Position numbers and translations under genes: made by a program. Below, in pieces: positions 1 to 64,000 of a stretch of 64,000 bases of DNA. The notes under the pieces were generated by a model, which was not told the origin of the DNA, did not search any database, and saw nothing but the letters and a program-made list of their open reading frames with translations. The stretch is taken from NCBI GenBank assembly GCA_016744705.1, contig JADGDU010000002.1, forward strand, positions 186,001-250,000, given 5' to 3'. The number at the start of each line of letters is the position of its first letter. Within the stretch, counting starts at the first letter, position 1. Source of the DNA: Candidatus Krumholzibacteriia bacterium (lineage in GTDB: Bacteria; Krumholzibacteriota; Krumholzibacteriia; LZORAL124-64-63).

Positions 1-2715
1 TACTACCTTTTCCATCACCACGGAGACGCCTTCACTCGCGTCATTTCCGAAGTGCCCACCGCCCTGAACGTGGTCCATGGTGCCAGCTTGATCTCCGGGT
101 ATGAACAATTCGAAGTGACTGCTGATGCCGGTGCCATGGTGGGCCTTTCAGTGGATGGCCAATTGCTCAATGCGGTCATTGCCGATGGCACCCCCATGTT
201 CATCGACATTCCCGGCCAGATTCCCGGCCAAAACCTGATCGTCACCGTCACCCAGCAAAACCACCTGCGCTACCGGCAACAGGTACCCATCGTTCCGGCC
301 AATGGATCCTTCGTGGTTTTTGACCACCTTCTCATCAACGACTCAGCAGCCAACGGAAATGGCAACCTGGATTTTGCCGAAGAGGTCACCCTGTCCGTCG
401 CTCTCCACAACGTTGGTTTGGAAATGGCCGTGGGTGCTTCTGCCGTCATCAGCAGCGACGACCCCTACCTCACCATTTTGGATGACACCCAGATTTATGG
501 AGACATTCCAGCCGATGGTTTCCTCACCGTGGATGACGGTTTCCGGGTGCGCCTGGCGGCCAATGTCCCCGACGGGCACCCTGTACCGGTCAGCCTGGTG
601 GCCACGGATGCCGACTCAACCTACCTCAGCGGTTTCCAGCTCATAGCCCACGCGCCACAACTGAAATTGGTGGAATATGCCATCCTCGATGACCCCGACA
701 GCGATGGCGTTCTTGATCCCGGAGAGGAAGCCACTCTCCAGATGGTTCTAACCAATGAAGGCACCGCCTCAGCCGTCAACCTGAGTCCTTCCCTGAGCAG
801 CCTGAGCCCTCATGTGGTGGTCAGTCCTGCCAGTTTCTTGCATCCTGTGCTGGCAGCTGGCGAGTCCCTGACCCTGGACTGGACCGTCACCGCCACCCCC
901 ACAGCCCCCATCGGCGAAGAAGCTGAATTCCAAATGGCCGTAGCTGCCGACAACTTCAGTTATGCGGAGAACTTCAGCCTCACTCTGGGCCTGAGTTTTG
1001 AAGATTTTGAATCGGGCACTCTCTTGAGGTACCCATGGGTCTTAACTGGCGATGAGCCGTGGGAAATCACAGAGCTTCTCCCCGGTGAGGGCGTTTACAG
1101 TGCCCGCAGCGGATTCATTTCCGACAACCAGGAATCGGCAATGGCCGTGACCGTGGATGTGGTCACCGCCGGGGAAATTTCCTTCCTGGCCAAAGTCAGC
1201 TGCGAAGGCAGTTGGGATTACATGCGCTTCTACATTGATAACACCGCATTGGGCCAGTGGTCAGGAAACTTCGGCTGGGAAGAAGTATCCTTTCCCGTGA
1301 CCTCGGGCACCCACACTTTCAAGTGGTCCTTTTCCAAGGACAATTCCAACGCCGCCGGCCTGGACTGTGGCTTGCTCGACTCCATCGTTTTCCCGGCCAT
1401 CACTGCTCCTCTGCAGCCCGCCATGGTAGTGAACCCCGGAAGTCTCAATATCTCTTTGAACAAACCAGATGCCGAGACTCATACACTAACCCTGGCCAAC
1501 AACGGCGAGGGCGAATTGAACTACCAGATGGCCGTGTATCTGGATGAAACGCCCCAGACTGCAGTGCCCAACCAACGCTTCAAAAAAGACCAATCCGACA
1601 ACCGGGCTGGCCTTATTGCCAGCCGGAATACCGGTGGTCCCGATGCTTTTGGATATATCTGGCGCGACAGCGACGAAACAGGTGGTCCCACTTACGACTG
1701 GGTGGAAATCAACGCCATCGGAACCGAAGCCGGGACCGGCGATGATGCCATCCTCGGCCCATTCGCCCTGGGTTTTGAATTCCCCTATTACGGCGTCATG
1801 CAGGATGAGATCCGCATCTGCTCCAACGGATGGCTCAGCTTCACCTCCACCTCAACATCCTACAACAACCAGGGAATCCCCAACCAAGCAGAGCCCAACG
1901 ATTTGCTGGCTGTTTTCTGGGACGACCTCAATGCCAATGCCGGTGGCAAACTTTATTATTACAACGACGTGGCCAACGAACGTTTCATCGTGGAGTTTGA
2001 TGGAGTTTATCACTTTGGTACCACCATTCCTTTGACCTTCCAGGTCATCATTAATGCGGACGGGTCCATTGTGTACCAATACAAGACCGTGTCCGGAGTG
2101 ACCGAGTGCACCGTCGGCATCGAAGACGGCATGGGCAACGATGGGCTGCAACTGGTATTCAACAGCAGCTACCTCCATGACGAATTGGCCATCATGTTTG
2201 CGTATGAACCCCAACCTGAACCATGGATGAGCATCGCCAATTTGATCGGCACCGTCAATCCCATGTCCAGTGGCGATGTGCAAGTACTGTTCAACTCCCT
2301 GGATGTTGACCCAGGTCAGTACCATGGCAGCATTGCCATCCACACCAACGACCCCTTCAACACCCAGGTGGATATACCCGTGGTGTTGAATGTGAGCGAT
2401 GGTTCGGTCAGTGCCACCCCCGATCAAACGGTACCCATTGCTTACAACCTGGGTCACGCCCACCCCAACCCTTTCAACCCATCCACCACCATCCAATTTG
2501 CCATGCCTGAAAACGGAGCCGCCACCTTGCGGGTTTATGATTTGGCCGGCCGTTTGGTACGCACTTTGGTTGAAGGTCCTAAAAGCGCCGGTTTCCATAC
2601 GGTAATCTGGAACGGCCAAGACAATTTGGGACAAACAGTCCCCAGCGGGATGTATTTTTACCGCCTGCAAACTGATGGCTTTCAGAAAACGCGGAAAATG
2701 TTGCTCGTGAAATGA
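1..2715 (+). CDS. Secreted C25 (gingipain-like) peptidase, C-terminal part
   Basis: The frame is open from the first base, so the 5' end lies outside the window. The first residues (YYLFHHHGDAF) resemble the end of a C25 peptidase catalytic domain. About 900 residues of beta-rich, Ig-like domains follow, including two stretches with calcium-style DxDxDG motifs (DDPDSDGVLDPGEE near residue 230). The last ~85 residues form a FlgD-like/T9SS type A sorting domain: HPNPFNPSTTI, then VYDLAGRLVRTL, GxNxxGQ.VPSGMYFYRL and a basic KMLLVK tail. The product is therefore inferred to be exported and processed at the cell surface. No T9SS gene is visible here. The catalytic residues are outside the window, so the peptidase assignment rests on the junction motif and domain style and is less sure than the sorting domain. 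Confidence 0.75.
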   Translation, partial: YYLFHHHGDAFTRVISEVPTALNVVHGASLISGYEQFEVTADAGAMVGLSVDGQLLNAVIADGTPMFIDIPGQIPGQNLIVTVTQQNHLRYRQQVPIVPANGSFVVFDHLLINDSAANGNGNLDFAEEVTLSVALHNVGLEMAVGASAVISSDDPYLTILDDTQIYGDIPADGFLTVDDGFRVRLAANVPDGHPVPVSLVATDADSTYLSGFQLIAHAPQLKLVEYAILDDPDSDGVLDPGEEATLQMVLTNEGTASAVNLSPSLSSLSPHVVVSPASFLHPVLAAGESLTLDWTVTATPTAPIGEEAEFQMAVAADNFSYAENFSLTLGLSFEDFESGTLLRYPWVLTGDEPWEITELLPGEGVYSARSGFISDNQESAMAVTVDVVTAGEISFLAKVSCEGSWDYMRFYIDNTALGQWSGNFGWEEVSFPVTSGTHTFKWSFSKDNSNAAGLDCGLLDSIVFPAITAPLQPAMVVNPGSLNISLNKPDAETHTLTLANNGEGELNYQMAVYLDETPQTAVPNQRFKKDQSDNRAGLIASRNTGGPDAFGYIWRDSDETGGPTYDWVEINAIGTEAGTGDDAILGPFALGFEFPYYGVMQDEIRICSNGWLSFTSTSTSYNNQGIPNQAEPNDLLAVFWDDLNANAGGKLYYYNDVANERFIVEFDGVYHFGTTIPLTFQVIINADGSIVYQYKTVSGVTECTVGIEDGMGNDGLQLVFNSSYLHDELAIMFAYEPQPEPWMSIANLIGTVNPMSSGDVQVLFNSLDVDPGQYHGSIAIHTNDPFNTQVDIPVVLNVSDGSVSATPDQTVPIAYNLGHAHPNPFNPSTTIQFAMPENGAATLRVYDLAGRLVRTLVEGPKSAGFHTVIWNGQDNLGQTVPSGMYFYRLQTDGFQKTRKMLLVK

Positions 2716-2845
2716 TATGGAGTGGCTAGTAAAACCCTAGTGTCGGCCCCGGGCTGAGTTCTTGCTGTGAGACAAAATTCGGCGCACTTTGTATAGTACA
2801 AATTCAGCCTGGAATGTTGATACCCTCGAAAGAAAGAAGATCACC

Positions 2846-3661
2846 ATGAGTGAACAAAAGCCACAAACCGGATCCGAATTCATTCTTACTTTCGAGGATA
2901 GCGCCGACCGGGTACCAGTCTTGATGATTCACGGCTTCCCCCTCAACAACACCATGTGGGATGATCAAGTTGCCAGCCTGGCCCATGTGGCGCGCCTGAT
3001 CACCCCTGATCTGCGCGGCCACGGCCTTACTGAAGCCACCGATATTTCTCCCTACACCATGGAAATGATGGCCACCGACTGTATTCACGTTCTGGACTCC
3101 CTGGATATTGATGGCCCTGTGGTTGTGGCTGGCCTGTCCATGGGCGGATACATCGCTTTTGAAATTTGCCGCCGCTTCCCCGAACGAGTGTCGGGACTGA
3201 TTCTGGCCGCCACCAAGGCCAGTGCCGATACTGATGAGGCCCGGGCAAACCGGGAGGCCTCGGCCCGTATGGCTCTGGACGAGGGTGTTCACCCGGTGGT
3301 ATCGAGTTTGATACCCAAGCTCCTGGCTCCTGCCGCTTACGAAGACAATCCCGATCTGGTGGAATATCTGGAAGAGATGATGCTTTCCGCCTCCGCTGAA
3401 GGAGTCGCCGGTGCCCAATTGGCCATGAGCCTGCGACCAGATTCCAAGGGAGACTTAAAATACCTTCAAGTGCCAACTTTAGTTGTGCATGGCAAAGAAG
3501 ACCAACTGATCCCCGTGAGTGAAGCTGAAATCATGGCCGAAGGAATTCCCGGAGCAAAGCTGGAGCTGATCGAAGGGGCAGGCCATATGGTAAATATGGA
3601 AGAGCCTGAAGCATTCAACGAAGTGGTCCGGGAGTTTTTGGTTTCATTTTACGATGTCTAA
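2846..3661 (+). CDS. Alpha/beta-hydrolase fold protein
   Basis: A cytosolic hydrolase of 271 residues with no signal peptide. The oxyanion region (MIHGFPLNNTMWD), nucleophile elbow GLSMGG, acid in VHGKEDQLIP and histidine in GAGHMVNMEEP are all in the expected order, giving a complete Ser-Asp-His triad. It resembles 3-oxoadipate enol-lactonase and small esterase subfamilies, but the substrate cannot be read from sequence. I chose the ATG at 2846 because a purine-rich AGAAAGAAGA precedes it. An upstream in-frame TTG (2789) would add 19 residues that do not look like protein. It stands alone, 130 bp after the peptidase gene. Confidence 0.88.
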   Translation: MSEQKPQTGSEFILTFEDSADRVPVLMIHGFPLNNTMWDDQVASLAHVARLITPDLRGHGLTEATDISPYTMEMMATDCIHVLDSLDIDGPVVVAGLSMGGYIAFEICRRFPERVSGLILAATKASADTDEARANREASARMALDEGVHPVVSSLIPKLLAPAAYEDNPDLVEYLEEMMLSASAEGVAGAQLAMSLRPDSKGDLKYLQVPTLVVHGKEDQLIPVSEAEIMAEGIPGAKLELIEGAGHMVNMEEPEAFNEVVREFLVSFYDV

Positions 3662-3800
3662 ATCCTGAAGGATCCGACATCAAGGTTGCAAGACCAAAAG
3701 CTCTGCTTCTTCCAGCGGGACCTGGGATCCCAAATATAGTGTGCATCAACGACCCTCCGGTTTTGAGAGCAATGCCCAGATATTCTCTCTGCTCCCCAAA

Positions 3801-4727
3801 TCATGGCGCAGCGCCAGGTTTCCCCTCGGTCCGGTTGTCATAATACCGAGTTGTAGGATAAGCGAAATCAATGGTGTCTTCTTTGCTGAAGGAGGCCAGA
3901 ATTTCCTCCCAGATTGCCGTGGTGGTAGTCCTTCGTTTACGTGGCTCGCAAATGTAGCGCATGGTTAAAACCACTCCGCTGTCCGCCACATGGGTCCAGA
4001 CGATAGGCGTCAGGTGTTGGAAAAAAATCATGTATTTACGACTAGCTTGGCGCACTTCTTCCGCTGCCACGTGATCCTTGATGGAGTTGTGCCGTTGCAG
4101 GATTTCATCCAGAATGATTTTGGCCTTCTTCCAATCGCTTTCGAAAGTGACCATGACCGAAAGCTCGTCCCAGATGAACTTGAAGCCGGAAGTGTAGTTG
4201 GCCAGGGCCTGCTTGAAAACCCAACCATTGGGGATGTGGATGATGCGGCCGGTGCTCTGGTCAGCGTCGACCCAGTTGCCAATTTCCACCAGGGAGAATT
4301 GGAACAGACGAAGGTCGATGACATCACCTCGGTGTTCCCCCAACTGGATGCGGTCACCCACAACGAAGGGTTTGCGGATGGCGATGAAGATCCAGCCGGC
4401 GAAATTCACCAGGGGATCTTGCAGGGCAATGGCCAGCCCGGCGGAAACCAAGCCCAGGTAAGCGGTCCAGCCACTCAGACCTCCGAACCAGATGACCAGG
4501 GTGCCGAAGAAGAAGATGAACCCAAGCAGGTAGTTGAAGCTCTTGGTGGCAATGTAGCGGCGTTGGACATCATCAGTGCGACGGTCCACCATCTTTTGGA
4601 TGACAAAACGGCCCACAATCACTGCACCCCAGAGGCCCAGGGTTAGTATTATGTCACCCAATCGGGGAGCCCCCAGTCCCAGGTGTGTCTGGCTCCACTG
4701 CAGAGCTGTTTCAATCCATTGATTCAT
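3801..4727 (-). CDS. MscS-family small-conductance mechanosensitive channel
   Basis: A 308-residue inner-membrane channel. Hydrophobic segments lie near residues 24-44, 62-82 and 86-112; the third carries the glycine/alanine-rich pore helix (GLVSAGLAIALQDPLVNFAGW). The MscS beta domain follows (KPFVVGDRIQLGEHRGDVIDL, then IPNGWVFKQALANYTSG), and then the alpha/beta tail. Family members open on membrane tension to release solutes during hypo-osmotic shock. The short N-terminus gives three membrane segments, the minimal MscS topology. GAGGAAG lies just upstream of the ATG. It is a single gene, convergent with the hydrolase at 2846-3661; the 139 bp between them hold no gene. Confidence 0.92.
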   Translation of the reverse strand: MNQWIETALQWSQTHLGLGAPRLGDIILTLGLWGAVIVGRFVIQKMVDRRTDDVQRRYIATKSFNYLLGFIFFFGTLVIWFGGLSGWTAYLGLVSAGLAIALQDPLVNFAGWIFIAIRKPFVVGDRIQLGEHRGDVIDLRLFQFSLVEIGNWVDADQSTGRIIHIPNGWVFKQALANYTSGFKFIWDELSVMVTFESDWKKAKIILDEILQRHNSIKDHVAAEEVRQASRKYMIFFQHLTPIVWTHVADSGVVLTMRYICEPRKRRTTTTAIWEEILASFSKEDTIDFAYPTTRYYDNRTEGKPGAAP

Positions 4728-4800
4728 TTTCTTCCTCGCAGATCGGGTTTAGGTCTTTCTGGCCGATCATACCACTTCCCAAGAAAGAGAGCGAATGGAA

Positions 4801-4847
4801 GGTTGTGCCTCTGAAATTGTGTTAGACACAAATTCAAAGGCACAACC
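4801..4847. repeat. 47-bp imperfect palindrome
   Basis: Two 21-base arms (4801-4821 and 4827-4847) are complementary with two mismatches around the five-base loop TTAGA. The outer arm reads GGTTGTGCC / GGCACAACC. No T-run follows on either strand, so it is not a classical terminator. It lies between the mscS-type gene and the terminator of the operon beginning at 13358. The right arm resembles a sequence at 13483-13506 in the 3' untranslated region of the cytochrome gene. Confidence 0.75.
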
Positions 4848-4866
4848 GAAGAGGGATGATAGAAAA

Positions 4867-4912
4867 GCCCACCTGTTGTCATTCCTTTAATACAAAAGGC
4901 CAACAGGTGGGC
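4867..4912 (-). terminator. Intrinsic terminator of the eight-gene operon
   Basis: A perfect 12-bp stem (GCCCACCTGTTG / CAACAGGTGGGC) encloses an inner five-bp stem (CCTTT/AAAGG). Read on the minus strand, it is followed by TTTTCTAT. It starts seven bases after the last gene of the operon. Confidence 0.8.
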
Positions 4913-4918
4913 AAAATG

Positions 4919-5872
4919 TCAGCGGGACAAGAAATCCGCAATAGCCTCATTCGTTTCTTCAGGCTTTTCGAACTGCACAAAATGTCCACATTTAGGCAAC
5001 ATTTGCAATTCTCCATTCTGAAGTTTCGCCACCCCAGGCACGGCCACTGTGGCCGTTTCTCCGCCATGCAGGAAACGGTTGGGAATGAGATTATCATTCT
5101 CTCCGAACAGCACCAAAGCGCGGTGAGGGATTTCTCCAAGCCGGTCATATACCGGTGCATCAAGCATGGCCGCCACATTCAGACTGACGGCGTAACAGTA
5201 CCGGTCAAAATCGGATGCTCCACGAATCTGGATGCGGTCCGTGATCATGAAATCGGCCTCTTCGGGCGCATCGTAGAAATTGGATTTCAGATTGATGCCA
5301 ACCCCTCGGACAGTGGTTTCGGAAACGAACTTGGCCGAGACAACCCGTCGCATCCAATCCCCTTCTCCATCGGTGAAGGTCTCAAACCCGGCAGGCGAAA
5401 TGAGAACCAGGTCTTTCACCGTTTCAGGATACTCGAGAGCGGAAACCAAAGCGATTTGCCCTCCCATGGAGTGCCCCACATAGACCGCTTGGTCCACGCC
5501 CAGCCCATTCAGAAATTCCTTCAGAACCTGGGCATAGAATTCCAGGCTGTACTCGTAATAACCTTTATCGCTTTGCCCATAACCGGGCAAATCAACTGCC
5601 AGGACACGATGGTCCCGACTCAGGGCGTCAATGTTCCTGCTCCAGCCTTTGGCATTGCTACCAAGGCCATGAATCAACAGCAGCACATCACCCTGGCCTT
5701 CGTCCACGTAACCCAATTCAATGTTGCGAACCGTGGCGGTTTTCACCGCATACCCGTACTCGATTTCATTAAACTCAGCAGCGGGCAGGTGATACCAATC
5801 GCCTGATGAAGCACAACCCTGGAGCGCCATGATCAAAACCACTCCCGTTAAAACAAACCTTATGGAACGCAT
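4919..5872 (-). CDS. Lipoprotein alpha/beta hydrolase (exported esterase/lipase-like)
   Basis: A 317-residue lipoprotein. The N-terminal hydrophobic stretch ends in the lipobox ALQGC, so the mature enzyme should be lipid-anchored in the envelope. The hydrolase core has LLIHGLGSNAKGW, nucleophile elbow VGHSMGGQ, acid in LFGENDNLIPNRF and histidine in PKCGHFVQFEKPEE, a complete triad. The start is the ATG at 5872 because AGGAGGTGAG precedes it at good spacing; a GTG three codons upstream lies inside that ribosome-binding site. It is the last gene of an operon with an outer-membrane barrel, a sodium symporter and an acyl-CoA ligase. I infer that it releases a carboxylic acid from an ester before uptake; the substrate is unknown. 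Confidence 0.9.
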   Translation of the reverse strand: MRSIRFVLTGVVLIMALQGCASSGDWYHLPAAEFNEIEYGYAVKTATVRNIELGYVDEGQGDVLLLIHGLGSNAKGWSRNIDALSRDHRVLAVDLPGYGQSDKGYYEYSLEFYAQVLKEFLNGLGVDQAVYVGHSMGGQIALVSALEYPETVKDLVLISPAGFETFTDGEGDWMRRVVSAKFVSETTVRGVGINLKSNFYDAPEEADFMITDRIQIRGASDFDRYCYAVSLNVAAMLDAPVYDRLGEIPHRALVLFGENDNLIPNRFLHGGETATVAVPGVAKLQNGELQMLPKCGHFVQFEKPEETNEAIADFLSR

Positions 5873-5884
5873 ATCACTCACCTC

Positions 5885-7468
5885 CTAGAAGCTGATCCAT
5901 TTGAACGTCGCGAAGACGGTCCATGGATTTAGGGGACGTTCAAGTTGGCCACCATTGATCTCGGGCGAGTCGTAAAAATCGCCCAACCACAGGTAAGCCG
6001 CGTGCAGCTCCAGATCCATGAAAACCTTCATGGTCCAGCGCAGGTTGAAGTTCAATTCGGTGCCGATCTGCGAACCGATGCTGCGGGGTGTTTTGGAGGA
6101 ATACCCCACACCCGCGCCCACTTTGGCCTTCAGTTTGTGGGGAATCAAATCCTTATGAACCTGCAGCGAAGTGGCGGACATGCCGTAGCCTAGGTTCTGG
6201 ATGTCGATGGTTGCAGCGACAAAACGGTTCACCACATTGCCGTGTGGCAACAGCAGATACAGGCCGTGGCTGAAGTACACTGCGCCGGGGGCGGTCCAGT
6301 TGTTTCCCGTCAGCACACCATTGTACTTGCCATCACTGATGTTGTTATTATCACCAGTGGTGAAGATCGTATCGAGAACAATTTGATCGTTCATCTGGGA
6401 GCCGTAGCGGTGAGCCAAACGGAAGTTGGCGGCCAATCCGCTGATTTCCACATCTCTGGTGGCAGTGCGCGCTTCACCAAAGTTATAAACAGCAAATCCG
6501 CCGAAGCCAGTATCACCCTGACGCAGGATCGGATCCTTATGGAAATGGGTGCCCAACCAAAAGACGTCTGCCGTGTAGTCTTCGTTGCCAAAATCGAAAT
6601 TGAAAACACCGTTGTAGTTGCTCAGTCCGGAGTTCAATCCCTGGCCCAAAATGGAGACGCCGCCTTCACCGTTTCCGTTGTCTCTCACATACTGGAAACT
6701 GAGCCCAGCCGAAGCGTCGATGCTCAAGTCTTTTTCAATTTCCGCTGTGTAAAAAGTGACGTCATCGCTCTCTTCGACATTGTTTTCATACAGCTGGTAG
6801 AAACCAATCTTGGCTCGTTTGTCAGTATCAAAGAAATAATGGGCCGTGACACCTGTGGCATCGGAGCCGAAAAAAGCCAAGCGATAACCTTTGTACACCA
6901 AATCATCGGTGAAGGTATACCAGGGCACACGCACGTTGTCGAAAATCCGCTGCAGACCAAAGTTGATAAAGAGGTTGTCCTGGGGACGAAGCTCCACAAA
7001 GAGATTTTGAGTCTGCATGTTGACGGAATCAGCACCATAGGCGCCCCCCAGGTTGCCACCGGCACCATAGTTGGCATCGCCCCAGGTCCAGTCAAACTCA
7101 AAGCTGGCTCGAATTTTGGCCCAGCCGTCCAGGAGTCGGGGGGAGTAGGTCAGCAGAGGAATAAAGCGCTGTTCGGCATAACTGCTTGTGGCCCGGCTGG
7201 TCTGAGTCGTATTGCCTCCGAATAGCCGGCCTACCACTTGCCCCTTCAGGAATTCATTGGTGGGGGCAATGTTAGAAAAAGTACCCTTGGTGAAGTAGTA
7301 GCCGATGAAGTTCAGCTCCCGTGGGTCCTGTTCCTGTTTCAATTCGGGGAAAGGATCGGTGTCTTCGGCATGATCATGCTTGCAATCTTCATCGCAAGCC
7401 CACGCTGCAAGCGGGCCAAACCCCACCAACAACAGTGCCGTTGTCAACATCAGGAAAGTTCGTTTCAT
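5885..7468 (-). CDS. Outer-membrane beta-barrel protein (alginate-export/porin-like)
   Basis: A 527-residue protein with a signal peptide (cleavage near AAWA) followed by long alternating hydrophobic/polar strands rich in Tyr, Trp, Phe and Gly, and a C-terminal phenylalanine (TFKWISF), the usual signal for barrel assembly. The size and repeated strand/turn pattern fit a 16-18-stranded barrel of the alginate-export or related porin type. The start of the mature chain is odd: CDEDCKHDHAED, a cluster of Cys, His and acidic residues that could bind metal; the first Cys could also be a weak lipidation site. GGAGAGAG precedes the ATG. Its gene lies between two lipoprotein genes in the eight-gene operon, so I infer substrate entry across the outer membrane. 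The cargo is unknown. Confidence 0.85.
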   Translation of the reverse strand: MKRTFLMLTTALLLVGFGPLAAWACDEDCKHDHAEDTDPFPELKQEQDPRELNFIGYYFTKGTFSNIAPTNEFLKGQVVGRLFGGNTTQTSRATSSYAEQRFIPLLTYSPRLLDGWAKIRASFEFDWTWGDANYGAGGNLGGAYGADSVNMQTQNLFVELRPQDNLFINFGLQRIFDNVRVPWYTFTDDLVYKGYRLAFFGSDATGVTAHYFFDTDKRAKIGFYQLYENNVEESDDVTFYTAEIEKDLSIDASAGLSFQYVRDNGNGEGGVSILGQGLNSGLSNYNGVFNFDFGNEDYTADVFWLGTHFHKDPILRQGDTGFGGFAVYNFGEARTATRDVEISGLAANFRLAHRYGSQMNDQIVLDTIFTTGDNNNISDGKYNGVLTGNNWTAPGAVYFSHGLYLLLPHGNVVNRFVAATIDIQNLGYGMSATSLQVHKDLIPHKLKAKVGAGVGYSSKTPRSIGSQIGTELNFNLRWTMKVFMDLELHAAYLWLGDFYDSPEINGGQLERPLNPWTVFATFKWISF

Positions 7469-7484
7469 GGCTCTCTCCAGGATT

Positions 7485-7508
7485 GGGGCCGACCCAAGGG
7501 CCGGCCCC
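7485..7508 (-). other. Intercistronic stem-loop upstream of the barrel gene
   Basis: A GC-rich hairpin: GGGGCCG pairs with CGGCCCC, then an A/C mismatch, then CCC pairs with GGG around a two-base loop. It lies between the lipoprotein stop and the ribosome-binding site of the barrel gene. No T-run follows, so it is not a terminator. It could stabilise or process the mRNA so that the barrel gene is expressed separately within the operon. Confidence 0.6.
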
Positions 7509-7518
7509 GTCAGGTGGA

Positions 7519-8034
7519 CTAGTTGACCTTGCGGTATTTCTGGATGTTCAAATTGCCCAGGGCAGGATCGCTACCGAAACCGCTTTCAGGGGTCCGGGGC
7601 ACGGCGCTGATGTCCGGCACGGTCTGCACAGCTTCGAGGTACATGCTATCCGGGCTGGCGGTCCAAACCTGGATGATGCCTTCCTGCTCAAATGCAGTGT
7701 AGTTGATGGCAATGGCATTGATGTCGCTGCCTGAGGTTTCGGTTACGGTATAGACACCATCAAAAGTGGTCCAGGCGCCGTCCAGGATGTGGCTTTCCAG
7801 AACCACAGTGTTGTTGTCGTTCAAGGTTACACGCACGCTGTCATAGTTGAAGACCGTGACCAGAATGGGCGCTACATCGGTGCCTGTACTCAGCCAGGTG
7901 CCTTCCCAAACTTCTCCAAGTTCAGGTCCGGTGCCTGTGTCACCATTATCATCGTCATCTTCACTGCAGGCGCCCAGGGCGACTAAGCCAATCATCAGGG
8001 CCAGATACAGAGCATAAGTAAGTTTCTTTTTCAT
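7519..8034 (-). CDS. Small lipoprotein of unknown function
   Basis: A 171-residue lipoprotein. The hydrophobic leader (MKKKLTYALYLALMIGLVALGAC) is followed by a very acidic stretch (SEDDDDNGDTG) typical of surface or outer-membrane lipoprotein tethers. The rest is beta-rich and reads like a lipocalin-type or META-like small barrel (GTWLSTGTDVAP, VLESHILDGAWTTFDGVYTV), but I do not recognise the family. The ATG at 8034 is chosen because GAGGAG lies before it; an upstream in-frame ATG sits inside that site. It begins one base after the ligase stop codon, so translation is probably coupled. As a partner of the barrel and lipoprotein hydrolase it may bind the operon's substrate in the envelope; this is inference. 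Confidence 0.82.
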   Translation of the reverse strand: MKKKLTYALYLALMIGLVALGACSEDDDDNGDTGTGPELGEVWEGTWLSTGTDVAPILVTVFNYDSVRVTLNDNNTVVLESHILDGAWTTFDGVYTVTETSGSDINAIAINYTAFEQEGIIQVWTASPDSMYLEAVQTVPDISAVPRTPESGFGSDPALGNLNIQKYRKVN

Positions 8035-8035
8035 T

Positions 8036-9547
8036 TCATTTCTCCTCATTGAGGTTAGTGATTTGACGCAGAGCGGCGCGGTCGATTTTGCCGGCGTCAT
8101 TCAGTGGCAAAGCGTTCAGGACAGTCACTTCACGGGGAATCTTGAACTTGGCAAGACAACCCGAACAAAACTCCCGGATGCTGCCGGGCTCGCACGCCTC
8201 ATCCTGGTGTAATACCAGGAAGGAATGGCCCGCTTCGCCCCAGGTGGGATCAGGCACGCCAAGGACGGCGGCCTCACTGACGGCCGGATGCGTGAGCAAC
8301 GCGGCCTCGACCTCGGCGGGGTAAACATTTTCCCCGCCGGAGATATACATATTCTTTTTTCGATCAACGACGGAGTGGAATCCATCGACATCACGTTTCA
8401 CCAAATCGCCGGTGTAGAACCAACCTTCACGGATGGCTTCGGCTGTGGCTTCTGGCTTGCGCCAATAGCCGGGAGTGACCACTTCAGAGCGCAGGCAAAG
8501 CTCGCCCACTTCGTCGGGCCCGCACTCCTGACCATGATCATCGACGATACGAGCCTCCACATAGAAGTTGGGAAAACCAATGGAGCCACGATGGCTGACT
8601 GCGTGATCCTGGTGCAGGCTGAAGCAGTTTGGACCCACTTCGGTCAGACCGTAGCCCTGCCGTATGAAGACGCCTTTTTCGTGCCAGGTGTTGATCAGGG
8701 GCTCGGGCATGGGCGCCCCACCCACCACGCTGTACCGGATGCTTTTCAAGTTAGCCTGAGCAAATCCGGGAGTTTCGGCAAGCATGCGCAGCATTGTGGG
8801 CACACCGAAGAAGATGCTGACTTTTTCTTTCTGGAAAAGGTCCATAATGAGATCGGCATCGAACCCGGGAAGCAGAGTATGACTGGCGCCGCAATGAAGG
8901 AAGGGAGTCAGCAGTACATTCCAGCCCCCGGTGTGAAAGAAGGGGGCGAAACAGAGGCTGTGGTCTTCGGAATTCAAGTCCAACCGCAACTCGGTGTTGA
9001 TGGCATTCCACAGCAACATGCGGTGAGTGATCATGGCCCCCTTGGGCACACCTGTTGTGCCGCTGGTGAAGAGGATCATCACCAGGTCATCCAGTTGACC
9101 GGAGCGGTCTATGGTGAAATTCGCGGTCTCATCCAAAGGGCCAAAGACCAGAGCATCAAAAACAGTCATGCCGGCCATGGCCCAGCTTCCGTCCGGCAAC
9201 CGGTCTTCAAGTTCTTTTTCACACACCACCAGGGCGGGCTCGGCGTCCTGTAAAGGCTGGCGCAGTTCCTGAGTTGTGAGGCGGAAATTCAGGGGCACCA
9301 AAATCGCCCCCAATTTGACACAGGCCAGCATCAGGAAAACATATTCACTGCGGTTGGTGCTAAGGACTGCCACCCTGTCACCGCGTTTGATTCCATAGTT
9401 TTTTTGCAAAGCTGACGCCACCTGCCGTGCCCGCTTCTCACCATGATTGAAGTTCCACTCCTCCTGTCGGGCGTGGTCCCTCAAGAAGAGACTTTCCGGT
9501 GTGTACAAAGCCCATTTGGCCAACCAATCCACCTCAGGATGCTGCAT
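8036..9547 (-). CDS. AMP-forming acyl-CoA ligase (fatty acid/carboxylate-CoA ligase-like)
   Basis: A 503-residue adenylate-forming enzyme that activates a carboxylic acid with ATP and CoA. The signature motifs are intact: the phosphate loop ILFTSGTTGVPKGAM near residue 163, GYGLTE, the Y/FTGD motif in GWFYTGDL, the hinge VDRKKNMYISGGENVYPAEVE, and the catalytic lysine near the end in LNDAGKIDR. It groups by eye with medium- or long-chain and aryl-CoA ligases; chain length cannot be told. The start is the ATG at 9547 (GGGGGG five bases upstream), overlapping the symporter gene by 14 bases; longer readings upstream translate symporter DNA in the wrong frame. It probably acts on the acid imported by the neighbouring sodium symporter. 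Confidence 0.93.
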   Translation of the reverse strand: MQHPEVDWLAKWALYTPESLFLRDHARQEEWNFNHGEKRARQVASALQKNYGIKRGDRVAVLSTNRSEYVFLMLACVKLGAILVPLNFRLTTQELRQPLQDAEPALVVCEKELEDRLPDGSWAMAGMTVFDALVFGPLDETANFTIDRSGQLDDLVMILFTSGTTGVPKGAMITHRMLLWNAINTELRLDLNSEDHSLCFAPFFHTGGWNVLLTPFLHCGASHTLLPGFDADLIMDLFQKEKVSIFFGVPTMLRMLAETPGFAQANLKSIRYSVVGGAPMPEPLINTWHEKGVFIRQGYGLTEVGPNCFSLHQDHAVSHRGSIGFPNFYVEARIVDDHGQECGPDEVGELCLRSEVVTPGYWRKPEATAEAIREGWFYTGDLVKRDVDGFHSVVDRKKNMYISGGENVYPAEVEAALLTHPAVSEAAVLGVPDPTWGEAGHSFLVLHQDEACEPGSIREFCSGCLAKFKIPREVTVLNALPLNDAGKIDRAALRQITNLNEEK

Positions 9548-11063
9548 CTTCGCCCCCCTTTTTCCATTGGTAAAGGGCGGCGCCCACAAGCAGGGCGCAG
9601 ATGATCGCCACGGATGCCGCCACTCCGGGGTTCTCCCCTGTGGCCGCCGTTCCGGGCACCGGCAATTTCCCATAGTACATGCTGAAGTGCACAACCAGCG
9701 CCACCACGGCAGCAGCCATGGCCGCCAGTCTTGGTGTGCGAGGCAGGAACATGCCAAAAATGATGGGGACAAAGGCCGCACTGAAGTAGGCGTACACCCC
9801 GTTCTGGGCAAAGATGGCCACGCTGAGTTTGGGATGCAGCAATTGATCACGCGAGATGATGACTGTCACTACCGCCAACAGCACCATCACCCCCCGACTG
9901 ATCCACAAAAGAATCCGGTCCCCGGCAAGCGATTGGGCGAGGGGCAGGTAATCTCCTGCCAGGGGCCGAATAAGATCTGAAGTGATGGTTGTTCCCAGGG
10001 CTTGGATCAGCCCCTCCAAAGTAGACAGGCCCGCTGAGATCAATCCCAGAACCACCACCAACCCCAGCCATACAGGGAACTCCTGAATCACATAAGCAGG
10101 GATAATGCCATCCATCTTCAACGCCACTCCGGCGGCCTGCAAATCGGGAAAAGTGAGGCGCGCGTAAAGGCCTACAAAAACCACGGCAAAAAAGAGTATC
10201 TCAGTGAGAACCCCCACTACCAAATATCGATTCACATCGCGGTCAGTCTTGAGCAACAAACTCTTGGTGATGATGTGCGGCTGGCAGACCACGGCAACAC
10301 CCACCACAATTTGCGCAAAGATGATTTCAAACCAACTGCGGAAGAGAAAGCTACCAGGGTTAATGGGCTGGGCAAGGACAGGATCAATCGCCGCCAATTT
10401 GGCCAAAAATCCGCTGACTCCCTGGCTGAAGTGTTCATAGCCACTACCCAGCAAGACGAAAGCCACAATGAGCATCAACACTGCCTGCACCGTATTGGTG
10501 TAAACCATGCTGTTGGCTCCACCAAACATCATGTAGCCAAAAACAAAGACCACAATGCCTACCAAGGCGGTCATCTCATCCAGCCCCAGAGTGGTGCTGA
10601 GAACCTTGGTCAAACCCACGACAATCAGCACAATGAAAGTGATCAACAGCAGAGACAGGAAACCGAAGAACAGCCCCATGGCAGGACTATTGTAACGCGT
10701 GCTCATCCACTGGGCCATGCTCAAGGCTTTGACACTCTTGCCGTGACGGCGGAAACCTTTGGTAAGGATGACTAAAGAGATCACCGCAGCCAAGGGTAAA
10801 ACCACACCGTATGAAATGACTCCGCTGATGCCATATAGGGCGATGAATCCGGGGTTGATAATGAAGGTGGCTGCACTGGTCATGGAGGCCGCCAGGGCCA
10901 GGCCCACCGCCACCGGTGAAAAGGCCAGGTTCCCCAAGGCATAATCCGCCATACTTTTGTTTCGGCGAGCCCCACGCACCACAAAAAACAGAATCACCAG
11001 GGCATACAATGCTATCAGCGCCCATCCCGCTGTGATCATACTTTTTGAAGCCAGATCCGGCAT
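9534..11063 (-). CDS. Sodium:solute symporter (SSS family)
   Basis: A 509-residue inner-membrane transporter with about 13 hydrophobic segments. Family hallmarks include the N-terminal SMADYALGNLAFSPVAVGLALAASMTSAATFI core, the GGANSMVYTNTVQAVLM segment and GLISAGLSTLEGLIQALGT, matching the sodium-site helices. It resembles acetate, proline and other carboxylate/amino-acid symporters; the substrate cannot be assigned. The ATG at 11063 is chosen because GAGGAG is correctly spaced; an upstream GTG overlaps that site. The gene sits between the KAS III-like and ligase genes and overlaps the ligase, so co-expression with a CoA-activating enzyme suggests an organic acid as cargo. Confidence 0.93.
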   Translation of the reverse strand: MPDLASKSMITAGWALIALYALVILFFVVRGARRNKSMADYALGNLAFSPVAVGLALAASMTSAATFIINPGFIALYGISGVISYGVVLPLAAVISLVILTKGFRRHGKSVKALSMAQWMSTRYNSPAMGLFFGFLSLLLITFIVLIVVGLTKVLSTTLGLDEMTALVGIVVFVFGYMMFGGANSMVYTNTVQAVLMLIVAFVLLGSGYEHFSQGVSGFLAKLAAIDPVLAQPINPGSFLFRSWFEIIFAQIVVGVAVVCQPHIITKSLLLKTDRDVNRYLVVGVLTEILFFAVVFVGLYARLTFPDLQAAGVALKMDGIIPAYVIQEFPVWLGLVVVLGLISAGLSTLEGLIQALGTTITSDLIRPLAGDYLPLAQSLAGDRILLWISRGVMVLLAVVTVIISRDQLLHPKLSVAIFAQNGVYAYFSAAFVPIIFGMFLPRTPRLAAMAAAVVALVVHFSMYYGKLPVPGTAATGENPGVAASVAIICALLVGAALYQWKKGGEDAAS

Positions 11064-11073
11064 CGTCACTCCT

Positions 11074-12063
11074 CTACCAGGTAAACGCCGCGCAGGCGAA
11101 AGCCAATCCTCCGCCCGATCCCATAAACAGGACCAGGTCGCCAGGTGACAGTTGCTGTTGTTCGTCCGCTTCGGCCAGGCACATGGGGATGCAGGCTGAG
11201 CCGGTGTATCCGTATCGATCCATCACGCAGTGGGTGCGGTCCATTGACAGCCCCAGGATATCCATGGTTTCGCGAATGCTGTTGATGTTGATTTGGGTGA
11301 AGAAAACCCGCTTGATATCCTGCACTTCAAACCCCGCCTGCTGGGTGGTTTCTATCACCATGCTGGTCCAGGTGGTAGGGTTGATTTCCTTGGGGAATTT
11401 TTTGACAAACTTGAGTAAATGATCACCCTGGGCCACCGATTCAGGAGTGGACGGAGCACTGGCACATCCACCATAAATTCCCATCCAACCATTGTATTGG
11501 CCTTCAGTGTGCAAATTGGCCGCCTGCCAGCCCTCATGGCCATCGTGAGCCTGAAGCAAAACTCCGGCTGCGCCATCGGCAAAGAGGGTGACGGTTTTCT
11601 TGTCCTTCAGGTTGAGGAATTTGCTCATGGCGTAGGCCCCAATGACCAAAACGTTGGTATAACGCTCATCGCTGCGAATGTATTTGGCACCCATATCCAG
11701 GGTTGTCACAAACCCAGCACAGGCCGTATTGACATCGAAGGTTCCAGCACCCGTGGCCTCTAGCCTGTGCTGGAGGACGGACGCCGTGGAGGGGGAAACA
11801 TATTCGGGCGTATCGGTGGACACGATGATCAGGTCCAATTGATGCGCTTCCAGGTTCGCCTTTTCTAAGATGATCCGGGCTGCAGCTTCCACGAGGTCAG
11901 CCGTGCTTTCTTCTTCAGTGCACCAACGGCGCTCCCTGATGGTGAGATTGTCTTCCAACCAGGTGCCAACATCCTCACCCAGGATTTCATTGAAGAAAGC
12001 ATTGGGCACGACTTTTTCCGGTGCGTGCATTCCCGTAGCAATGATGCGTGCGTTGCGACTCAA
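11074..12063 (-). CDS. KAS III/FabH-like thiolase-fold protein with altered active site
   Basis: A 329-residue thiolase-fold protein related to beta-ketoacyl-ACP synthase III. The nucleophile cysteine is present (C115 in VNTACAGF) and the C-terminal GSGGGLAFACAAF matches the FabH GGGF region. The two partners that activate it in FabH are not: the PHQAN histidine position is T256 (FFTQIN) and the HGNTSAAS asparagine position is Y286 (RYGYTGSA). A Cys-His-Asn triad is therefore absent. Such proteins may use another residue pair, act only as acyltransferases or hydrolases, or be structural, as in PqsB. The start is a TTG with a strong GGGGAGG eight bases upstream. It lies between the SDR and symporter genes. 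With the ligase next door its acyl donor may be a CoA ester rather than ACP. Confidence 0.88.
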   Translation of the reverse strand: MSRNARIIATGMHAPEKVVPNAFFNEILGEDVGTWLEDNLTIRERRWCTEEESTADLVEAAARIILEKANLEAHQLDLIIVSTDTPEYVSPSTASVLQHRLEATGAGTFDVNTACAGFVTTLDMGAKYIRSDERYTNVLVIGAYAMSKFLNLKDKKTVTLFADGAAGVLLQAHDGHEGWQAANLHTEGQYNGWMGIYGGCASAPSTPESVAQGDHLLKFVKKFPKEINPTTWTSMVIETTQQAGFEVQDIKRVFFTQININSIRETMDILGLSMDRTHCVMDRYGYTGSACIPMCLAEADEQQQLSPGDLVLFMGSGGGLAFACAAFTW

Positions 12064-12093
12064 GCTCTCTGCCTCCCCGTCTTTCTCAAGGTT

Positions 12094-12837
12094 TTAGGAA
12101 ATCAATCCGCCGTCCACGCTCAGAACTGCGCCATGGACAAAAGAAGCTTCATCTGAAGCCAGGAAGAGATAGGCCGCCGCGATTTCTTCGGGTTTTCCCA
12201 AACGCTGCAGCGGAGCCTTGCCCGCCATCATGTCGATGATCTTCTCAGGCATGGCCATCACCATTTCTGTGCCGATAAAACCGGGAGCGACAGCATTGAC
12301 CCTCACACCCTTACGGCCCAATTCCCTGGCCCAAACCTGGGTCATGCCAATGACTCCAGCTTTGGTTGCCACGTAATTGCTTTGGCCAAAATTTCCATAC
12401 AGGGCCACAACACTGCTGGTGTTGACGATGGAACCAGATTTCTGCTCAACCATCACCCGGCCTACAGCCTGGCCGCAGTTGAAGACACCCTTCAGGTTGA
12501 CAGCCACCACTTGATCAAATTGCTCTTCTTCCATTTTCAGCAAAGTCGCATCGCGGGTGATGCCCGCATTGTTGATCAGGATGTCGATGTGCCCATACAG
12601 CTCTTTTATACCTGCCACGGCCGCATCGACCTCTTTTTTATCGGCCACATTCACTTGCCGGAATTCAGCCTTACCGTCCATTTTTTTGACAGCTTCAACC
12701 ATGGCCAAACCCGCTTCTTCATTCACGTCCCAAATGGAAACCATGGCACCTTCAGCCGCAAAACGCTCCACTGTCGCTTTTCCCAAACCTGCGCTGCCAC
12801 CGGTCACGATGGCCACTTTGTCCTGCAGTCGTTTCAT
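12094..12837 (-). CDS. SDR-family 3-oxoacyl reductase (FabG/PhaB-like)
   Basis: A 247-residue short-chain dehydrogenase/reductase. It shows the cofactor motif TGGSAGLGK near residue 13, NNAGITRD, the catalytic Ser in NTSSVVALYG, YVATK (Tyr and Lys), and the PGFIGTEM segment after the active site. The closest families are FabG and acetoacetyl-CoA reductase PhaB. The reaction is probably NAD(P)-linked interconversion of a 3-oxoacyl and 3-hydroxyacyl thioester. AGGAGG lies five bases before the ATG. It is the first metabolic gene of the operon, 17 bases after the regulator. With an acyl-CoA ligase nearby it likely works on CoA esters; the direction is not known. Confidence 0.93.
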   Translation of the reverse strand: MKRLQDKVAIVTGGSAGLGKATVERFAAEGAMVSIWDVNEEAGLAMVEAVKKMDGKAEFRQVNVADKKEVDAAVAGIKELYGHIDILINNAGITRDATLLKMEEEQFDQVVAVNLKGVFNCGQAVGRVMVEQKSGSIVNTSSVVALYGNFGQSNYVATKAGVIGMTQVWARELGRKGVRVNAVAPGFIGTEMVMAMPEKIIDMMAGKAPLQRLGKPEEIAAAYLFLASDEASFVHGAVLSVDGGLIS

Positions 12838-12854
12838 CTGATCCTCCTACGCGA

Positions 12855-13358
12855 TCAATCGCGTGTTTCATTCCATTCATCGAGAAACGCCGTGAGGTGC
12901 TTCTGCATCATGGTGTAAAAGTTTTCCATCTGCTGAACATTGTCTTTGAATTTTTCGGGGATTTCTTCATCAGATTCATCCATGAGCTTCTTAAATCGTT
13001 GAGCCAAAGTCAGGTTGCTCACCAGCAAGGCGGCATGGCTGCCAAAGGCTTCCCCAAAGATATCCGGCACCGCACGATAAAAATCTCTGCGGTTGCCTGG
13101 CACCCACACCCGCTCCACAAGGTTGTGTTCGCGGAGACGCCGCATGATTTGGCTGACGGGCCCTTTGCTCACGCTCAGTTCGTTGGTGATCTGGGTCAAA
13201 CTGACAGGATCTTTGTGGAAAAGCAGCAAACCAACGATTTGCCCCATGAGTTTTGACAGCCCGAATGTCTGGTAGGCCATGCCAAAATCTTGGATGAATT
13301 GCTCTTTTATACCATAGGCATAAGCAAAATCGTCATTTGGGACTGTATTTTGAGGCAA
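12855..13358 (-). CDS. GbsR/MarR-family transcriptional regulator
   Basis: A 167-residue winged-helix regulator. The DNA-binding part runs roughly residues 22-85 (IVGLLLFHKDPVSLTQITNELSVSKGPVSQIMRRLREHNLVERVWVPG), followed by the family's NRRDFYRAVPD wing and a helical dimer/ligand region. GbsR-type proteins respond to small ligands, often osmolytes or carboxylates. The start is a TTG at 13358 with GGAG six bases upstream; a GTG 16 codons further up would place the start inside the promoter. It is the first gene of the eight-gene operon, and two palindromes overlap its promoter, so autorepression lifted by the operon's substrate is the simplest reading. Confidence 0.88.
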   Translation of the reverse strand: MPQNTVPNDDFAYAYGIKEQFIQDFGMAYQTFGLSKLMGQIVGLLLFHKDPVSLTQITNELSVSKGPVSQIMRRLREHNLVERVWVPGNRRDFYRAVPDIFGEAFGSHAALLVSNLTLAQRFKKLMDESDEEIPEKFKDNVQQMENFYTMMQKHLTAFLDEWNETRD

Positions 13359-13367
13359 TGTTTTCTC

Positions 13368-13422
13368 CGTTTGAAAGGTTCCAAACGAAGGATATCCTAC
13401 TGTCACATCCGTGTCAACGGAT
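13368..13422 (-). promoter_or_regulatory. Promoter with two operator-like palindromes
   Basis: On the minus strand a TTGACA box (13412-13417) lies 17 bases from TATCCT (13389-13394), a near-consensus sigma-70-type promoter. The TTGACA sits in the centre of a perfect palindrome with six-base arms, ATCCGT/ACGGAT (13407-13422). A second dyad, CGTTTG/CAAACG (13368-13387), covers the expected transcription start. The leader to the TTG start codon of the regulator would be about 25 bases. The arrangement fits autoregulation of the eight-gene operon by its first product. Confidence 0.7.
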
Positions 13423-13445
13423 TAAAAAGTCCTACCCAATGAAAA

Positions 13446-13476
13446 ACCCGCTTTGCCAGAAGTTGGCAAAGCGGGT
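13446..13476 (-). terminator. Intrinsic terminator of the cytochrome operon
   Basis: A perfect 13-bp stem (ACCCGCTTTGCCA pairs with TGGCAAAGCGGGT) around a five-base loop. On the minus strand it is followed by TTTTC. It lies 37 bases after the multiheme cytochrome gene and isolates that operon from the regulator downstream. Confidence 0.92.
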
Positions 13477-13513
13477 CCAGATCAGACACAATTTCAAAGC
13501 ACCACCCCTTGAA

Positions 13514-14683
13514 CTAACCGTCGAAACCCGTTTCGGGATCGTAACGCCGTTCATCATCATGACAGTCGTCACAAGCAGGTTGGGCTTTAAAATCTAAATC
13601 CATATGGCAATCCGAACAATCCATATCCTCGTGATCTTCATTGAAAATCACTCCGGTGATGGCGTGGTCGAAATCTCCGTCTTCCCAGCTCGTATGGCAG
13701 GAAATGCAGCTGGTTTTTGGAGTATGGAAAACTTTCGGAGTGCCGTGGCATTCCTGGCAGGAAAGATCGGCATGCCGTTCTCCCAGATCCCAACCAGTGG
13801 ACGCTCCATGTTCAAATTCTGGCTTCCGTTCGTAGCCGTGACAGAATCTGCAACCCCGTTCTTCATGGCATTCAGTGCATGAAGCCATCTTCTCCACATG
13901 ACTGGGTTTGGCCGCTTCCTGATCGTGGCAGCTGGCACAAGTATCACCCCGGTGACAATCAACACAGTTTAAGCCAAACTGATCCACATGATCGGTGTGA
14001 TGAAAGGTCACCACAGGACCTTTCTCATTGGTGGTATCGTAATAGTAGCTGTCCGTAGCCGAGATCATGGGATGCTTCACACCCACGATATCTGTTTTGT
14101 CCACTTGACCCTCAGCAATGTCATCATGGTGTTCCAGATGGCAGAAACTACAGGCGTTTTCGTGGCTCCAATCCAAATGGCAATTCATGCACTGCCTGTG
14201 GTAAGCCCCCTTCAAACTGGGCTTGTTCAAATCCAAAGGCCCTTTTGCTGGATCATGGCATTCGCTACAGGGAGGAATGGCGCCACCCGGCTCGCTATAG
14301 TGATGACAGTTTTCACAGCCGCCAACCATATCACTCATAGTTGCATGAAGTTCATGGGCAAAAGGCACGGGATCATAAAGATCAGCCAATTGCTCAATGA
14401 TTACCACTTTAGGCCCATCATCAGGGCGCTGTTCAGTGTGAAAGTGCCCCATATGTCGGGGACAATCCACCAAACAAGGATTTTCCGGAGTGGGAAGATC
14501 ACAGGTATGACATTGGTTGCATTCCAGTTCACTGATATGAGTGCGGGTATTAAAACGGGGCATGGAGTGAGATTTTTCCACCACGCCAGCCGCCTCCACG
14601 GCCCAAACAATGCCTGCCATCAAACTCAATCCAACAACCAGCCCCAACACGGGCCAAGTCAGCTTTGTTAAAGTGATTCTCAT
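13514..14683 (-). CDS. Thirteen-heme c-type cytochrome (periplasmic electron carrier)
   Basis: A 389-residue exported protein with one N-terminal hydrophobic segment (residues ~10-30) that acts as a signal or anchor. I count thirteen CXXCH heme sites from CNQCH near residue 56 to CDDCH near 373, with many extra histidines available as distal ligands. Next to the first site is CHTCDLPTPENPCLVDCPRH, a cysteine-rich segment whose second half is not a heme motif. It overlaps the NrfD gene by four bases (ATGA). With the ferredoxin and NrfD subunits this matches quinone-cytochrome modules of the Cbc/Nhc/Tmc type, where a multiheme protein exchanges electrons with the menaquinone pool through NrfD. 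No nitrite-reductase or molybdopterin subunit is nearby, so the terminal partner is unknown. Confidence 0.93.
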   Translation of the reverse strand: MRITLTKLTWPVLGLVVGLSLMAGIVWAVEAAGVVEKSHSMPRFNTRTHISELECNQCHTCDLPTPENPCLVDCPRHMGHFHTEQRPDDGPKVVIIEQLADLYDPVPFAHELHATMSDMVGGCENCHHYSEPGGAIPPCSECHDPAKGPLDLNKPSLKGAYHRQCMNCHLDWSHENACSFCHLEHHDDIAEGQVDKTDIVGVKHPMISATDSYYYDTTNEKGPVVTFHHTDHVDQFGLNCVDCHRGDTCASCHDQEAAKPSHVEKMASCTECHEERGCRFCHGYERKPEFEHGASTGWDLGERHADLSCQECHGTPKVFHTPKTSCISCHTSWEDGDFDHAITGVIFNEDHEDMDCSDCHMDLDFKAQPACDDCHDDERRYDPETGFDG

Positions 14684-15963
14684 AGCTCGCCCTCCTCTGC
14701 CGGCAATACCGGGAAGATGAACACAGCAGCCCTGTAGAGCAGAATAATAATGCTGATGAAGCCAACAGTGAGCAGAACTTCAGGCCATGCGGGGACATAC
14801 GGTCCTTCGCCGAATTGAGGTTTGTACCCAATGATAAAGACATTGAACCGGTTCAGCGCAACACCCAGAACCACCATGGCGGAAGCCGAAAAAAGCCATG
14901 CTGGACGGCGGCGAAGGCGGTGGGTCATGAAGATAATGGCCGGCAAGATCACTCCGCCGATAATCTCCACACCAAAAGAGGCTGTTTGCAGATTAAATTC
15001 ACTGAGCGTGTCGTAGGCGCCACGGTTCACAATGTCGATCAGCTTGGTGCCAAAATACACAGTGAGCAGGAACGGAATGATCCGGCCCAAGGGAGCCATG
15101 ACATGCAGTTCGAATTCTCTTTTGAGGGAACGTGCAGCCAGATAGCCTTCGAAAATCACCATGGAGAACCCCACCGCAAAAGCGGACAGCAGGAACTGCA
15201 ACGGCATGGTGGGCGTGTGCCACAGCGGATGCAATTTCCCGGGAGCGATCACCATCAGGGTTCCCAGACTGGATTGGTGCGCACAAGACAACACCACTCC
15301 GGCGATTAAGAAAAAGATGATGATTTTGTTCAAGGTCGCATCGGCAACCCGTAAGAACTTATCGACAAAACCATTCATCCCACCCAGGAATCCGGGAAGG
15401 TTAACCTTGCCAATGAAGCGCTCGCACACGATGGGCAGGAACTCGATGTACAGCACTGTCAGATAAATCATCACACAGATGCCTACTTCGAACAGAACCG
15501 AATTACCCTGCCACATAGAAGGCAGCATGACATGCCAGATGTTATAGTAGCGGCCCAAATCTACAGCCACGCCAACTCCCACAAAAGTGTAACCGATCAT
15601 GGCCGTCAGCAGGGCGGGGCGCACCAGCACGTGGTACTGGTTTTTGTGGAAAATGTGAGCCAAAAAGGCCGTGGTGAAACCGCCGGCGGCCAAAGCCACA
15701 CCCGAAGCCACATCAACCCCAATCCATAAACCCCAAGGGTAGTTGGAATCTAGGTTGGTCACAGCACCAAGGCCGTAAATTAAGCGAACCGCCAGAACGC
15801 CAATTCCACCAAGAGCCAGGATGATCAGCACCCAAACTCCTGGTGTCAGGAAAGGGACCTTGGCATTTCCCGCCATGGGAATGGCCTTCTCTTCGTGCTC
15901 GCCTCGTGTGCTGCGAATGTTAACAGGTTGGGAAATAGCTTGCCCTGAAGTTGGGTTACTCAT
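14680..15963 (-). CDS. NrfD/PsrC-family quinone-interacting membrane subunit
   Basis: A 427-residue polytopic protein with about ten hydrophobic segments and a short cytosolic N-terminus. Typical NrfD features are the WGLWIGVDVASGVALAAGGF segment, the HIFHKNQYHVLVRPAL loop and LSCAHQSSLGTLMVIAPGKLHPLW, which contain residues of the quinone pocket in relatives. It should pass electrons between menaquinone and the attached ferredoxin and cytochrome. The gene overlaps the ferredoxin gene upstream by eight bases and the cytochrome gene downstream by four, so the three are one translationally coupled unit. Confidence 0.93.
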   Translation of the reverse strand: MSNPTSGQAISQPVNIRSTRGEHEEKAIPMAGNAKVPFLTPGVWVLIILALGGIGVLAVRLIYGLGAVTNLDSNYPWGLWIGVDVASGVALAAGGFTTAFLAHIFHKNQYHVLVRPALLTAMIGYTFVGVGVAVDLGRYYNIWHVMLPSMWQGNSVLFEVGICVMIYLTVLYIEFLPIVCERFIGKVNLPGFLGGMNGFVDKFLRVADATLNKIIIFFLIAGVVLSCAHQSSLGTLMVIAPGKLHPLWHTPTMPLQFLLSAFAVGFSMVIFEGYLAARSLKREFELHVMAPLGRIIPFLLTVYFGTKLIDIVNRGAYDTLSEFNLQTASFGVEIIGGVILPAIIFMTHRLRRRPAWLFSASAMVVLGVALNRFNVFIIGYKPQFGEGPYVPAWPEVLLTVGFISIIILLYRAAVFIFPVLPAEEGEL

Positions 15964-16900
15964 GGCTGCCCCCTTTTCCCTGATGATGTTTAGGTGCAGG
16001 AAGGTCTTTTTCCGGAGGAATAGAGCCCGTGGATTTGACCAGCACGCTCATCAGTCCAAAGACCATGGCGGGGCCGCTGAACCCGCGGAAAATTCCGTGC
16101 TGGATTCTTTCGGTCACTTCACAAGGACTGGTGTCAGCCAATACCGGAAGGTCGACCTCGCTGAAATCCCGATCTGAGAGATACAACCAGGATGTCCCGC
16201 CACCATCATGCTCACCATATATTTTATTGAAGTAGAGCTCAGGGTCATTTTGAATTCTGGCGTGTCCCAATTTCAGCAAATCAGCACGACGACCAAAGGT
16301 CAGCGCATCCACTGGGCAGATATCCACACACGAGGGAATCTCACCATTTCCAGCCAGGGTACGCTCGGCGCACATGTCGCATTTGACCACCTTGGGAGTG
16401 GTAGGATTTTCGTACTCGTAGGCTGGAATCTGGAATGGGCAGGCGATCATGCAATAGCGGCACCCAATGCATTTCCAGGCATCGTAAACCACGGGCCCCT
16501 TGTCATCTTTGGTCAAAGCACCCACGATGCAGGCCGAAACACAGGAGGGTTTTTCACAATGCAGGCAATTCACCTTAACAGTCAGGGGGTCCTCTTGACC
16601 AACCGGTGGGGTGTAAGCATTGATGACAGTGAGATCCTCCACTGAAGGTCGTCTCATTGCGTCATAGACCGACGTATCATCATAACTGTCCATGTTCCCA
16701 AAGGGCAGATCATGAGATTGGGAACAGGCCATCTCGCACCGGCGGCATCCCACACAGATTGTAAAATCCACCAAAACCCCGAATCGGTCATCATCCAGAT
16801 GAACTTCATTAGCACAGGCTTTGTCCACTCCAGCTAAGGAGAGGGCCGAGGTTCCAGCCGCGGTTCCAGCAATCTTGAGAAAATCTCTTCGACTGACCAT
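15956..16900 (-). CDS. TAT-exported ferredoxin subunit with four [4Fe-4S] sites (HybA/NrfC-like)
   Basis: A 314-residue iron-sulfur protein. The twin-arginine signal (SRRDFLK plus a hydrophobic stretch ending near CANE) sends it folded to the periplasm. Four cysteine groups follow: CVGCRRCEMAC, CLHCEKPSCVSAC, CIGCRYCMIACP and CDMCAERTLAGNGEIPSCVDIC, the standard set for four cubane clusters. A C-terminal hydrophobic segment (GPAMVFGLMSVLV) probably anchors it, as in HybA. It should bridge NrfD and the multiheme cytochrome. AAGGA lies six bases before the ATG. It is the first gene of the three-gene operon, below a leader containing a terminator-like hairpin. Confidence 0.94.
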   Translation of the reverse strand: MVSRRDFLKIAGTAAGTSALSLAGVDKACANEVHLDDDRFGVLVDFTICVGCRRCEMACSQSHDLPFGNMDSYDDTSVYDAMRRPSVEDLTVINAYTPPVGQEDPLTVKVNCLHCEKPSCVSACIVGALTKDDKGPVVYDAWKCIGCRYCMIACPFQIPAYEYENPTTPKVVKCDMCAERTLAGNGEIPSCVDICPVDALTFGRRADLLKLGHARIQNDPELYFNKIYGEHDGGGTSWLYLSDRDFSEVDLPVLADTSPCEVTERIQHGIFRGFSGPAMVFGLMSVLVKSTGSIPPEKDLPAPKHHQGKGGSHE

Positions 16901-17169
16901 TTCTATTCCTTTCCTGCAATCGTGACGGATTCTTCACCGTCATTTATTACGAACGCTAAAAAGCCAGCTCCCGAGGGATGCTGGCTTCATCTTGAAAACA
17001 AACTATTTCTATCGTCTTTTGAGCTGGTTTCGAATCGAGGTGAGGACTTGAGAGAGTCCGCCGCATGGGTGGAGAAAACCAAATTCCCCCGAGCAGCTGC
17101 CAATCATTCTGAGCCACAGGCCCGAACCTCGCTGGTTTAGCACGGAAAAATCACCCGCGCCGTCCAATT
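16901..17169 (-). other. Structured leader/intergenic region
   Basis: The longest gene-free stretch of the window (269 bases) lies between the ArsR-type gene and the ferredoxin gene, all on the minus strand. Apart from the terminator at 16961-16987 it holds a six-bp dyad near the ferredoxin start (TGACGG/CCGTCA, 16923-16942), a five-bp hairpin (GGACT/AGTCC) and a long-range six-bp pairing (CGAGGT/ACCTCG), plus two copies of GCTGGTTT. I see no tRNA, no known riboswitch consensus and no credible small gene. Confidence 0.5.
16961..16987 (-). terminator. Terminator/attenuator upstream of the ferredoxin gene
   Basis: The stem AAGCCAGC/GCTGGCTT carries an inner TCCC/GGGA stem. On the minus strand a five-T run overlaps its base. 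It lies about 60 bases before the ferredoxin start codon and about 180 bases after the ArsR-type gene, so it may end that gene's transcript or act as an attenuator for the operon. Confidence 0.8.
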
Positions 17170-17517
17170 TCAGTCAATGATGTTGTCGATGTCTATTTCC
17201 TGGGCTATCAAGCCCCGCTTCTTCATGCTGTCGATCAAAACGACCCGGATCATGGCACAGGCCTCCAGGATTCGTCTATCGGCAGGGCTGTAAAACACCG
17301 TAGTTCCTTCTTTTCGCAGCTTGACCAAGTGCTTGCCCTTCAAAATAGTCAAATGCCGGCTTACGGTGCTCATGGGGCTGTCAATGGCCTCAGCCAATTC
17401 CCCCACGCTCATCTCTTTTTTATCCAGGCACGCCATGATGGCCAATCTTTTGGAATTGGCCAGCACCGAGCAATACGACGCGTGGATTTCGAATATTTCC
17501 ATATTTCGTACTTTCAT
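17170..17517 (-). CDS. ArsR/SmtB-family transcriptional regulator without the metal box
   Basis: A 115-residue winged-helix repressor. The core reads SVLANSKRLAIMACL, then SVGELAEAIDSPMSTVSRHLTILKGKHLVKLRKEGTTVFYSPAD, the usual helix-turn-helix and wing. The ELCVCDL metal-binding motif is absent (MSVGELA instead), so it is probably not an arsenic or zinc sensor. Counting from the second methionine (MEIFEIH), cysteines at about 11, 25 and 82 could form a thiol switch as in BigR/SqrR, though spacing differs. The start is uncertain: ATG at 17517 or the ATG at 17502. An inverted repeat at 17509-17530 spans the likely start. It lies directly upstream of the ferredoxin/NrfD/cytochrome operon, which it may regulate. 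Confidence 0.85.
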   Translation of the reverse strand: MKVRNMEIFEIHASYCSVLANSKRLAIMACLDKKEMSVGELAEAIDSPMSTVSRHLTILKGKHLVKLRKEGTTVFYSPADRRILEACAMIRVVLIDSMKKRGLIAQEIDIDNIID

Positions 17518-17530
17518 AAGTTCGAAAGTA
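17509..17530. promoter_or_regulatory. Operator-like inverted repeat
   Basis: Seven-base arms TACTTTC and GAAAGTA flank an eight-base centre. The dyad overlaps the start of the ArsR-type gene, in the region divergent from the histidine kinase gene at 17698. A self-binding site of the regulator is the simplest reading. Confidence 0.5.
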
Positions 17531-17697
17531 TCGTAATTCAACATTGAAGTCAAAGAAAATTGTGAATGGCGCATCAGTTCAGCGAATAAATCCTTTAACT
17601 CTCATATTAGGCTGCCGAAAGATGAAAGAACTGAAAGACTTTCCACAGGTAACTCGCCCGTTGCCTAGGCCTTTGGCCTGGATTCGAGAGCCCCAAG

Positions 17698-19668
17698 ATG
17701 AGGCGATCTTCGCAAATTTTAATCTTTTTGAGTTTGTTCATTGCCCTGAGTGATGGAATTTTCGTCTATATCAATTACCGTTCAGCCAAAGAGGCCCTCA
17801 CATTCTCCCTCGAAAATCGTGGAACGGAATACACCCAAGCCTTTCAGCTCACTCTCATGGAAATCGAAAAGACCATGTCTTTGATGGCCACTTATATTGC
17901 CAACGATCCACGAGTTCGGGAACTTTTTCACCAAGGTGTTGAGGCAGTGAACAGCGAAGGTGGGGCCAAAGGGGGAGCGGAAGCAGCCAAAAGAAGGGCC
18001 GAACTCTTTGCCTTGGTCCAACCCAGCTGGCAACAAGTCACCCAGCAATACAAGGTTCGTCAACTCCACTTCCACATGGGGCCCGGCTCCCAATCCTTTT
18101 TGCGGGTCCATAAGCCCAACCGTTTTGGTGATAACATGGACCAATGCCGTTATACAGTGGTCAACGTGAATCAGAACCTGTTGCCTGTAACGGGGTTTGA
18201 AACTGGAAGAATTATCAGCGGAATTCGTGGTGTGGTGCCCATGTTTTTTGAAGACCCCGTTACCAAAGAACGTATCCACACCGGAGCGCTGGAAGCCGGG
18301 ACATCTTTCAGCACCCTCCTACCCGAATTGAGCCGCACCATGCAAGGCGGCCTGGCTGTTGTGTTGACCGCAGAACATGTCAGTCAAAACATCTGGCCTG
18401 AAATGATGGCCCGCGCTTTTCAAGATACCACGGAGCGAGAAGGCTTCTACCTCGAAGCCAGCTCCGGGCCAGCCAAGGATCAGCTGCTGGAACTAGGTCT
18501 GATGCGGAGTCTTTTCCAGACCCCCGGAACCCGCCTGGTGGAACTCGATGGTGTGCCCTACGCCCTGACCGGCTTCCATCTGGATGATTTTCATTCTGCC
18601 TCTCAGCCTGGCCATCCCCCGGCGGGCATGGTCCTGGTGTGGGTCCAGGCGTCAACGGAAGTGGCGGCCTTTGATCAGGCGGTATGGACCAATATTTTCT
18701 ATGCCATGCTGGGCTTTTGTATCGTAGAAATTCTCTTATTTCTGGCTGTTCACTTCATCACCAGGCATCTGGAAAACACCATCCGCACCCGCACCCGTCA
18801 ATTGCACGCCGCCCAGGACAAGTTGGTGGACAACGCCCGCCAGGTAGGAATGGCCTCGGTAGCCACGGATGTTTTACACAATGTGGGAAATGTGCTCAAC
18901 AGTGTGAACATTGGCGCCGGACAACTCCGGGAGAATGTCCGCACCAGCCAGGTTGACAATGTTCAAAAAGTGGCCGCCCTGATGCACGACCACCGCCACT
19001 CTCTCGACGAATATCTGACCCAGGATCCCAAGGGTGCAAAAGTACCCCGTTATTTGGATCATCTGGCTGTTCGCTTAGGGGAAGAGAAGACTGAAAACCT
19101 CGCATCCATCGGCCAGCTGCAAGATCATATCGAACACATTTCCAGAGTGATCAATAGCCAACAAGATCGTTGCCGAGGGGGATCATTGAGGGAAGAAGTC
19201 AACCTCAGGAGCCTCTTGGAAAAGGCGCTGGAAATCAATGAATCCTGTATTGAAAATTATGACATCGAAGTGGTCGTAAAAGCGGAAAACCTGCCTGCTA
19301 TTCAGCTGGACAAACATCGGGCCTTGCAAGTTCTCGTCAACCTCATTCGCAATGCGGCCCAGGCTTTATCCCATCCGGATCTTCATGCCAGACAGATGGA
19401 AGTTTCGGCCAACCTGAACCCCAATGGAGAAGTCACCCTTTCGGTGCAAGACACAGGCATTGGCATCGAAAGCGCAAACCTTGACCAAATATTCACACAC
19501 GGTTACACAACCAAAGAAAATGGACACGGATTTGGCTTGCATGGCGCGGCCAATTCCGCTGGTGAGATGGGCGGCACACTGCAGGCCTTCAGTGAAGGCA
19601 AAGGATCAGGGGCGCGGTTTGTATTGACCATTCCCCTGGAGGAACAGAGGATATCCCATGGTGTATGA
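17698..19668 (+). CDS. Membrane sensor histidine kinase with dCache-type sensor
   Basis: A 656-residue kinase. Membrane segments near residues 7-27 and 331-352 enclose a ~300-residue periplasmic sensor of the double-Cache type, recognisable by FHMGPGSQSFLRVHKPNRFGDN. The transmitter has the histidine motif VLHNVGNVLNSV, N-box LVNLIRNAAQAL, G1 DTGIGI and G2 GHGFGLHGAAN. Many relatives sense small carboxylates or amines through this domain. It has no receiver of its own; the next gene, overlapping by 11 bases, starts with one. The two probably form one signalling chain. No DNA-binding output is encoded nearby, so the output is unknown. The upstream divergent gene is the ArsR-type regulator. Confidence 0.92.
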   Translation: MRRSSQILIFLSLFIALSDGIFVYINYRSAKEALTFSLENRGTEYTQAFQLTLMEIEKTMSLMATYIANDPRVRELFHQGVEAVNSEGGAKGGAEAAKRRAELFALVQPSWQQVTQQYKVRQLHFHMGPGSQSFLRVHKPNRFGDNMDQCRYTVVNVNQNLLPVTGFETGRIISGIRGVVPMFFEDPVTKERIHTGALEAGTSFSTLLPELSRTMQGGLAVVLTAEHVSQNIWPEMMARAFQDTTEREGFYLEASSGPAKDQLLELGLMRSLFQTPGTRLVELDGVPYALTGFHLDDFHSASQPGHPPAGMVLVWVQASTEVAAFDQAVWTNIFYAMLGFCIVEILLFLAVHFITRHLENTIRTRTRQLHAAQDKLVDNARQVGMASVATDVLHNVGNVLNSVNIGAGQLRENVRTSQVDNVQKVAALMHDHRHSLDEYLTQDPKGAKVPRYLDHLAVRLGEEKTENLASIGQLQDHIEHISRVINSQQDRCRGGSLREEVNLRSLLEKALEINESCIENYDIEVVVKAENLPAIQLDKHRALQVLVNLIRNAAQALSHPDLHARQMEVSANLNPNGEVTLSVQDTGIGIESANLDQIFTHGYTTKENGHGFGLHGAANSAGEMGGTLQAFSEGKGSGARFVLTIPLEEQRISHGV

Positions 19669-21181
19669 TGGTAAACCGGCTTCTCAGAAAATACTAATTG
19701 TAGATGACAATCCGGATATCCATAAGGACTTCCAGACAATTCTCCAGCCCAAAGAGCACCCATCAGACACATTGTCCCAACTTGAAAAAGAAATTTTTGG
19801 CGCGGGAGAGTCAGAAAACAAGGCACCCGAATTGGGAGCTTGGGGCGACTACCACCTGGAATTCGCCCACCAGGGCGAAGCGGGCTACCTCCATATCCAA
19901 CAAGCATTGGAAGAGGGCGAACCATTCGCCCTGGCCTTTGTGGATATGCGCATGCCCCCCGGCTGGGATGGCCTGAAAACCATTGAAAAGATGTGGAGCC
20001 TGGATCCCCGCTTGCAGATCATTATCTGCACCGCCTATTCCGACTTTTCTCAATTTGAAATCGTAGAACGCTTGGGTCGGTGTGACAACTTGCTGATTCT
20101 GAAAAAGCCCTTCGACCCTGAAGAAGTGGCCCAGATGACTATCACGATGCTCAAAAAACGTGAGATGACCCGGCGGGCTGAATTCTCTCTTTTGGAAATG
20201 GAAAGCCTGGTGGCCCAAAAGACAGAAACGCTGGCCCGATCCAAAGTCTATGAAGTGCAAATCAAAGAGGCCATGGACGAACTTCTGGGCAATCTGGATG
20301 AAGGTCAGAACAAACTCATCCAATCAGAAAAGTTGGCCTCCATTGGGCATTTGGCCAATGGAGTAGCCCATGAAATCAACAATCCTTTAGGGTTTATCCA
20401 CACCAACTTAAAAACTTTAACCGGATATTTCCAAAGCATGGATGCCCTCGTCCAGAAGTACATGGACATGGTTGACCAACTGCAGCTGGATCATCCCAAT
20501 ATTCTGCCGGACGACTCTCCCCTCATCAAAGATATGACTACGCTAATAGAAAATGAAGATCTGGATTTTATCCGCGAAGATTCTTCCACTTTGCTGGAAG
20601 AAACCCTGGCCGGAACTTCCCGAATACAAGAGATTGTCAAAAACTTGTCCCGTGTTGCATGTAGCGATTCACCCACCGCCACCCCGTACCAGATCAATGA
20701 AGGCATCGAGGCCACACTGGCTTTGGTTTGGAAAGCACTCAAATCTCAATGCCATCTGGAAACGGATCTGACCCCCCTCTCCTTATTTAATTGCATTCCC
20801 TGCCAAATCAATCAGGTCTTTACCGCTTTGTTAATGAATGCCGTCCAGGCCACAGAAGACAAAGGTCGGGTCATGGTCAGAACCTGGGAAGAAAACCAAA
20901 TCATTCTCTTTGAAATTTCAGATACAGGCAAAGGTATTCATCCGGAAAACCAGCAACGTGTCTTTGATCCTTTTTTCACAACCAAACCCACCGGAGAAGG
21001 AACCGGGCTGGGGTTGAGTGTGGCCCAAAGTATCATTCACCAGCATGGTGGCTCCATCAGTCTTCGATCCACCCCGGGCCAGGGAACCACCTTCACCGTC
21101 GCATTGCCCCTGCCTGGTTTGAAAATTGATGACAACCGGGAAGCCGAAATCCAGGTGCTAAGAGGAGCGGGATGGAAATAA
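19658..21181 (+). CDS. Response regulator fused to a histidine kinase (receiver at N-terminus)
   Basis: A 507-residue cytosolic protein. Residues ~10-165 form a receiver: KILIVDDNPDIHKDF, phosphoacceptor Asp in FVDMRMPPGWDG and Lys in ILKKPF. It is longer than usual because of an extra ~60-residue segment between the first helix and the phosphoacceptor strand. A coiled region (165-215) leads to a histidine kinase: H-box SIGHLANGVAHEINNPLGFI, N-box LLMNAVQAT, G1 DTGKGI, G2 GTGLGLSVAQS. Phosphate could be received from the upstream kinase and change this kinase's activity. AGAGGA six bases before the ATG supports the start inside the previous gene. No output domain is present. Confidence 0.92.
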   Translation: MVYDGKPASQKILIVDDNPDIHKDFQTILQPKEHPSDTLSQLEKEIFGAGESENKAPELGAWGDYHLEFAHQGEAGYLHIQQALEEGEPFALAFVDMRMPPGWDGLKTIEKMWSLDPRLQIIICTAYSDFSQFEIVERLGRCDNLLILKKPFDPEEVAQMTITMLKKREMTRRAEFSLLEMESLVAQKTETLARSKVYEVQIKEAMDELLGNLDEGQNKLIQSEKLASIGHLANGVAHEINNPLGFIHTNLKTLTGYFQSMDALVQKYMDMVDQLQLDHPNILPDDSPLIKDMTTLIENEDLDFIREDSSTLLEETLAGTSRIQEIVKNLSRVACSDSPTATPYQINEGIEATLALVWKALKSQCHLETDLTPLSLFNCIPCQINQVFTALLMNAVQATEDKGRVMVRTWEENQIILFEISDTGKGIHPENQQRVFDPFFTTKPTGEGTGLGLSVAQSIIHQHGGSISLRSTPGQGTTFTVALPLPGLKIDDNREAEIQVLRGAGWK

Positions 21182-21276
21182 TCTCGCTTCTCCCCTGGGG
21201 ATCTTGTTTTACTTCGCTCAATTTTCCGTTAGATTAGGAATTCAAGACTGACCCAACCTCCCCCAAGGAAATCAAA

Positions 21277-22185
21277 ATGAAATCTTTCCACATCGTGACT
21301 TTGATCGGTTTGATGGTTGCTTTGCCCTTAGTTTGCATTGCCCAATCCGCCCAGGATTATCAGGCCAAAGCCCAGGGCCAACTTGACCTATGGAACTCTG
21401 ATGCGGCCATCGAATACCTTGATCAGGGACTTGCCCTGGACCCGGAAAGTGCGCCCATGTATTTCATGAGGGCCACCGCTAAATCGGATATTGGAGATAA
21501 GGATGGCGCGGTTCCTGATTTTAACAAAGCCATCGAATTGGATCCTGAAAATGCCGAATATTATTATACCCGAGGCTTACTGCTGAACTACATCCAGGAT
21601 TACTCCGCAGCAGTGGCTGATCTGGATAAATTTCTCGAGCTGGAACCCGCTGATGAATACATCTACAAGCTGCGGGCTGAATCCAAATACGGTATGGATG
21701 ACTTTGCTGGTGCCGCCGCCGATTATTCCCTGGCCATTGAACTCCAGCCCAACAACCCTGCACTTTATTATTTCCGTGCCTACGCGCGCAGCGATGGAAA
21801 AGATTTTGACGGAGCCATCGAAGACTTCAGCAAGGTGATGGTTATGGAACCTCTGCCTAACGAGCCTTTTGATAAGCGGGAAGAAGCTTTGGGAAGGCGG
21901 GCTTACGTAAAATGCGAAGCAAAAGATTTTGACGCCGCTATTGCCGATTGCAATCTGGCTCTTGAGCGCAACGCCAGAGACTTGCAATGTGTCTTTATTC
22001 GTGGAATGGCTTACCTTGGCCAGGAAAACTTCTCTACAGCCATCACCGATTTTGATACGGTGATCAGCCAATACCCCCTGGACGAAGCATTCCACCACAG
22101 AGGCACCGCCAAGCTGGGCCTGGGTGATAAAAAGGGTGCCGAAGAGGATTTTCAAAAAGCCATCGAATTAGGATATAAAGAATAG
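21277..22185 (+). CDS. Exported TPR-repeat protein
   Basis: A 302-residue protein with a signal peptide (MKSFHIVTLIGLMVALPLVCIA, cleavage near AQS). The rest is about seven consecutive tetratricopeptide repeats of the AxxYxxRAxxxxxxxDxxGAIxDFxKAIELDPxN type, for example GDKDGAVPDFNKAIELDPEN. TPR superhelices are protein-binding scaffolds, here in the periplasm or at the envelope. AAGGA precedes the ATG at good spacing. It lies 95 bases after the kinase pair and 26 bases before the PPDK-like gene; linkage with the latter is likely, with the former possible. Confidence 0.9.
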   Translation: MKSFHIVTLIGLMVALPLVCIAQSAQDYQAKAQGQLDLWNSDAAIEYLDQGLALDPESAPMYFMRATAKSDIGDKDGAVPDFNKAIELDPENAEYYYTRGLLLNYIQDYSAAVADLDKFLELEPADEYIYKLRAESKYGMDDFAGAAADYSLAIELQPNNPALYYFRAYARSDGKDFDGAIEDFSKVMVMEPLPNEPFDKREEALGRRAYVKCEAKDFDAAIADCNLALERNARDLQCVFIRGMAYLGQENFSTAITDFDTVISQYPLDEAFHHRGTAKLGLGDKKGAEEDFQKAIELGYKE

Positions 22186-22211
22186 GGAATAACTCCAGCG
22201 AAGGAATTTCC

Positions 22212-24902
22212 GTGACTAATATGCCCCCTCGGCCCGCCACCCCCGTGGTCCGGATCACAGAAGTCCGGGCGGAGTACACCAGCGCTCGGCGTATCAACGC
22301 CAACCTCGAACACCGAATCGAGCGGCGGCGCTGGGAGCGACCGGAGGGCTACATGCCCGCCGAAATTGACTTCACTACAGCTGCCGGTAACCGTTATACC
22401 ATTGCGGTGCGGGATTATGATGTGCGTTTCCTGGACCGTGTATCCACGGAAGAAGCGGTGGTCCATGTGGACCGCATCCACCGGGCACGCCGCGGTGACT
22501 CTGAGGCCCATGCTGGGCTGGAAGCCATCGCCCGCACCCTGCACTCTGAGCTGGCTCCCCGTTTTCTTAAAAAAGAGTTGATCGAGAACGAGTATGTGGT
22601 GCCCTACACCACAGAACTGGACCATGCCGAAACGTTGATTAGCAACAAAGGCTCGGTCTTGCTGCACCTCTCACGTAAAGGTTTTGCCACTCCCGACTTC
22701 TGTTTCCTGACTTCGGATGTCTACCATCTGGATCCAGCCCAACGCAGCGCCGCTCTGCATTCAGCCATGCGCAACCTCGTCAAATTGAGTGGGCGCCGAT
22801 TGGGTGACCCCGCCAACCCCCTGCTCATTGCCCTGCGCTCGGCCATGCCCGATTATTTGCCGGGCTTCATGCCCACTTACCTGAATGTGGGGTATGTACC
22901 AGCGTTACTCACCGGTTTGCCTGAGCGTTATGGCGAGGCGGCCGTCACTCGCATCCGCCTGAGCAACCGCCGCACCATCCTTGAAGCCATTGACCCAGAG
23001 GCTTTGGATGACCTGGCTCCGGCCATTCGCCACGACCTCACCGACGCTGAGAATATTGAACTTGCGGTGGAGATCGAAGCCCGCATCGCCCTGCATGATC
23101 CACAATTGTTAACCGACCCTTATCACCAACTCGAATTTCTGCTCGGTTGCGTATACGATTATTACAATCAGCACTTCGATGCCCTGAGCAACTTCATGGG
23201 CAACGTCGTGCGCTATCCCACGGTCATCCTCCAGCGCATGGTATGCAGTGTCATCAATCAGGAATCTTACGCCGGTGTGCTTTACAGCCGCCACCCACGC
23301 ATCGGATCCGGAGTGCATCTTCAGTATGGACGCACCATCTACGGCGAGGACCTCATGACGGGCCGCCTGGTGCCGGACGAAATGCACTTTGCCACTCCCG
23401 ATGAAGCCCGTGAAAGTTTTCCCGCCGTCTACCACTTCTGGAAACGATTGCCCCATCTGGAACGGCTGTTCCGCGGGCCGGTCATGGTGGAGTTCACCGC
23501 TGTTCAAGGCACCTTCACCATCCTCCAGGTTAATCAGGCCCAACTGGCAGGAGCGGGCATGCTGACGGCGGTCATGGACCTGTACGAATCTGGAATCATC
23601 GACGAGCAACGGGTGCAGGAGCTGATCGAACCCTTCCATGTGCGGCAACTGGAGTCAGACACCATCGACCCGGAATCCTTCGAAGCTCTGGAGCCAGTGG
23701 CCCAGGGATTGTCTGTACTTCCCCGCTCAGCCGTCACCGGGCGCCTCTTCTTTTCGACAAAAAGTGCAGAGGTGGCCAAGTCCCAGGGGAAAGGCGGCAA
23801 TGTTATTCTGGTGCAACCACGATTCACTCCCGCCGACACCGTCAGCATGCAGAATGTGCAGGGAATTTGCAGCCTCAGCCCGGCCGCCATCCATGTGGTA
23901 ACCACGGCGCAAACCCTGGGTATTCCTTCGTTGTTGGACCTTGAAAAAGACGGCGTGCGCATTGGGGATGATGGGGCCACGCTCATTGGCAAAGGCGGGA
24001 TGGAAATTAAGGAAGGTCAGTGGGTCACTGTTTCCAGCCGGAAAAAGACTCTGTTTCGGGGTCGTGCGGCTTTCTCCACCGCACGCTTGTTTCGCTTCAT
24101 GGATGGCGAAGACCTTGGCCTCCAGCCCGATGAACACGATGAATTCACCCGCTTGGCCAAGTACTACCAACGCTATCAGACTCTCATAGACCAGGCCAAC
24201 AAAACAGGATTCAAAAGCCTCCAGGAGTTTGGCCAATCCATCCGCGGCGGCCAACTCAGAGACCATCCGCAAGATGCCCGTGAGTTGGTGAACAGCTGCG
24301 TCGAAAAGCACCCTGGTCTGGTGATAGAACGGCTCTTCGGCTCCACCCTGGGAACGCACCTGAATAACCGCACGGCGTACCAGATGCTCAGCACCGAACG
24401 CCGGGCAACGTTACTCACTGCGGTGGTCGAATCCGCCCTGGAGCAAGGTCGTCATGGATACCAGGCGGGTTCGTTTGTGATCGGTTGTCTAGTGGAGCCT
24501 GATGCCCCAGTGGACCTCTGGCAGCAATTTTCCCCAGAAGTTCTCGGCTTCCTATTGAACGAATGGGTGGTGCACCAACAATATCGCGACCTGGTATCAC
24601 AGATTGGCGAACGCAAACTGAACCGGGCCCGTGAAGTGATTCTCACCAAAGGCCTAACACCCATCCGGCTGCATGTGGGAAGAGCCAAAGAATTCATTTC
24701 GCTGAAGCTATCAGCAGTAGACTTGGATGCGGTGATCAGCTCACTGCCACCTCATGCCGACGCTCAAACTGAAGAGATTCTCGGCCTCTTAAAGGAACCC
24801 TACGGTGAGTTTTACGATTACGAACGCAGGTCATCGTTGGCCCCACTGAAAATCCTGTGCGAACAGATTGGTCGACCGGTTCCGGAGGCAGAAGAGCGCT
24901 GA
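22212..24902 (+). CDS. Divergent PPDK/PEP-synthase-like protein lacking the PEP-binding barrel
   Basis: An 896-residue protein whose residues ~140-600 match the nucleotide-binding and swivelling domains of pyruvate phosphate dikinase by eye: NKGSVLLHLSRKGFATPDFCFLT, LLIALRSAMPDYLPGFMPTYLNVGY, VILQRMVCS...AGVLYSRHP, VEFTAVQGTFTILQVNQ, and the swivel AIHVVTTAQTLGIPSLL. ATP residues R209, E427 and Q439 are kept; the arginine that follows the glutamine in PPDK is N441. The swivel histidine is probably H561, but the usual TSH is AIH. The last ~280 residues show none of the barrel motifs. The first ~130 residues are an unrelated extension. The start is GTG with AAGGA six bases upstream. A phosphotransfer or ATP-dependent role is inferred; the substrate is unknown. 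Confidence 0.82.
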   Translation: MTNMPPRPATPVVRITEVRAEYTSARRINANLEHRIERRRWERPEGYMPAEIDFTTAAGNRYTIAVRDYDVRFLDRVSTEEAVVHVDRIHRARRGDSEAHAGLEAIARTLHSELAPRFLKKELIENEYVVPYTTELDHAETLISNKGSVLLHLSRKGFATPDFCFLTSDVYHLDPAQRSAALHSAMRNLVKLSGRRLGDPANPLLIALRSAMPDYLPGFMPTYLNVGYVPALLTGLPERYGEAAVTRIRLSNRRTILEAIDPEALDDLAPAIRHDLTDAENIELAVEIEARIALHDPQLLTDPYHQLEFLLGCVYDYYNQHFDALSNFMGNVVRYPTVILQRMVCSVINQESYAGVLYSRHPRIGSGVHLQYGRTIYGEDLMTGRLVPDEMHFATPDEARESFPAVYHFWKRLPHLERLFRGPVMVEFTAVQGTFTILQVNQAQLAGAGMLTAVMDLYESGIIDEQRVQELIEPFHVRQLESDTIDPESFEALEPVAQGLSVLPRSAVTGRLFFSTKSAEVAKSQGKGGNVILVQPRFTPADTVSMQNVQGICSLSPAAIHVVTTAQTLGIPSLLDLEKDGVRIGDDGATLIGKGGMEIKEGQWVTVSSRKKTLFRGRAAFSTARLFRFMDGEDLGLQPDEHDEFTRLAKYYQRYQTLIDQANKTGFKSLQEFGQSIRGGQLRDHPQDARELVNSCVEKHPGLVIERLFGSTLGTHLNNRTAYQMLSTERRATLLTAVVESALEQGRHGYQAGSFVIGCLVEPDAPVDLWQQFSPEVLGFLLNEWVVHQQYRDLVSQIGERKLNRAREVILTKGLTPIRLHVGRAKEFISLKLSAVDLDAVISSLPPHADAQTEEILGLLKEPYGEFYDYERRSSLAPLKILCEQIGRPVPEAEER

Positions 24903-24920
24903 CCATTACTTTTAGATCAC

Positions 24921-24956
24921 CCTCGCTGCCGCAGCCTAGGGCCGCGGCAGCAGGGA
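24921..24956. terminator. Stem-loop between convergent genes
   Basis: GCTGCCGC pairs with GCGGCAGC, extended outside by CCCT/AGGG past a mismatch. It sits between the PPDK-like gene and the subtilase gene, which converge. No clear T-run follows on either side, so termination is plausible but not certain. Confidence 0.55.
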
Positions 24957-24986
24957 GACCCTCCCGGACAATCCCCATTCCAGGTT

Positions 24987-27428
24987 CTACTTACAAATCA
25001 CAATGGCCCGAACATCTACAAAATCATTACCCGGACGGCCCAGTGAGTCTGTCACCCGCAAAGTGATGCGAATATCCCATGTCCTATCACACTCAAACTC
25101 CATGCTGTCTTCGGGTGTCCAGGTCATGGATGGGGTGTTCCCCACGACCACATCGCCCTCTCCAAAGTTCACAATCCATTCGTAACTCAGGGGCGTATTG
25201 CCTTCCGGGTCCGTGGCGTTCCCGCTGAAATTCAGCACATCAAAGAACCCAATATCCATACCATTCTCAGGGCTGGTCACCGAAACAGCAGGAGGCAGGT
25301 TATTGGGCGGTTCCACCACCACCACAGTCACCGATTCAGTAGTCGACAAACCCTGGGGGTCAGTGGCTGTCAAACTCACTGTGCGCAATCCGAGCGTCGA
25401 GAAAGTGGCTTCCGTCTCACATCCCGTGAGAGGAAATTCATCATCGCCCGCCAACGAGCTGCGCCAGGTCATGGAGGAACAGGCGATATCCTGATCCGGC
25501 TCATTAGTATCAAAAGCCGTGCCCCTCAAAATGACGGGCGACCCTGCGAACACCGTCTCACCCGGAGTCGGTCTAGTGATCGTCACCGAGGGGGCTGTAT
25601 TTTCAATGGTCAATGTGATCACTTCCGCCCCTGTGGCGCCATCTGCGTCAGTGGAGCGCAAAGTGATCGTCCGCGTGCCCACTGTGGTGAAGGCATGGGT
25701 GATAGAGTTTCCGGTTCCCAGGTCACCATCCACACTGGACTCCCAAGTGATATCGCAGCAGTTATTGCCATCTTCGAAATCCGTCACCTGGGCCGACAAA
25801 GTGATCTCATGATTCAACTGGCGAGTGATGTCTGTACCTCCGAAAACAGTGATCACCGGGGCGGCATTGCCGATGGCAGTCTGCACTGCGCCCAGAGCAT
25901 TCACATACCGGTTCACTCTCTCGTCATTGCTTGAGTGGGCCGTGTCGTAGAGAATTTCGAGCACTTCATCCGCGCTCAGCTCCGGATCAGCCGCCCAAAT
26001 CATAGCCGCCACACCGGCAGTAAAAGGCGAAGAAAAACTAGTGCCGTTTACCTTGCGTACGATGTTTCCGGTGTTGTCTGGATCCGGCCCCACATACAGG
26101 GTGTAAGGGGCAAAAATATCCACATGCTCGGAGCCGTAATTGGAATTTCCCGCTTTATTTTTGGTATCTTCCTGCAATCCACCGACACAGATGACACCGG
26201 CATTTTCACAGGGAGTCCACCAGGTGTTTTCTACGCAGATGCCCAGAAAGCACGATTCGTCATCCACATTTTCACCGTCATTTCCGGCCGAAGCAAAGAG
26301 CAGCATGCCGGTTTCGGCCAGCAATAAAGTGGTGGCTTCAAAGGGATACACCGAAAACGCCAGGATTGTGGGAACTGGGGCCCCATAGCTCATGTTCGCA
26401 ATTTTCGCCCCCATGCTCCGAGCCTGCAACAAAGCACCGATGGATGTGAAAAAGTCATAAGAAGTGCTGATGATAATCGGGGTTGCAATCTGGCCGGCGG
26501 GTCCGGCGCCACCAAATTCATCGTCGGGCACGGCCATGGCCGAACTCAGCACATTGGTTCCGTGCCAGAAGCAGGATGACCCACCACCACAACCAATAAA
26601 GTTGGGCTGATTTAATGGATCCATGAAGGGAACATTACTGAAGGCTTCCCAATCACTGGGCGTATCATTGTTGACCTGGAAACCCAAATCGAGGATGGCC
26701 AACTTAACTTTATTGGAAGTTTTTCCCGCCAACTCCAGGCCCCGCCAGGCTTCGGCTACACCAATGCCCTGAGAGCTGCCTGTGGAATGGGAGGCCCACT
26801 CGAAGGCATTGGTTGTGTAGCCCGGCGGACCACTGGGCGCCTCTTCCGTTTCGCGCGTGGTCATGCTGCTATTTTCACCGATCCAGTTGATGCCCACATC
26901 CACCCCACCGAGGGTCGCGTTGGCCGCCACAGTGAACAATCCCAGATCTTCAGGCGAAGACACTCTGTGTTCGCCGGACCCTTCCAAACTCACTTCTTCA
27001 AGGGCCAGGATGGTTTCACTGGCGCTCAAAGCCTCGGGTGTGAATCGCAGCAAGGTTTGCCTGGGCAAACCGCTCAGGTCATAATCGGACGGATCAATTT
27101 CCGCAATGACAACTGCTGAAAGCTCGGTGATGAGAGCGCCAATGGCCGCCTCATCGTTGCTACTGACCCACAGTTCGTTAGCCACAAAGTTGGCCTGCAA
27201 GCCATCGGAATTGACGATACTTCCCACCGGACGGGGAACCCCATCTTCAAAACCAGGCAAAGAGTCCACTGGTGGTTCCAACTCGAGATCGATTTCAAAA
27301 GTAAGGGGAGGTTCGGACTCGCCCGGGTTAACGGGATCATCCGAGGAACAGCCGGCCATTGTCAGTAGGGCCCAAAGGCCTACGGCAGCCAACAAACGCA
27401 GAGCATTGAATCTCAATTGATTGTCCAT
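24987..27428 (-). CDS. Lipoprotein subtilisin-like (S8) serine protease with PKD-type repeats
   Basis: An 813-residue exported protease. The leader ends in the lipobox TMAGC. The S8 domain spans roughly residues 205-515 with Asp in LAILDLGFQVNND, His in WHGTNVLSSAM, the ASAGNDGENVDD segment and Ser in NGTSFSSPFTAGVAAMIW. About three PKD/Ig-like beta domains follow (each starting near PVITVFGG, PSVTITRP, PAVSVTSP), with no sorting domain at the end. Paired cysteines lie around the catalytic His, suggesting a disulfide-stabilised secreted enzyme. GGAG precedes the ATG. It is the downstream neighbour of the TPR kinase gene, with a 90-bp gap; a functional link is not evident. Confidence 0.92.
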   Translation of the reverse strand: MDNQLRFNALRLLAAVGLWALLTMAGCSSDDPVNPGESEPPLTFEIDLELEPPVDSLPGFEDGVPRPVGSIVNSDGLQANFVANELWVSSNDEAAIGALITELSAVVIAEIDPSDYDLSGLPRQTLLRFTPEALSASETILALEEVSLEGSGEHRVSSPEDLGLFTVAANATLGGVDVGINWIGENSSMTTRETEEAPSGPPGYTTNAFEWASHSTGSSQGIGVAEAWRGLELAGKTSNKVKLAILDLGFQVNNDTPSDWEAFSNVPFMDPLNQPNFIGCGGGSSCFWHGTNVLSSAMAVPDDEFGGAGPAGQIATPIIISTSYDFFTSIGALLQARSMGAKIANMSYGAPVPTILAFSVYPFEATTLLLAETGMLLFASAGNDGENVDDESCFLGICVENTWWTPCENAGVICVGGLQEDTKNKAGNSNYGSEHVDIFAPYTLYVGPDPDNTGNIVRKVNGTSFSSPFTAGVAAMIWAADPELSADEVLEILYDTAHSSNDERVNRYVNALGAVQTAIGNAAPVITVFGGTDITRQLNHEITLSAQVTDFEDGNNCCDITWESSVDGDLGTGNSITHAFTTVGTRTITLRSTDADGATGAEVITLTIENTAPSVTITRPTPGETVFAGSPVILRGTAFDTNEPDQDIACSSMTWRSSLAGDDEFPLTGCETEATFSTLGLRTVSLTATDPQGLSTTESVTVVVVEPPNNLPPAVSVTSPENGMDIGFFDVLNFSGNATDPEGNTPLSYEWIVNFGEGDVVVGNTPSMTWTPEDSMEFECDRTWDIRITLRVTDSLGRPGNDFVDVRAIVICK

Positions 27429-27518
27429 GATATTTCTCCTGAATCCTGAGGTATATGTGTTACATCAGATCCATTCGAAATCCGGGAAGCAAAACTGCCA
27501 CAATATTTGTCTTATTTT

Positions 27519-30104
27519 CTATTTTCCCGCAACGCGTTGACGCACAACACTTAATATCTCATCAAAATCTTCTCGACCCAGCAAAGGAGCAAATGTTTTT
27601 GTGGATTCATCAGTCAGCATGATGGGGCTGGCAAAACCATGATCAACAGCAATCCGGAATTGTTCAACGGCCCCATCCAACTGTCCCTCTTCCAAGAGTA
27701 CAAGCCCCAAAAGATGCCTGGTTTGTTGGGTATAGGGATGCTCTTCACCCTGGTGTTGCAAACGCAGGGCCAGAGTTTCCCGGGCCATTTGTTCCGCCTC
27801 TGGGTATCGTTTCAAAGAAGAAAGAATAGCCGCCATGTTGTGCAGGGCCACGATGGTGTTTTTGTGTTCTGGCCCATAAACCAATTTCCTCGTGGCCAGG
27901 CATTCCCGGAAATAGATTTCGGCCAAGGCATACTCATCCAGTTCAAAATGCAAAGAGGCCAAAGATTCCAGACTGGACAGATAGTCGGGGTGTTCAACTC
28001 CCATCACACGCTTCGTGGTTTCGTGGGATTCATGAAGTAGGGCCTTTGCTTCTGCAAACTGACCAAGGGCCCGATGGCAATCGGCCAATCGGGTCATCAT
28101 TTTGAGGGTGCGGGGCGAATCATCTCCCGCCACACGCCGCAAACGTATCAGGACATCGTTGAGAATGGGGATGGATTCTTCCGCTCGATCATCCCTTAAA
28201 TAACAGAAGGCCAGGTTCCCTCGAATGCGCAGCACATCCAGATTGTCCTCACCATCGATCTGGCGCCAACCTTCGTACGCGTGCACATAAAGTGACTCTG
28301 CCTCGGCAAACCTGCGTTGGCTGACCATATTGCTGGCCAGCCTTGAAGTGGCGTCCAGAGATCTCCAATCATCGGCCAAATCCAAACGCTTCCACCCTTC
28401 AATCTCCACCCCGAAGAGTGAGTCCGATTCCGCATGCCGGCCCAGAGTATTGTAGATTCCCGCCACCGCTCCTATGGCCAGCAAAGTCTGGGGATGATCC
28501 ATACCCTCGCTCTCAATCCAAAGGTCCATAGCCGCGAAATACAGGCTGTCGGAAATGTCATAAAGTGCCAAATTCTGATACACAGCCCCCAGAGCACCGG
28601 TCAGTTCGGCCCGAACCCGCACACTCTCCATGGCGCCCACTTTTCGGGCCCCCCGATCCAGAATTTCCCGAGCGGTGACCTCTCTGCCTTTGGCCTCGCT
28701 GGGGTCAGATTCATAAAAGAGATCGATTAGGAATTCCTGGACTTCCACTGAAACCGCAGCCTCCTCATTGGCTCGATCCCGTTCACGAACCACACGCTGG
28801 GCTTGGTAAGTTGAGCCAACAGCCAGCAGAGCCACCCCCACACCCATCGCCAAAGCCACTCCCACACCCAAACGATGCCGCCGAGCAAACTTGCTCATGG
28901 TGTACCAGGTACTGGTCGGTCGGGCAATCACGGGTTCATCGGCCAGATGCCGCTGCAAATCGGCCGCAAAGCCAGCCACCGAAGCGTACCGCCGCTCGGG
29001 ATCCTTTTCCAAAGCCTTGAGCGAAATCCAATCCAACTCACCGCGAAGGGTGCGTGCCAAAGCCCGTGGAGCCACACTGCGCCGCTCGGCCACGGTGGTT
29101 TCGGAACCGGCCATGGTGCTGGCCCGGACACTGGGTCGCAGGGGATCATGATCTCGTATCAGCTTCATCATGGCCATGGCGCCTGCCTGCCGCAAACTGC
29201 TGGCATCGATGGGCAACACCCCCACCAGCAACTCGTACAGTACTGCACCAAGGGAATAAATGTCGGTGCGCGTATCCACCTGGCGAGATTCGGCCTGCTC
29301 GGGGCTCATGTATTCCGGAGTCCCTATCAGTTGCCCCATCTGGGTTAAGAGGGTGGCCCCGTCCAGGCCCGTCTGCACCGCCTTAGCCACACCAAAGTCG
29401 ATCACCTTGGGTATGGCACCACCATCAACTTCAGTGACGAGAATGTTGGTGGGCTTGAGATCCCGATGGATGATACCCTGCTGGTGTGCATACTGAACCC
29501 CACGGCACAACATGATGAAAAGCTCAATGCGCTGGCGAGGCGTTAGCCTTTTCTCGTCGCAATAACTGGTGATGGTTTGGCCATGCACATACTCCATCAC
29601 AAAATATGGCCGTCCGTCCGGCGTTGTGCCCGCATCATACACCCGGGCAATATTGGGATGCTCCAACTGCGCCAGGGTCTGCCGCTCGGCCTCAAAACGG
29701 CGCAGAATTTCCCGGGAATCCATACCCAGCTTGAGTATTTTCAGGGCTACCGTCCGCACCACCGGACGCAGCTGCTGCGCCCGATAAACAACCCCCATGC
29801 CCCCTTCACCCAGTACTTCCTGCAATTCGTATGGTCCGATGTTTTCTTCGGCGCTGCGCTCACCGGCGGGGCTGTCCAGAAAACCAGGGGGCGCAGCTGA
29901 AAAATGCGCCAGCAACAAACGCACTTCCTGGGCCATTTCCGGATGGCCGTGGCATTGCTTGAGGATGAAAGCTTCCCGCTCCCCTTCGGGTAAATCCAAA
30001 AGAGTTTCGAAGTACTCTTCCGCCTGTCGTTTTTCCTCAGGACTAAGCACCGCCGGATTCTTTCGGTGAGGATGGGATATGAGGAAGGTCTCCATGCAGT
30101 TCAT
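27519..30104 (-). CDS. Membrane Ser/Thr protein kinase with TPR sensor domain
   Basis: An 861-residue PknB-type kinase. After a ~75-residue leader the kinase domain (residues ~80-370) has the glycine loop LGEGGMGVVYRA, Lys in VALKILKLG, the catalytic loop HRDLKPTNILV, DFGVAKAV and a TPEYMSPEQ activation segment. One membrane helix follows near residue 415 (GVGVALAMGVGVALLAVGS). The ~430-residue C-terminal part is built of TPRs of the kinesin-light-chain kind (ALYNxGxxxxAExxxxxxLA). Kinases of this build are common in Krumholzibacteriota and planctomycetes beside ECF sigma factors. Its start overlaps the sigma gene by about 60 bases. The methionine three codons further in is an alternative start. 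Confidence 0.93.
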   Translation of the reverse strand: MNCMETFLISHPHRKNPAVLSPEEKRQAEEYFETLLDLPEGEREAFILKQCHGHPEMAQEVRLLLAHFSAAPPGFLDSPAGERSAEENIGPYELQEVLGEGGMGVVYRAQQLRPVVRTVALKILKLGMDSREILRRFEAERQTLAQLEHPNIARVYDAGTTPDGRPYFVMEYVHGQTITSYCDEKRLTPRQRIELFIMLCRGVQYAHQQGIIHRDLKPTNILVTEVDGGAIPKVIDFGVAKAVQTGLDGATLLTQMGQLIGTPEYMSPEQAESRQVDTRTDIYSLGAVLYELLVGVLPIDASSLRQAGAMAMMKLIRDHDPLRPSVRASTMAGSETTVAERRSVAPRALARTLRGELDWISLKALEKDPERRYASVAGFAADLQRHLADEPVIARPTSTWYTMSKFARRHRLGVGVALAMGVGVALLAVGSTYQAQRVVRERDRANEEAAVSVEVQEFLIDLFYESDPSEAKGREVTAREILDRGARKVGAMESVRVRAELTGALGAVYQNLALYDISDSLYFAAMDLWIESEGMDHPQTLLAIGAVAGIYNTLGRHAESDSLFGVEIEGWKRLDLADDWRSLDATSRLASNMVSQRRFAEAESLYVHAYEGWRQIDGEDNLDVLRIRGNLAFCYLRDDRAEESIPILNDVLIRLRRVAGDDSPRTLKMMTRLADCHRALGQFAEAKALLHESHETTKRVMGVEHPDYLSSLESLASLHFELDEYALAEIYFRECLATRKLVYGPEHKNTIVALHNMAAILSSLKRYPEAEQMARETLALRLQHQGEEHPYTQQTRHLLGLVLLEEGQLDGAVEQFRIAVDHGFASPIMLTDESTKTFAPLLGREDFDEILSVVRQRVAGK

Positions 30105-30576
30105 GATGCAGGCGCGCCACGATGCTCCGCCATTGGCGGTCTACAGTGCGCACGGAAATTTGCAAGACAACCGCCGTCTCTTCCCTTGTCAGGCCTGCAA
30201 AGTAACGGTGCAGGACGATGTCAGCTTTGCGCGGATCGCTCTCTCTCAAACGGGTCAAGGCTTGATCGATGGCCAGGATTTCACCAATGCGCTCGTCCAC
30301 CGCAATTTCCACTTCATCCACATCCAGCCGTCTGTGTCCTCCCCCATGCTTGCCCGCCGATTTTCGTCGGGCCTGCTCCACCAGAAGCTGCCGCATGGCT
30401 TCGGCTGCGGCACCAAAAAAGTGGCCCCGTCCGTCCCAACCCGGATCCTGTTTCCCTACCAGGCGTAAATACGCGTCGTGGACCAATGCCGTGGGTTGCA
30501 GAGTATTACCGGGTGGTAGTTTGGCCATGCGAGAGACAGCAAGCCGGCGCAACTCCTTGTATAGAAGGGGCAACAA
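30043..30576 (-). CDS. ECF-type RNA polymerase sigma factor (kinase-linked family)
   Basis: At least 177 residues. Region 2 (LLPLLYKELRRLA, then PTALVHDAYLRLV and GHFFGAAAEAMRQLLVEQARRK) and region 4 (YFAGLTREETAVVLQISVRTVDRQW) are clear. The family normally has about 20 more residues at the N-terminus, and the frame indeed continues upstream with matching sequence (VIDAVAKGDKKAAAELLP) to a stop at 30676-30678. Yet no ATG, GTG or TTG exists there before the TTG used here. Either an ATT/ATC codon starts translation, or a base error hides the true start. It probably directs transcription under control of the kinase encoded just downstream. Confidence 0.88.
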   Translation of the reverse strand: MLPLLYKELRRLAVSRMAKLPPGNTLQPTALVHDAYLRLVGKQDPGWDGRGHFFGAAAEAMRQLLVEQARRKSAGKHGGGHRRLDVDEVEIAVDERIGEILAIDQALTRLRESDPRKADIVLHRYFAGLTREETAVVLQISVRTVDRQWRSIVARLHHELHGDLPHIPSSPKESGGA

Positions 30577-30715
30577 TTCGGCGGCCGCCTTTTTATCGCC
30601 CTTAGCGACGGCGTCGATGACCTGTGGAATGGAATCGATGGCTTGAGCCTGTTCGTTGAAACGAAGGTGAGATTTTTATTAATAGCAATATATCATGGAA
30701 TAAGCAGGGACGCCC

Positions 30716-33286
30716 CTAAGCACCATCCAAAACTTCCCGAACCGTCGTAGCCAGAACACTGCTTTCCACGGGTTTCAGCAAATAAGCGCTGATGCCTGCA
30801 ATGTAGGCTTTTTCATCATTCATTTTTGAACTGTACCCGGAGCAGATGATAACGGGAAGGTCGCGCCGAACAGCCATAATCTTTTGAGCCAACTCATCCC
30901 CTGTGAGATTGGGCATGGTTTGATCGGAAATGATCAGATCAAAAGCATCTGGCTCAGATTGGATCAAAGCGAGGGCCGCCTGACTATCCGTCTCACCAGT
31001 AACTTGGTACTCAAGCCGGGCCAACATGCGCCTCGTCACTTCCATCACACTGACTTCGTCGTCCACAATCAGAATTCGTTCATTGCCGGTGGGCAGGGTG
31101 ATATTTTCAACCGAAACTGTTGCTGATTTTTCTTTAATCTCAGGGAGGTACATACTGAAACTCGCTCCCTGCCCCAGGGTGCTGGAAACGGCAATCATTC
31201 CACCCAGACTTTTTACGATCCCATGCACCACGGCCAACCCCATGCCTGTTCCTTTGCCAACACCTTTGGTGGTGAAATAGGGGTCAAAAACCAGATCCAA
31301 ATGTTCCGGTGATATACCGGGACCATCATCTTGCACAATCAATTTAATATAGGAACCAGGCAGTAAAGAAGGCTCATGCTGAAGATCACCGGCAGACAAT
31401 GCCACGCATGAGAGAGTTAAATCGAGGCGACCGCCTTTTTCATCCATCGCCTGGGCAGCGTTAGTACAAAGATTCATGACCACTTGGTGAATCTGGGTTG
31501 CATCAGCTAAAACAGTTCCACAGCTGTAGTCAATCTGGTGGTTAATTTCAATGGTGGCCGGGATAGAGGCCCGCAGAAGCTGAATGGCTTCTTTGGTGAC
31601 CTGATGCAGGGGTACAGGGACCAAGGCCTGATCTGACTTGCGGCTGAAGGCAAGGATATGCCGCACCAGTTCCTTGGCTCGCTTGCCTGCCTTAAGAACC
31701 TCCCCTATGTCATTTTTAGTTTTACTATGGGCAGGAGTTTCATCATCCACCATTTCCGCATATCCCAGAATGGCTGACAAAATATTATTGAAATCGTGGG
31801 CGATGCCACCAGAAAGAGTGCCAATGGCTTCCATTTTACGGGCCTGCAACAATTGAGATTCCAGACTGGTTTTTTCAGCCTCTGAATTTTTGCGTTGGGT
31901 TATGTCAGATTGCACCACCACCATGGCTTGGCCGTATTTGGAGTGTTCAAAAACTGCAACACTGGAGTTGCTCCAAAAAGAGGTGCCATCTTTTTTAATG
32001 TTCTGAATTTCGTCTTTCCAGCAACCTTCTTCCGCAAGAACATTCAGAATATAATTTGCCTTTTCCCGGGGATCTTTGGCATCGGGGTGGTTCAGAATTG
32101 AGACATGCTTGCCAAGCATTTCCCCCTCTTTGTAGCCAAACATTTCTTCAAACCTGGGGTTGGAATATACAATAGTTCCGTCTGGCTGAAATAGAGAAAC
32201 ACCCTCCGTCATCCGGTTGATGATGTCACCCTGTAAACGCAGGATTTCTTCATGCTCCCTATGCTCTGTGATATCCTGGACCTGGCTGATAATCTGAATA
32301 TCCTCAACCGAGACTCCGCGCAGGGCTCCACATTTTAGTAGCCCCCAAATCACCTTTCCGCTCTTATGCAAAAATCTTTTTTCAACTTCAAAAGAATTTA
32401 TCTCTCCCCCCACCAGCTGCTCCATGGAGACCTTGGTCAGGTCCAAATCCTCAGGGTGGGAAATATCTCTAGCGTTCTTGTTCAATAACTCTTTCTCTGA
32501 ATAGCCAAGCATCAGGCAAAGCTCTTTGTTGGCCCGTAAAAACTGCCCATCGAAACGTCCGACCAAGGTCCCAAAGGGGGCTTCTTCAATCAATCGATCC
32601 AATTGTTCTTCAGCCCGCCGACGCAGGGTGAAGGATGAAATGATCTGCCTGGTAGCCAAAGAGGCAATCAAGATGGAGAGCAATGCCCCGAGAACAACAA
32701 AAAGGGTGTTGAAAACAGTATACCGCTGCTTGACTTTAGTCGACTCCCCAACAAATCCATCAGCTTTTTCATTGGCGTAGGCAGCCAATTTCACCAGTTG
32801 TTCCTCCAGACGAAATTCATGGTCAGCACCTTTTCCCTGGGTGATGTGGATCGCTTCTTTCTTTTTTCCCTCCCTCAAAAGCTGGATAACCTCATCGCGG
32901 ATAGGCCTCCAGGCCAGGAGCATGGCTCTTGCTTCCTGTTCAATGGCTCCGCCCCCAGGTCCTAAAATCCGGGCTCGCACAATTTCCAAATTTTCCAATA
33001 CCTTCATCTCCTCAGCGGAGACAAGTTGTATCGCTCTTTCCATTGCGATAGGGTCTTCCGCCAATACAACATCCTTCATATCTCTGTGCATTTTGGCGAC
33101 ACCCAGACTGGCCTGGAGCCCTGCATTGGAAACTTTTAAGGGATGCTCGTGAATAGTCAGGCCCAGGGAGGCGACGGAGTTAAGTCCGATGTAGGAAGAG
33201 ACACCGGTTAGTACAAAGAGGCCAATAATTAGGCCGAAAGCCCAAGTCAGTGGCTTTTTTACAGGATGAGTTAATGCTCTATCCAA
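30716..33286 (-). CDS. Hybrid sensor histidine kinase (MCP-type sensor, two PAS, kinase, receiver)
   Basis: An 856-residue hybrid kinase. Membrane segments near residues 14-34 and 194-212 flank a helical periplasmic sensor like the four-helix bundle of chemoreceptors. Two PAS domains follow (about 230-345 and 350-470). The kinase has H-box GGIAHDFNNILSAILGY, N-box VMNLCTNAAQAMDE, G1 DDGPGI and G2 GTGMGLAVVHGI. The C-terminal receiver (about 735-855) has ILIVDDEVSV, Asp in IISDQTMPNLTGDE and LLKPVE. Phosphate is likely passed to the internal receiver; no output partner is adjacent. The start is a TTG behind GGGGGAGAG. The 213 bp upstream to the symporter gene hold no gene I can support. Confidence 0.93.
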   Translation of the reverse strand: MDRALTHPVKKPLTWAFGLIIGLFVLTGVSSYIGLNSVASLGLTIHEHPLKVSNAGLQASLGVAKMHRDMKDVVLAEDPIAMERAIQLVSAEEMKVLENLEIVRARILGPGGGAIEQEARAMLLAWRPIRDEVIQLLREGKKKEAIHITQGKGADHEFRLEEQLVKLAAYANEKADGFVGESTKVKQRYTVFNTLFVVLGALLSILIASLATRQIISSFTLRRRAEEQLDRLIEEAPFGTLVGRFDGQFLRANKELCLMLGYSEKELLNKNARDISHPEDLDLTKVSMEQLVGGEINSFEVEKRFLHKSGKVIWGLLKCGALRGVSVEDIQIISQVQDITEHREHEEILRLQGDIINRMTEGVSLFQPDGTIVYSNPRFEEMFGYKEGEMLGKHVSILNHPDAKDPREKANYILNVLAEEGCWKDEIQNIKKDGTSFWSNSSVAVFEHSKYGQAMVVVQSDITQRKNSEAEKTSLESQLLQARKMEAIGTLSGGIAHDFNNILSAILGYAEMVDDETPAHSKTKNDIGEVLKAGKRAKELVRHILAFSRKSDQALVPVPLHQVTKEAIQLLRASIPATIEINHQIDYSCGTVLADATQIHQVVMNLCTNAAQAMDEKGGRLDLTLSCVALSAGDLQHEPSLLPGSYIKLIVQDDGPGISPEHLDLVFDPYFTTKGVGKGTGMGLAVVHGIVKSLGGMIAVSSTLGQGASFSMYLPEIKEKSATVSVENITLPTGNERILIVDDEVSVMEVTRRMLARLEYQVTGETDSQAALALIQSEPDAFDLIISDQTMPNLTGDELAQKIMAVRRDLPVIICSGYSSKMNDEKAYIAGISAYLLKPVESSVLATTVREVLDGA

Positions 33287-33499
33287 ATCAATCTCTCCCC
33301 CTGATCGGTGCGGATATTTTTGAAACCACGAGGATTGCTGCCATCTCCATATTGGTGCACTATGAGCTATTGGGGCTTTTTCTTCCAGACATGTTTTTAT
33401 CTGACAATCTGGGTTTTCTCAGGCATCGCAGGCCCCTTGAGCCCATCCAGAGAGGCGCTCTTTTCTCCAAAAACAACAGCCAACACAGTGCAACAATTG

Positions 33500-35050
33500 T
33501 TAATGAAAATACACCTGTAAGAAAACCAATGACCCTAACAAAGCCAGCCCACCCCAGCCCACAGCCCGGTCATCCACATACCAGATATCTGCCCACTTGA
33601 TACCACGCCGGGTGCGCCACCAGGCTTCCCCTGCAATAACCGTGAAACCCAATACAATCGTCAGCGCAGTAATGTTGAAGTAGGCCACATCCGGCAACAA
33701 TTGCTCCAGCGCCAGTTTGATTCCGATGGTCAAAAACATCATCGCCAGCACCAGTTGGCTTTTTGCTTTGTATAGAAACACAGCTGAAGAAACCAGTAAG
33801 ACAAAACCAACTTTGATGTAATAAGACATGTCGTTGAACCAGTGGGTCAGGGCAAATTCCGGATTACTGAATTTGATATGCACCTGCAAAAATCCAAAAG
33901 CCAACCCGGTCAGCAAAGTGACGATGATGGCCTTTTTGCCCATGGCCACCATCTGTTGGTCTGTGGCCTCGGGTTGTAGCCGACCTTTGAAAACATCCAC
34001 AGCCCACAAGGTGCTCACCGAATTAAAGATGCTATCCACCGATGACATCAAAGAGGCAAAGAGGCCACACAGAACCAGGCCCCTTGCGCCCACCGGAAGC
34101 AGCATATTGACCAGAGTGGGGTAAGCCTGATCGGGGTCGCTCAAGGGAGTGTCTTTCAGGATCCCCGCCAAGGCAATGCCAGGCACCACTATAAGCAGGG
34201 CCATCAGATACTTCAGCACACCACTGGCCAGCAACCCGACCTGGGCATGGCGCACCGACTTTGCCGCCAGAGCTCGCTGCAAAATGATTTGGTTGCTGCC
34301 CCAGTAATTGAGATTCAGCAGCAACATGGCGCCAATGGCCGTCCAGGGAAGTTTGGGATGATCAGCCGGCAGGTGAAGGTGCATCAGGTTAGTTTGTTCA
34401 TACAGCTGCCCCCATCCGCCCAGTCGGTTCAAGGCGGCAAAAAGCAAAACAAACCCGCCCCCAATGAGCAGCACAAACTGTACAGCATCGGTGCGCACGA
34501 CTGCACGCAAACCGCCCAGATAAGTGTAAGTGGCGGAGAATATGCCTAGAAAAACCATCATGATCATCACTCTGGTGGCCGGATCGGCATGGATAAAACT
34601 GACCTGGTCGGCAAACAGGGCGTTCACTGCATAAGCACCCCAGAACAGCGTGGTGCCCAGGTAGAGAAAACCGTATAGCACCATGGTCAAGACCGAATAG
34701 GACAACGCGACGTTGGGACCAAAACGGTCGGCAAAGAATTGGCTGATGGTCATCACCCTCAGCCTCAAATACAGGGGGATGAAGATGAAAGTGGCCATCA
34801 GGATCCCAAAGATGGCATTGATTTCCAGGTTGGCCTGAGCCAGACCATACAAATAGGCTGAACCGGCCATACCCAGGAAATGTCCGGCGTGGATATTGGT
34901 GGCTACCGTGGACAAGGCGATGGAAGGCCACCGCAAGGAACGGGAGCTGACAAAGTATTCTTCGGCGCTGGTGTCTTTGCCCCCTCGGCTGAGAACTCCC
35001 ACCAGCATCACCACGACGAAATAGGCCAGAATGATAAGAATGTCGATCAT
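33500..35050 (-). CDS. Sodium:solute symporter (SSS/SGLT-like)
   Basis: A 516-residue membrane protein with about 13-14 hydrophobic segments. Family marks include DTSAEEYFVSSRSLRWPSIALSTVATNIHAGHFLGMAGSAYLYG at the N-terminus, the sodium-site segments and LFASLMSSVDSIFNSVSTLWAVD. It looks closer to the sugar/inositol (SGLT) branch than the symporter at 9534-11063, but the substrate is open. CGGGAG precedes the ATG. It is transcribed divergently from the nucleotidase gene, with 130 bp between them. It is separated from the hybrid kinase gene downstream by 213 bp, so joint expression is uncertain. Confidence 0.93.
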   Translation of the reverse strand: MIDILIILAYFVVVMLVGVLSRGGKDTSAEEYFVSSRSLRWPSIALSTVATNIHAGHFLGMAGSAYLYGLAQANLEINAIFGILMATFIFIPLYLRLRVMTISQFFADRFGPNVALSYSVLTMVLYGFLYLGTTLFWGAYAVNALFADQVSFIHADPATRVMIMMVFLGIFSATYTYLGGLRAVVRTDAVQFVLLIGGGFVLLFAALNRLGGWGQLYEQTNLMHLHLPADHPKLPWTAIGAMLLLNLNYWGSNQIILQRALAAKSVRHAQVGLLASGVLKYLMALLIVVPGIALAGILKDTPLSDPDQAYPTLVNMLLPVGARGLVLCGLFASLMSSVDSIFNSVSTLWAVDVFKGRLQPEATDQQMVAMGKKAIIVTLLTGLAFGFLQVHIKFSNPEFALTHWFNDMSYYIKVGFVLLVSSAVFLYKAKSQLVLAMMFLTIGIKLALEQLLPDVAYFNITALTIVLGFTVIAGEAWWRTRRGIKWADIWYVDDRAVGWGGLALLGSLVFLQVYFH

Positions 35051-35180
35051 GAATGCTCCCGGGGAAAATGATTTGATGGCATCCTACACCCACGGCAGTA
35101 TCTTCTCTACACTGGAGATTAAATCTGACGATGATGACACTTACACTTGGCCTTCCATCTCAAACTCGCAGGAGTATTTC

Positions 35181-36191
35181 ATGAATCGACCCTGGGCATC
35201 TCATCCCCTGGCCCTTGAACTGGACACCGCTTTGGCCGCCGTGCGTGAAGCCGGTCTGCTTTGCCGTTCGGTGCAAAGTCTTATAGATCCGGGCACCCTG
35301 GAAAAGAAGGACAAAAGCCCGGTGACGGTGGCAGACTTTGGCAGCCAAGCTCTGGTTTGCAGAACTCTGGGTGAGGCTTTCCCGGATGATCCGGTCATTG
35401 GTGAAGAAGATTCCAAAGATTTGCGTGAGGCCGGCAATGAAAACACTCTGGAGCGCATGCTGGGACATGTTCAAAAGTTGCGCCCCGAGGCTGACGCCGA
35501 CACCGTTTGCACCTGGATCGACCGCGGTGGCGCCAAAGATTATTCGGCACGTTTTTGGACTTTGGATCCCATCGACGGCACCAAAGGTTTTTTGCGCAAA
35601 ATGCAATACGCTATCAGCCTGGCCCTCATCATCGATGGTGAGATTGAAGTGGCGGCCCTGGGTTGCCCCAATTTGGGTTCTGAGCTTTTGGGAGAACGAG
35701 GTGATGGCACGGTCTATTTGGCCATCCGCGGCGCCGGTGTGTGGCAAGTGCCACTGACCAGTGATGGTGAACCTGAGGTTGTGAAAACCAGCGGGCAAAC
35801 GGACACCACTCAGATTCGTTTCTGCGAGTCAGTGGAATCGGCCCACTCATCCCACAGTGATTCTGCACGCATTGCCACCCAATTGGCCATTGTAGCGGAC
35901 CCCGCCCGCCTGGACAGTCAAACCAAATACGCAGTGGTGGCCCGGGGCGAGGCCGAAGCTTACTTACGCCTACCCAGAGACAATAAATACAAAGAAAAGA
36001 TCTGGGATCATGCCGGCGGTGTGCTTGTGGTTCTGGAGGCTGGCGGACGGGTCACAGACATCACCGGCAAGGACCTGGATTTCACTCAGGGGTATATGCT
36101 GCAGAATAATCTGGGCGTCATCGTGACCAACGGTTTGGTGCATGATGCTGTACTCAAGACTATTAGAGAATTGGGTATCGGTCAGTTTTAG
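35181..36191 (+). CDS. 3'(2'),5'-bisphosphate nucleotidase/inositol-monophosphatase family (SAL1/CysQ-like)
   Basis: A 336-residue cytosolic phosphatase. The metal sites are intact: GEEDSKDL, DPIDGTKGFLR and WDHAGGVLVVLEAGG, with KSPVTVADFGSQALV at the N-terminus as in the Hal2/SAL1 branch. Family members remove the 3'-phosphate from PAP, a by-product of sulfate activation and sulfotransfer; some act on inositol phosphates. The ATG at 35181 is chosen because AGGAG lies six bases before it; an open frame extends 50 codons upstream but reads as promoter DNA. No sulfur-assimilation gene is adjacent, so the physiological substrate is an inference. Confidence 0.9.
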   Translation: MNRPWASHPLALELDTALAAVREAGLLCRSVQSLIDPGTLEKKDKSPVTVADFGSQALVCRTLGEAFPDDPVIGEEDSKDLREAGNENTLERMLGHVQKLRPEADADTVCTWIDRGGAKDYSARFWTLDPIDGTKGFLRKMQYAISLALIIDGEIEVAALGCPNLGSELLGERGDGTVYLAIRGAGVWQVPLTSDGEPEVVKTSGQTDTTQIRFCESVESAHSSHSDSARIATQLAIVADPARLDSQTKYAVVARGEAEAYLRLPRDNKYKEKIWDHAGGVLVVLEAGGRVTDITGKDLDFTQGYMLQNNLGVIVTNGLVHDAVLKTIRELGIGQF

Positions 36192-36238
36192 CCAAGGAGG
36201 CGTGCAAAAGCTCGGGCCATCTCACCTGGCCGTGCCGA

Positions 36239-37438
36239 CTAATTGCTCCAAATGGCAAACTGCATGAATCCGGGCCCAAAGGGCGCAGTCAAATTTTCCC
36301 AGGTGGCATCATCACTGACGGCCCCTTCTTCAATGAAGGGGATCATGGCTGAACCATGAATCCACAGCACCATATCCAACTCCGGAGGCGAATCAACCAG
36401 CTTGTCCAGGTTGATACCAAACCCCGGCCGGACTCGCCAATGCGGCAGTAGTTTTTCACCTTCAGCAATGGCATCCAACTCAGCCAAAACCAACATCCAG
36501 CCATCAATCTGAGCCTGGGTGATGCTGGAATCTCCGGGCCCGGTTTGAGTTGGCGACGGCAACCATTCCCGTTGGTTATCGGTCTCGGCCAGAACCTGCT
36601 GCCAACAGAGCCGGCTAGTGGCGATCATGCTTTGAAATTCTTCACGAGCCCGAGGCCAGGCATCGTCGTCGGTCAATTCCAGGCGCATGTCGTGCAAGGT
36701 AGCAATGAGGTCCACCCAATCACCAAAGTTTTCATCCGGACTTCCGTACTGGTAGAAGGGCGGCCTGGGCTCTGGGTTCATCAACAACACATGGGCGCAC
36801 TGATCCCACACGGGTCGCCAGTCGTAGGCCAGCAGAATATCCATCACACCCGAAAGAAAATGAGTGTATCCCAGCAGCCAAGTAGCATCCGCACCGTCGA
36901 AGCGAATGATCAGATTGTCTTCACCCGCACCTGAAGCCCCGCCCATCATGGCCCCCAGTGACTGCATCAGACCTTCACTTTCATGGATGATTCCATTGCC
37001 ATCAAAATCCAGGCGCACCTGGGCGAGATTGATTTCCACACCAAAATCTTCGCCATCGATTTTTGACAAAGTATGGTTCGCATCACGAAAGGCCTGGCGC
37101 AGAGAACGGAATATTTTGGCAGTGTTTTTGGGTGTTGCCGGTTGGGTAGATCGCTGAGTGGGAACGGGTACGGCAATGCGGATAAAAGGCAAAGTAGACA
37201 AAGGTGAATCAGGACGCAGCCCCAATTGGTTGAAGCCCTGGCTGAACTTCTCCACACCGGAAAAAATCTGAAGCACAGCCAGACTAAACCGTTCTGAATC
37301 GTTGTCTGGAGACTTGAATGCCTTGAGGCCTTCAGAGAGGTTGCCGTCGTTTAGATAGGCATTGAGATCCTGGGCTTGAACGGGCACAGCAATACTTAAG
37401 GCCAGAATCAACCCTAGTGAGAATAAGCTTTTCAGCAT
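36239..37438 (-). CDS. Exported protein of unknown function with EF-hand-like site
   Basis: A 399-residue protein with a signal peptide (cleavage near VQAQD). It is mostly alpha-helical by composition. Residues ~143-155 read VRLDFDGNGIIHESEGL, a DxDGNGxxxxxE loop typical of a calcium site. I do not recognise the family, though similar proteins with one such loop are commonly annotated as hypothetical. It begins four bases after the lipoprotein hydrolase gene, so the two are co-translated, and the dockerin gene lies just upstream. All three products are exported and two carry calcium-loop motifs, pointing to one secreted assembly. Confidence 0.85.
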   Translation of the reverse strand: MLKSLFSLGLILALSIAVPVQAQDLNAYLNDGNLSEGLKAFKSPDNDSERFSLAVLQIFSGVEKFSQGFNQLGLRPDSPLSTLPFIRIAVPVPTQRSTQPATPKNTAKIFRSLRQAFRDANHTLSKIDGEDFGVEINLAQVRLDFDGNGIIHESEGLMQSLGAMMGGASGAGEDNLIIRFDGADATWLLGYTHFLSGVMDILLAYDWRPVWDQCAHVLLMNPEPRPPFYQYGSPDENFGDWVDLIATLHDMRLELTDDDAWPRAREEFQSMIATSRLCWQQVLAETDNQREWLPSPTQTGPGDSSITQAQIDGWMLVLAELDAIAEGEKLLPHWRVRPGFGINLDKLVDSPPELDMVLWIHGSAMIPFIEEGAVSDDATWENLTAPFGPGFMQFAIWSN

Positions 37439-37442
37439 GGAA

Positions 37443-38303
37443 TCAACGCCTTTTGTGATTTTGCATACGATCGATTAACTTCACCAATTCTTTATTGAAC
37501 TCCTGGGGTTTTTCCAGAAAAAGGAAGTGCCCCACATCCTGCATGACCACCGCAGTGTATCCAGGTTTGTAGAATTTCCAGGCTTCAAAGTTGATGGGAT
37601 ATTGATTTGCATTCAGGCACCACAAGGGAGCCTTCAGTTGGTTCAATGACGGACGCATATCGACCAGCAAGTAATTCTTAAAAGCGGAGAGGGCGACCTC
37701 AGGAGGAGCGGAGGCCATATCTGAAGAGACCAGCCGCACCAGGGCCGTGTCTGCGTTGGCGGGGAACATTCCCGTCACCATTTCTTTCATCCGGCCCGAA
37801 AAATCAGCCTGCATTCCCTGGGTATATCCATCGATCTGTTCCTCAGTATAGAGGCTGTTTGTCTCCTGCAAAGTATCAATGCCGATCAAGCCAATCACCC
37901 GATCCGGAAGCAATCGCGCGGCTTCAACAATGACTGCGCCACCCATGCTATGACCAATCAGGTAGACATTGTGGAGGTCCAGAGCAGCCACCACTGCGGC
38001 CACATCAGCGCCAAAAGCGGGCATTGTGTAGTCGGTGCGGGCCAGGCCGGAATCGCCATGACCAGCCAGATCCAAAGTCACCACGGTGAAACTATCAGCC
38101 AGGGCAGGCACTTGTTCACGCCAATAGGATTTGTCGCAGCACCAGCCATGCACCAGAACTAGCGTCACATCACCCTCGCCTGTTTTTTCAAAAGCAATGG
38201 GTACACCATCCAAAGAAGAGACAGAATCACTTCCTCCGCCACACCCAGCCAACAAAAGGAGAATGGCGGGGATCAATAACATTCGTTTCAAAGAAAACTC
38301 CAT
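37443..38303 (-). CDS. Lipoprotein alpha/beta hydrolase with non-canonical acid residue
   Basis: A 286-residue lipoprotein. The leader ends in lipobox LLAGC followed by GGGSDS. The hydrolase core is clear: LVHGWCCDKSYW, nucleophile elbow IGHSMGGA and histidine in MQDVGHFLFLEKPQEF. At the strand where the triad acid normally sits (as in HGEDDPIVP) the sequence is LNANQYPINFEAW, without Asp. The acid may come from another loop, as in some epoxide and haloalkane hydrolases, or the enzyme may be weak. Two vicinal cysteines (GWCCDK) next to the oxyanion hole are unusual. It follows the dockerin gene by 15 bases and precedes the EF-hand-like protein by four. Confidence 0.88.
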   Translation of the reverse strand: MEFSLKRMLLIPAILLLLAGCGGGSDSVSSLDGVPIAFEKTGEGDVTLVLVHGWCCDKSYWREQVPALADSFTVVTLDLAGHGDSGLARTDYTMPAFGADVAAVVAALDLHNVYLIGHSMGGAVIVEAARLLPDRVIGLIGIDTLQETNSLYTEEQIDGYTQGMQADFSGRMKEMVTGMFPANADTALVRLVSSDMASAPPEVALSAFKNYLLVDMRPSLNQLKAPLWCLNANQYPINFEAWKFYKPGYTAVVMQDVGHFLFLEKPQEFNKELVKLIDRMQNHKRR

Positions 38304-38318
38304 TTTGTTAAGAAAGAT

Positions 38319-38954
38319 TTATGGACAATTAGTTCCGATTCCAGTGGCCAGTAACCCTACATCCTGCAGATTCAGGACACCATCCCAATAAAAATCAGCT
38401 GCAAAATCGTAGGTGCCGAAATACCGGCTGGAAAAAATTCCTACGTCATTCAGATTGACGATTCCATCACCAGAAATGTCTGCACTGTTGAACTGGAGAT
38501 TCAAATCTTCCCAACCAACAGGGGTCAGCCCACTGATCACCAGTCTGCACTGGGCTGTAGACCACCCACCGGCCTTCAAGGGCAAGGCCCAAATCGTCCA
38601 GCCATTTTCGTCAGTGGTCATATCAGCAGCAGTGCCTTGGGTGCAGAAAACCATGCCCATATCCGAAGATTCCAGCCACATATCTTCAGCCGGGTAATCA
38701 GGGATAGGATCCATCTCCCAAAGATAAAGTTGGACTCTTAAGGTAGCATCAACGGAGGTTCCATCGGATAGGCGAGCTTCTGAAAAGGGCCGGCCGGTTC
38801 CGTCTGGTAGATTAAAAAGTGTCAGTGTTTCATCGCCTTCATAGGCAAAATCAACATTGCAGTAGAGCTCAAAAATGTCATTTTCCGCCGCTGGGGCATC
38901 AGCTGCGGAAACCGTCAAGAACAACAGGGCAGTAATAATGGCAAAATTTCTCAT
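38319..38954 (-). CDS. Secreted protein with C-terminal dockerin-like repeats
   Basis: A 211-residue exported protein with a signal peptide (cleavage near APAAE). The first ~140 residues form a beta-rich domain of unknown type with two cysteines. The last ~60 residues contain two calcium-loop repeats of the dockerin type, DISGDGIVNLNDVGIFSSRYFG and a second one whose key part is DFYWDGVLNLQDVGLLATG. The second loop departs from consensus (YWDG rather than DGDG). In FCB bacteria such repeats usually cap secreted proteins and need not mean a cellulosome. It is the first gene of a three-gene secreted cluster. Confidence 0.87.
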   Translation of the reverse strand: MRNFAIITALLFLTVSAADAPAAENDIFELYCNVDFAYEGDETLTLFNLPDGTGRPFSEARLSDGTSVDATLRVQLYLWEMDPIPDYPAEDMWLESSDMGMVFCTQGTAADMTTDENGWTIWALPLKAGGWSTAQCRLVISGLTPVGWEDLNLQFNSADISGDGIVNLNDVGIFSSRYFGTYDFAADFYWDGVLNLQDVGLLATGIGTNCP

Positions 38955-39006
38955 GGCATTTCCCCCATTAACCGACAGTCGTACTTCCTTAACCCGGTGG
39001 CCAAAC

Positions 39007-40788
39007 TCAGGAGCGAATTTGGTCTAAATCACGGCGCAGCTTATCCAATCGAGAGAGAAATTCTTCCCGCTGACCAGAAACCAGCTTGCCTGCCATGGCT
39101 TTATAATGGCTGATGCCACCAGCCAGATTGTCCCGAATTTCCTGGGTTCCTTTGGGGGTGACCTCAATCAACCCTTGCTTACGGCGTTCCACTTCTGTCT
39201 GCAGGCGTTCCACGTGCAGGGAAAGTTCTTTGAGGAACATATGGGGACGCTCGGTATTCAGAGGCAACCGGGCGCGGCCGTAAATGTGATCCACCATTTC
39301 CCGCAACCGGGCCACTCTGGAAAAGTAGACGGTATTGGGCCCGCAACACACCGCAGTGCTGGCATCCGGATCGATTCCGTGATGCACCGTGGCACTACCG
39401 GCAAGATCGTGGCAAATGCAGGCCTTATCTTTGATATTCTCTTCCTGGAACTGGCGTTGCATATCTGGAATATCTGCATCCTGCAGCTCATTGAGCTTAC
39501 GGCGCTGGTAAGCACGACTGGCCGTGCAAATGGGCACCTTTGTGAACTCAGTGTTCGAAACCAGATAGCCTTTAGGGCAAGCACTGCCAGGCTTTCCATC
39601 ATTGATCAGCTCAAGCCGATTCTCTTCACTGGTGGAAGTTTTCAGACACCAGAAAGGCACACCCAAAGGTGAGGCCCCACTGAGATGAACATCGTTTTCC
39701 CCAGCAGCCTGAATTTTTTCCAAATGAGTCTTATCGATGTTGATCACATCAGGCACCAACAGGAAGGGACTTCCCCATCCCATGCCATCCACTTCGTATT
39801 TATTGACCAGGAGGTCGTTCTCTTCAGAGGTGCCAATGCCACCTTGCACCGTCACCCGGATGCTCATGGGTTCGGCCGGAATTTCGCGTCCCAGTTTTTC
39901 CATGCCCCCGGCCCAGATGCCTTGCAGTTGTTCAGCCAGGTGAGCGCGTTCATCGTGAAATTGCTCGAGCACGGGGCCGAGCAAGGTTCCTTTGCCGCCA
40001 AAAGCATGCCCACCACAGTTCAAGCCTGATTCAACCCGAAACTCGCTAACCCATAAACCTTGGCGAGCCAGGAGCTTACCCTGTATGAGTGCCGATCGGA
40101 AATCACTGACTTTTAAGACGATGCGTTTGGGGATGTCCCCGCTGGCATCGGGAAAGAAATCGCTGAACTCGGCCAAATAGGAGTAGAGTTTGCGGTTCAT
40201 ACCAGCCGAAAGAATCACCGAACTGCGCAACTTGCTTTGGGCAAATCCCCGCAACGCACTCATGGCGTCAGAAAATTTGGGAGAGAGGTCTTCGCCCTTG
40301 GTCAACTTTGCCCGATCCAACTTGGTCATAATGTTGACGTCGATGGCACCAATCTGAATCTTTTCACGCAGCAGATTTTGCAAACGGGAACGTTCTTCGG
40401 GATCCAGGGTGGCTTGCATCTTTTGGTAAGCGGAGCGCAAAGAAGAATCCGGCAACATCTCAAAATACCGAGTGATTTCAGAACCCTTTTCAAAGATGGA
40501 TGACCGCAGGTTGCCCACCTGTTTTTCGATCACGTCATCCATGAGATTCAAGTAGGAGGTGATGCGGCGGGCGCGACTGTCCTCTTCCTTTGATTTGATC
40601 TCCTCGAAAGGAGTATCGGTGTCTTTGCTGATCAGACTGCGCATTTGCTCAATCAGCACATCGTCCACGAGGGACACCACCGAGCTGATGCCATACTTGG
40701 CAACCTTCACGGGCGTATCAATGGTGAAACCGGTCCCCATGACGGGGATATAGAACTTGTGCACCGGATGCATCAAGGGATGATTCAT
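39007..40788 (-). CDS. Conserved cysteine-rich protein, possibly a flavin/TIM-barrel oxidoreductase
   Basis: A 593-residue cytosolic protein without signal or membrane segments. The start (HKFYIPVMGTGFTIDTPVKVAKYGISSVVSLVDD) and the stretch VTVQGGIGTSEENDLLVNKYEVDGMGWGSPFLL recall the N-terminal strand and phosphate-binding GGI...GADGV region of FMN-type TIM barrels such as glutamate synthase or nitronate monooxygenase. Eight cysteines lie in the second half, from C258 (SGLNCGGHAF) through C381, C404 (SACPKG), C421, C457/C459 (ACICHDLAGSA) to C481/C482 (VCCGPNT), enough for a metal or Fe-S site. It ends in a coiled-coil-like helix. The ATG at 40788 has GGAG five bases upstream. It is divergent from the BaiN flavoprotein gene. 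The function is unknown to me. Confidence 0.8.
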   Translation of the reverse strand: MNHPLMHPVHKFYIPVMGTGFTIDTPVKVAKYGISSVVSLVDDVLIEQMRSLISKDTDTPFEEIKSKEEDSRARRITSYLNLMDDVIEKQVGNLRSSIFEKGSEITRYFEMLPDSSLRSAYQKMQATLDPEERSRLQNLLREKIQIGAIDVNIMTKLDRAKLTKGEDLSPKFSDAMSALRGFAQSKLRSSVILSAGMNRKLYSYLAEFSDFFPDASGDIPKRIVLKVSDFRSALIQGKLLARQGLWVSEFRVESGLNCGGHAFGGKGTLLGPVLEQFHDERAHLAEQLQGIWAGGMEKLGREIPAEPMSIRVTVQGGIGTSEENDLLVNKYEVDGMGWGSPFLLVPDVINIDKTHLEKIQAAGENDVHLSGASPLGVPFWCLKTSTSEENRLELINDGKPGSACPKGYLVSNTEFTKVPICTASRAYQRRKLNELQDADIPDMQRQFQEENIKDKACICHDLAGSATVHHGIDPDASTAVCCGPNTVYFSRVARLREMVDHIYGRARLPLNTERPHMFLKELSLHVERLQTEVERRKQGLIEVTPKGTQEIRDNLAGGISHYKAMAGKLVSGQREEFLSRLDKLRRDLDQIRS

Positions 40789-40979
40789 AGCCACTCCAGG
40801 AGGCCGAGTGGGGCCGCCAGGTTGGGGTCTGTAAACCCTGGGGTGGACTTTTCCCACGCCGGGGCTGAGTATGGCCTCACCCCTAAAGGGAGGGTGCCTG
40901 CCAATACATCAATATAAATGTAACCGAGTGGGAAAATCATGCAACCCTTCTGTGTCGATATTGAAAAAGGAAACTCACA

Positions 40980-42224
40980 ATGATTGTGGTCATAGGTGGC
41001 GGTCCCGCCGGATTCTTTGCAGCCATCACTGCCCGGGAAGCCCAGCCAGATATTCCGGTGCTCTTACTTGAAAAGCATCAAAACGTTCTACGCAAGGTAC
41101 TTGTGAGCGGAGGCGGGCGTTGTAATGTGACGCACAACTGCCATGACCCTCGGGAACTGATCAAGCAATATCCTCGCGGAGGGCGGGAACTGAATGGAGC
41201 CTTTCACCGTTTTGGTCCCGGCGATACCATGAGTTGGTTTGAAGACCAAGGGGTTCCCCTGAAGGCCGAACCCGATGGACGCATTTTCCCTACCAGCGAT
41301 TCTTCCACCAACATTGTGGAAGCCTTGCAAACCGCAGCTTACAATTTGGGTGTGCAAGTCCGCACCAGATGTGGTGTTAAATCCCTCAATTTCGACCCAC
41401 TAACCCATGAATTTCACCTGGAACTGGATGACGGCTCCGCACTGTCTTGTGCAAAAGTAATGATAGCCACCGGAGGCCAAACCAGTGGTGGTCTTCATGG
41501 CGGATTTGCATTGGCCGCCGGCCTGGGCCATACCATCGAAAACCCCGTGCCTTCTCTCTTCACATTCAAAAGTCAGGATCCGTTGTTGTATGGCTTGGCT
41601 GGTCTTGCCGCACCGAAAGTGACCATCAAAGCCAAGGGCCAGGACCTTCCGACCAAAGGTCTTGTGGAAACCGGGCCTGTTTTGGTCACTCATTGGGGGC
41701 TTAGTGGGCCCGCCATACTCCGGCTTTCGGCCTGGGGTGCACGTGCCCTGGCAGAGGCCGAGTACCGTTTTAACCTGAATGTGAATTGGTGCCCCGATGT
41801 TTCCCGAGTCGACCTGGACAACCAGCTGATCAATTGGGCCGAGAGCAATGGGCGGAAACAGATTTCTCATGGTCCTGAATTGGGAATTCCCCGCCGTTTG
41901 TGGGAGGCGATTTTAGATAAGGTTCACATTCCTAAAGATCGAAAATGGGCTGAGCTGGGTAAGAAGAGCCGGAATGCTTTGCTTGAGGCTTTGACCGCCA
42001 GCAATCTTTCCGTCTATGGGAAAACCGCCAACAAGGAAGAGTTTGTGACCTGTGGTGGTGTCCGCCTGAAGGAAGTGGATTTCAAAACCATGGAGAGCCG
42101 CGTGCAGCCGGGGTTGTTTTTTGCAGGGGAAGTTTTGGATATTGATGGCATCACCGGTGGTTTCAATTTTCAAGGATGTTGGACCACTGGATATTTGGCC
42201 GGCATGGGTATGGTTCAGAAATAA
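40980..42224 (+). CDS. HI0933/BaiN-family FAD-dependent oxidoreductase
   Basis: A 414-residue flavoprotein. The FAD-binding Rossmann motif VIGGGPAGFFAAI is at the very N-terminus, followed by GGGRCNVTH, ATGGQTSGGLHGGFALAAGLGH and the C-terminal TCGGVRLKEVDFKTMESRVQPGLFFAGEVLDIDGITGGFNFQGCWTTG that closes the FAD site. Relatives include flavoproteins that reduce steroid double bonds and many of unknown substrate. The ATG follows AAAGGAAA. The partner gene on the other strand encodes the cysteine-rich protein; a shared redox role is possible but not shown. A hairpin with T-run follows at 42231. Confidence 0.92.
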   Translation: MIVVIGGGPAGFFAAITAREAQPDIPVLLLEKHQNVLRKVLVSGGGRCNVTHNCHDPRELIKQYPRGGRELNGAFHRFGPGDTMSWFEDQGVPLKAEPDGRIFPTSDSSTNIVEALQTAAYNLGVQVRTRCGVKSLNFDPLTHEFHLELDDGSALSCAKVMIATGGQTSGGLHGGFALAAGLGHTIENPVPSLFTFKSQDPLLYGLAGLAAPKVTIKAKGQDLPTKGLVETGPVLVTHWGLSGPAILRLSAWGARALAEAEYRFNLNVNWCPDVSRVDLDNQLINWAESNGRKQISHGPELGIPRRLWEAILDKVHIPKDRKWAELGKKSRNALLEALTASNLSVYGKTANKEEFVTCGGVRLKEVDFKTMESRVQPGLFFAGEVLDIDGITGGFNFQGCWTTGYLAGMGMVQK

Positions 42225-42230
42225 ACTAAA

Positions 42231-42250
42231 ACACCCCCGGGGGGGTATTT
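42231..42250 (+). terminator. Intrinsic terminator after the BaiN-like gene
   Basis: A short C-run/G-run hairpin (ACCCC/GGGGT core) is followed on the plus strand by ATTTTAAAA. It separates the flavoprotein gene from the ars operon. Confidence 0.6.
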
Positions 42251-42263
42251 TAAAAATTACAGG

Positions 42264-42296
42264 TTGATATTCTTATCTATTTGGCTATTTTGCCAA
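42264..42296 (+). promoter_or_regulatory. ars promoter and operator
   Basis: TTGATA (42264-42269) lies 16 bases before TATTTT (42286-42291). The second box forms the loop of a perfect dyad TTGGC/GCCAA (42281-42296). An ArsR-type repressor bound here would cover the -10 region. It lies about 30 bases before the arsR start codon. FCB bacteria can use other promoter consensus sequences, so the boxes are tentative. Confidence 0.6.
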
Positions 42297-42323
42297 TTAG
42301 GCAACAAACATAAAAGGAATACC

Positions 42324-42653
42324 ATGCAACCCAAAACTCTGGATCAATTCACCGCTCGCGCCGCGGTCCTCAAAGCCCTGGCCCACCCTTCACGGCTTTT
42401 TATGGTGGATCAACTCAGCGATGGCCCCAAATGTGTGGCAGATTTACAGGAATTGGTGGGTGCCGATACCTCCACCGTTTCCAAGCACCTGTCGGTGCTC
42501 TACAACGCCAACATCCTCGCCCGGGAAAAATGTGGTAACCAGGTTTTTTATAGTCTGCGCATGGCCTGCGTGATGGGCTTTTTCCAATGCGTCGAGTCTG
42601 TTCTCAGCGGGCAAGCCCAGATTACTGCCGACCTGGTGGAGGATTTGAAATGA
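42324..42653 (+). CDS. arsR: ArsR-family arsenic-responsive repressor
   Basis: A 109-residue winged-helix repressor. ALAHPSRLFMVDQLSDGPKCVADLQELVGADTSTVSKHLSVLYNANILAREKCGNQVFYSL covers the recognition helix and wing. A cysteine sits in the metal-box position (KCVADLQ), but only one is there; others are at EKCGN and ACVM, so the As(III) site may use a different set than the ELCVCDL type. The ATG at 42324 follows AAGGA; the frame extends 20 codons upstream into the operator. The stop overlaps the arsP start by four bases. It should repress the arsenic operon until arsenite binds. Confidence 0.93.
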   Translation: MQPKTLDQFTARAAVLKALAHPSRLFMVDQLSDGPKCVADLQELVGADTSTVSKHLSVLYNANILAREKCGNQVFYSLRMACVMGFFQCVESVLSGQAQITADLVEDLK

Positions 42654-43948
42654 ACTGGAAACAGGAATGGAAAAAATTAGCCTTAGTGGTGACAGTCTTT
42701 CTGGGCGTTTTCTTTTTACCAGTGGGCACCATCCGTTTTGACAACGCCGTCAACGAGTCCCTGCAATTGGTGAAATGGTATGCACGGGAGCATGTCCTGC
42801 TTTGCCTGATACCTGCCTTCTTTATTGCCGGGGCCATATCTGTTTTTGTGAGCCAGGCCGCGGTGATGAAATACTTGGGAGCCGGCGCCAAAAAGGTGCT
42901 GGCTTATGGTGTTGCTTCAGTCTCAGGTGGAATTCTGGCTGTATGTTCATGCACCGTTTTACCGTTGTTCGCCGGTATTTACCGCATGGGCGCAGGACTT
43001 GGTCCGGCCACAGCATTTCTCTACGCCGGTCCAGCCATCAATGTATTAGCCATTGTTCTGACCGCCCGTATTCTAGGGCTGCAATTAGGCGTTGCCAGGG
43101 CCATAGGAGCTGTTGTATTCAGCATCGTCATTGGGCTGTTGATGCACTTCTTTTTCCGGGAAGAAGAGGCAGAACGGGCAGCCATCCAATCCCAAATGCC
43201 CGAACCGGATGCCGGTCGCCCTCTTTGGCAAACCGGATTGTATTTTGCCTCCATGGTTCTGCTGTTGATTTTCGCCACCTGGGGCGAACCCGCACATGTG
43301 GCAGGTTTTTGGGCCACAGTGCACGGTATCAAGTGGTGGCTCGTAGGCGGCGCCGGTTTGGCTTTAGGCATCATGTTAGCCGGTTGGTTTGAATTGAAAA
43401 TCTGGAAACTTGCCCTCATGGTTTGTATGGGAGTCGTCTTGTCATTGATCGCTCCCGGTGCGCTGCTTCCCTTCTCGGCCTCCACCATTTTGTTGGGTGT
43501 GGTGCTGGCCACCAGTGGAGGCGAATTGCGAGAGTGGTTCGACGCTTCCTGGGGTTTTGCCAAGCAGATTTTACCCCTCTTGCTTCTGGGAGTTTTGGTA
43601 GCCGGCCTGTTACTGGGACGACCCGGCCACGAAGGCCTCATCCCCTCCCAATGGGTAGCCCAACTGGTGGGTGGCAACAGCCTGTGGGCTAATCTCTTTG
43701 CGGCCCTGTCCGGGGCTTTTATGTATTTTGCGACCCTGACGGAAGTGCCCATTCTTCAGGGATTACTGGGAGCCGGCATGGGACAGGGACCAGCCCTGGC
43801 TTTGCTTTTGGCGGGTCCTGCGTTGTCGCTGCCCAGCATCTTGGTTTTGCGAAGCATTATGGGTGTTAAAAAGACCGCTGTGTTTCTCCTGCTGGTGGTT
43901 TTCATGTCCACTTCAGCAGGATTGTTTTATGGGTCGCTTGTAACCTGA
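42650..43948 (+). CDS. arsP: Permease of the ArsP/DUF318 family
   Basis: A 432-residue membrane protein with about ten hydrophobic segments in two repeated halves. The first half carries the hallmark CSCT motif (GGILAVCSCTVLPLFAGI) and the GLGPATAFLYAGPAINVLAIVLTARILG segment; the second has the paired TEVPILQGLLGAGMGQGPALALLLAGPALSLPSILVLRSIMG. Characterised ArsP proteins export trivalent organoarsenicals such as methylarsenite; other family members may carry different substrates. Here it is the only arsenic efflux protein in the operon (no arsB or acr3), so it may handle arsenite as well. The start ATG overlaps the arsR stop (ATGA). Confidence 0.93.
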   Translation: MNWKQEWKKLALVVTVFLGVFFLPVGTIRFDNAVNESLQLVKWYAREHVLLCLIPAFFIAGAISVFVSQAAVMKYLGAGAKKVLAYGVASVSGGILAVCSCTVLPLFAGIYRMGAGLGPATAFLYAGPAINVLAIVLTARILGLQLGVARAIGAVVFSIVIGLLMHFFFREEEAERAAIQSQMPEPDAGRPLWQTGLYFASMVLLLIFATWGEPAHVAGFWATVHGIKWWLVGGAGLALGIMLAGWFELKIWKLALMVCMGVVLSLIAPGALLPFSASTILLGVVLATSGGELREWFDASWGFAKQILPLLLLGVLVAGLLLGRPGHEGLIPSQWVAQLVGGNSLWANLFAALSGAFMYFATLTEVPILQGLLGAGMGQGPALALLLAGPALSLPSILVLRSIMGVKKTAVFLLLVVFMSTSAGLFYGSLVT

Positions 43949-43972
43949 TCACTCCGAACAAAAGGAAACTTC

Positions 43973-44206
43973 ATGAAAGAATTATTGATCCTCGGCACTG
44001 GTTGCGACAAGTGCGACCGTTTGGAAAAACTCACACGGGAAGCCGCTGACAGCTTGGGCCTGGAGTACGAATTGCGCAAGGTTGGCGAGATCAACGACAT
44101 CATCAGCCATGGCGTTATGGTCACCCCCGCTCTGGTGGTGGACGGCAGTGTGAAATGCGTGGGCAAAGTGCCATCCCTGGATGATATCAAAGGATATCTG
44201 GCGTGA
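43973..44206 (+). CDS. Small thioredoxin-like protein (redox-active disulfide protein 2 family)
   Basis: A 77-residue minimal thioredoxin fold. The active site is CDKC (GTGCDKCDRL), and the cis-proline is in VMVTPALVVDGSVKCVGKVPS; a third cysteine (VKCVG) follows. Members of this family often sit in ars or metal operons next to DUF318 permeases. Here it probably supplies electrons to the arsenate reductase encoded next, or keeps the permease cysteines reduced; both are inference. AAAGGAAA precedes the ATG. It overlaps arsC by four bases (GTGA). Confidence 0.92.
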   Translation: MKELLILGTGCDKCDRLEKLTREAADSLGLEYELRKVGEINDIISHGVMVTPALVVDGSVKCVGKVPSLDDIKGYLA

Positions 44207-44634
44207 AGAAACTCAAGATACTGTTTCTGTGCACTGGCAACTCCTGCCGCAGCCAAATGGCAGAAGGTTGGGCCAAGGCTCTGCGCAACGATGTGATCGA
44301 GTCCTGGTCGGCGGGCATTGAAACACACGGTATGAACCAAAGTGCGGTGGCGGTGATGGGCGAGGCGGGAGTGGATATCAGCGGACATCACTCAAAGCTC
44401 TTAGCGGACCTGAAGGACATTCCCTTTGATGCGGTGGTCACTGTTTGCGATCACGCTCGTGAAACGTGCCCCGCTTTTCCCAGAAAAGCCCGGATTGTTC
44501 CCCATGGGTTTGATGATCCTCCGGCCTTGGCTAAAAATGCGGCAACACCTGAAGTGGGTATGGATCATTATCGCAGAGTGAGGGACGAAATCAGGGACTA
44601 TATCCTGACGCTTCCCGAATCTTTGGACAAATAA
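44203..44634 (+). CDS. arsC: Arsenate reductase, thioredoxin-coupled (low-molecular-weight phosphatase fold)
   Basis: A 143-residue enzyme that reduces arsenate to arsenite. The phosphate-binding loop CTGNSCRSQMAEG holds the nucleophilic Cys and Arg; the two redox cysteines are in TVCDHARETCPAF, and the general-acid Asp is in GFDDPPALAK. The triple-cysteine arrangement is that of the Bacillus/Staphylococcus pI258 type. The start is GTG overlapping the thioredoxin-like gene stop, which fits coupled production of enzyme and electron donor. A strong bidirectional terminator follows. Confidence 0.96.
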   Translation: MKKLKILFLCTGNSCRSQMAEGWAKALRNDVIESWSAGIETHGMNQSAVAVMGEAGVDISGHHSKLLADLKDIPFDAVVTVCDHARETCPAFPRKARIVPHGFDDPPALAKNAATPEVGMDHYRRVRDEIRDYILTLPESLDK

Positions 44635-44660
44635 ATAGGTCCCCCTCAGGGGACCTATTT
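44633..44660. terminator. Bidirectional terminator between arsC and the S9 peptidase gene
   Basis: A perfect 12-bp stem AAATAGGTCCCC/GGGGACCTATTT around loop CTCA. The A/T ends of the stem provide a T-run on each strand. It overlaps the last codon or stop of arsC and lies 16 bases from the end of the convergent gene. Confidence 0.9.
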
Positions 44661-44676
44661 ATCAAGTGGAAGACTC

Positions 44677-46755
44677 TCACTTCAGCAACGGCAGCCCAAT
44701 TTCTTCACTGAGATCAAGAGTGGGCATCTCACCATCCCAGGATTTGCCATCCAGCAAATACCAGCGGAACCAGTTCACCGCCCGGTGCACATAATCCACC
44801 CGTCCAAATCGCTTGCTGTTGCCATGTCTTTCACCAGGGTACCAGACCAAACGCACAGCGGGATGTCCCGCCATTTTCAGGGCCCGATAAATCTCCAGGC
44901 TTTGGCTCGGATGCACCCGTGGGTCACTGTCCCCGTGCAGAATCAGCAGTGGCGTTTTACTGTCTTCCGCATAGAAAATGGGGCTCCGCTCCAGCATCAG
45001 GTCCCAGCTTTCGCGCACTGGTTTGCCCATATGCACATGCAGGTCTTCCCAGGGGATATTGGTGAGGAAGCGCTTGGCCACCAGATCGCTGACACCCACA
45101 AAACTCACACCTGCGGCAAAACGTTCGCTGTAGCGGGTCGTCAACCAGTTCGTGGCGTACCCACCGTAACTACCCCCCATGACGCCCACGCGGTCGCCAT
45201 CCACCATGCCTTTGTTGATCAGAAAATCTACACCGTCTACAATGTCGTCAAACTCTGCTCCGGCAGGATCAGCAAAACTGCTGGCGGCAAAATCCAAACC
45301 ACGGCCTGTGCTGCCCCGGTAGTTGGGATAGAGAACACCAAAACCCATGCCGCAGAAAATGTGTCCGGGTGAGACGTAACGGCTGACCCAGCCATGATGA
45401 TGGTTGCTCTCGGGACCACCGTGCACATCGACGATCAGGGGGAAGGGTTTACCGTCCCAGTTCACGGGCAACTGCAAAAGGCCTTCAATCTCCAGACCAT
45501 CCCGGGCCGACCACTTCACAACCTGCTGCTCGGCTAAATCGACTCCTTCAAGGAAGGCATTATGATGAGTCAGTCGTTTGGCTTCGCCTTTGCCATTCCA
45601 GAGGAAAAGTTCTGCAGGGAGAGAACTGTGGTGACCTTTCATAACCATGGTCTTTAAGCCCGGCCGGGTGGCGGGCATGCCAACCACCAGCCCCGCTTTT
45701 TCCCCATCGAAGAGAACCTTGAAGTTGCCCCTCTCTTTGTCAATGCGCTGCTGGATCAGGAGGGTATGAACCCCTTGATCCACCTGGACGAGCACTGATT
45801 TTTTGTCCATCCAGGCCACATGACGCACATGGGCTTCATAGTCCAGGGCTGTCAGGCTGCGGGTTTCAAGGTTTTCCAAAGAAGAGACAAACAAGGTGGA
45901 CACCGCGTGATCGCTTATGGTGGCGGCTCCGGTCCAAGCCACATTTCGGCCATCGGGACTAACCTTCACATCACCCAGTTTTCCAGGCACATCCACCAAC
46001 AGACTGGTTTTTCCAGATGCCAGGTCCAGAACGTGAAGGTCCTGGAACATGATGCTGTCATCCACCAGATTTTGCTCGCTGCTGCTATAGACTACCGTTT
46101 TGCCGGTGGGATCTACAGCCAGTTTCCATACCACGGAATCGGCCACCAGCACTTCGGCTTCCTGAGGGGCCTGACTCCAATGGAAGGGGGTGCGGTAAAG
46201 CATGCGACCCCGCAAATTCTCTTCATACCATCGAGGCAGCCAGCCTTTGTCGGCCATTTCTTTTTCCTGCTCGTCCTGGGCCTCGGCCTCCACGGTAAAC
46301 AAGAAGCTGCCGTCATGACTCCAGGCAAAAGTGCTGACGCCGGTTTTGCTTTTGGTGACGGCCAAGGCTTCCCCACCATCCACGGGCATGGCCCAAACCT
46401 GGCTTTTAGCGTCCTCGCCCCTGGTCATGCGGAAGGCCAGGAAACGACCGTCCGGGCTGAAGGAGGGACCGCTCACCGATGCATCACCAATAATATAGGG
46501 CCGCACCTGGCCATCCTTGGTGGACACGACATAGAGTCGGCTCCAACTGCCACCAGGTGCTTCATCCAGGGCCCGGTTCTGCACCACAGTGAATGCTGCC
46601 AGTTTGCCATCAGGCGAAATGTCAGCTTGGCTCACCCGACTGAGATCCAGCAATTGGTTGATACCCAGAGGCGCCGCGATGGCGTCTGGTCCAGAGAGAA
46701 ATACGACCATAAGCAGACTGAAGAGTGTCCAAAATATTCGCACCGAACGTATCAT
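44677..46755 (-). CDS. Exported S9-family prolyl oligopeptidase/acylaminoacyl peptidase
   Basis: A 692-residue serine peptidase with a signal peptide (cleavage near DAIAAP). Residues ~30-420 form a WD/beta-propeller region (SPDGRFLAF, SHDGSFLF, SPDGRNVAW). The catalytic hydrolase domain has Ser in GGSYGGYATNW, Asp in LLILHGDSDPRVHPSQS and His in WYPGERHGNSKRFG. Such enzymes cleave short peptides released by other proteases in the periplasm or outside. GGGAG precedes the ATG. It lies 40 bases after the DUF418-like gene and is probably the last gene of a three-gene minus-strand unit. Confidence 0.94.
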   Translation of the reverse strand: MIRSVRIFWTLFSLLMVVFLSGPDAIAAPLGINQLLDLSRVSQADISPDGKLAAFTVVQNRALDEAPGGSWSRLYVVSTKDGQVRPYIIGDASVSGPSFSPDGRFLAFRMTRGEDAKSQVWAMPVDGGEALAVTKSKTGVSTFAWSHDGSFLFTVEAEAQDEQEKEMADKGWLPRWYEENLRGRMLYRTPFHWSQAPQEAEVLVADSVVWKLAVDPTGKTVVYSSSEQNLVDDSIMFQDLHVLDLASGKTSLLVDVPGKLGDVKVSPDGRNVAWTGAATISDHAVSTLFVSSLENLETRSLTALDYEAHVRHVAWMDKKSVLVQVDQGVHTLLIQQRIDKERGNFKVLFDGEKAGLVVGMPATRPGLKTMVMKGHHSSLPAELFLWNGKGEAKRLTHHNAFLEGVDLAEQQVVKWSARDGLEIEGLLQLPVNWDGKPFPLIVDVHGGPESNHHHGWVSRYVSPGHIFCGMGFGVLYPNYRGSTGRGLDFAASSFADPAGAEFDDIVDGVDFLINKGMVDGDRVGVMGGSYGGYATNWLTTRYSERFAAGVSFVGVSDLVAKRFLTNIPWEDLHVHMGKPVRESWDLMLERSPIFYAEDSKTPLLILHGDSDPRVHPSQSLEIYRALKMAGHPAVRLVWYPGERHGNSKRFGRVDYVHRAVNWFRWYLLDGKSWDGEMPTLDLSEEIGLPLLK

Positions 46756-46795
46756 TAAAATCTCCCATTGTTTTTAAAACGGCTGTTCTTGTTTA

Positions 46796-47914
46796 TCAAG
46801 CAGGATTTCGTGGGTCAGTAAGCATCCGCATCAGCGCTTCCAGCGGACCTCGCCGGAACTTCTTACGCCACAGATGAGCAAACACTACGGCCATGAAACA
46901 GAATACACCAGCACTACCAAGGGCCAACTCCAGGGATTGGTTTTCCAGACGTCCCAGGGCTTCAAGAGTGCCCATTCCGACGATGACGTGAGCCACATAA
47001 AGGGTGAGAGCGAGTTGCCCGGTTGCCACCAGTGGCTGAAGCCATTTTGAGTTCCCAAATCGCAAACCCAGGGAAACACAACTTACAATAACGACCAAAG
47101 CCACACCAACTCCGGCAAGCATATACAACGGCAGCGGCGGCATAGGACTTGTGCCAAGAATTGAAGCGAGTTCTTCCTGAACAGCCTGAGTCTCCCCAGT
47201 GGAAAGTATGCGCATCAGAAGGCGGCTGGCGGCCTCGGAAAGAACGAAGGCCAACAATCCACATGCCAGAAGACGGCGACGAATTTGCATACGGCTCAAA
47301 TCAAGCCTGCCCACAACCATTCCCACAAGCAAAAAGGCCAACCAGGGAACCACAGGATGAAACCCATTAAAAAAGATGTGCCGCAACATTCCAGGGACAG
47401 TCCAAAAACCGCTGTAGGTTAGCGATGTCCAATCCCAGCCTTGGTCGTAATTCAGAGTGAAAAGGAGGATAGGGAAGCACACCACAAGAGCAACAGCAAG
47501 GATCAATAAACGCCGTGATGAAGTGCACAACAGAAAGGCGGCGATCGCGATATAGACTCCATAGAAATGAAGAATATCAGCCGGCCAAACGGGAGTGTAA
47601 AGAAGCCCACAAACAAACAAAAACAAGGCTCGCCGCAGTAGCGTATTGCGATGCAATGCCTGCTTTTCTGGAAATTGTAGAGCCGAGCGGGACAGAAGCG
47701 ATATTCCTATGCCGGCAAGTGCGACAAACGTAGCCGCCGCTTTCCCGTCGAGAAATCCAGATGCATTGAGGAGCCAGACGGGGCTCGTGATTTCCGTACA
47801 CATCACGACCTTGAAATTAACAATCACCATACCAATCACAGCGAGGGCCCGGGCCAGGTCAAACCCAATAATTCGCTGCTTTTGCCGGATGCCTGGTGGT
47901 GATATTTCGGTCAT
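46796..47914 (-). CDS. DUF418/HGSNAT-like multispanning membrane protein
   Basis: A 372-residue protein with about ten hydrophobic segments. The start RIIGFDLARALAVIGMVIVNFKVVM matches the first helix of the DUF1624/acyltransferase-3-like group, and the C-terminal ALTLYVAHVIVGMG...LWRKKFRRGPLEALMRM matches DUF418. Related proteins (YeiB, heparan-alpha-glucosaminide acetyltransferase) are thought to move acyl groups across the membrane, but bacterial members are largely uncharacterised. The gene is flanked on the same strand by an HD hydrolase (42 bases upstream) and an S9 peptidase (40 bases downstream). Confidence 0.85.
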   Translation of the reverse strand: MTEISPPGIRQKQRIIGFDLARALAVIGMVIVNFKVVMCTEITSPVWLLNASGFLDGKAAATFVALAGIGISLLSRSALQFPEKQALHRNTLLRRALFLFVCGLLYTPVWPADILHFYGVYIAIAAFLLCTSSRRLLILAVALVVCFPILLFTLNYDQGWDWTSLTYSGFWTVPGMLRHIFFNGFHPVVPWLAFLLVGMVVGRLDLSRMQIRRRLLACGLLAFVLSEAASRLLMRILSTGETQAVQEELASILGTSPMPPLPLYMLAGVGVALVVIVSCVSLGLRFGNSKWLQPLVATGQLALTLYVAHVIVGMGTLEALGRLENQSLELALGSAGVFCFMAVVFAHLWRKKFRRGPLEALMRMLTDPRNPA

Positions 47915-47956
47915 GCATCTTCTCTCTTTTGCGGAAAAAAGGGGTGGGCCGCCACC

Positions 47957-48529
47957 CTATTGACGGGGACGGCGCCGTAACAAGTCTTCAATCAAAGCCC
48001 GGCTTTCCGGGAAATGGAAGGACGACACCGGAGCAAATTCCCAGAATTCTTCCAAATTCACCGTGCCTGTATTGCGTTCGTAAACCAGAGCCTGGGTTAA
48101 GAGATCTACACGGTCGGCATCACGTACGATGCGGGCTTCGTCATTGACCAGGTCTTCAAATTCAGTCCAGACGACCAACCAGCGATCGGAAAAACCCAAA
48201 CCGCCAAGAGCCTCATCCATGGCTCTTTTTTCGGCTTCGGCTTTGGCACCTTTGGGCAACAGGCGAGACCCACCCAAGGAAAGATCCCCCGTCACACTTT
48301 CAGCCAGATCATGCAACACCGCCATGGTCAGAATTTTCTCCCGATCCAGGTCAAGGGGCACCATCTCACTGAGTGTCAGAGCGGTCAGAGCCACACCAAA
48401 GCTGTGGTCAGCCACACTCTCGCAATTGGTCACACCGCGCACGGCCCAGCCTGTTCGCGGCGTGGTCTTCAGGCGATTGGCCAGGAGGAGGAAATCCAAC
48501 TCCCTCTTTATTTCTTTAGACACGTTCAT
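47957..48529 (-). CDS. HD-domain hydrolase (YfbR/HDDC2-like nucleotidase)
   Basis: A 190-residue metal-dependent phosphohydrolase. The HD motif residues are visible: His in CESVADHSFGVAL, HD in VLHDLAESVTGDL and Asp in RDADRVDLLTQAL. The size and spacing match YfbR-type 5'-deoxynucleotidases, which remove phosphate from dNMPs; the substrate here is inferred from family. The start could be the ATG at 48529 or the GTG two codons on at 48523; GGAAGG is better spaced for the GTG. It is divergent from the barrel gene at 48621. Confidence 0.88.
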   Translation of the reverse strand: MNVSKEIKRELDFLLLANRLKTTPRTGWAVRGVTNCESVADHSFGVALTALTLSEMVPLDLDREKILTMAVLHDLAESVTGDLSLGGSRLLPKGAKAEAEKRAMDEALGGLGFSDRWLVVWTEFEDLVNDEARIVRDADRVDLLTQALVYERNTGTVNLEEFWEFAPVSSFHFPESRALIEDLLRRRPRQ

Positions 48530-48620
48530 CCCTTCCGAAAAACAACCATGATAATTAACTATTTTAAACCCGCTGGCAATCTGATATCCTGTTGTCAACC
48601 ATCAACATTGGAGAAGGCCC

Positions 48621-49628
48621 ATGCTCAAAACACGTTCCATCTTTGCTCTGCTTTTGGTACTGGTCGTTGTGACCTTTTCAAGCTCTCAGGTTTTGGCCCA
48701 GTATGACAATGAAGAGAGTCATCACCTGGAGGATTATTCCAGCACTCCTCTGATCCAACCCACCATTGAAGATTTCGCCCCCGCACCAGAACCCATGGTG
48801 GACGCAAATGGAAACCCCGTGGCTGAAGGGCCTATCGGAGTCACAGGATACTTCGAAGTGAGTGAACAACAGAAGGTTTTCAACATCACTCCCGGCTATC
48901 GTTTTACGCCAAAATTTCAATTGAAAGCCCGCTTCCCCATCATCCTTGAGCGCACTCGCACCTACTGGGATGGAGAAGAATCTGCCAGTGGACTGGGCGA
49001 TATCGGACTTGATGGCGAATTTACCCATCAATTCAATAGCCCCTCCAAGCTGCTACGGTTCCAGGGTACCGTCAAGTTTCCCACCGGCGACAACGAAAAA
49101 ATCGTGGGTGACGATGATGTCAGAATCCCCCTGGGCACTGGTTCTCTGGATATGATGCTGCGCGGCCAATACACCCAATCCGACACAAAATATGGCATTT
49201 TGGCCTCGGCCATGTTCCGCATCAATGCCACCGGTGAAACCGTCTACGAGACGGTATACGGCGACGGCAGCACGTCCTTGGAAACCATTAATAAATCCAA
49301 TGGCAACGAATTTGTCGCCTCCGTTTTCGGTCGGTATGTGGTGGGCAATGGTATCTGGCTGAACCTTGGAGCCAGCTTAATGATGACCGGCAATGGCGAC
49401 TCGGACCTCCAGTTTGGTGACTCCGATCCGACCAATTCCGAACTCATCCAAAAGAGCACCCTGCTGGATATTTATCCTGGTGTGTCATACCAATTCGGCC
49501 CGGTCACACCCTACTTGGGAGCACGCATCCCCGTGGGCACCAGCTATGATAATGAATTCCTGAAAGAATCCCGGGACACCGCGTTCATCTTCCAGCTCAC
49601 ATACCGTCCCTTCAAAATGGTGGAATAA
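48621..49628 (+). CDS. Outer-membrane beta-barrel protein (phenol-degradation MetA-like)
   Basis: A 335-residue protein with signal peptide (cleavage near VLAQ). A Pro/acid-rich linker of ~50 residues leads to a barrel of alternating strands such as VTGYFEVSEQQKVFNITPGYRFTPKFQLKARFPIIL and GLGDIGLDGEFTHQF, resembling the MetA-pathway transporter family. The pattern SASGLGDIGLDG followed by KFPTGDNEK is a strong family cue. Such barrels are linked to uptake of small hydrophobic compounds, but most are uncharacterised. The last strand ends LTYRPFKMVE, lacking the usual C-terminal aromatic. A strong bidirectional terminator follows. Confidence 0.85.
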   Translation: MLKTRSIFALLLVLVVVTFSSSQVLAQYDNEESHHLEDYSSTPLIQPTIEDFAPAPEPMVDANGNPVAEGPIGVTGYFEVSEQQKVFNITPGYRFTPKFQLKARFPIILERTRTYWDGEESASGLGDIGLDGEFTHQFNSPSKLLRFQGTVKFPTGDNEKIVGDDDVRIPLGTGSLDMMLRGQYTQSDTKYGILASAMFRINATGETVYETVYGDGSTSLETINKSNGNEFVASVFGRYVVGNGIWLNLGASLMMTGNGDSDLQFGDSDPTNSELIQKSTLLDIYPGVSYQFGPVTPYLGARIPVGTSYDNEFLKESRDTAFIFQLTYRPFKMVE

Positions 49629-49643
49629 ATCCTCCGGGCGATC

Positions 49644-49680
49644 ACCAAAAGGGCAGCCCCAAAAGGGCTGCCCTTTTGGT
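49644..49680. terminator. Bidirectional terminator
   Basis: A perfect 16-bp stem (ACCAAAAGGGCAGCCC with its complement) around loop CAAAA. Each strand carries CCCTTTT on the descending arm. It lies between the convergent barrel gene and the small protein gene at 49692. Confidence 0.92.
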
Positions 49681-49691
49681 ATCAGAATGAA

Positions 49692-50192
49692 CTATCCAGG
49701 AATGTTGCCGCCCGCCATATCTCGAGCCCAGGCCAATTCCAGCTGGGCCGTAGCCCGATTCAGGGCCCAATAGGCTTCAGCGTTGTTATGACCCGTTTCA
49801 TCGGCCTGGCGCAGAGCCTCGGCAGCGGCATTTTCCAAGGCGGCCCAATCAAGATCATTGGCAGCAGCATCCACGGCCATATCTCTCAAGACACTCATGG
49901 CAAAGCTGGCCGGATCGATTTGTTGGGATACGGGCAAAGGCTCTCCGTTCACCGCCATCACGGCTGTGATCATGGCCAGAGCCACTTCCAGCACCCAGAG
50001 GACATTCTCCTGCTGGGGACCCCGGTGGATGCCATCCAGGATTTGATCCCCCAGGGCCTTAACCCTCTCAGGATCCAAACCATACTTCTCAGCTGCCAAT
50101 TCCGTGGTCTCGAAACGGGCCTTGGCCGTTTGAGCCAATTCCAGGGCGTCACGACTATCGGTGGTAGGAAATTTCGGGCTTTGGTCTGACAT
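49692..50192 (-). CDS. Small helical protein of unknown function
   Basis: A 166-residue protein with no signal peptide from the chosen ATG (50192, GGAG five bases upstream). It is strongly alpha-helical and acidic, with alanine-rich heptads (DMAVDAAANDLDWAALENAAAEALRQADETG). I do not recognise a family. A longer reading starting at 50351 would add a hydrophobic segment, but that part overlaps the divergent promoter of the thioesterase and the ribosome-binding site argues against it. It stands alone on its strand. Confidence 0.75.
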   Translation of the reverse strand: MSDQSPKFPTTDSRDALELAQTAKARFETTELAAEKYGLDPERVKALGDQILDGIHRGPQQENVLWVLEVALAMITAVMAVNGEPLPVSQQIDPASFAMSVLRDMAVDAAANDLDWAALENAAAEALRQADETGHNNAEAYWALNRATAQLELAWARDMAGGNIPG

Positions 50193-50293
50193 GGGATCTC
50201 CAGAAAAAATGTCGGTTGCATCCAAACTCATCCCCACTAGAATAACCACTGAAATAGAAATCACCAGCACACTGCCCCGGAAGAGAGTTCCTG

Positions 50294-50674
50294 ATGAGTG
50301 AGAAACACCGCGACGCCGCCATTCGCGTGCTGATGATGCCCCGCGATACAAACTACCATGGCACCATTTTTGGCGGGGTCATTCTCAGCCACATTGACCA
50401 GGCTGGAGCCGTCGCCGCCATCCGCGCCGGGTGCAAACAGGTTGTTACAGTGGCCATGGACAAAGTGGAATTCCATCAACCGGTGCAGGTGGGAGAATTG
50501 GTAAGCTTCTACACCGAAGTAGTGAAAACCGGCAATACATCTTTGACGATTCAGGTCTGTGTGGAATCTACCCAGCGCGACGGCGGCAAAACTCTGCCCG
50601 TCACCAGCGCTCAAATCACTTTTGTGAATGTGGATACCGATGGAAAGAAAATTCCGGTGCCCAAGAGATTCTAG
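50294..50674 (+). CDS. Hotdog-fold acyl-CoA thioesterase (YciA/ACOT-like)
   Basis: A 126-residue thioesterase. The catalytic region NYHGTIFGGVILSHIDQAGAVAA, with Asn at the start and Asp in the helix, and VEFHQPVQVGELVSFYTEVVKTGNTSLTIQV are typical of the BFIT/YciA group. The reaction is hydrolysis of acyl-CoA to acid and CoA; chain preference is unknown. AGAGAG precedes the ATG. Its 3' end overlaps the convergent barrel gene by four bases, so there is no room for a separate terminator. Confidence 0.94.
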   Translation: MSEKHRDAAIRVLMMPRDTNYHGTIFGGVILSHIDQAGAVAAIRAGCKQVVTVAMDKVEFHQPVQVGELVSFYTEVVKTGNTSLTIQVCVESTQRDGGKTLPVTSAQITFVNVDTDGKKIPVPKRF

Positions 50675-51786
50675 TTTTTAATGCTGGCCAACTTAAAACC
50701 ATCGCCCCACACCATGCTCACCTGATAGGTGAGGTTGCTCACATCGTCTGTGTACTGGTTGACGAATCCCGCTTCAATGAACAAGTGATCGCCCCCGACG
50801 TTAAACAACAGATTTGTGCCCAGTTGGTTGTATTTATCCAGCTGGTAGAGCGGGTCTCCGAGAGTGGTGTAAAAACCATCGCCATCATAAATTTCCCCAA
50901 ACCCCCGGATGATAAAATGCTGGAGAACGCGAAAATCCACATGGGCGGAATAGGCCCTTCCGTAGCCTTTCACCAAACCGGCGTGGTCATTTTCATCGCG
51001 ACTGTAGAGCCAGGAATATCCCAACCTGAGCTCTTCACAGGCATCCCAGCCCAAGGGTTTTCTGGTTCCTACTGAAAAACCGGCCAGATAAATAAGGTTT
51101 TGTTCGATACGCCCGCTTGTGCTGATTTGTCCCCCGGCATGAGTCCACATGAATTGGGTGTCCAGCCTCACAGTATCGTCCAGCAAGCGGAACTGATTGC
51201 TCATGCCAATCTCAAACTCCTCTGCATCCACCGTTTCTTCACGCACTCGCCAATTCAACCAGGTGTCGTTTTTGAGCCAATTTTGATCAGCCCGCAGTTG
51301 GAATCCCTGCTCCACATCTGTGCGAAATTTTTGCACATCATCGTGGAAAGAATCATGGATCCAATGGGTCGGTATGAGAGTTCCCCCGAGAATGAACAAC
51401 CCCGGTGTAGGTTCATAAACCAGCCTGGCCAACGGAGCCGATTCATTCAACCGATCCCGATCACCAAAGTCATGTCCCAGTAAAACCCCCAACTCGATGG
51501 TTAGGTCATGGCGGGGATGATATTGCAGTCGCAAAGGCATACGATATCCCGTGAAGGTTTCGCCCTGCATGTGTTGCAGATTGAATATTTCCAATGTTTT
51601 GAAAAAGAAGGCCATCTCGGTGATGAGATTCAGATCGCCAGCGGCCCCGTATTTTGGCACATCAAAACTGCGTCCCATGACGGTTCCGCCCGTGATGATG
51701 GAATACTCTTCTGCCGCGACGCCTGAAACGCAAATCATCATAAAAACCAGAGTGGTGAAAACCGGGCGCATTAGTATATTGACCAT
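50671..51786 (-). CDS. Outer-membrane beta-barrel-like protein of unknown function
   Basis: A 371-residue exported protein with signal peptide (cleavage near GVAAE). The body alternates polar and aromatic residues in strands such as FKTLEIFNLQHMQGETFTGYRMPLRLQYHP and LRLGYSWLYSRDENDHAGLVKGYGRAYSAHVDF, with Asp/Gly turns, as in outer-membrane porins. I cannot place it in a named family. Two starts are possible (51786 or the ATG at 51771); the second gives a more typical signal peptide. It is divergent from the CHI-like gene; the ~195 bp between hold no gene. Confidence 0.8.
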   Translation of the reverse strand: MVNILMRPVFTTLVFMMICVSGVAAEEYSIITGGTVMGRSFDVPKYGAAGDLNLITEMAFFFKTLEIFNLQHMQGETFTGYRMPLRLQYHPRHDLTIELGVLLGHDFGDRDRLNESAPLARLVYEPTPGLFILGGTLIPTHWIHDSFHDDVQKFRTDVEQGFQLRADQNWLKNDTWLNWRVREETVDAEEFEIGMSNQFRLLDDTVRLDTQFMWTHAGGQISTSGRIEQNLIYLAGFSVGTRKPLGWDACEELRLGYSWLYSRDENDHAGLVKGYGRAYSAHVDFRVLQHFIIRGFGEIYDGDGFYTTLGDPLYQLDKYNQLGTNLLFNVGGDHLFIEAGFVNQYTDDVSNLTYQVSMVWGDGFKLASIKN

Positions 51787-51981
51787 TGGAAACGAGTGTC
51801 CTTTTTCGCTATTCCAGTTTCGCGTCCCGGCAGCAAGAAATCCGGGGCTAGCACTGCCCGGCAGGCTAGCGGGATGGCCACCTCACGTCAAGTACAGCCT
51901 GGAAAATAGAGATGTTTGACCGGTCTCTGCGCCCGTGGTATTGTCACTGCAATTCAAAATTTCCATCGACCCCAGATAAGG

Positions 51982-52587
51982 ATGTCTCACATGTTCTCTA
52001 TGAAAAAAATGACCGGAGCTCTTCTCTTGCTCCTGATCGCCATCCCCCTGACAGCCCTGGCTATCACTGAACCCGATACGGAAACCTTCTATGAGGATGC
52101 CATGACTGTCAACGGCACCGATATGGTCGTCACAGGGGTAGCCTTGCGTGAAAAGACATTTATGAAGGTTGATGTTTATACCATCGTTTCCTACGTAAAA
52201 AAAGGGGTCAGCCTGGGCGAAGACAAAGCCACCGACCTGCTCAATCTGGAAGAGCCAAAAATGCTGCAGATGGACCTCACCCGTGGCTTCAGTAACGAAA
52301 AACTCAAGAAAGCCTTCAGTGAAGTCATCGAAGAAAACTATGAAGACATGAGTGCCTTCCAAAGCGACATGGACACCTTCCTGGGTTATTTCACGGCCGA
52401 TGCTGAAGATGGCGACAAACTGGTTTTCGGATACTGCCCTGCCGAAGGTCTGACCACCTTCTTGAATGGTAAAGAAATGGGTGTCATCACCAACGTGGAT
52501 TTCATGAAAGCATTGTGGACTGTCTGGTTTGGTGCTGAGCCTGCCGACAAGGACATGCGGGACAATCTGGTAGCTGCCTATAAGTAG
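51982..52587 (+). CDS. Exported chalcone-isomerase-like protein
   Basis: A 201-residue protein with a signal peptide (MKKMTGALLLLLIAIPLTALA). The mature part shows VVTGVALREKTFMKVDVYTIVSYV, LDLTRGFSNEKLKKAFSEVIEENY and FVFGYCP-like motifs of the CHI-like (chalcone isomerase-related) family. In bacteria these are mostly non-catalytic fatty-acid-binding or envelope proteins rather than flavonoid enzymes. The start may be the ATG at 51982 or the one at 51991; AAGG is better spaced for the latter. It lies 116 bp before the MotA/ExbB-like pair on the same strand; a weak terminator lies between. Confidence 0.88.
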   Translation: MSHMFSMKKMTGALLLLLIAIPLTALAITEPDTETFYEDAMTVNGTDMVVTGVALREKTFMKVDVYTIVSYVKKGVSLGEDKATDLLNLEEPKMLQMDLTRGFSNEKLKKAFSEVIEENYEDMSAFQSDMDTFLGYFTADAEDGDKLVFGYCPAEGLTTFLNGKEMGVITNVDFMKALWTVWFGAEPADKDMRDNLVAAYK

Positions 52588-52594
52588 GGTGCCC

Positions 52595-52619
52595 CAAAAG
52601 GCTGCGCAGGCCGCTTTTA
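52595..52619 (+). terminator. Weak terminator-like hairpin
   Basis: AAAAGGC pairs imperfectly with GCCGCTTTT and is followed by TTTTAAG. It starts eight bases after the CHI-like stop codon. The stem has a bulge, so read-through into the motor-like pair is possible. Confidence 0.45.
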
Positions 52620-52703
52620 AGTAACTATTTTGGAACTGAATGGCGGTTTTCCCGTATTGTATTTCCTTGGTACTAACCATTCCCCAAGGAAGGACACGCA
52701 GCT

Positions 52704-53639
52704 ATGGCCACCAAGAGTCACCGAATTCTGTATCAAATGGGCGTTGTTTCGCTTCTGGCGGTCGTTGCCCTGGCCGCCATTCTTCTCCTCAAATTTGAAA
52801 CGGCCATGGCCTGGGCCATGGGCGATTTCCGCCCCCTGGTGCTCAATGGCATCATCTTCGTGCTCTTTCTCCTGGGCACCCTGCAACTGTATAAGGCCAT
52901 CCGCCACTATCAATTGCAGGAAAACCAAATCAACGAATACATGCAGCGCCGGCAAGAGGGTGAATGGAGTGCCGAAATTCTGGATTCCATGCCCAACTCC
53001 AGCTTGATTGCCAACCGCTACCGCACCATCCGCGACCTCTTCAATGGTGGTGGGCCCGTGGATCACGGGGCCATCAGCGCCATCATGATGGCAGAAGAAA
53101 GCCTGCACCAATCGTTCCCCCGCTTTGTGAACAATGTTTTGATACTGACAGGTGTTTTTGGCACTGTCAGCTCATTGATCTTTGCCCTGGTGGGAGCCGG
53201 CGATGTGCTCCAGGCTGCCTCGCCCGATGCCGGCATGGGACTGCTTCTGTTGGGCATGAACACCGCCTTGACGACCACTGCTACAGCCATCGTCTGCTAC
53301 TTCTTCTTCACTTTCTTTTTCCACCGCCTGACAGATTTGCAGACCTGGGTTTTCAGTCAGGTGGAGCGCGCCGCTTTGGTGCACATGGTGCCTGAGTTTA
53401 CTTATGAACCCGAAGCCTTAAATCATCAAACCAAATTGCTCATTGAAGAAGTGAAATTGATGGTTGGAGAAACCCGGCAGAGCCTGAGCGGTATCCAATC
53501 AGCCCTGCAACAAACTGATTCTGCCGATTCGGAAAAAGCTCTGCTGGCAGCCATGGAGAACCAGAGCCAAGCCCAGCAATTGCAATACGAAAAACTGCGC
53601 AAGGTTCTCATTGAAGGCTTCCGTCTGGACGGGAGATAG
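52704..53639 (+). CDS. MotA/TolQ/ExbB-like proton-channel protein
   Basis: A 311-residue inner-membrane protein with four membrane helices, near residues 11-30, 44-64, 143-165 and 174-210. The last two carry the channel signature: LILTGVFGTVSSLIFALVGAG matches the LxxxGLLGTVxGLxxA motif, and NTALTTTATAIVCYFFFTFFFHRL matches the ALxTTAxGLxxA helix with the conserved threonines. Four helices and a ~75-residue cytosolic loop are closer to MotA than to ExbB. A ~95-residue helical tail follows. Relatives use proton flow to drive a periplasmic partner. The partner gene starts two bases after the stop codon, so the two are co-translated. Confidence 0.9.
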   Translation: MATKSHRILYQMGVVSLLAVVALAAILLLKFETAMAWAMGDFRPLVLNGIIFVLFLLGTLQLYKAIRHYQLQENQINEYMQRRQEGEWSAEILDSMPNSSLIANRYRTIRDLFNGGGPVDHGAISAIMMAEESLHQSFPRFVNNVLILTGVFGTVSSLIFALVGAGDVLQAASPDAGMGLLLLGMNTALTTTATAIVCYFFFTFFFHRLTDLQTWVFSQVERAALVHMVPEFTYEPEALNHQTKLLIEEVKLMVGETRQSLSGIQSALQQTDSADSEKALLAAMENQSQAQQLQYEKLRKVLIEGFRLDGR

Positions 53640-53641
53640 GC

Positions 53642-54580
53642 ATGCATCAGTTCCGTGGTTTCAACGATCTGCGGGTCAACCGCCAGAATCAGTCTTCAGA
53701 AACTTCCATCTGGCCTTCTTTCACCGACATCATGACCGTCATCCTGATGGTCTTTATGCTGACCATGGTGGTGGTCATCATCAAAAATGCCGACCTCATC
53801 AACCAAATTCGTCTCAGCCGCAGCATGCAGGCCGAAAGCGAAACGGCCCTCAGAAACAACGTCCAGGTTATGGCAGATCTGCGTTTGCGGAACACCGATT
53901 TGGAAGAAGCAGTGCGCTCGGCTCGTATGGAGATCATCCTCTTGAGCGACGAGATGGCCCGCCTGGACGACAATCTGGAGATCAAAGCTGCGGCCATTGC
54001 CCGTCTGGCTGGTGAAAAGGAGGAACTGGAGGAAAATCTGCGCCTGATCAAGATGCAGATGATCGCCAAGGATCAGCAGTTGGATGACGCACAAGCCATG
54101 ATTGGCGGTATCCGTGATGAGGCAGAACGTGCCAACCGGGAGTTGAGCCAGCAATTGGCCCAATTGTTGAGCCAGTTGGAAGCCAACGAGACAACCATGC
54201 TAACGCTCACCGATCAGAAAACGGACCTGGAATTAGCCTTGGCTCGGCAGCGAAAAGATTTTTCCTCACTGGAAGACAAGTACCTCAAATTGGTCAGGCC
54301 CGCTCGCAGTTCTCAGGGCAAACAAGTGGTCTCGGTTCAATTCCTGAATATTGACGGAGAACCTCGCTACCTACTCAAAGATCTGGAAAAAACCACCTGG
54401 AACCCTCTGCCCAAAGAGGTTCTCTTTGCCCGCTTGAAATTGCTGAAAGATGAGTTGGGTACAGACCTGTATATCAAGGTTGTGATCCCTGACGACAGCG
54501 GTCTGTCATACAACGAAGCGTGGGATTTCACCAAGACGATTCTATCGCAATTCGATTATTATTACACTGACGGATGGTGA
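53642..54580 (+). CDS. MotB/ExbD-like partner with long periplasmic coiled coil
   Basis: A 312-residue protein with a short cytosolic tail, then one membrane helix containing the key acid: D29 in PSFTDIMTVILMVFMLTMVVV, the position of the proton-carrying Asp in MotB, ExbD and TolR. Residues ~50-220 are a nearly unbroken coiled coil. The last ~85 residues (from VVSVQFLNIDGEPRYLL to the C-terminal YYYTDGW) form a small domain with LYIKVVIPDDSGLSYNEAWDFTKTIL, which resembles the ExbD/TolR periplasmic fold. There is no OmpA-type peptidoglycan-binding motif. It should act with the upstream channel protein. Its cargo or target is unknown. Confidence 0.85.
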   Translation: MHQFRGFNDLRVNRQNQSSETSIWPSFTDIMTVILMVFMLTMVVVIIKNADLINQIRLSRSMQAESETALRNNVQVMADLRLRNTDLEEAVRSARMEIILLSDEMARLDDNLEIKAAAIARLAGEKEELEENLRLIKMQMIAKDQQLDDAQAMIGGIRDEAERANRELSQQLAQLLSQLEANETTMLTLTDQKTDLELALARQRKDFSSLEDKYLKLVRPARSSQGKQVVSVQFLNIDGEPRYLLKDLEKTTWNPLPKEVLFARLKLLKDELGTDLYIKVVIPDDSGLSYNEAWDFTKTILSQFDYYYTDGW

Positions 54581-54592
54581 GAAGGGGCCGGC

Positions 54593-55360
54593 TCAACTCT
54601 CGGGTCTGGTGAACAACCAGGGCCCTGATTCCGGTGGTTCCTCAGTGGCGCTCCAGCCCAGGGCATCAAATCCCAGAAAGTCCTGGGGACGGCGCGCTGT
54701 GTGCGTCAGGGCGTAGCGCACCAATTCTCCCCGGGCTCTTTTGGAATGAACGGCCACAGTTTTGAGGGTGCCGTTGTCTCGCCGTTCTTTGAATACCGGA
54801 GAGATCACCGGACCCTTGAGACTGTTAAAATCCAAAGCCTTCATGTATTCCTGAGCCGCCACACTGACGATGGGCTCTCCCTCTTTCAAGTCTTCATTTA
54901 AAGTGGCCGTCAAGCCAGCTTTCCAGAAATCCACCAGGTTTTTGGCTTTGCCCACTGCCAGCTTTTGTCCCATTTCCAGACGGTAAGCTTCAATGAGGTC
55001 GAATGGGCGCAGCACGCCATATAGCCCCGAAAGTATGCGCACTCTTTTTTGGGCATCACGCCGTTGGGGAGCATCCAGGCTGCCGGCATCCAGACTTTGA
55101 TATAGCAGGCCAGTGAAACCAAAAATGGCGGGTATAGTGGGACGGTCGCTTTGGCCCCAAAGGGCCGAGTTGGCTCTGGTCTCGTCGGCCAATTTTTCGC
55201 TCAGAGACATGAGTTTTGTCAGTTGGGAGCGGTTCAATTTGGCCAACAGCCGGGCCAACTGGCAAGCTTCGTCCATTTGCCGGGGCTGGGTGGGTTTCAA
55301 GCGGGCAGGGACAGTCGAGTCCATGTTCATGGTCTTGGTGGTGTTCAAAAGCAAGAGCAT
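54593..55360 (-). CDS. yaaA: YaaA/DUF328 family protein (peroxide stress)
   Basis: A 255-residue cytosolic protein. Family marks include LLLNTTKTM at the start, GLYGVLRPFDLIEAYRLEMG, and the C-terminal VVHSKRARGELVRYAL-type motif (here VAVHSKRARGELVRYAL), then RRPQDFLGFDALGW. YaaA in E. coli lowers free iron during hydrogen peroxide stress and binds DNA. GGAG precedes the ATG. The gene starts 12 bases after the ABC-F gene stop, so the two probably share a transcript. It converges with the motor-like pair (12-bp gap), with no obvious terminator. Confidence 0.93.
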   Translation of the reverse strand: MLLLLNTTKTMNMDSTVPARLKPTQPRQMDEACQLARLLAKLNRSQLTKLMSLSEKLADETRANSALWGQSDRPTIPAIFGFTGLLYQSLDAGSLDAPQRRDAQKRVRILSGLYGVLRPFDLIEAYRLEMGQKLAVGKAKNLVDFWKAGLTATLNEDLKEGEPIVSVAAQEYMKALDFNSLKGPVISPVFKERRDNGTLKTVAVHSKRARGELVRYALTHTARRPQDFLGFDALGWSATEEPPESGPWLFTRPES

Positions 55361-55372
55361 GATTTCTCCGTC

Positions 55373-57166
55373 TCAGCCGATGGAATCAAGCTCTTCCCAT
55401 CGGGCATAACAAGTGGCCAGTTCTTCTTCCAATTTTCCCAAACGGTCCCTGATTTCCTTGGCCTTCTCAGGGGCTTCCTGATACAGCTTGGGGTCAGCCA
55501 TTTCCTGGTGCAATCCAGCCTGTTCGGTTTCCATTTCCTCAATGCGAAGCGGCAGGGCTTCCAACTCTTTGCCCTGTTTCCAGGTCAACTTGGGAGCGCT
55601 GGTGGTTTTGGGCTTCCCCTTGACTACTTTGGCAGGTTTTTCAGCCGCTTGGCGAGCCGCTTTGGCCGCTTTGCTCACCCGTGCCCAATCGGAATAACCA
55701 CCCACGGTTTCCACCACTCGGCCATCACCCTCAAGGGCCAGGGTGCTGGTGGTGACATTGTCCAGGAACTCGCGATCATGGCTGACCACGAGGAGGGTGC
55801 CAGCAAAATCCAGCAGCAGTTCTTCCAGCAATTCCAGCGTTTCCAGATCCAGATCATTGGTGGGCTCATCCAGCACCAGCAAGTTGGCCGGCTGGGTAAA
55901 CAGGCGTGCCAGCAACAACCGGTTGCGCTCGCCTCCACTGAGTTGGGTGATGGGCGAACGGGCCCGATCAGGAGTGAAGAGGAAGTTTTCCAAATAGGTG
56001 ACTATGTGCATGGATTGTCCGTTGAACAACACCACGTCATTGCCTTCGCTGATGTTCTCCAAAACCGTTTTGGACTCATCGAGCTGGACGCGTTGCTGAT
56101 CAAAATAGGCAATCTGCAGGCGCGTACCGCTCAACACTTCACCCGTGGAGGGCGGCAACTCTCCCAGGATAATGCGCAACAAAGTCGTCTTGCCTGAACC
56201 ATTGGGGCCAAGGATGCCTATTTTGTCTCCGCGCATGATCATGGTGTTCAGGTTTTCGACCATGACCTGCTCGCCCCAGGCAAAACCCAAATTCTTGGTG
56301 CGTAAAACCAGGCGGCCGCTCTTTTCTACATCCTGCAAACGCAATTTGGCGTCGCCCTGTTGCTGTCGCCGCTGGCTGCGTTCTTTGCGCATGGCCTGGA
56401 GATCTCTGACGCGGCCCTCATTGCGGGTGCGGCGATCCCGAACACCTTTGCGGATCCACACTTCTTCTTCGGCTAATTTTCGGTCGAAATGGGCCCACTG
56501 GGCCTTTTCGGTGCGCAAGTGTTCTTCCCGCCTGATCAGAAAAGTCGCGAAGTCACAAGTCCAGTCCCGGATGCGGCCCCGGTCCAATTCCAAAATCCTT
56601 TGGGCCAGCCGGCGCAAAAAGGCCCGGTCATGCGTAACAAAAAACAGCACGCCACTGAACCGCTGGAGCTCTCCTTCGAGCCAATCAATGGCGTCGATGT
56701 CCAGATGGTTGGTGGGCTCGTCCAGCAAGAGAATGTCGGGTTCGATGACCAAGGCCCGGGCCAGGAGAGTGCGGCGTTTGTTACCTGTGGAAAGAGTAGC
56801 AAATAGGGCGTTGCCATCCAGATCGGCACGGGTCAGGGTTTGTTCCACCAGATGGTTGGACTCCCATTCCGTTTCGTCGGGGCGGTACTTGGCCAGGCCT
56901 GCAGCCACCACATCAGCCACCGTGCCTTCCAGATCCATGGGCACTTCCTGGGGCAACATGCCAATGCGAGCGCCCTTGGCGCACACAACTTCCCCTGTGT
57001 CAGGCTTCAGCTCTCCACTGAGCAGGCGCAACAAAGTAGTCTTTCCTTCGCCGTTACGGCCAAGCAGACAGATACGCTCACCCTTCTCCACACGCAGATT
57101 GATATCCTGCAGGATGGAAGGGCCGCCCAATGATAGCGTGAGTTCTTTGAGTTCCAGAATTGCCAT
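55373..57166 (-). CDS. uup: ABC-F family ATPase (Uup-like)
   Basis: A 597-residue soluble protein with two ABC ATPase domains. Domain 1 has Walker A GRNGEGKTTLL and Walker B DILLLDEPTNHLD; domain 2 has GPNGSGKTTLL, LSGGERNRLLLARL and LLVLDEPTNDLD. The signature of domain 1 is degenerate (LSTGNKRRTLLARAL), as in Uup. The linker between the domains is the long charged helix typical of ABC-F proteins, and the C-terminal ~80 residues form a coiled coil as in Uup. No membrane part exists; ABC-F proteins act on ribosomes or, for Uup, on DNA/ribosome quality control. It starts about 60 bases after the second lipoprotein gene. Confidence 0.95.
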   Translation of the reverse strand: MAILELKELTLSLGGPSILQDINLRVEKGERICLLGRNGEGKTTLLRLLSGELKPDTGEVVCAKGARIGMLPQEVPMDLEGTVADVVAAGLAKYRPDETEWESNHLVEQTLTRADLDGNALFATLSTGNKRRTLLARALVIEPDILLLDEPTNHLDIDAIDWLEGELQRFSGVLFFVTHDRAFLRRLAQRILELDRGRIRDWTCDFATFLIRREEHLRTEKAQWAHFDRKLAEEEVWIRKGVRDRRTRNEGRVRDLQAMRKERSQRRQQQGDAKLRLQDVEKSGRLVLRTKNLGFAWGEQVMVENLNTMIMRGDKIGILGPNGSGKTTLLRIILGELPPSTGEVLSGTRLQIAYFDQQRVQLDESKTVLENISEGNDVVLFNGQSMHIVTYLENFLFTPDRARSPITQLSGGERNRLLLARLFTQPANLLVLDEPTNDLDLETLELLEELLLDFAGTLLVVSHDREFLDNVTTSTLALEGDGRVVETVGGYSDWARVSKAAKAARQAAEKPAKVVKGKPKTTSAPKLTWKQGKELEALPLRIEEMETEQAGLHQEMADPKLYQEAPEKAKEIRDRLGKLEEELATCYARWEELDSIG

Positions 57167-57223
57167 AGTCAGCTAAAGATGCGGAATTCGCGCTGAATGA
57201 CAAGATTAAAAGGCAGTATTTGG

Positions 57224-57688
57224 TTAATTGGCGCCCACATGGAAGGCCCCCAAACCAGCAGCAGTGAAAAAAGCCATCGTAATGATCCCCAAAACAGCCA
57301 AAGGCCCAAAATACCTGGAATCCTCATCTTTTCCCGCAGCGGCAATGGTCTGGATGGAATCCAGGGGAATATGGTAAAGGAGATCATCTTCAAGAAATTC
57401 GGGGGCCAGAAATTCGCCTTTTTCGTTCACCCTCAGATCCAAAGCTGTAGCTCCGGCAGACAATTTCAGAAAAACTCCTGTAAGCATTTCCCCAGACACC
57501 AAGGTCACGGCCACATCAGATCCCTCAGGCAATCTCACCAGAGACTCAGCGGTGGGCTCCAGTGGAAATTCAGAAGAATCATAGGCCGATTTACCCGCCT
57601 GCTGTCCGCTGGAGGCACACCCCCCCACACTCGACAGGGTCATGGAAAGAACCGCCAACCAAATTATTGTCTTGCGTAGAGATTTCAC
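57224..57688 (-). CDS. Lipoprotein with C-terminal membrane segment, paralogue 2
   Basis: A 154-residue lipoprotein. The leader ends in lipobox SSVGGC. The soluble middle contains LPEGSDVAVTLVSGEMLTGVFLKLS, matching LPEDTPVRVELLSGRIVEGVYLSYS-like sequence in the gene just upstream. A hydrophobic segment near the C-terminus (FGPLAVLGIITMAFFTAAGLGAFHV) gives a second membrane attachment, so the protein may be held at both ends. No known family is evident. It lies 17 bases after its paralogue in an operon with the UDP-glucose pyrophosphorylase gene. Confidence 0.82.
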   Translation of the reverse strand: MKSLRKTIIWLAVLSMTLSSVGGCASSGQQAGKSAYDSSEFPLEPTAESLVRLPEGSDVAVTLVSGEMLTGVFLKLSAGATALDLRVNEKGEFLAPEFLEDDLLYHIPLDSIQTIAAAGKDEDSRYFGPLAVLGIITMAFFTAAGLGAFHVGAN

Positions 57689-57705
57689 AAGGCCACCTCG
57701 TCGTA

Positions 57706-58164
57706 TCAGTTGAGTCCACTCATGGCATGAGCAAATAACGCCAGACCGCCGGCCAGCAAAACCGTCACCATGACAACGGCACCTGCCATTTTCCCATGCT
57801 TCGGAGGTTCCAAAACCGTTAGGGTGATGATTTTTCCTTCAGGGATGCGGTACAGTCCCCCATCTCCGGTGAATTCGTCGGACAGGATATACTCCACTTG
57901 CTCCATGCGGAAATTCACTGAGGCTTCGGCAGGAGAGTATGAAAGATACACACCTTCAACAATTCGTCCGCTGAGCAATTCTACTCGCACCGGAGTATCC
58001 TCCGGAATGCATTGCAACTCCTCAGGAGTGGGATGCCCTATTTCCCGAGGTGCCGCGCATCCCGTAATGGGGCCGCTGTACGAACATCCAGCAACGCTTG
58101 AGAGAATCATGATCAGTCCTGCGAATAACAAAATTCCGGATCTGATGGATTTCTTCACGTTCAT
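57706..58164 (-). CDS. Lipoprotein with C-terminal membrane segment, paralogue 1
   Basis: A 152-residue lipoprotein. The leader ends in lipobox SSVAGC. The shared core is IPEDTPVRVELLSGRIVEGVYLSYS followed by a strand-rich part and IPEGKIITLTVLEPPKHGKMAG; the end is a hydrophobic helix (AVVMVTVLLAGGLALFAHAM). Core similarity to the next gene shows a tandem duplication that has diverged. The VELLSGxxxxGxYL pattern resembles small SH3-like/Sm-like barrels, which is only a suggestion. Its ATG overlaps the stop of the uridylyltransferase gene (ATGA), so the two are co-translated. Confidence 0.83.
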   Translation of the reverse strand: MNVKKSIRSGILLFAGLIMILSSVAGCSYSGPITGCAAPREIGHPTPEELQCIPEDTPVRVELLSGRIVEGVYLSYSPAEASVNFRMEQVEYILSDEFTGDGGLYRIPEGKIITLTVLEPPKHGKMAGAVVMVTVLLAGGLALFAHAMSGLN

Positions 58165-59552
58165 GCCTCCCAGTCCCCCGTGATGATTGATCCCTTTGGA
58201 ACAACCACCTGCGAACTGGTTCCATTTTTCATGGTCACATTTCCTTGGATGACGACACCTTCTTCAAAAAGAATGTCGCCTTTGACCACCAGACGCTCAC
58301 ACTGAACAAGGGATGGCGGCCCACTGGGAAACCTTGCTTCGAAGTCATCAACAAACTGATAGAAGGCCGGATCCAAATCGATATATGCCCGCCCCAGTTG
58401 GCGTTCCGGATTCGCCTGCACCTGGAAGTCATCAGTCATGATGTAATTATCCGAACGCACATCCAGCAGATCATTGGTTTTTTTAATGGGCGCAAACCGG
58501 GACTTGGAAATGCGTACAGCACCAGCTCCCTGGAACACGGCAATGGCCGAGCCCATAGCTGTTTCCAATTGGAAAACGGGCGTGGAGGCCTTGTCGCGCG
58601 GGTCCACCGTCTTCTTGTTGCAGATCATGGACAGGCCCAGAATGTTATTCTGGGCGTCCATCAATTCCTTCAAGGCATCCAGGTTGATCCACAGGTTGTT
58701 GGTATTGAAAAACCGGTGGCGGGTGATGTCCTGGAAGGTGGCTTCATCTTCGGCCGGGCACTGGGCCGACTCCCGCAGCAACAACTGCCCACCAGGCATT
58801 TGAGCCAAATGGCCACCCTTTTTATCGGCCTCGGTGCGGTCCGCCACTTCCATCATGAATGGCAAATTGTTGCTGGCAAAATACCCCAGAATGGCGGGAT
58901 CAATCACAGCACCCAGATTGTCCGAATTGGAGACAAAGGCATAACGGTAGCCCTTGCTCAATAACTTATCGAGCATGCCGCTGGTGATCAGCGCTGTGTA
59001 AATGTCCCCATGACCGGGCGGGCACCAGGCCAGGTCAGGATCTGTATCACTGGTGGCTGGGCTGAGGTCTTCACGAACAATTTTGGGCACCTTATGCTGC
59101 AGGAAATCCAGAGGGATGTCACCCTGCAATCCCGTGTACTGGGACAGAGCTTCCAGGCTGTCTTCGCTGGTACTGTAACTGTCCATCAGCACCAAGGGAA
59201 TGCCGCTGTGCAAAGCCTGTTTGGCAATGATGTCCAGAAAATTCAAACCATTTTTGATTTGCAGAAGTGACTTGGCTTTTTCCAGCCCCATGCTGGTGCC
59301 CAATCCACCATTGAGCTTCAAAAGGATGGCCTTTGGCAAGGCCTCGCGTCCAGCAGCTGCCATTTCCGGAGGCAGATTGGCGGTGTCGGGCAAGGTGGCC
59401 GCAGGCTCGATATCGGTTTCGGGAATCAGGCCTGTTTCGCCGCTGGCCAACTGATTGTAATAATGCTCGAAAGTGCGCGTAACAATTTCAGGCAATCCTT
59501 CGCCCTGCATGCGGGAGGCGAATGGTGCAAAATTTCCCTGGGGCTTGGTCAT
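58161..59552 (-). CDS. UTP-glucose-1-phosphate uridylyltransferase, UDPGP (eukaryote-type) family
   Basis: A 463-residue nucleotidyltransferase that makes UDP-glucose from UTP and glucose-1-phosphate, or UDP-sugar from a related sugar phosphate. The signature KLNGGLGTSMGLEKAKSL is the nucleotide loop; PGHGDIYTALI and VSNSDNLGAVID are the sugar and metal sites. A C-terminal left-handed beta-helix (ILFEEGVVIQGNVTMKNGTSSQVVVPKGSIITG) matches the UGP2/UAP group rather than bacterial GalU. The ATG at 59552 has GGAG upstream; a frame extending to 59606 overlaps the glycosidase gene stop. It starts 23 bases after that gene. UDP-glucose supply for envelope glycans is the likely use. Confidence 0.93.
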   Translation of the reverse strand: MTKPQGNFAPFASRMQGEGLPEIVTRTFEHYYNQLASGETGLIPETDIEPAATLPDTANLPPEMAAAGREALPKAILLKLNGGLGTSMGLEKAKSLLQIKNGLNFLDIIAKQALHSGIPLVLMDSYSTSEDSLEALSQYTGLQGDIPLDFLQHKVPKIVREDLSPATSDTDPDLAWCPPGHGDIYTALITSGMLDKLLSKGYRYAFVSNSDNLGAVIDPAILGYFASNNLPFMMEVADRTEADKKGGHLAQMPGGQLLLRESAQCPAEDEATFQDITRHRFFNTNNLWINLDALKELMDAQNNILGLSMICNKKTVDPRDKASTPVFQLETAMGSAIAVFQGAGAVRISKSRFAPIKKTNDLLDVRSDNYIMTDDFQVQANPERQLGRAYIDLDPAFYQFVDDFEARFPSGPPSLVQCERLVVKGDILFEEGVVIQGNVTMKNGTSSQVVVPKGSIITGDWEA

Positions 59553-59575
59553 GTTCCGGGTCTCCTTTGATCTCA

Positions 59576-60700
59576 TTAATTGGTGGCGGGTTCCACTGGG
59601 ACCCAACCCCTTGGATTGGCTTCGGCCTTGAGTTGTATCCAGGCATTTTTATCCTGGCCGTCGTGGGTGCGCAATCCCAGGGTTCCCAGATATTCCAGGA
59701 AGGCGGGATCGGAGGAGCCGTAATACTCTGCCCATTGGGCAATGAGCTCAGGCGATGCGTCATGCAGCCAATTCACTAACAGCAACTTCGTAAAATCTTT
59801 GTGCCTGTCCCAGGCCGTGAAAAGTTCATGGTAAAAAGAGGCCTGCAAATCTTCGCTGCTCAGACAGTGCTCACTACCGGACTGGTATCCCACTTCTGTC
59901 ATCCAGACTTCCCGAAAAGGGAAATCAGTATTGATGTGAGCAAAATCGTTATGGACCATGATGGGTGCCCGCACCTGGAATTGCTGGTCCTGCAAATAGT
60001 AGTTGAGCATCACCACATCGGTGAGCTCATTGAGCGCTTTGATCAGGCTGCCGGTGGTACCAAACAGACCATTGATGACGGTGGTTTTGACACCCACTTT
60101 GAATTCATTGTCTATGGTGTGCAAATGGGTGGAGGCGGCTTCAAAAAACTCTCCATATTGGGTCCATTCAGCGCCCTGCAATACGAAGTTCACCTCATTG
60201 CCTACGGCCACGCCAACCACATTCAGCTCTGCAGGCAATTGAGAGAAGACCCAGTCGACCATGTTGTTGAAGGCTGTTATCATGGCTGGATCATTCCATG
60301 CCAGGCCGTCCAGATAAGCGGGAGCCGTACTGTCCACCGTGTTGATCACGGCAAAAGTCAGCAACACCGAAATGCCGTTGGCTTCATAGAAGGACATGGC
60401 CGCCAATAGCCCATATTCATCTTCATAAACGCCTTCGGATGATTCTATGTAATCCCAATCCAGAGGCAGTTCCACCACTTGAACACCCGCTTGCTTTGCC
60501 ACTTCAAAATCAGCCAGAAAACCATTGGTGCTTTCGGAAATGGTGATGCCGAAGAGCCGGTCGCCACCGGCTTGAGGGTTGACCGGAGGAGTGGGTTCAA
60601 AGCCTTGTGGCGGTATTTCGGGATTGGTCGAATCGCTTGAACAGCCAAAACTCGCCATTAAAGACACCAACAATAGCCAAAGGATCATTCGCTTAAACAT
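59576..60700 (-). CDS. Lipoprotein glycoside-hydrolase-like protein (clan GH-A type barrel)
   Basis: A 374-residue lipoprotein (lipobox MASFGC; then a Pro-rich linker). The body is a TIM barrel of the GH-A type: VELPLDWDYIESSEGVYED with the early strand, VVGVAVGNEVNFVL with the acid/base Glu after Asn, and WMTEVGYQSG with the nucleophile Glu. NE and TE at strands 4 and 7 is the clan hallmark. The subfamily could be GH53- or GH42-like; the substrate is unknown. AAGGA precedes the ATG. It stands just upstream of the UDP-sugar enzyme gene, suggesting a link to envelope or external glycans. Confidence 0.85.
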   Translation of the reverse strand: MFKRMILWLLLVSLMASFGCSSDSTNPEIPPQGFEPTPPVNPQAGGDRLFGITISESTNGFLADFEVAKQAGVQVVELPLDWDYIESSEGVYEDEYGLLAAMSFYEANGISVLLTFAVINTVDSTAPAYLDGLAWNDPAMITAFNNMVDWVFSQLPAELNVVGVAVGNEVNFVLQGAEWTQYGEFFEAASTHLHTIDNEFKVGVKTTVINGLFGTTGSLIKALNELTDVVMLNYYLQDQQFQVRAPIMVHNDFAHINTDFPFREVWMTEVGYQSGSEHCLSSEDLQASFYHELFTAWDRHKDFTKLLLVNWLHDASPELIAQWAEYYGSSDPAFLEYLGTLGLRTHDGQDKNAWIQLKAEANPRGWVPVEPATN

Positions 60701-60792
60701 AGTTTTCCTTCAGAAAGTAACAGGCCCGGAAGAGCCGGGATAATAAGATCTTATGCTGTATTCATAGGCCAACCTGGCCCGGGGATCAAGCG

Positions 60793-60824
60793 GAACCCCA
60801 AAAACCACGCAGGCTATGGGGTTC
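60793..60824. other. Stem-loop spanning the EEP gene stop codon
   Basis: Eight-base arms GAACCCCA/TGGGGTTC surround a 16-base loop. The minus-strand stop of the EEP-family gene lies inside it. No T-run directly follows, so its role in termination is uncertain. The rest of 60701-60813 holds nothing I can name. Confidence 0.45.
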
Positions 60825-61647
60825 GCCATTGGAAAACACTCCAAATGGGGAAATGATCGCTGGCCGACGTTTCCCGGCACACTCCCGATGAAAGGAACTC
60901 CAACTCGCGATAATAAATGTGATCCAGTTTCAGGTGGTAACCAAAAAAGTCAAGAGGCCCACCCCGGGCCGTGCGGCCTTTTGCAGGACGCGCTTCCCGA
61001 AAGCCGGCCTGCCTCATCACACGGCGAAAAAGCATGCCTTCGTAGTTAGTCCCCGTATTAAAATCGCCCCCCACAATGACTGGCCCGGTGGGCGAAACAA
61101 GACTGTCCCGCATCACCACAACCTGCTGCACACGTTTGTCCAGGTCCACAATCAAAGTGGCGTTGTGAGCGCTTACCACCTGGACAATCCCCCGTTCCAT
61201 TTGCACATCCACCGCCAGGGCTGTCCGGTAATTATCAGTGAGAGGGTTGGCATGGGGCAGCGACACGGTCCGGACCTGGCTCAAGGGCCAGGGCGAGAGC
61301 ACAGCGTTGCCAAAAAGACGCCCATGGTGGGGATGGATAAAAGAGGGGAAATAGCAATAATTCATGCCCAGGCGATCCGCCATGTAAGTGGTCCCCTCTG
61401 CGTCCATTTCCTGGAGCAAAAGAACATCCGGCTGTTGGGGCAAGGTTTCCTGGGCCAAATCCAGCAGAGCCTGGTCGAGCTTCTCACTGAAAGCAATATT
61501 ATAGGAAATGCACACCAGAGAATCGCTGGCTGCCGGTTTCACACCGCTGCCGGATCCGGAATATATCCGCAGATCGGATTCGGTAAAGAGAGGCTCGTGG
61601 GCGCAGCCGCACAAAAACAGGAGAATGACTATGGTCATGTGGCGCAT
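60814..61647 (-). CDS. Lipoprotein of the endonuclease/exonuclease/phosphatase (EEP) family
   Basis: A 277-residue lipoprotein (lipobox LFLCGC). The EEP fold is clear: ISYNIAFSEKLD with the metal Asn, LLLQEMDAEGTTYMA with the metal Glu, VSAHNATL, VIVGGDFNTGTNYEG with Asp and Asn, KLDHIYYREL and ETSASDHFPIW with the final Asp-His pair. Exported members include nucleases, sphingomyelinases and inositol-phosphate phosphatases; the sequence does not separate these. The start is taken as the ATG at 61647; the next methionine three codons on is an alternative. It is one of a run of minus-strand envelope genes downstream of the Calx-beta gene. Confidence 0.9.
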   Translation of the reverse strand: MRHMTIVILLFLCGCAHEPLFTESDLRIYSGSGSGVKPAASDSLVCISYNIAFSEKLDQALLDLAQETLPQQPDVLLLQEMDAEGTTYMADRLGMNYCYFPSFIHPHHGRLFGNAVLSPWPLSQVRTVSLPHANPLTDNYRTALAVDVQMERGIVQVVSAHNATLIVDLDKRVQQVVVMRDSLVSPTGPVIVGGDFNTGTNYEGMLFRRVMRQAGFREARPAKGRTARGGPLDFFGYHLKLDHIYYRELEFLSSGVCRETSASDHFPIWSVFQWRTP

Positions 61648-61716
61648 CGGCAATACTCTCAGATGAAGAGGGCCCATTCAGAATTTGCGCCAATTATAGC
61701 ACGATTTTTCCTCTCA

Positions 61717-64000
61717 TCAATCATCGTCCATAATCACACCATTGTTCTCAAAGGGAGTTCCCAACACGGCATTGACCGGATCAATGGCCAACTGAAGAAT
61801 GAAAGCCTCCTGGTTTTCGTGCTCGAAATCTTCCACCGTGATGATCGTGATGGTGGTATCAACCGTACCGGGCATCATGGAGAGCAATGCAGAGCTCGGC
61901 GGGATAAAGTCAGAGATGCCATCAGTAGAGCCCTGATCATAACCCAGACGGAAGAACACCGGAACGATGGTCTGCTCACTCAAGTGAACAGTAAAATGCA
62001 TGTTATCACCTTCGGTGGCGGTGGCCCCCAAGGGAATGGTCAGCTCGGGTTGGTCTGCATCCTCAACGTAACCGGTGGCGCTGATGGGCATACCCAGAAC
62101 CGCGTCCACCGGACTGTTGAGCATGACGGTGAAATCTTCCAGGGTCCATTCAGGACCGCCGTCGGCTATGGCAGGCACAGGCACAGTAAAGGTCGTGGCC
62201 CCGGCCGGCACCACAAAGGGGCCGGTAAAACTATCGTCGTAATCAATACCGGCGCGCACTGCTGTGCCGTCAATGAAGTTCACATTGAACATCACTTCGA
62301 CTTCACTGGACCAACTCAGGTTGACTATAAACTCCACGTTCTCACCTTCGAGCCCAGTGGCGTCCCCAGCCCAACTCAACTCAGGCGGATCCATATCGGT
62401 GATGGTCCCCAGGCCGCTGTTGTCTGCACTGACGGTGGCATTGGTGGGAGAAACCACCGTAATGACGAAAACCTCTATGGCCGCATCCCCACCATCACCG
62501 GCGTAAAATTCCACAGGGACAGTGGTCGCTGTTTCCCCAGCCAGGAAGGTGTAGGGACCTGTGGCGGTGTTATCGAAATCGGCCCCCATGGTGGCAGAAT
62601 CATTGGCAAATTGGAGATTAAATTGGATGTCGGCGGTGCTCGGAGCATCGAGGAAAACATCAAAGATGGCGATCTCCCCTTCATCGGCGGCGGCCGACCC
62701 AATAGAGAGTTCAGGAGCATCCACAATGGTGGCCTCCAGGTCCACCACTCCCAGGGCCACGTTGGCGTTGGAAATGTTGGCCCTGATGATTTCGTCGGCC
62801 TCTGCGGCCAGTTGATCATCCAGGAAGGGCACGGTGAAGCTCACTTCAGTGGCCATGGCGGCTATGGTGTGGGTGCCGATGTCGGCAAAGGTATAATCGA
62901 GCCCCTCACCCTGGGATGTTCCCATCAGGAGATCCAGATCGTAAGTGGTCTCATCCTGACGGGGAGTGGTCAACATAACAGTGAACTCCCAGACGGAGCC
63001 TTCGTTCAAAGTGGTGATCAGGGCCTGAACATTGAGGGACGGAAATTCGTTATCCGTCAGAGTGCAGAAGGCATCCTCGGTGCCACAACTGCCGCTTGAA
63101 TTCACCATGTCGGCCAGGGTGATCACAAACGTTTCGTTGTCATCGTCATGAAGGTCATCCAACAGAGTGACGGGAACCACCAGGCTGCCTGAACCGGCGG
63201 GGATGGTCACAGTTTCTGATACCGGAGTATAATCCACATCCGCTTCAGCGGTTTGATCTGCCGTTTGCACATGAAATATAATATCGGCAGAGCTCGTCAC
63301 TGGAGCCAAAGAAGCGTCTCTCAATTCCACCGTAAAGTTCACCACAGAGTCAGACTCGATGGCCCCCACATCGGAGACCATAAGGCATGGCTGATCATCA
63401 TCCACCAAAGTACAGGTGGCTACGAGCCCCACAAAACAGGCATGATCAGCGGCCGTGATTTCCAATTGGAAATATTCCAGAAGTGCCTCGGCTGCCGTAT
63501 CGTTGGCCAAAGGAACCGAAAACTCAGCGCTGGTTGAGTTGGCTGGGATTGTCCAGATTTGATTGCTGATAGTTGTGAAATCGAAGCCACCCAGAGCATC
63601 CACTTGATCGGCAACCGGATCCAGGCCATCACCATCGCGAGTGCTGACTGTCAGGTCCATGGCATCAATGCAGGGATTTAAGAGTTCGATGCGGAAAACG
63701 GCCTGGCCTTCATTCTCATTGAACACGACATCGTTTAAAGTGATGGTCTGGAGTTCGTCGTTCAAAATAGTGCACACGGTGGGCGGATCATTCCAGGCTG
63801 CATTGGCGCTGATATTACTGAGGCTGGCTGTGAACGTTTCATCTTCTTCGTAGAATACGTCGGCATTGAGAACCACCGGAATTTCCCGCTGGGTTACGCC
63901 TGCTTCCATCACAAAGTTCTGGTTCAGGGCCACATAATCTTCTCCGGCCAAAGCGGTGCCATCGGCAGTGCTGAAGGTGAAGCTGATGGGCACTGTTTCG
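61717..64000 (-). CDS. Large Calx-beta repeat surface protein, C-terminal part
   Basis: The frame is open to the right edge, so the N-terminus lies outside. The visible 760 residues are about six to seven Calx-beta domains of ~110 residues, each with a strand pattern like VTFxVxLxxxTxxxVxFxxxxxDGTAxAGxDYxxxxxxxxxxPAGxxxxxxxVPxxxDxxxEExExFxxxLxxxxNAxxG; acidic DxxxE clusters are likely calcium ligands. The protein ends abruptly after GVIMDDD with no sorting domain or anchor. Proteins of this type are calcium-stabilised surface or adhesion proteins. The stop is 70 bases before the EEP gene start. The identity of the missing N-terminus is unknown. Confidence 0.9.
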   Translation of the reverse strand, partial: ETVPISFTFSTADGTALAGEDYVALNQNFVMEAGVTQREIPVVLNADVFYEEDETFTASLSNISANAAWNDPPTVCTILNDELQTITLNDVVFNENEGQAVFRIELLNPCIDAMDLTVSTRDGDGLDPVADQVDALGGFDFTTISNQIWTIPANSTSAEFSVPLANDTAAEALLEYFQLEITAADHACFVGLVATCTLVDDDQPCLMVSDVGAIESDSVVNFTVELRDASLAPVTSSADIIFHVQTADQTAEADVDYTPVSETVTIPAGSGSLVVPVTLLDDLHDDDNETFVITLADMVNSSGSCGTEDAFCTLTDNEFPSLNVQALITTLNEGSVWEFTVMLTTPRQDETTYDLDLLMGTSQGEGLDYTFADIGTHTIAAMATEVSFTVPFLDDQLAAEADEIIRANISNANVALGVVDLEATIVDAPELSIGSAAADEGEIAIFDVFLDAPSTADIQFNLQFANDSATMGADFDNTATGPYTFLAGETATTVPVEFYAGDGGDAAIEVFVITVVSPTNATVSADNSGLGTITDMDPPELSWAGDATGLEGENVEFIVNLSWSSEVEVMFNVNFIDGTAVRAGIDYDDSFTGPFVVPAGATTFTVPVPAIADGGPEWTLEDFTVMLNSPVDAVLGMPISATGYVEDADQPELTIPLGATATEGDNMHFTVHLSEQTIVPVFFRLGYDQGSTDGISDFIPPSSALLSMMPGTVDTTITIITVEDFEHENQEAFILQLAIDPVNAVLGTPFENNGVIMDDD

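Follow-up and report, generated by a model that had tools for sequence, protein, structure and literature searches.

A conserved MotA/ExbB-type gene pair whose B subunit is predicted to join its membrane helix to a TolR-like head by one continuous coiled coil

Introduction

The heads of the motor subunits MotB, TolR and ExbD are hung on flexible linkers. Output on the cytoplasmic side has a precedent in MotAB, which acts on FliG, and has been proposed for ZorAB. GldM, a B subunit, forms a long shaft of its own in the periplasm, measuring 18 nm (PMC9389320). In the TPH-vWA proteins, an Asp-bearing helix is fused to a periplasmic transducer and paired with a TolQ-like gene; no TolR, TonB or TolA gene is linked to them, and they have been proposed to turn inside the pentamer (PMC12204202).

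Here we analyze a gene pair, A and B, in a window of 64,000 nucleotides (the whole stretch of DNA that was analyzed) from a Candidatus Krumholzibacteriia bacterium. A literature search, which covered open-access PMC papers only, found no description of the A/B family.

Results

Gene A (52704..53639, plus strand) encodes a predicted 311-amino-acid channel subunit of the MotA/ExbB/TolQ/ZorA type with four membrane helices, and gene B (53642..54580 including the stop codon, plus strand) encodes a 312-amino-acid protein with a predicted membrane helix, a coiled coil and a TolR-like head. The two genes lie on the same strand, and the gap between the stop codon of A and the ATG of B is 2 bases. The upstream neighbor of the pair, at 51994, encodes a chalcone-isomerase-like protein, and the downstream neighbors, on the opposite strand, encode a YaaA-like protein and an ABC-F-like ATPase. 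No TonB or TolA gene, no Zorya gene (zorC, zorD and zorE included) and no flagellar gene adjoined the pair. Rfam and tRNA scans across the window returned nothing. Farther along the window, positions 61717-63993 encode a long Calx-beta repeat protein that is open towards the window end.

Profile searches of the source genome found, besides A and B, nine other MotA_ExbB matches, ten ExbD matches, nine TonB_C proteins and a single FliG, the last on a different contig from the pair. At least six ordinary ExbBD loci (on contigs C33, C66, C70, C75, C78 and C111) had a TonB_C gene within ~3 kb, whereas no TonB_C gene was near the A/B pair. When the A profile was run against the whole genome, the sole match at E≤0.001 was A itself. 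An ExbBD-like pair at G000:C66:45869-46666, with weak scores of 49 and 38 bits, had no TonB_C gene nearby and was the only ordinary ExbBD pair in the genome for which this was so by these searches.

The A protein has four hydrophobic helices (~13-31, 45-63, 145-163 and 180-206). An AlphaFold model, for which the alignment contained 69 relatives, had a mean pLDDT of 89.8, and its best fold matches in Foldseek were ExbB, TolQ and ZorA (probability ~1.00). PF01618 (MotA_ExbB) was matched by 69 of the 69 relatives at E≤1 and by the window's own A under the cutoff. The third membrane helix (residues 140-168; 53121..53207, plus strand) contains an invariant G150-V-x-G-T154 that aligned with the GLLGTV/GLFGTV motif of ExbB/TolQ proteins from the same genome. 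Likewise, the fourth (residues 180-207; 53241..53324, plus strand) contains invariant G184-M185, A188 and T191-T192 and aligned with the A-x-x-TT of those proteins. By analogy with ExbBD, TolQR and ZorAB, the Thr residues of the fourth helix are candidates for a Thr ring opposite Asp29 of B. At the cytoplasmic C terminus, a GFRL motif (residues 305-308; 53616..53627, plus strand) did not vary among the 69 aligned relatives, in spite of variation in the 70 residues ahead of it.

The B protein has one hydrophobic helix, at residues 29-47, containing PSFTDIMTV, and its membrane helix segment (residues 27-49; 53720..53788, plus strand) is marked by invariant W24-PSFTD29-IM31 and N49. Asp29 is presumed to be the ion-carrying residue. 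Adjacent A and B genes, an Asp in the B helix and Thr/Ser in TM3 and TM4 of A are gene-level marks of 5:2 ion-driven rotary motors, and all of them were present. In the AlphaFold model of B, a single helix of residues 29-217 runs from the membrane into the head, with pLDDT of ~76-97 from residue 31 to ~210 and low values at residues 1-27 and 308-312. The head follows with a predicted beta-beta-(beta)-alpha-beta-alpha topology. A preliminary description of this DNA had proposed a four-helix MotA/ExbB-like channel, a partner two bases on with the Asp-bearing helix and a coil of ~170 residues (~25 nm), and an absence of TonB, TolA, zorC, zorD and flagellar genes nearby; the helices and fold of A, the gene coordinates, the predicted B helix and the genes around the pair bear these points out.

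The head (residues 218-312; 54293..54577, plus strand) is predicted to have a TolR/ExbD fold. Its best global Foldseek match was E. coli TolR (5by4; probability 0.98, TM-score 0.59 by target length), with which it superposed at 3.1 Å over 92 columns at a weak E value of 0.16; the matches below 5by4 were chance-like, with clearly lower TM-scores. Residues P220, R222, Y277, P283, L288, A293 and D305-Y306-Y307 are invariant in the head, and SGL, Y290 and W294 nearly so. PF02472 was matched weakly by 19 of 69 B relatives (best E of 0.0026). Among the isolated heads of ten relatives, two matched, with E values of 0.003 and 0.08, and aligned to the periplasmic part of the profile, the best score being 18.0 bits against a cutoff of 25.4; the window's own head gave no match. 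Moreover, when B was compared, profile to profile, with eight ExbD proteins from the source genome, the similarity of the head was at chance level and that of the membrane helix was modest. The ExbD/TolR-like C terminus that had been proposed for B is thus upheld in fold and weak in sequence. We conclude that the sequence evidence for kinship of the head with ExbD is weak and that the predicted fold provides moderate evidence of likeness to ExbD/TolR; because the profile-profile comparison was at chance, the TolR assignment is made mainly on fold. Homology with ExbD and MotB would put the head on the periplasmic side, the flank charges of the membrane helix being indecisive.

Neither A nor B passed a curated family cutoff in Pfam or NCBIfam, and searches of Pfam, NCBIfam, PADLOC, PHROGs and PDB sequences gave partial matches only. 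Those of B, to ZorB and to PRK09039 coil proteins, covered the membrane helix and coil. Against PDB sequences, eukaryotic coiled coils overwhelmed the results for the full B profile, and most of what the A profile found was helical artifacts. B matched the PRK09039 "peptidoglycan-binding protein" (NCBIfam NF006543) over residues 14-186 (E=5e-8), and the two proteins share a membrane helix followed by a long coil. The match, however, ended at profile position 175 of 350, so that the C-terminal half is unshared, and scored 33 bits against a cutoff of 305. The preliminary description had named, as what would count against it, a full-length match of B to a characterized MotB, GldM, TolR or ZorB family, and none was found.

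Comparison with described motors gave likenesses to each and identity with none. The pair resembles ExbBD/TolQR (PF01618, PF02472) in the channel fold of A, the G-x-x-GT and TT motifs, the Asp-bearing B helix and the predicted fold of the head, and differs in that a B coil of ~150-550 residues replaces the short linker of TolR/ExbD, A has four hydrophobic helices, the scores lie below the Pfam cutoffs and the locus has no TonB/TolA gene. Its likeness to Zorya ZorAB (PDB 8qyd and 8vvn) lies in the sequence of the membrane region of B and of the core of A, in the number of membrane helices in A, which is four, and in the presence of ZorA among the fold matches of A, whereas the pair lacks the OmpA-like peptidoglycan domain, the long ZorA tail and zorC/D/E. 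Flagellar MotAB has the D-x-M membrane motif and the general channel plan in common with the pair, but B is without a plug and linker and without an OmpA-like domain, and the pair lies away from a flagellar locus. In GldLM/PorLM of type IX secretion, the B subunit is likewise a long periplasmic shaft. The GldM shaft, however, consists of four folded domains rather than a coiled coil, the locus and taxa are different, and no sequence link to GldLM/PorLM was found; GldM-type beta-rich periplasmic domains were not encountered in B by family search or in the AlphaFold model. Finally, TPH-vWA proteins have a vWA domain and mostly heterologous pairs, in contrast to the single B with a coiled coil and TolR-like head found here; neither family search nor fold match gave a vWA domain after the Asp helix of B.

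Residues 50-217 of B (53789..54292, plus strand) form an uninterrupted heptad coiled coil of ~168 residues, which would extend ~25 nm if straight. The coil contains no proline, its hydrophobic period is 3.50, and its core keeps one register at the membrane end and at the head end. Coil length was compared across 119 members as the distance from the membrane Asp to the RPAR motif with which the head begins, both anchors being located by profile. The distance ranged from 173 to 572 residues, and the coil proper from ~150 to 550 residues (22-82 nm). Modulo 7, 94 of the 119 members had a residue class in common, a further 21 were 3 below it, and the remaining 4 were divided between two more classes. 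When changes were reconstructed by unordered parsimony on a tree of A and the non-coil parts of B, whose deep nodes are weakly supported, 51 changes in coil length were obtained: 37 were multiples of 7, 11 were 4 modulo 7, 3 were 3 modulo 7, and none of the 51 was 1, 2, 5 or 6 modulo 7. The excess of multiples of 7 over the expected 1/7 corresponds to a binomial P of ~1e-20, for parsimony events that are not fully independent. Moreover, 21 disjoint pairs of close relatives that differed in length fell in classes 0, 3 and 4 (13, 3 and 5 pairs, respectively) and in no other class.

Adding or removing 7 residues leaves the heptads in phase, and a step of 3 or 4 makes a stutter, which coiled coils tolerate. 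Where the coil carried the 3-residue shift, the register at the head end was displaced by exactly 3 residues, and the longest members kept the same phase along ~540 residues, again with no proline. The internal length of the head (80-88 residues, mostly 84) had no modulo-7 pattern, and the length of the C-terminal tail of B, which served as a control, varied with no pattern. Two loci, L157 (B at 3123-5238, plus strand) and L158, encode coils of ~465-550 residues in one heptad phase that are visibly made of 14-residue repeats; a straight rod of that length would measure ~70-80 nm. We conclude that the B coil is a continuous rod, fixed in register at both ends. Any long coiled coil that is stable should change length in this heptad-conserving way, and the pattern is therefore proof of a continuous rod and not of rotation.

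A rod could serve purposes other than the transmission of torque. Continuous coils that are joined to the membrane and held in fixed register are typical of signaling proteins, and the pair might be a sensor or valve: a gated leak of ions would respond, by way of the rod, to envelope spacing, to tension or to damaged peptidoglycan, and the ion flow would be the signal, with little mechanical output. Its presence as a single-copy chromosomal pair with no dedicated partner gene would suit such a role. Both subunits, however, keep the catalytic features of their torque-generating relatives, and we regard the sensor or valve as improbable.

The main rival to a B dimer that acts as a drive shaft is one in which B stands still: the head would bind peptidoglycan, the coil would be a long tether, and A would turn around B with a cytoplasmic output, for example via GFRL. 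The fold match of the head is to TolR, from the Tol motor, which fits an anchor, as does the invariance of the cytoplasmic GFRL end of A in 69 sequences; from its conservation, GFRL is a possible docking motif for a cytoplasmic partner. Furthermore, lengths that vary more than threefold suggest that an exact rod length may be unneeded. Known anchored B subunits, by contrast, have a flexible linker or plug ahead of the anchor, whereas the B helix runs from membrane to head with no predicted break and keeps its register at both ends. We consider the anchored arrangement rather unlikely.

To determine its distribution, the pair was sought in 84,980 species genomes, which yielded 326 relatives, and the best 80 of the 326 were kept. 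These came from Krumholzibacteriota, a few Desulfobacterota, Zetaproteobacteria and many sulfur-oxidizing or symbiotic Gammaproteobacteria. A adjoined B in 78 of these 80 loci, and in the other two the contig ended at or within A or B. In evenly drawn samples, the pair was present in 55 of 369 gammaproteobacterial genomes (~15%) and in 1 of 297 Desulfobacterota, the latter being the seed genome itself. Within the window's own family, it occurred in 13 of 38 genomes, and it occurred in 0 of 60 others. Ten of 10 genomes tested had a single copy. The copies from Krumholzibacteriota and Desulfobacterota formed one clade (support of 0.965). Because both proteins recur together in several phyla and have residues that never vary, we conclude that they are not a chance pair of open reading frames.

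Neighbors of the pair varied from clade to clade, and the pair was the sole feature common to all clades. Clade-specific neighbors, named by eye and not by profile search, included genes for a Slp-like lipoprotein, a glycerate-kinase-like protein and RND-pump-like proteins, and no conserved partner gene that would indicate an outer-membrane target was found among the neighbors of the kept loci. The expectation of a conserved pair with no zorC/D, tonB or motility neighbors thus held for the window and fits the other clades, where neighbor families were partly identified. By eye, three gammaproteobacterial loci (L051, L080 and L105) had the pair flanked on one side by a ferrochelatase-like gene and on the other by two RND-pump-like genes, for an adaptor and a pump, on the same strand. 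A predicted secreted coiled-coil protein with an OmpA-like C terminus (by eye) was encoded a few genes upstream of the pair in L047 and L067, and in L100 such a protein was encoded downstream, on the other strand.

The distribution bears on two further readings. The best non-Pfam profile matches were to ZorA2 for A (E=7e-7) and to ZorB for B (E of ~2e-6), over the membrane region, and the pair might accordingly serve in anti-phage defense of the Zorya kind. Against this, zorC, zorD and zorE are absent beside the pair, B is without the OmpA-like domain of ZorB, the genomes tested held one copy each amid varied chromosomal neighbors, neither A nor B was found among 72,556 plasmids, and A was absent from 50,697 phage records; we consider a defense role very improbable. 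Alternatively, in Krumholzibacteriota the pair might drive a type IX-like secretion or gliding machine in the place of GldLM. The source genome encodes a SprA-like protein (G000:C68:39359-40621; E=3.5e-20), and positions 52-2715 of the window encode a protein that combines FlgD_ig and Peptidase_C25_C with a weak Por secretion tail; together these hint at type IX secretion in Krumholzibacteriota; a search for GldM domains gave no match but was uninformative by its own control. Nothing of a type IX system adjoins the pair, however, and the same pair is common in Gammaproteobacteria. To our knowledge, Gammaproteobacteria lack type IX secretion. A motor of that machine is, in our estimation, extremely improbable.

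Discussion

On balance, the best explanation, and one that we hold to be somewhat probable, is that A and B make up a 5:2-type motor driven by ions, with the B dimer as its own rod. In the arrangement that we infer, five A subunits would surround two B subunits in a motor related to ExbBD, TolQR and ZorAB, and A and B would be turned against one another by ions moving past the B residue Asp29 and the helices of A that bear Thr. From the membrane, the two B helices would continue, hinge-free, into one parallel coiled coil that takes the TolR-like head deep into the periplasm, there to contact either peptidoglycan or a partner in the outer membrane whose gene lies elsewhere. The B dimer would then combine the roles of stator partner and rod. 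Precedents for a B subunit that is its own shaft are the GldM shaft (PMC9389320) and the TPH-vWA proteins (PMC12204202).

That B might serve as its own rod, one that TolA or TonB supplies in other systems, had been suggested in the preliminary description, and the continuous coil and the conserved pair support the suggestion in part; the length, which reaches ~550 residues, is not tuned to one distance. Coils of that size (~82 nm) are too long to stand upright in an ordinary periplasm, and rods of ~80 nm thus argue against a simple periplasm ruler. The species that have them may hold the rod tilted, bent or flat against the wall; otherwise the model of a simple span would be wrong. A bolder form of the preferred reading, which we offer tentatively and as possible rather than probable, is that the pair represents a class of envelope motor that is widespread and as yet undescribed. 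In it, the two B chains would make up one rigid coiled-coil drive shaft that passes rotation directly to the far periplasm with neither TonB nor TolA, and the shaft would have grown from ~22 to ~82 nm by whole heptads across lineages.

For ExbBD, TolQR and GldLM, the question whether the B subunits of 5:2 motors are turning shafts or standing anchors is open. The A/B family is a natural test of the two, as it combines a continuous rod, a head at the far end and a register that was kept through many changes in length. The rods of ~80 nm are a puzzle in themselves. As the pair is present in about 15% of the sampled Gammaproteobacteria, passes no curated Pfam or NCBIfam cutoff and was not found described in the open-access literature covered, an envelope system may have gone unrecognized there.
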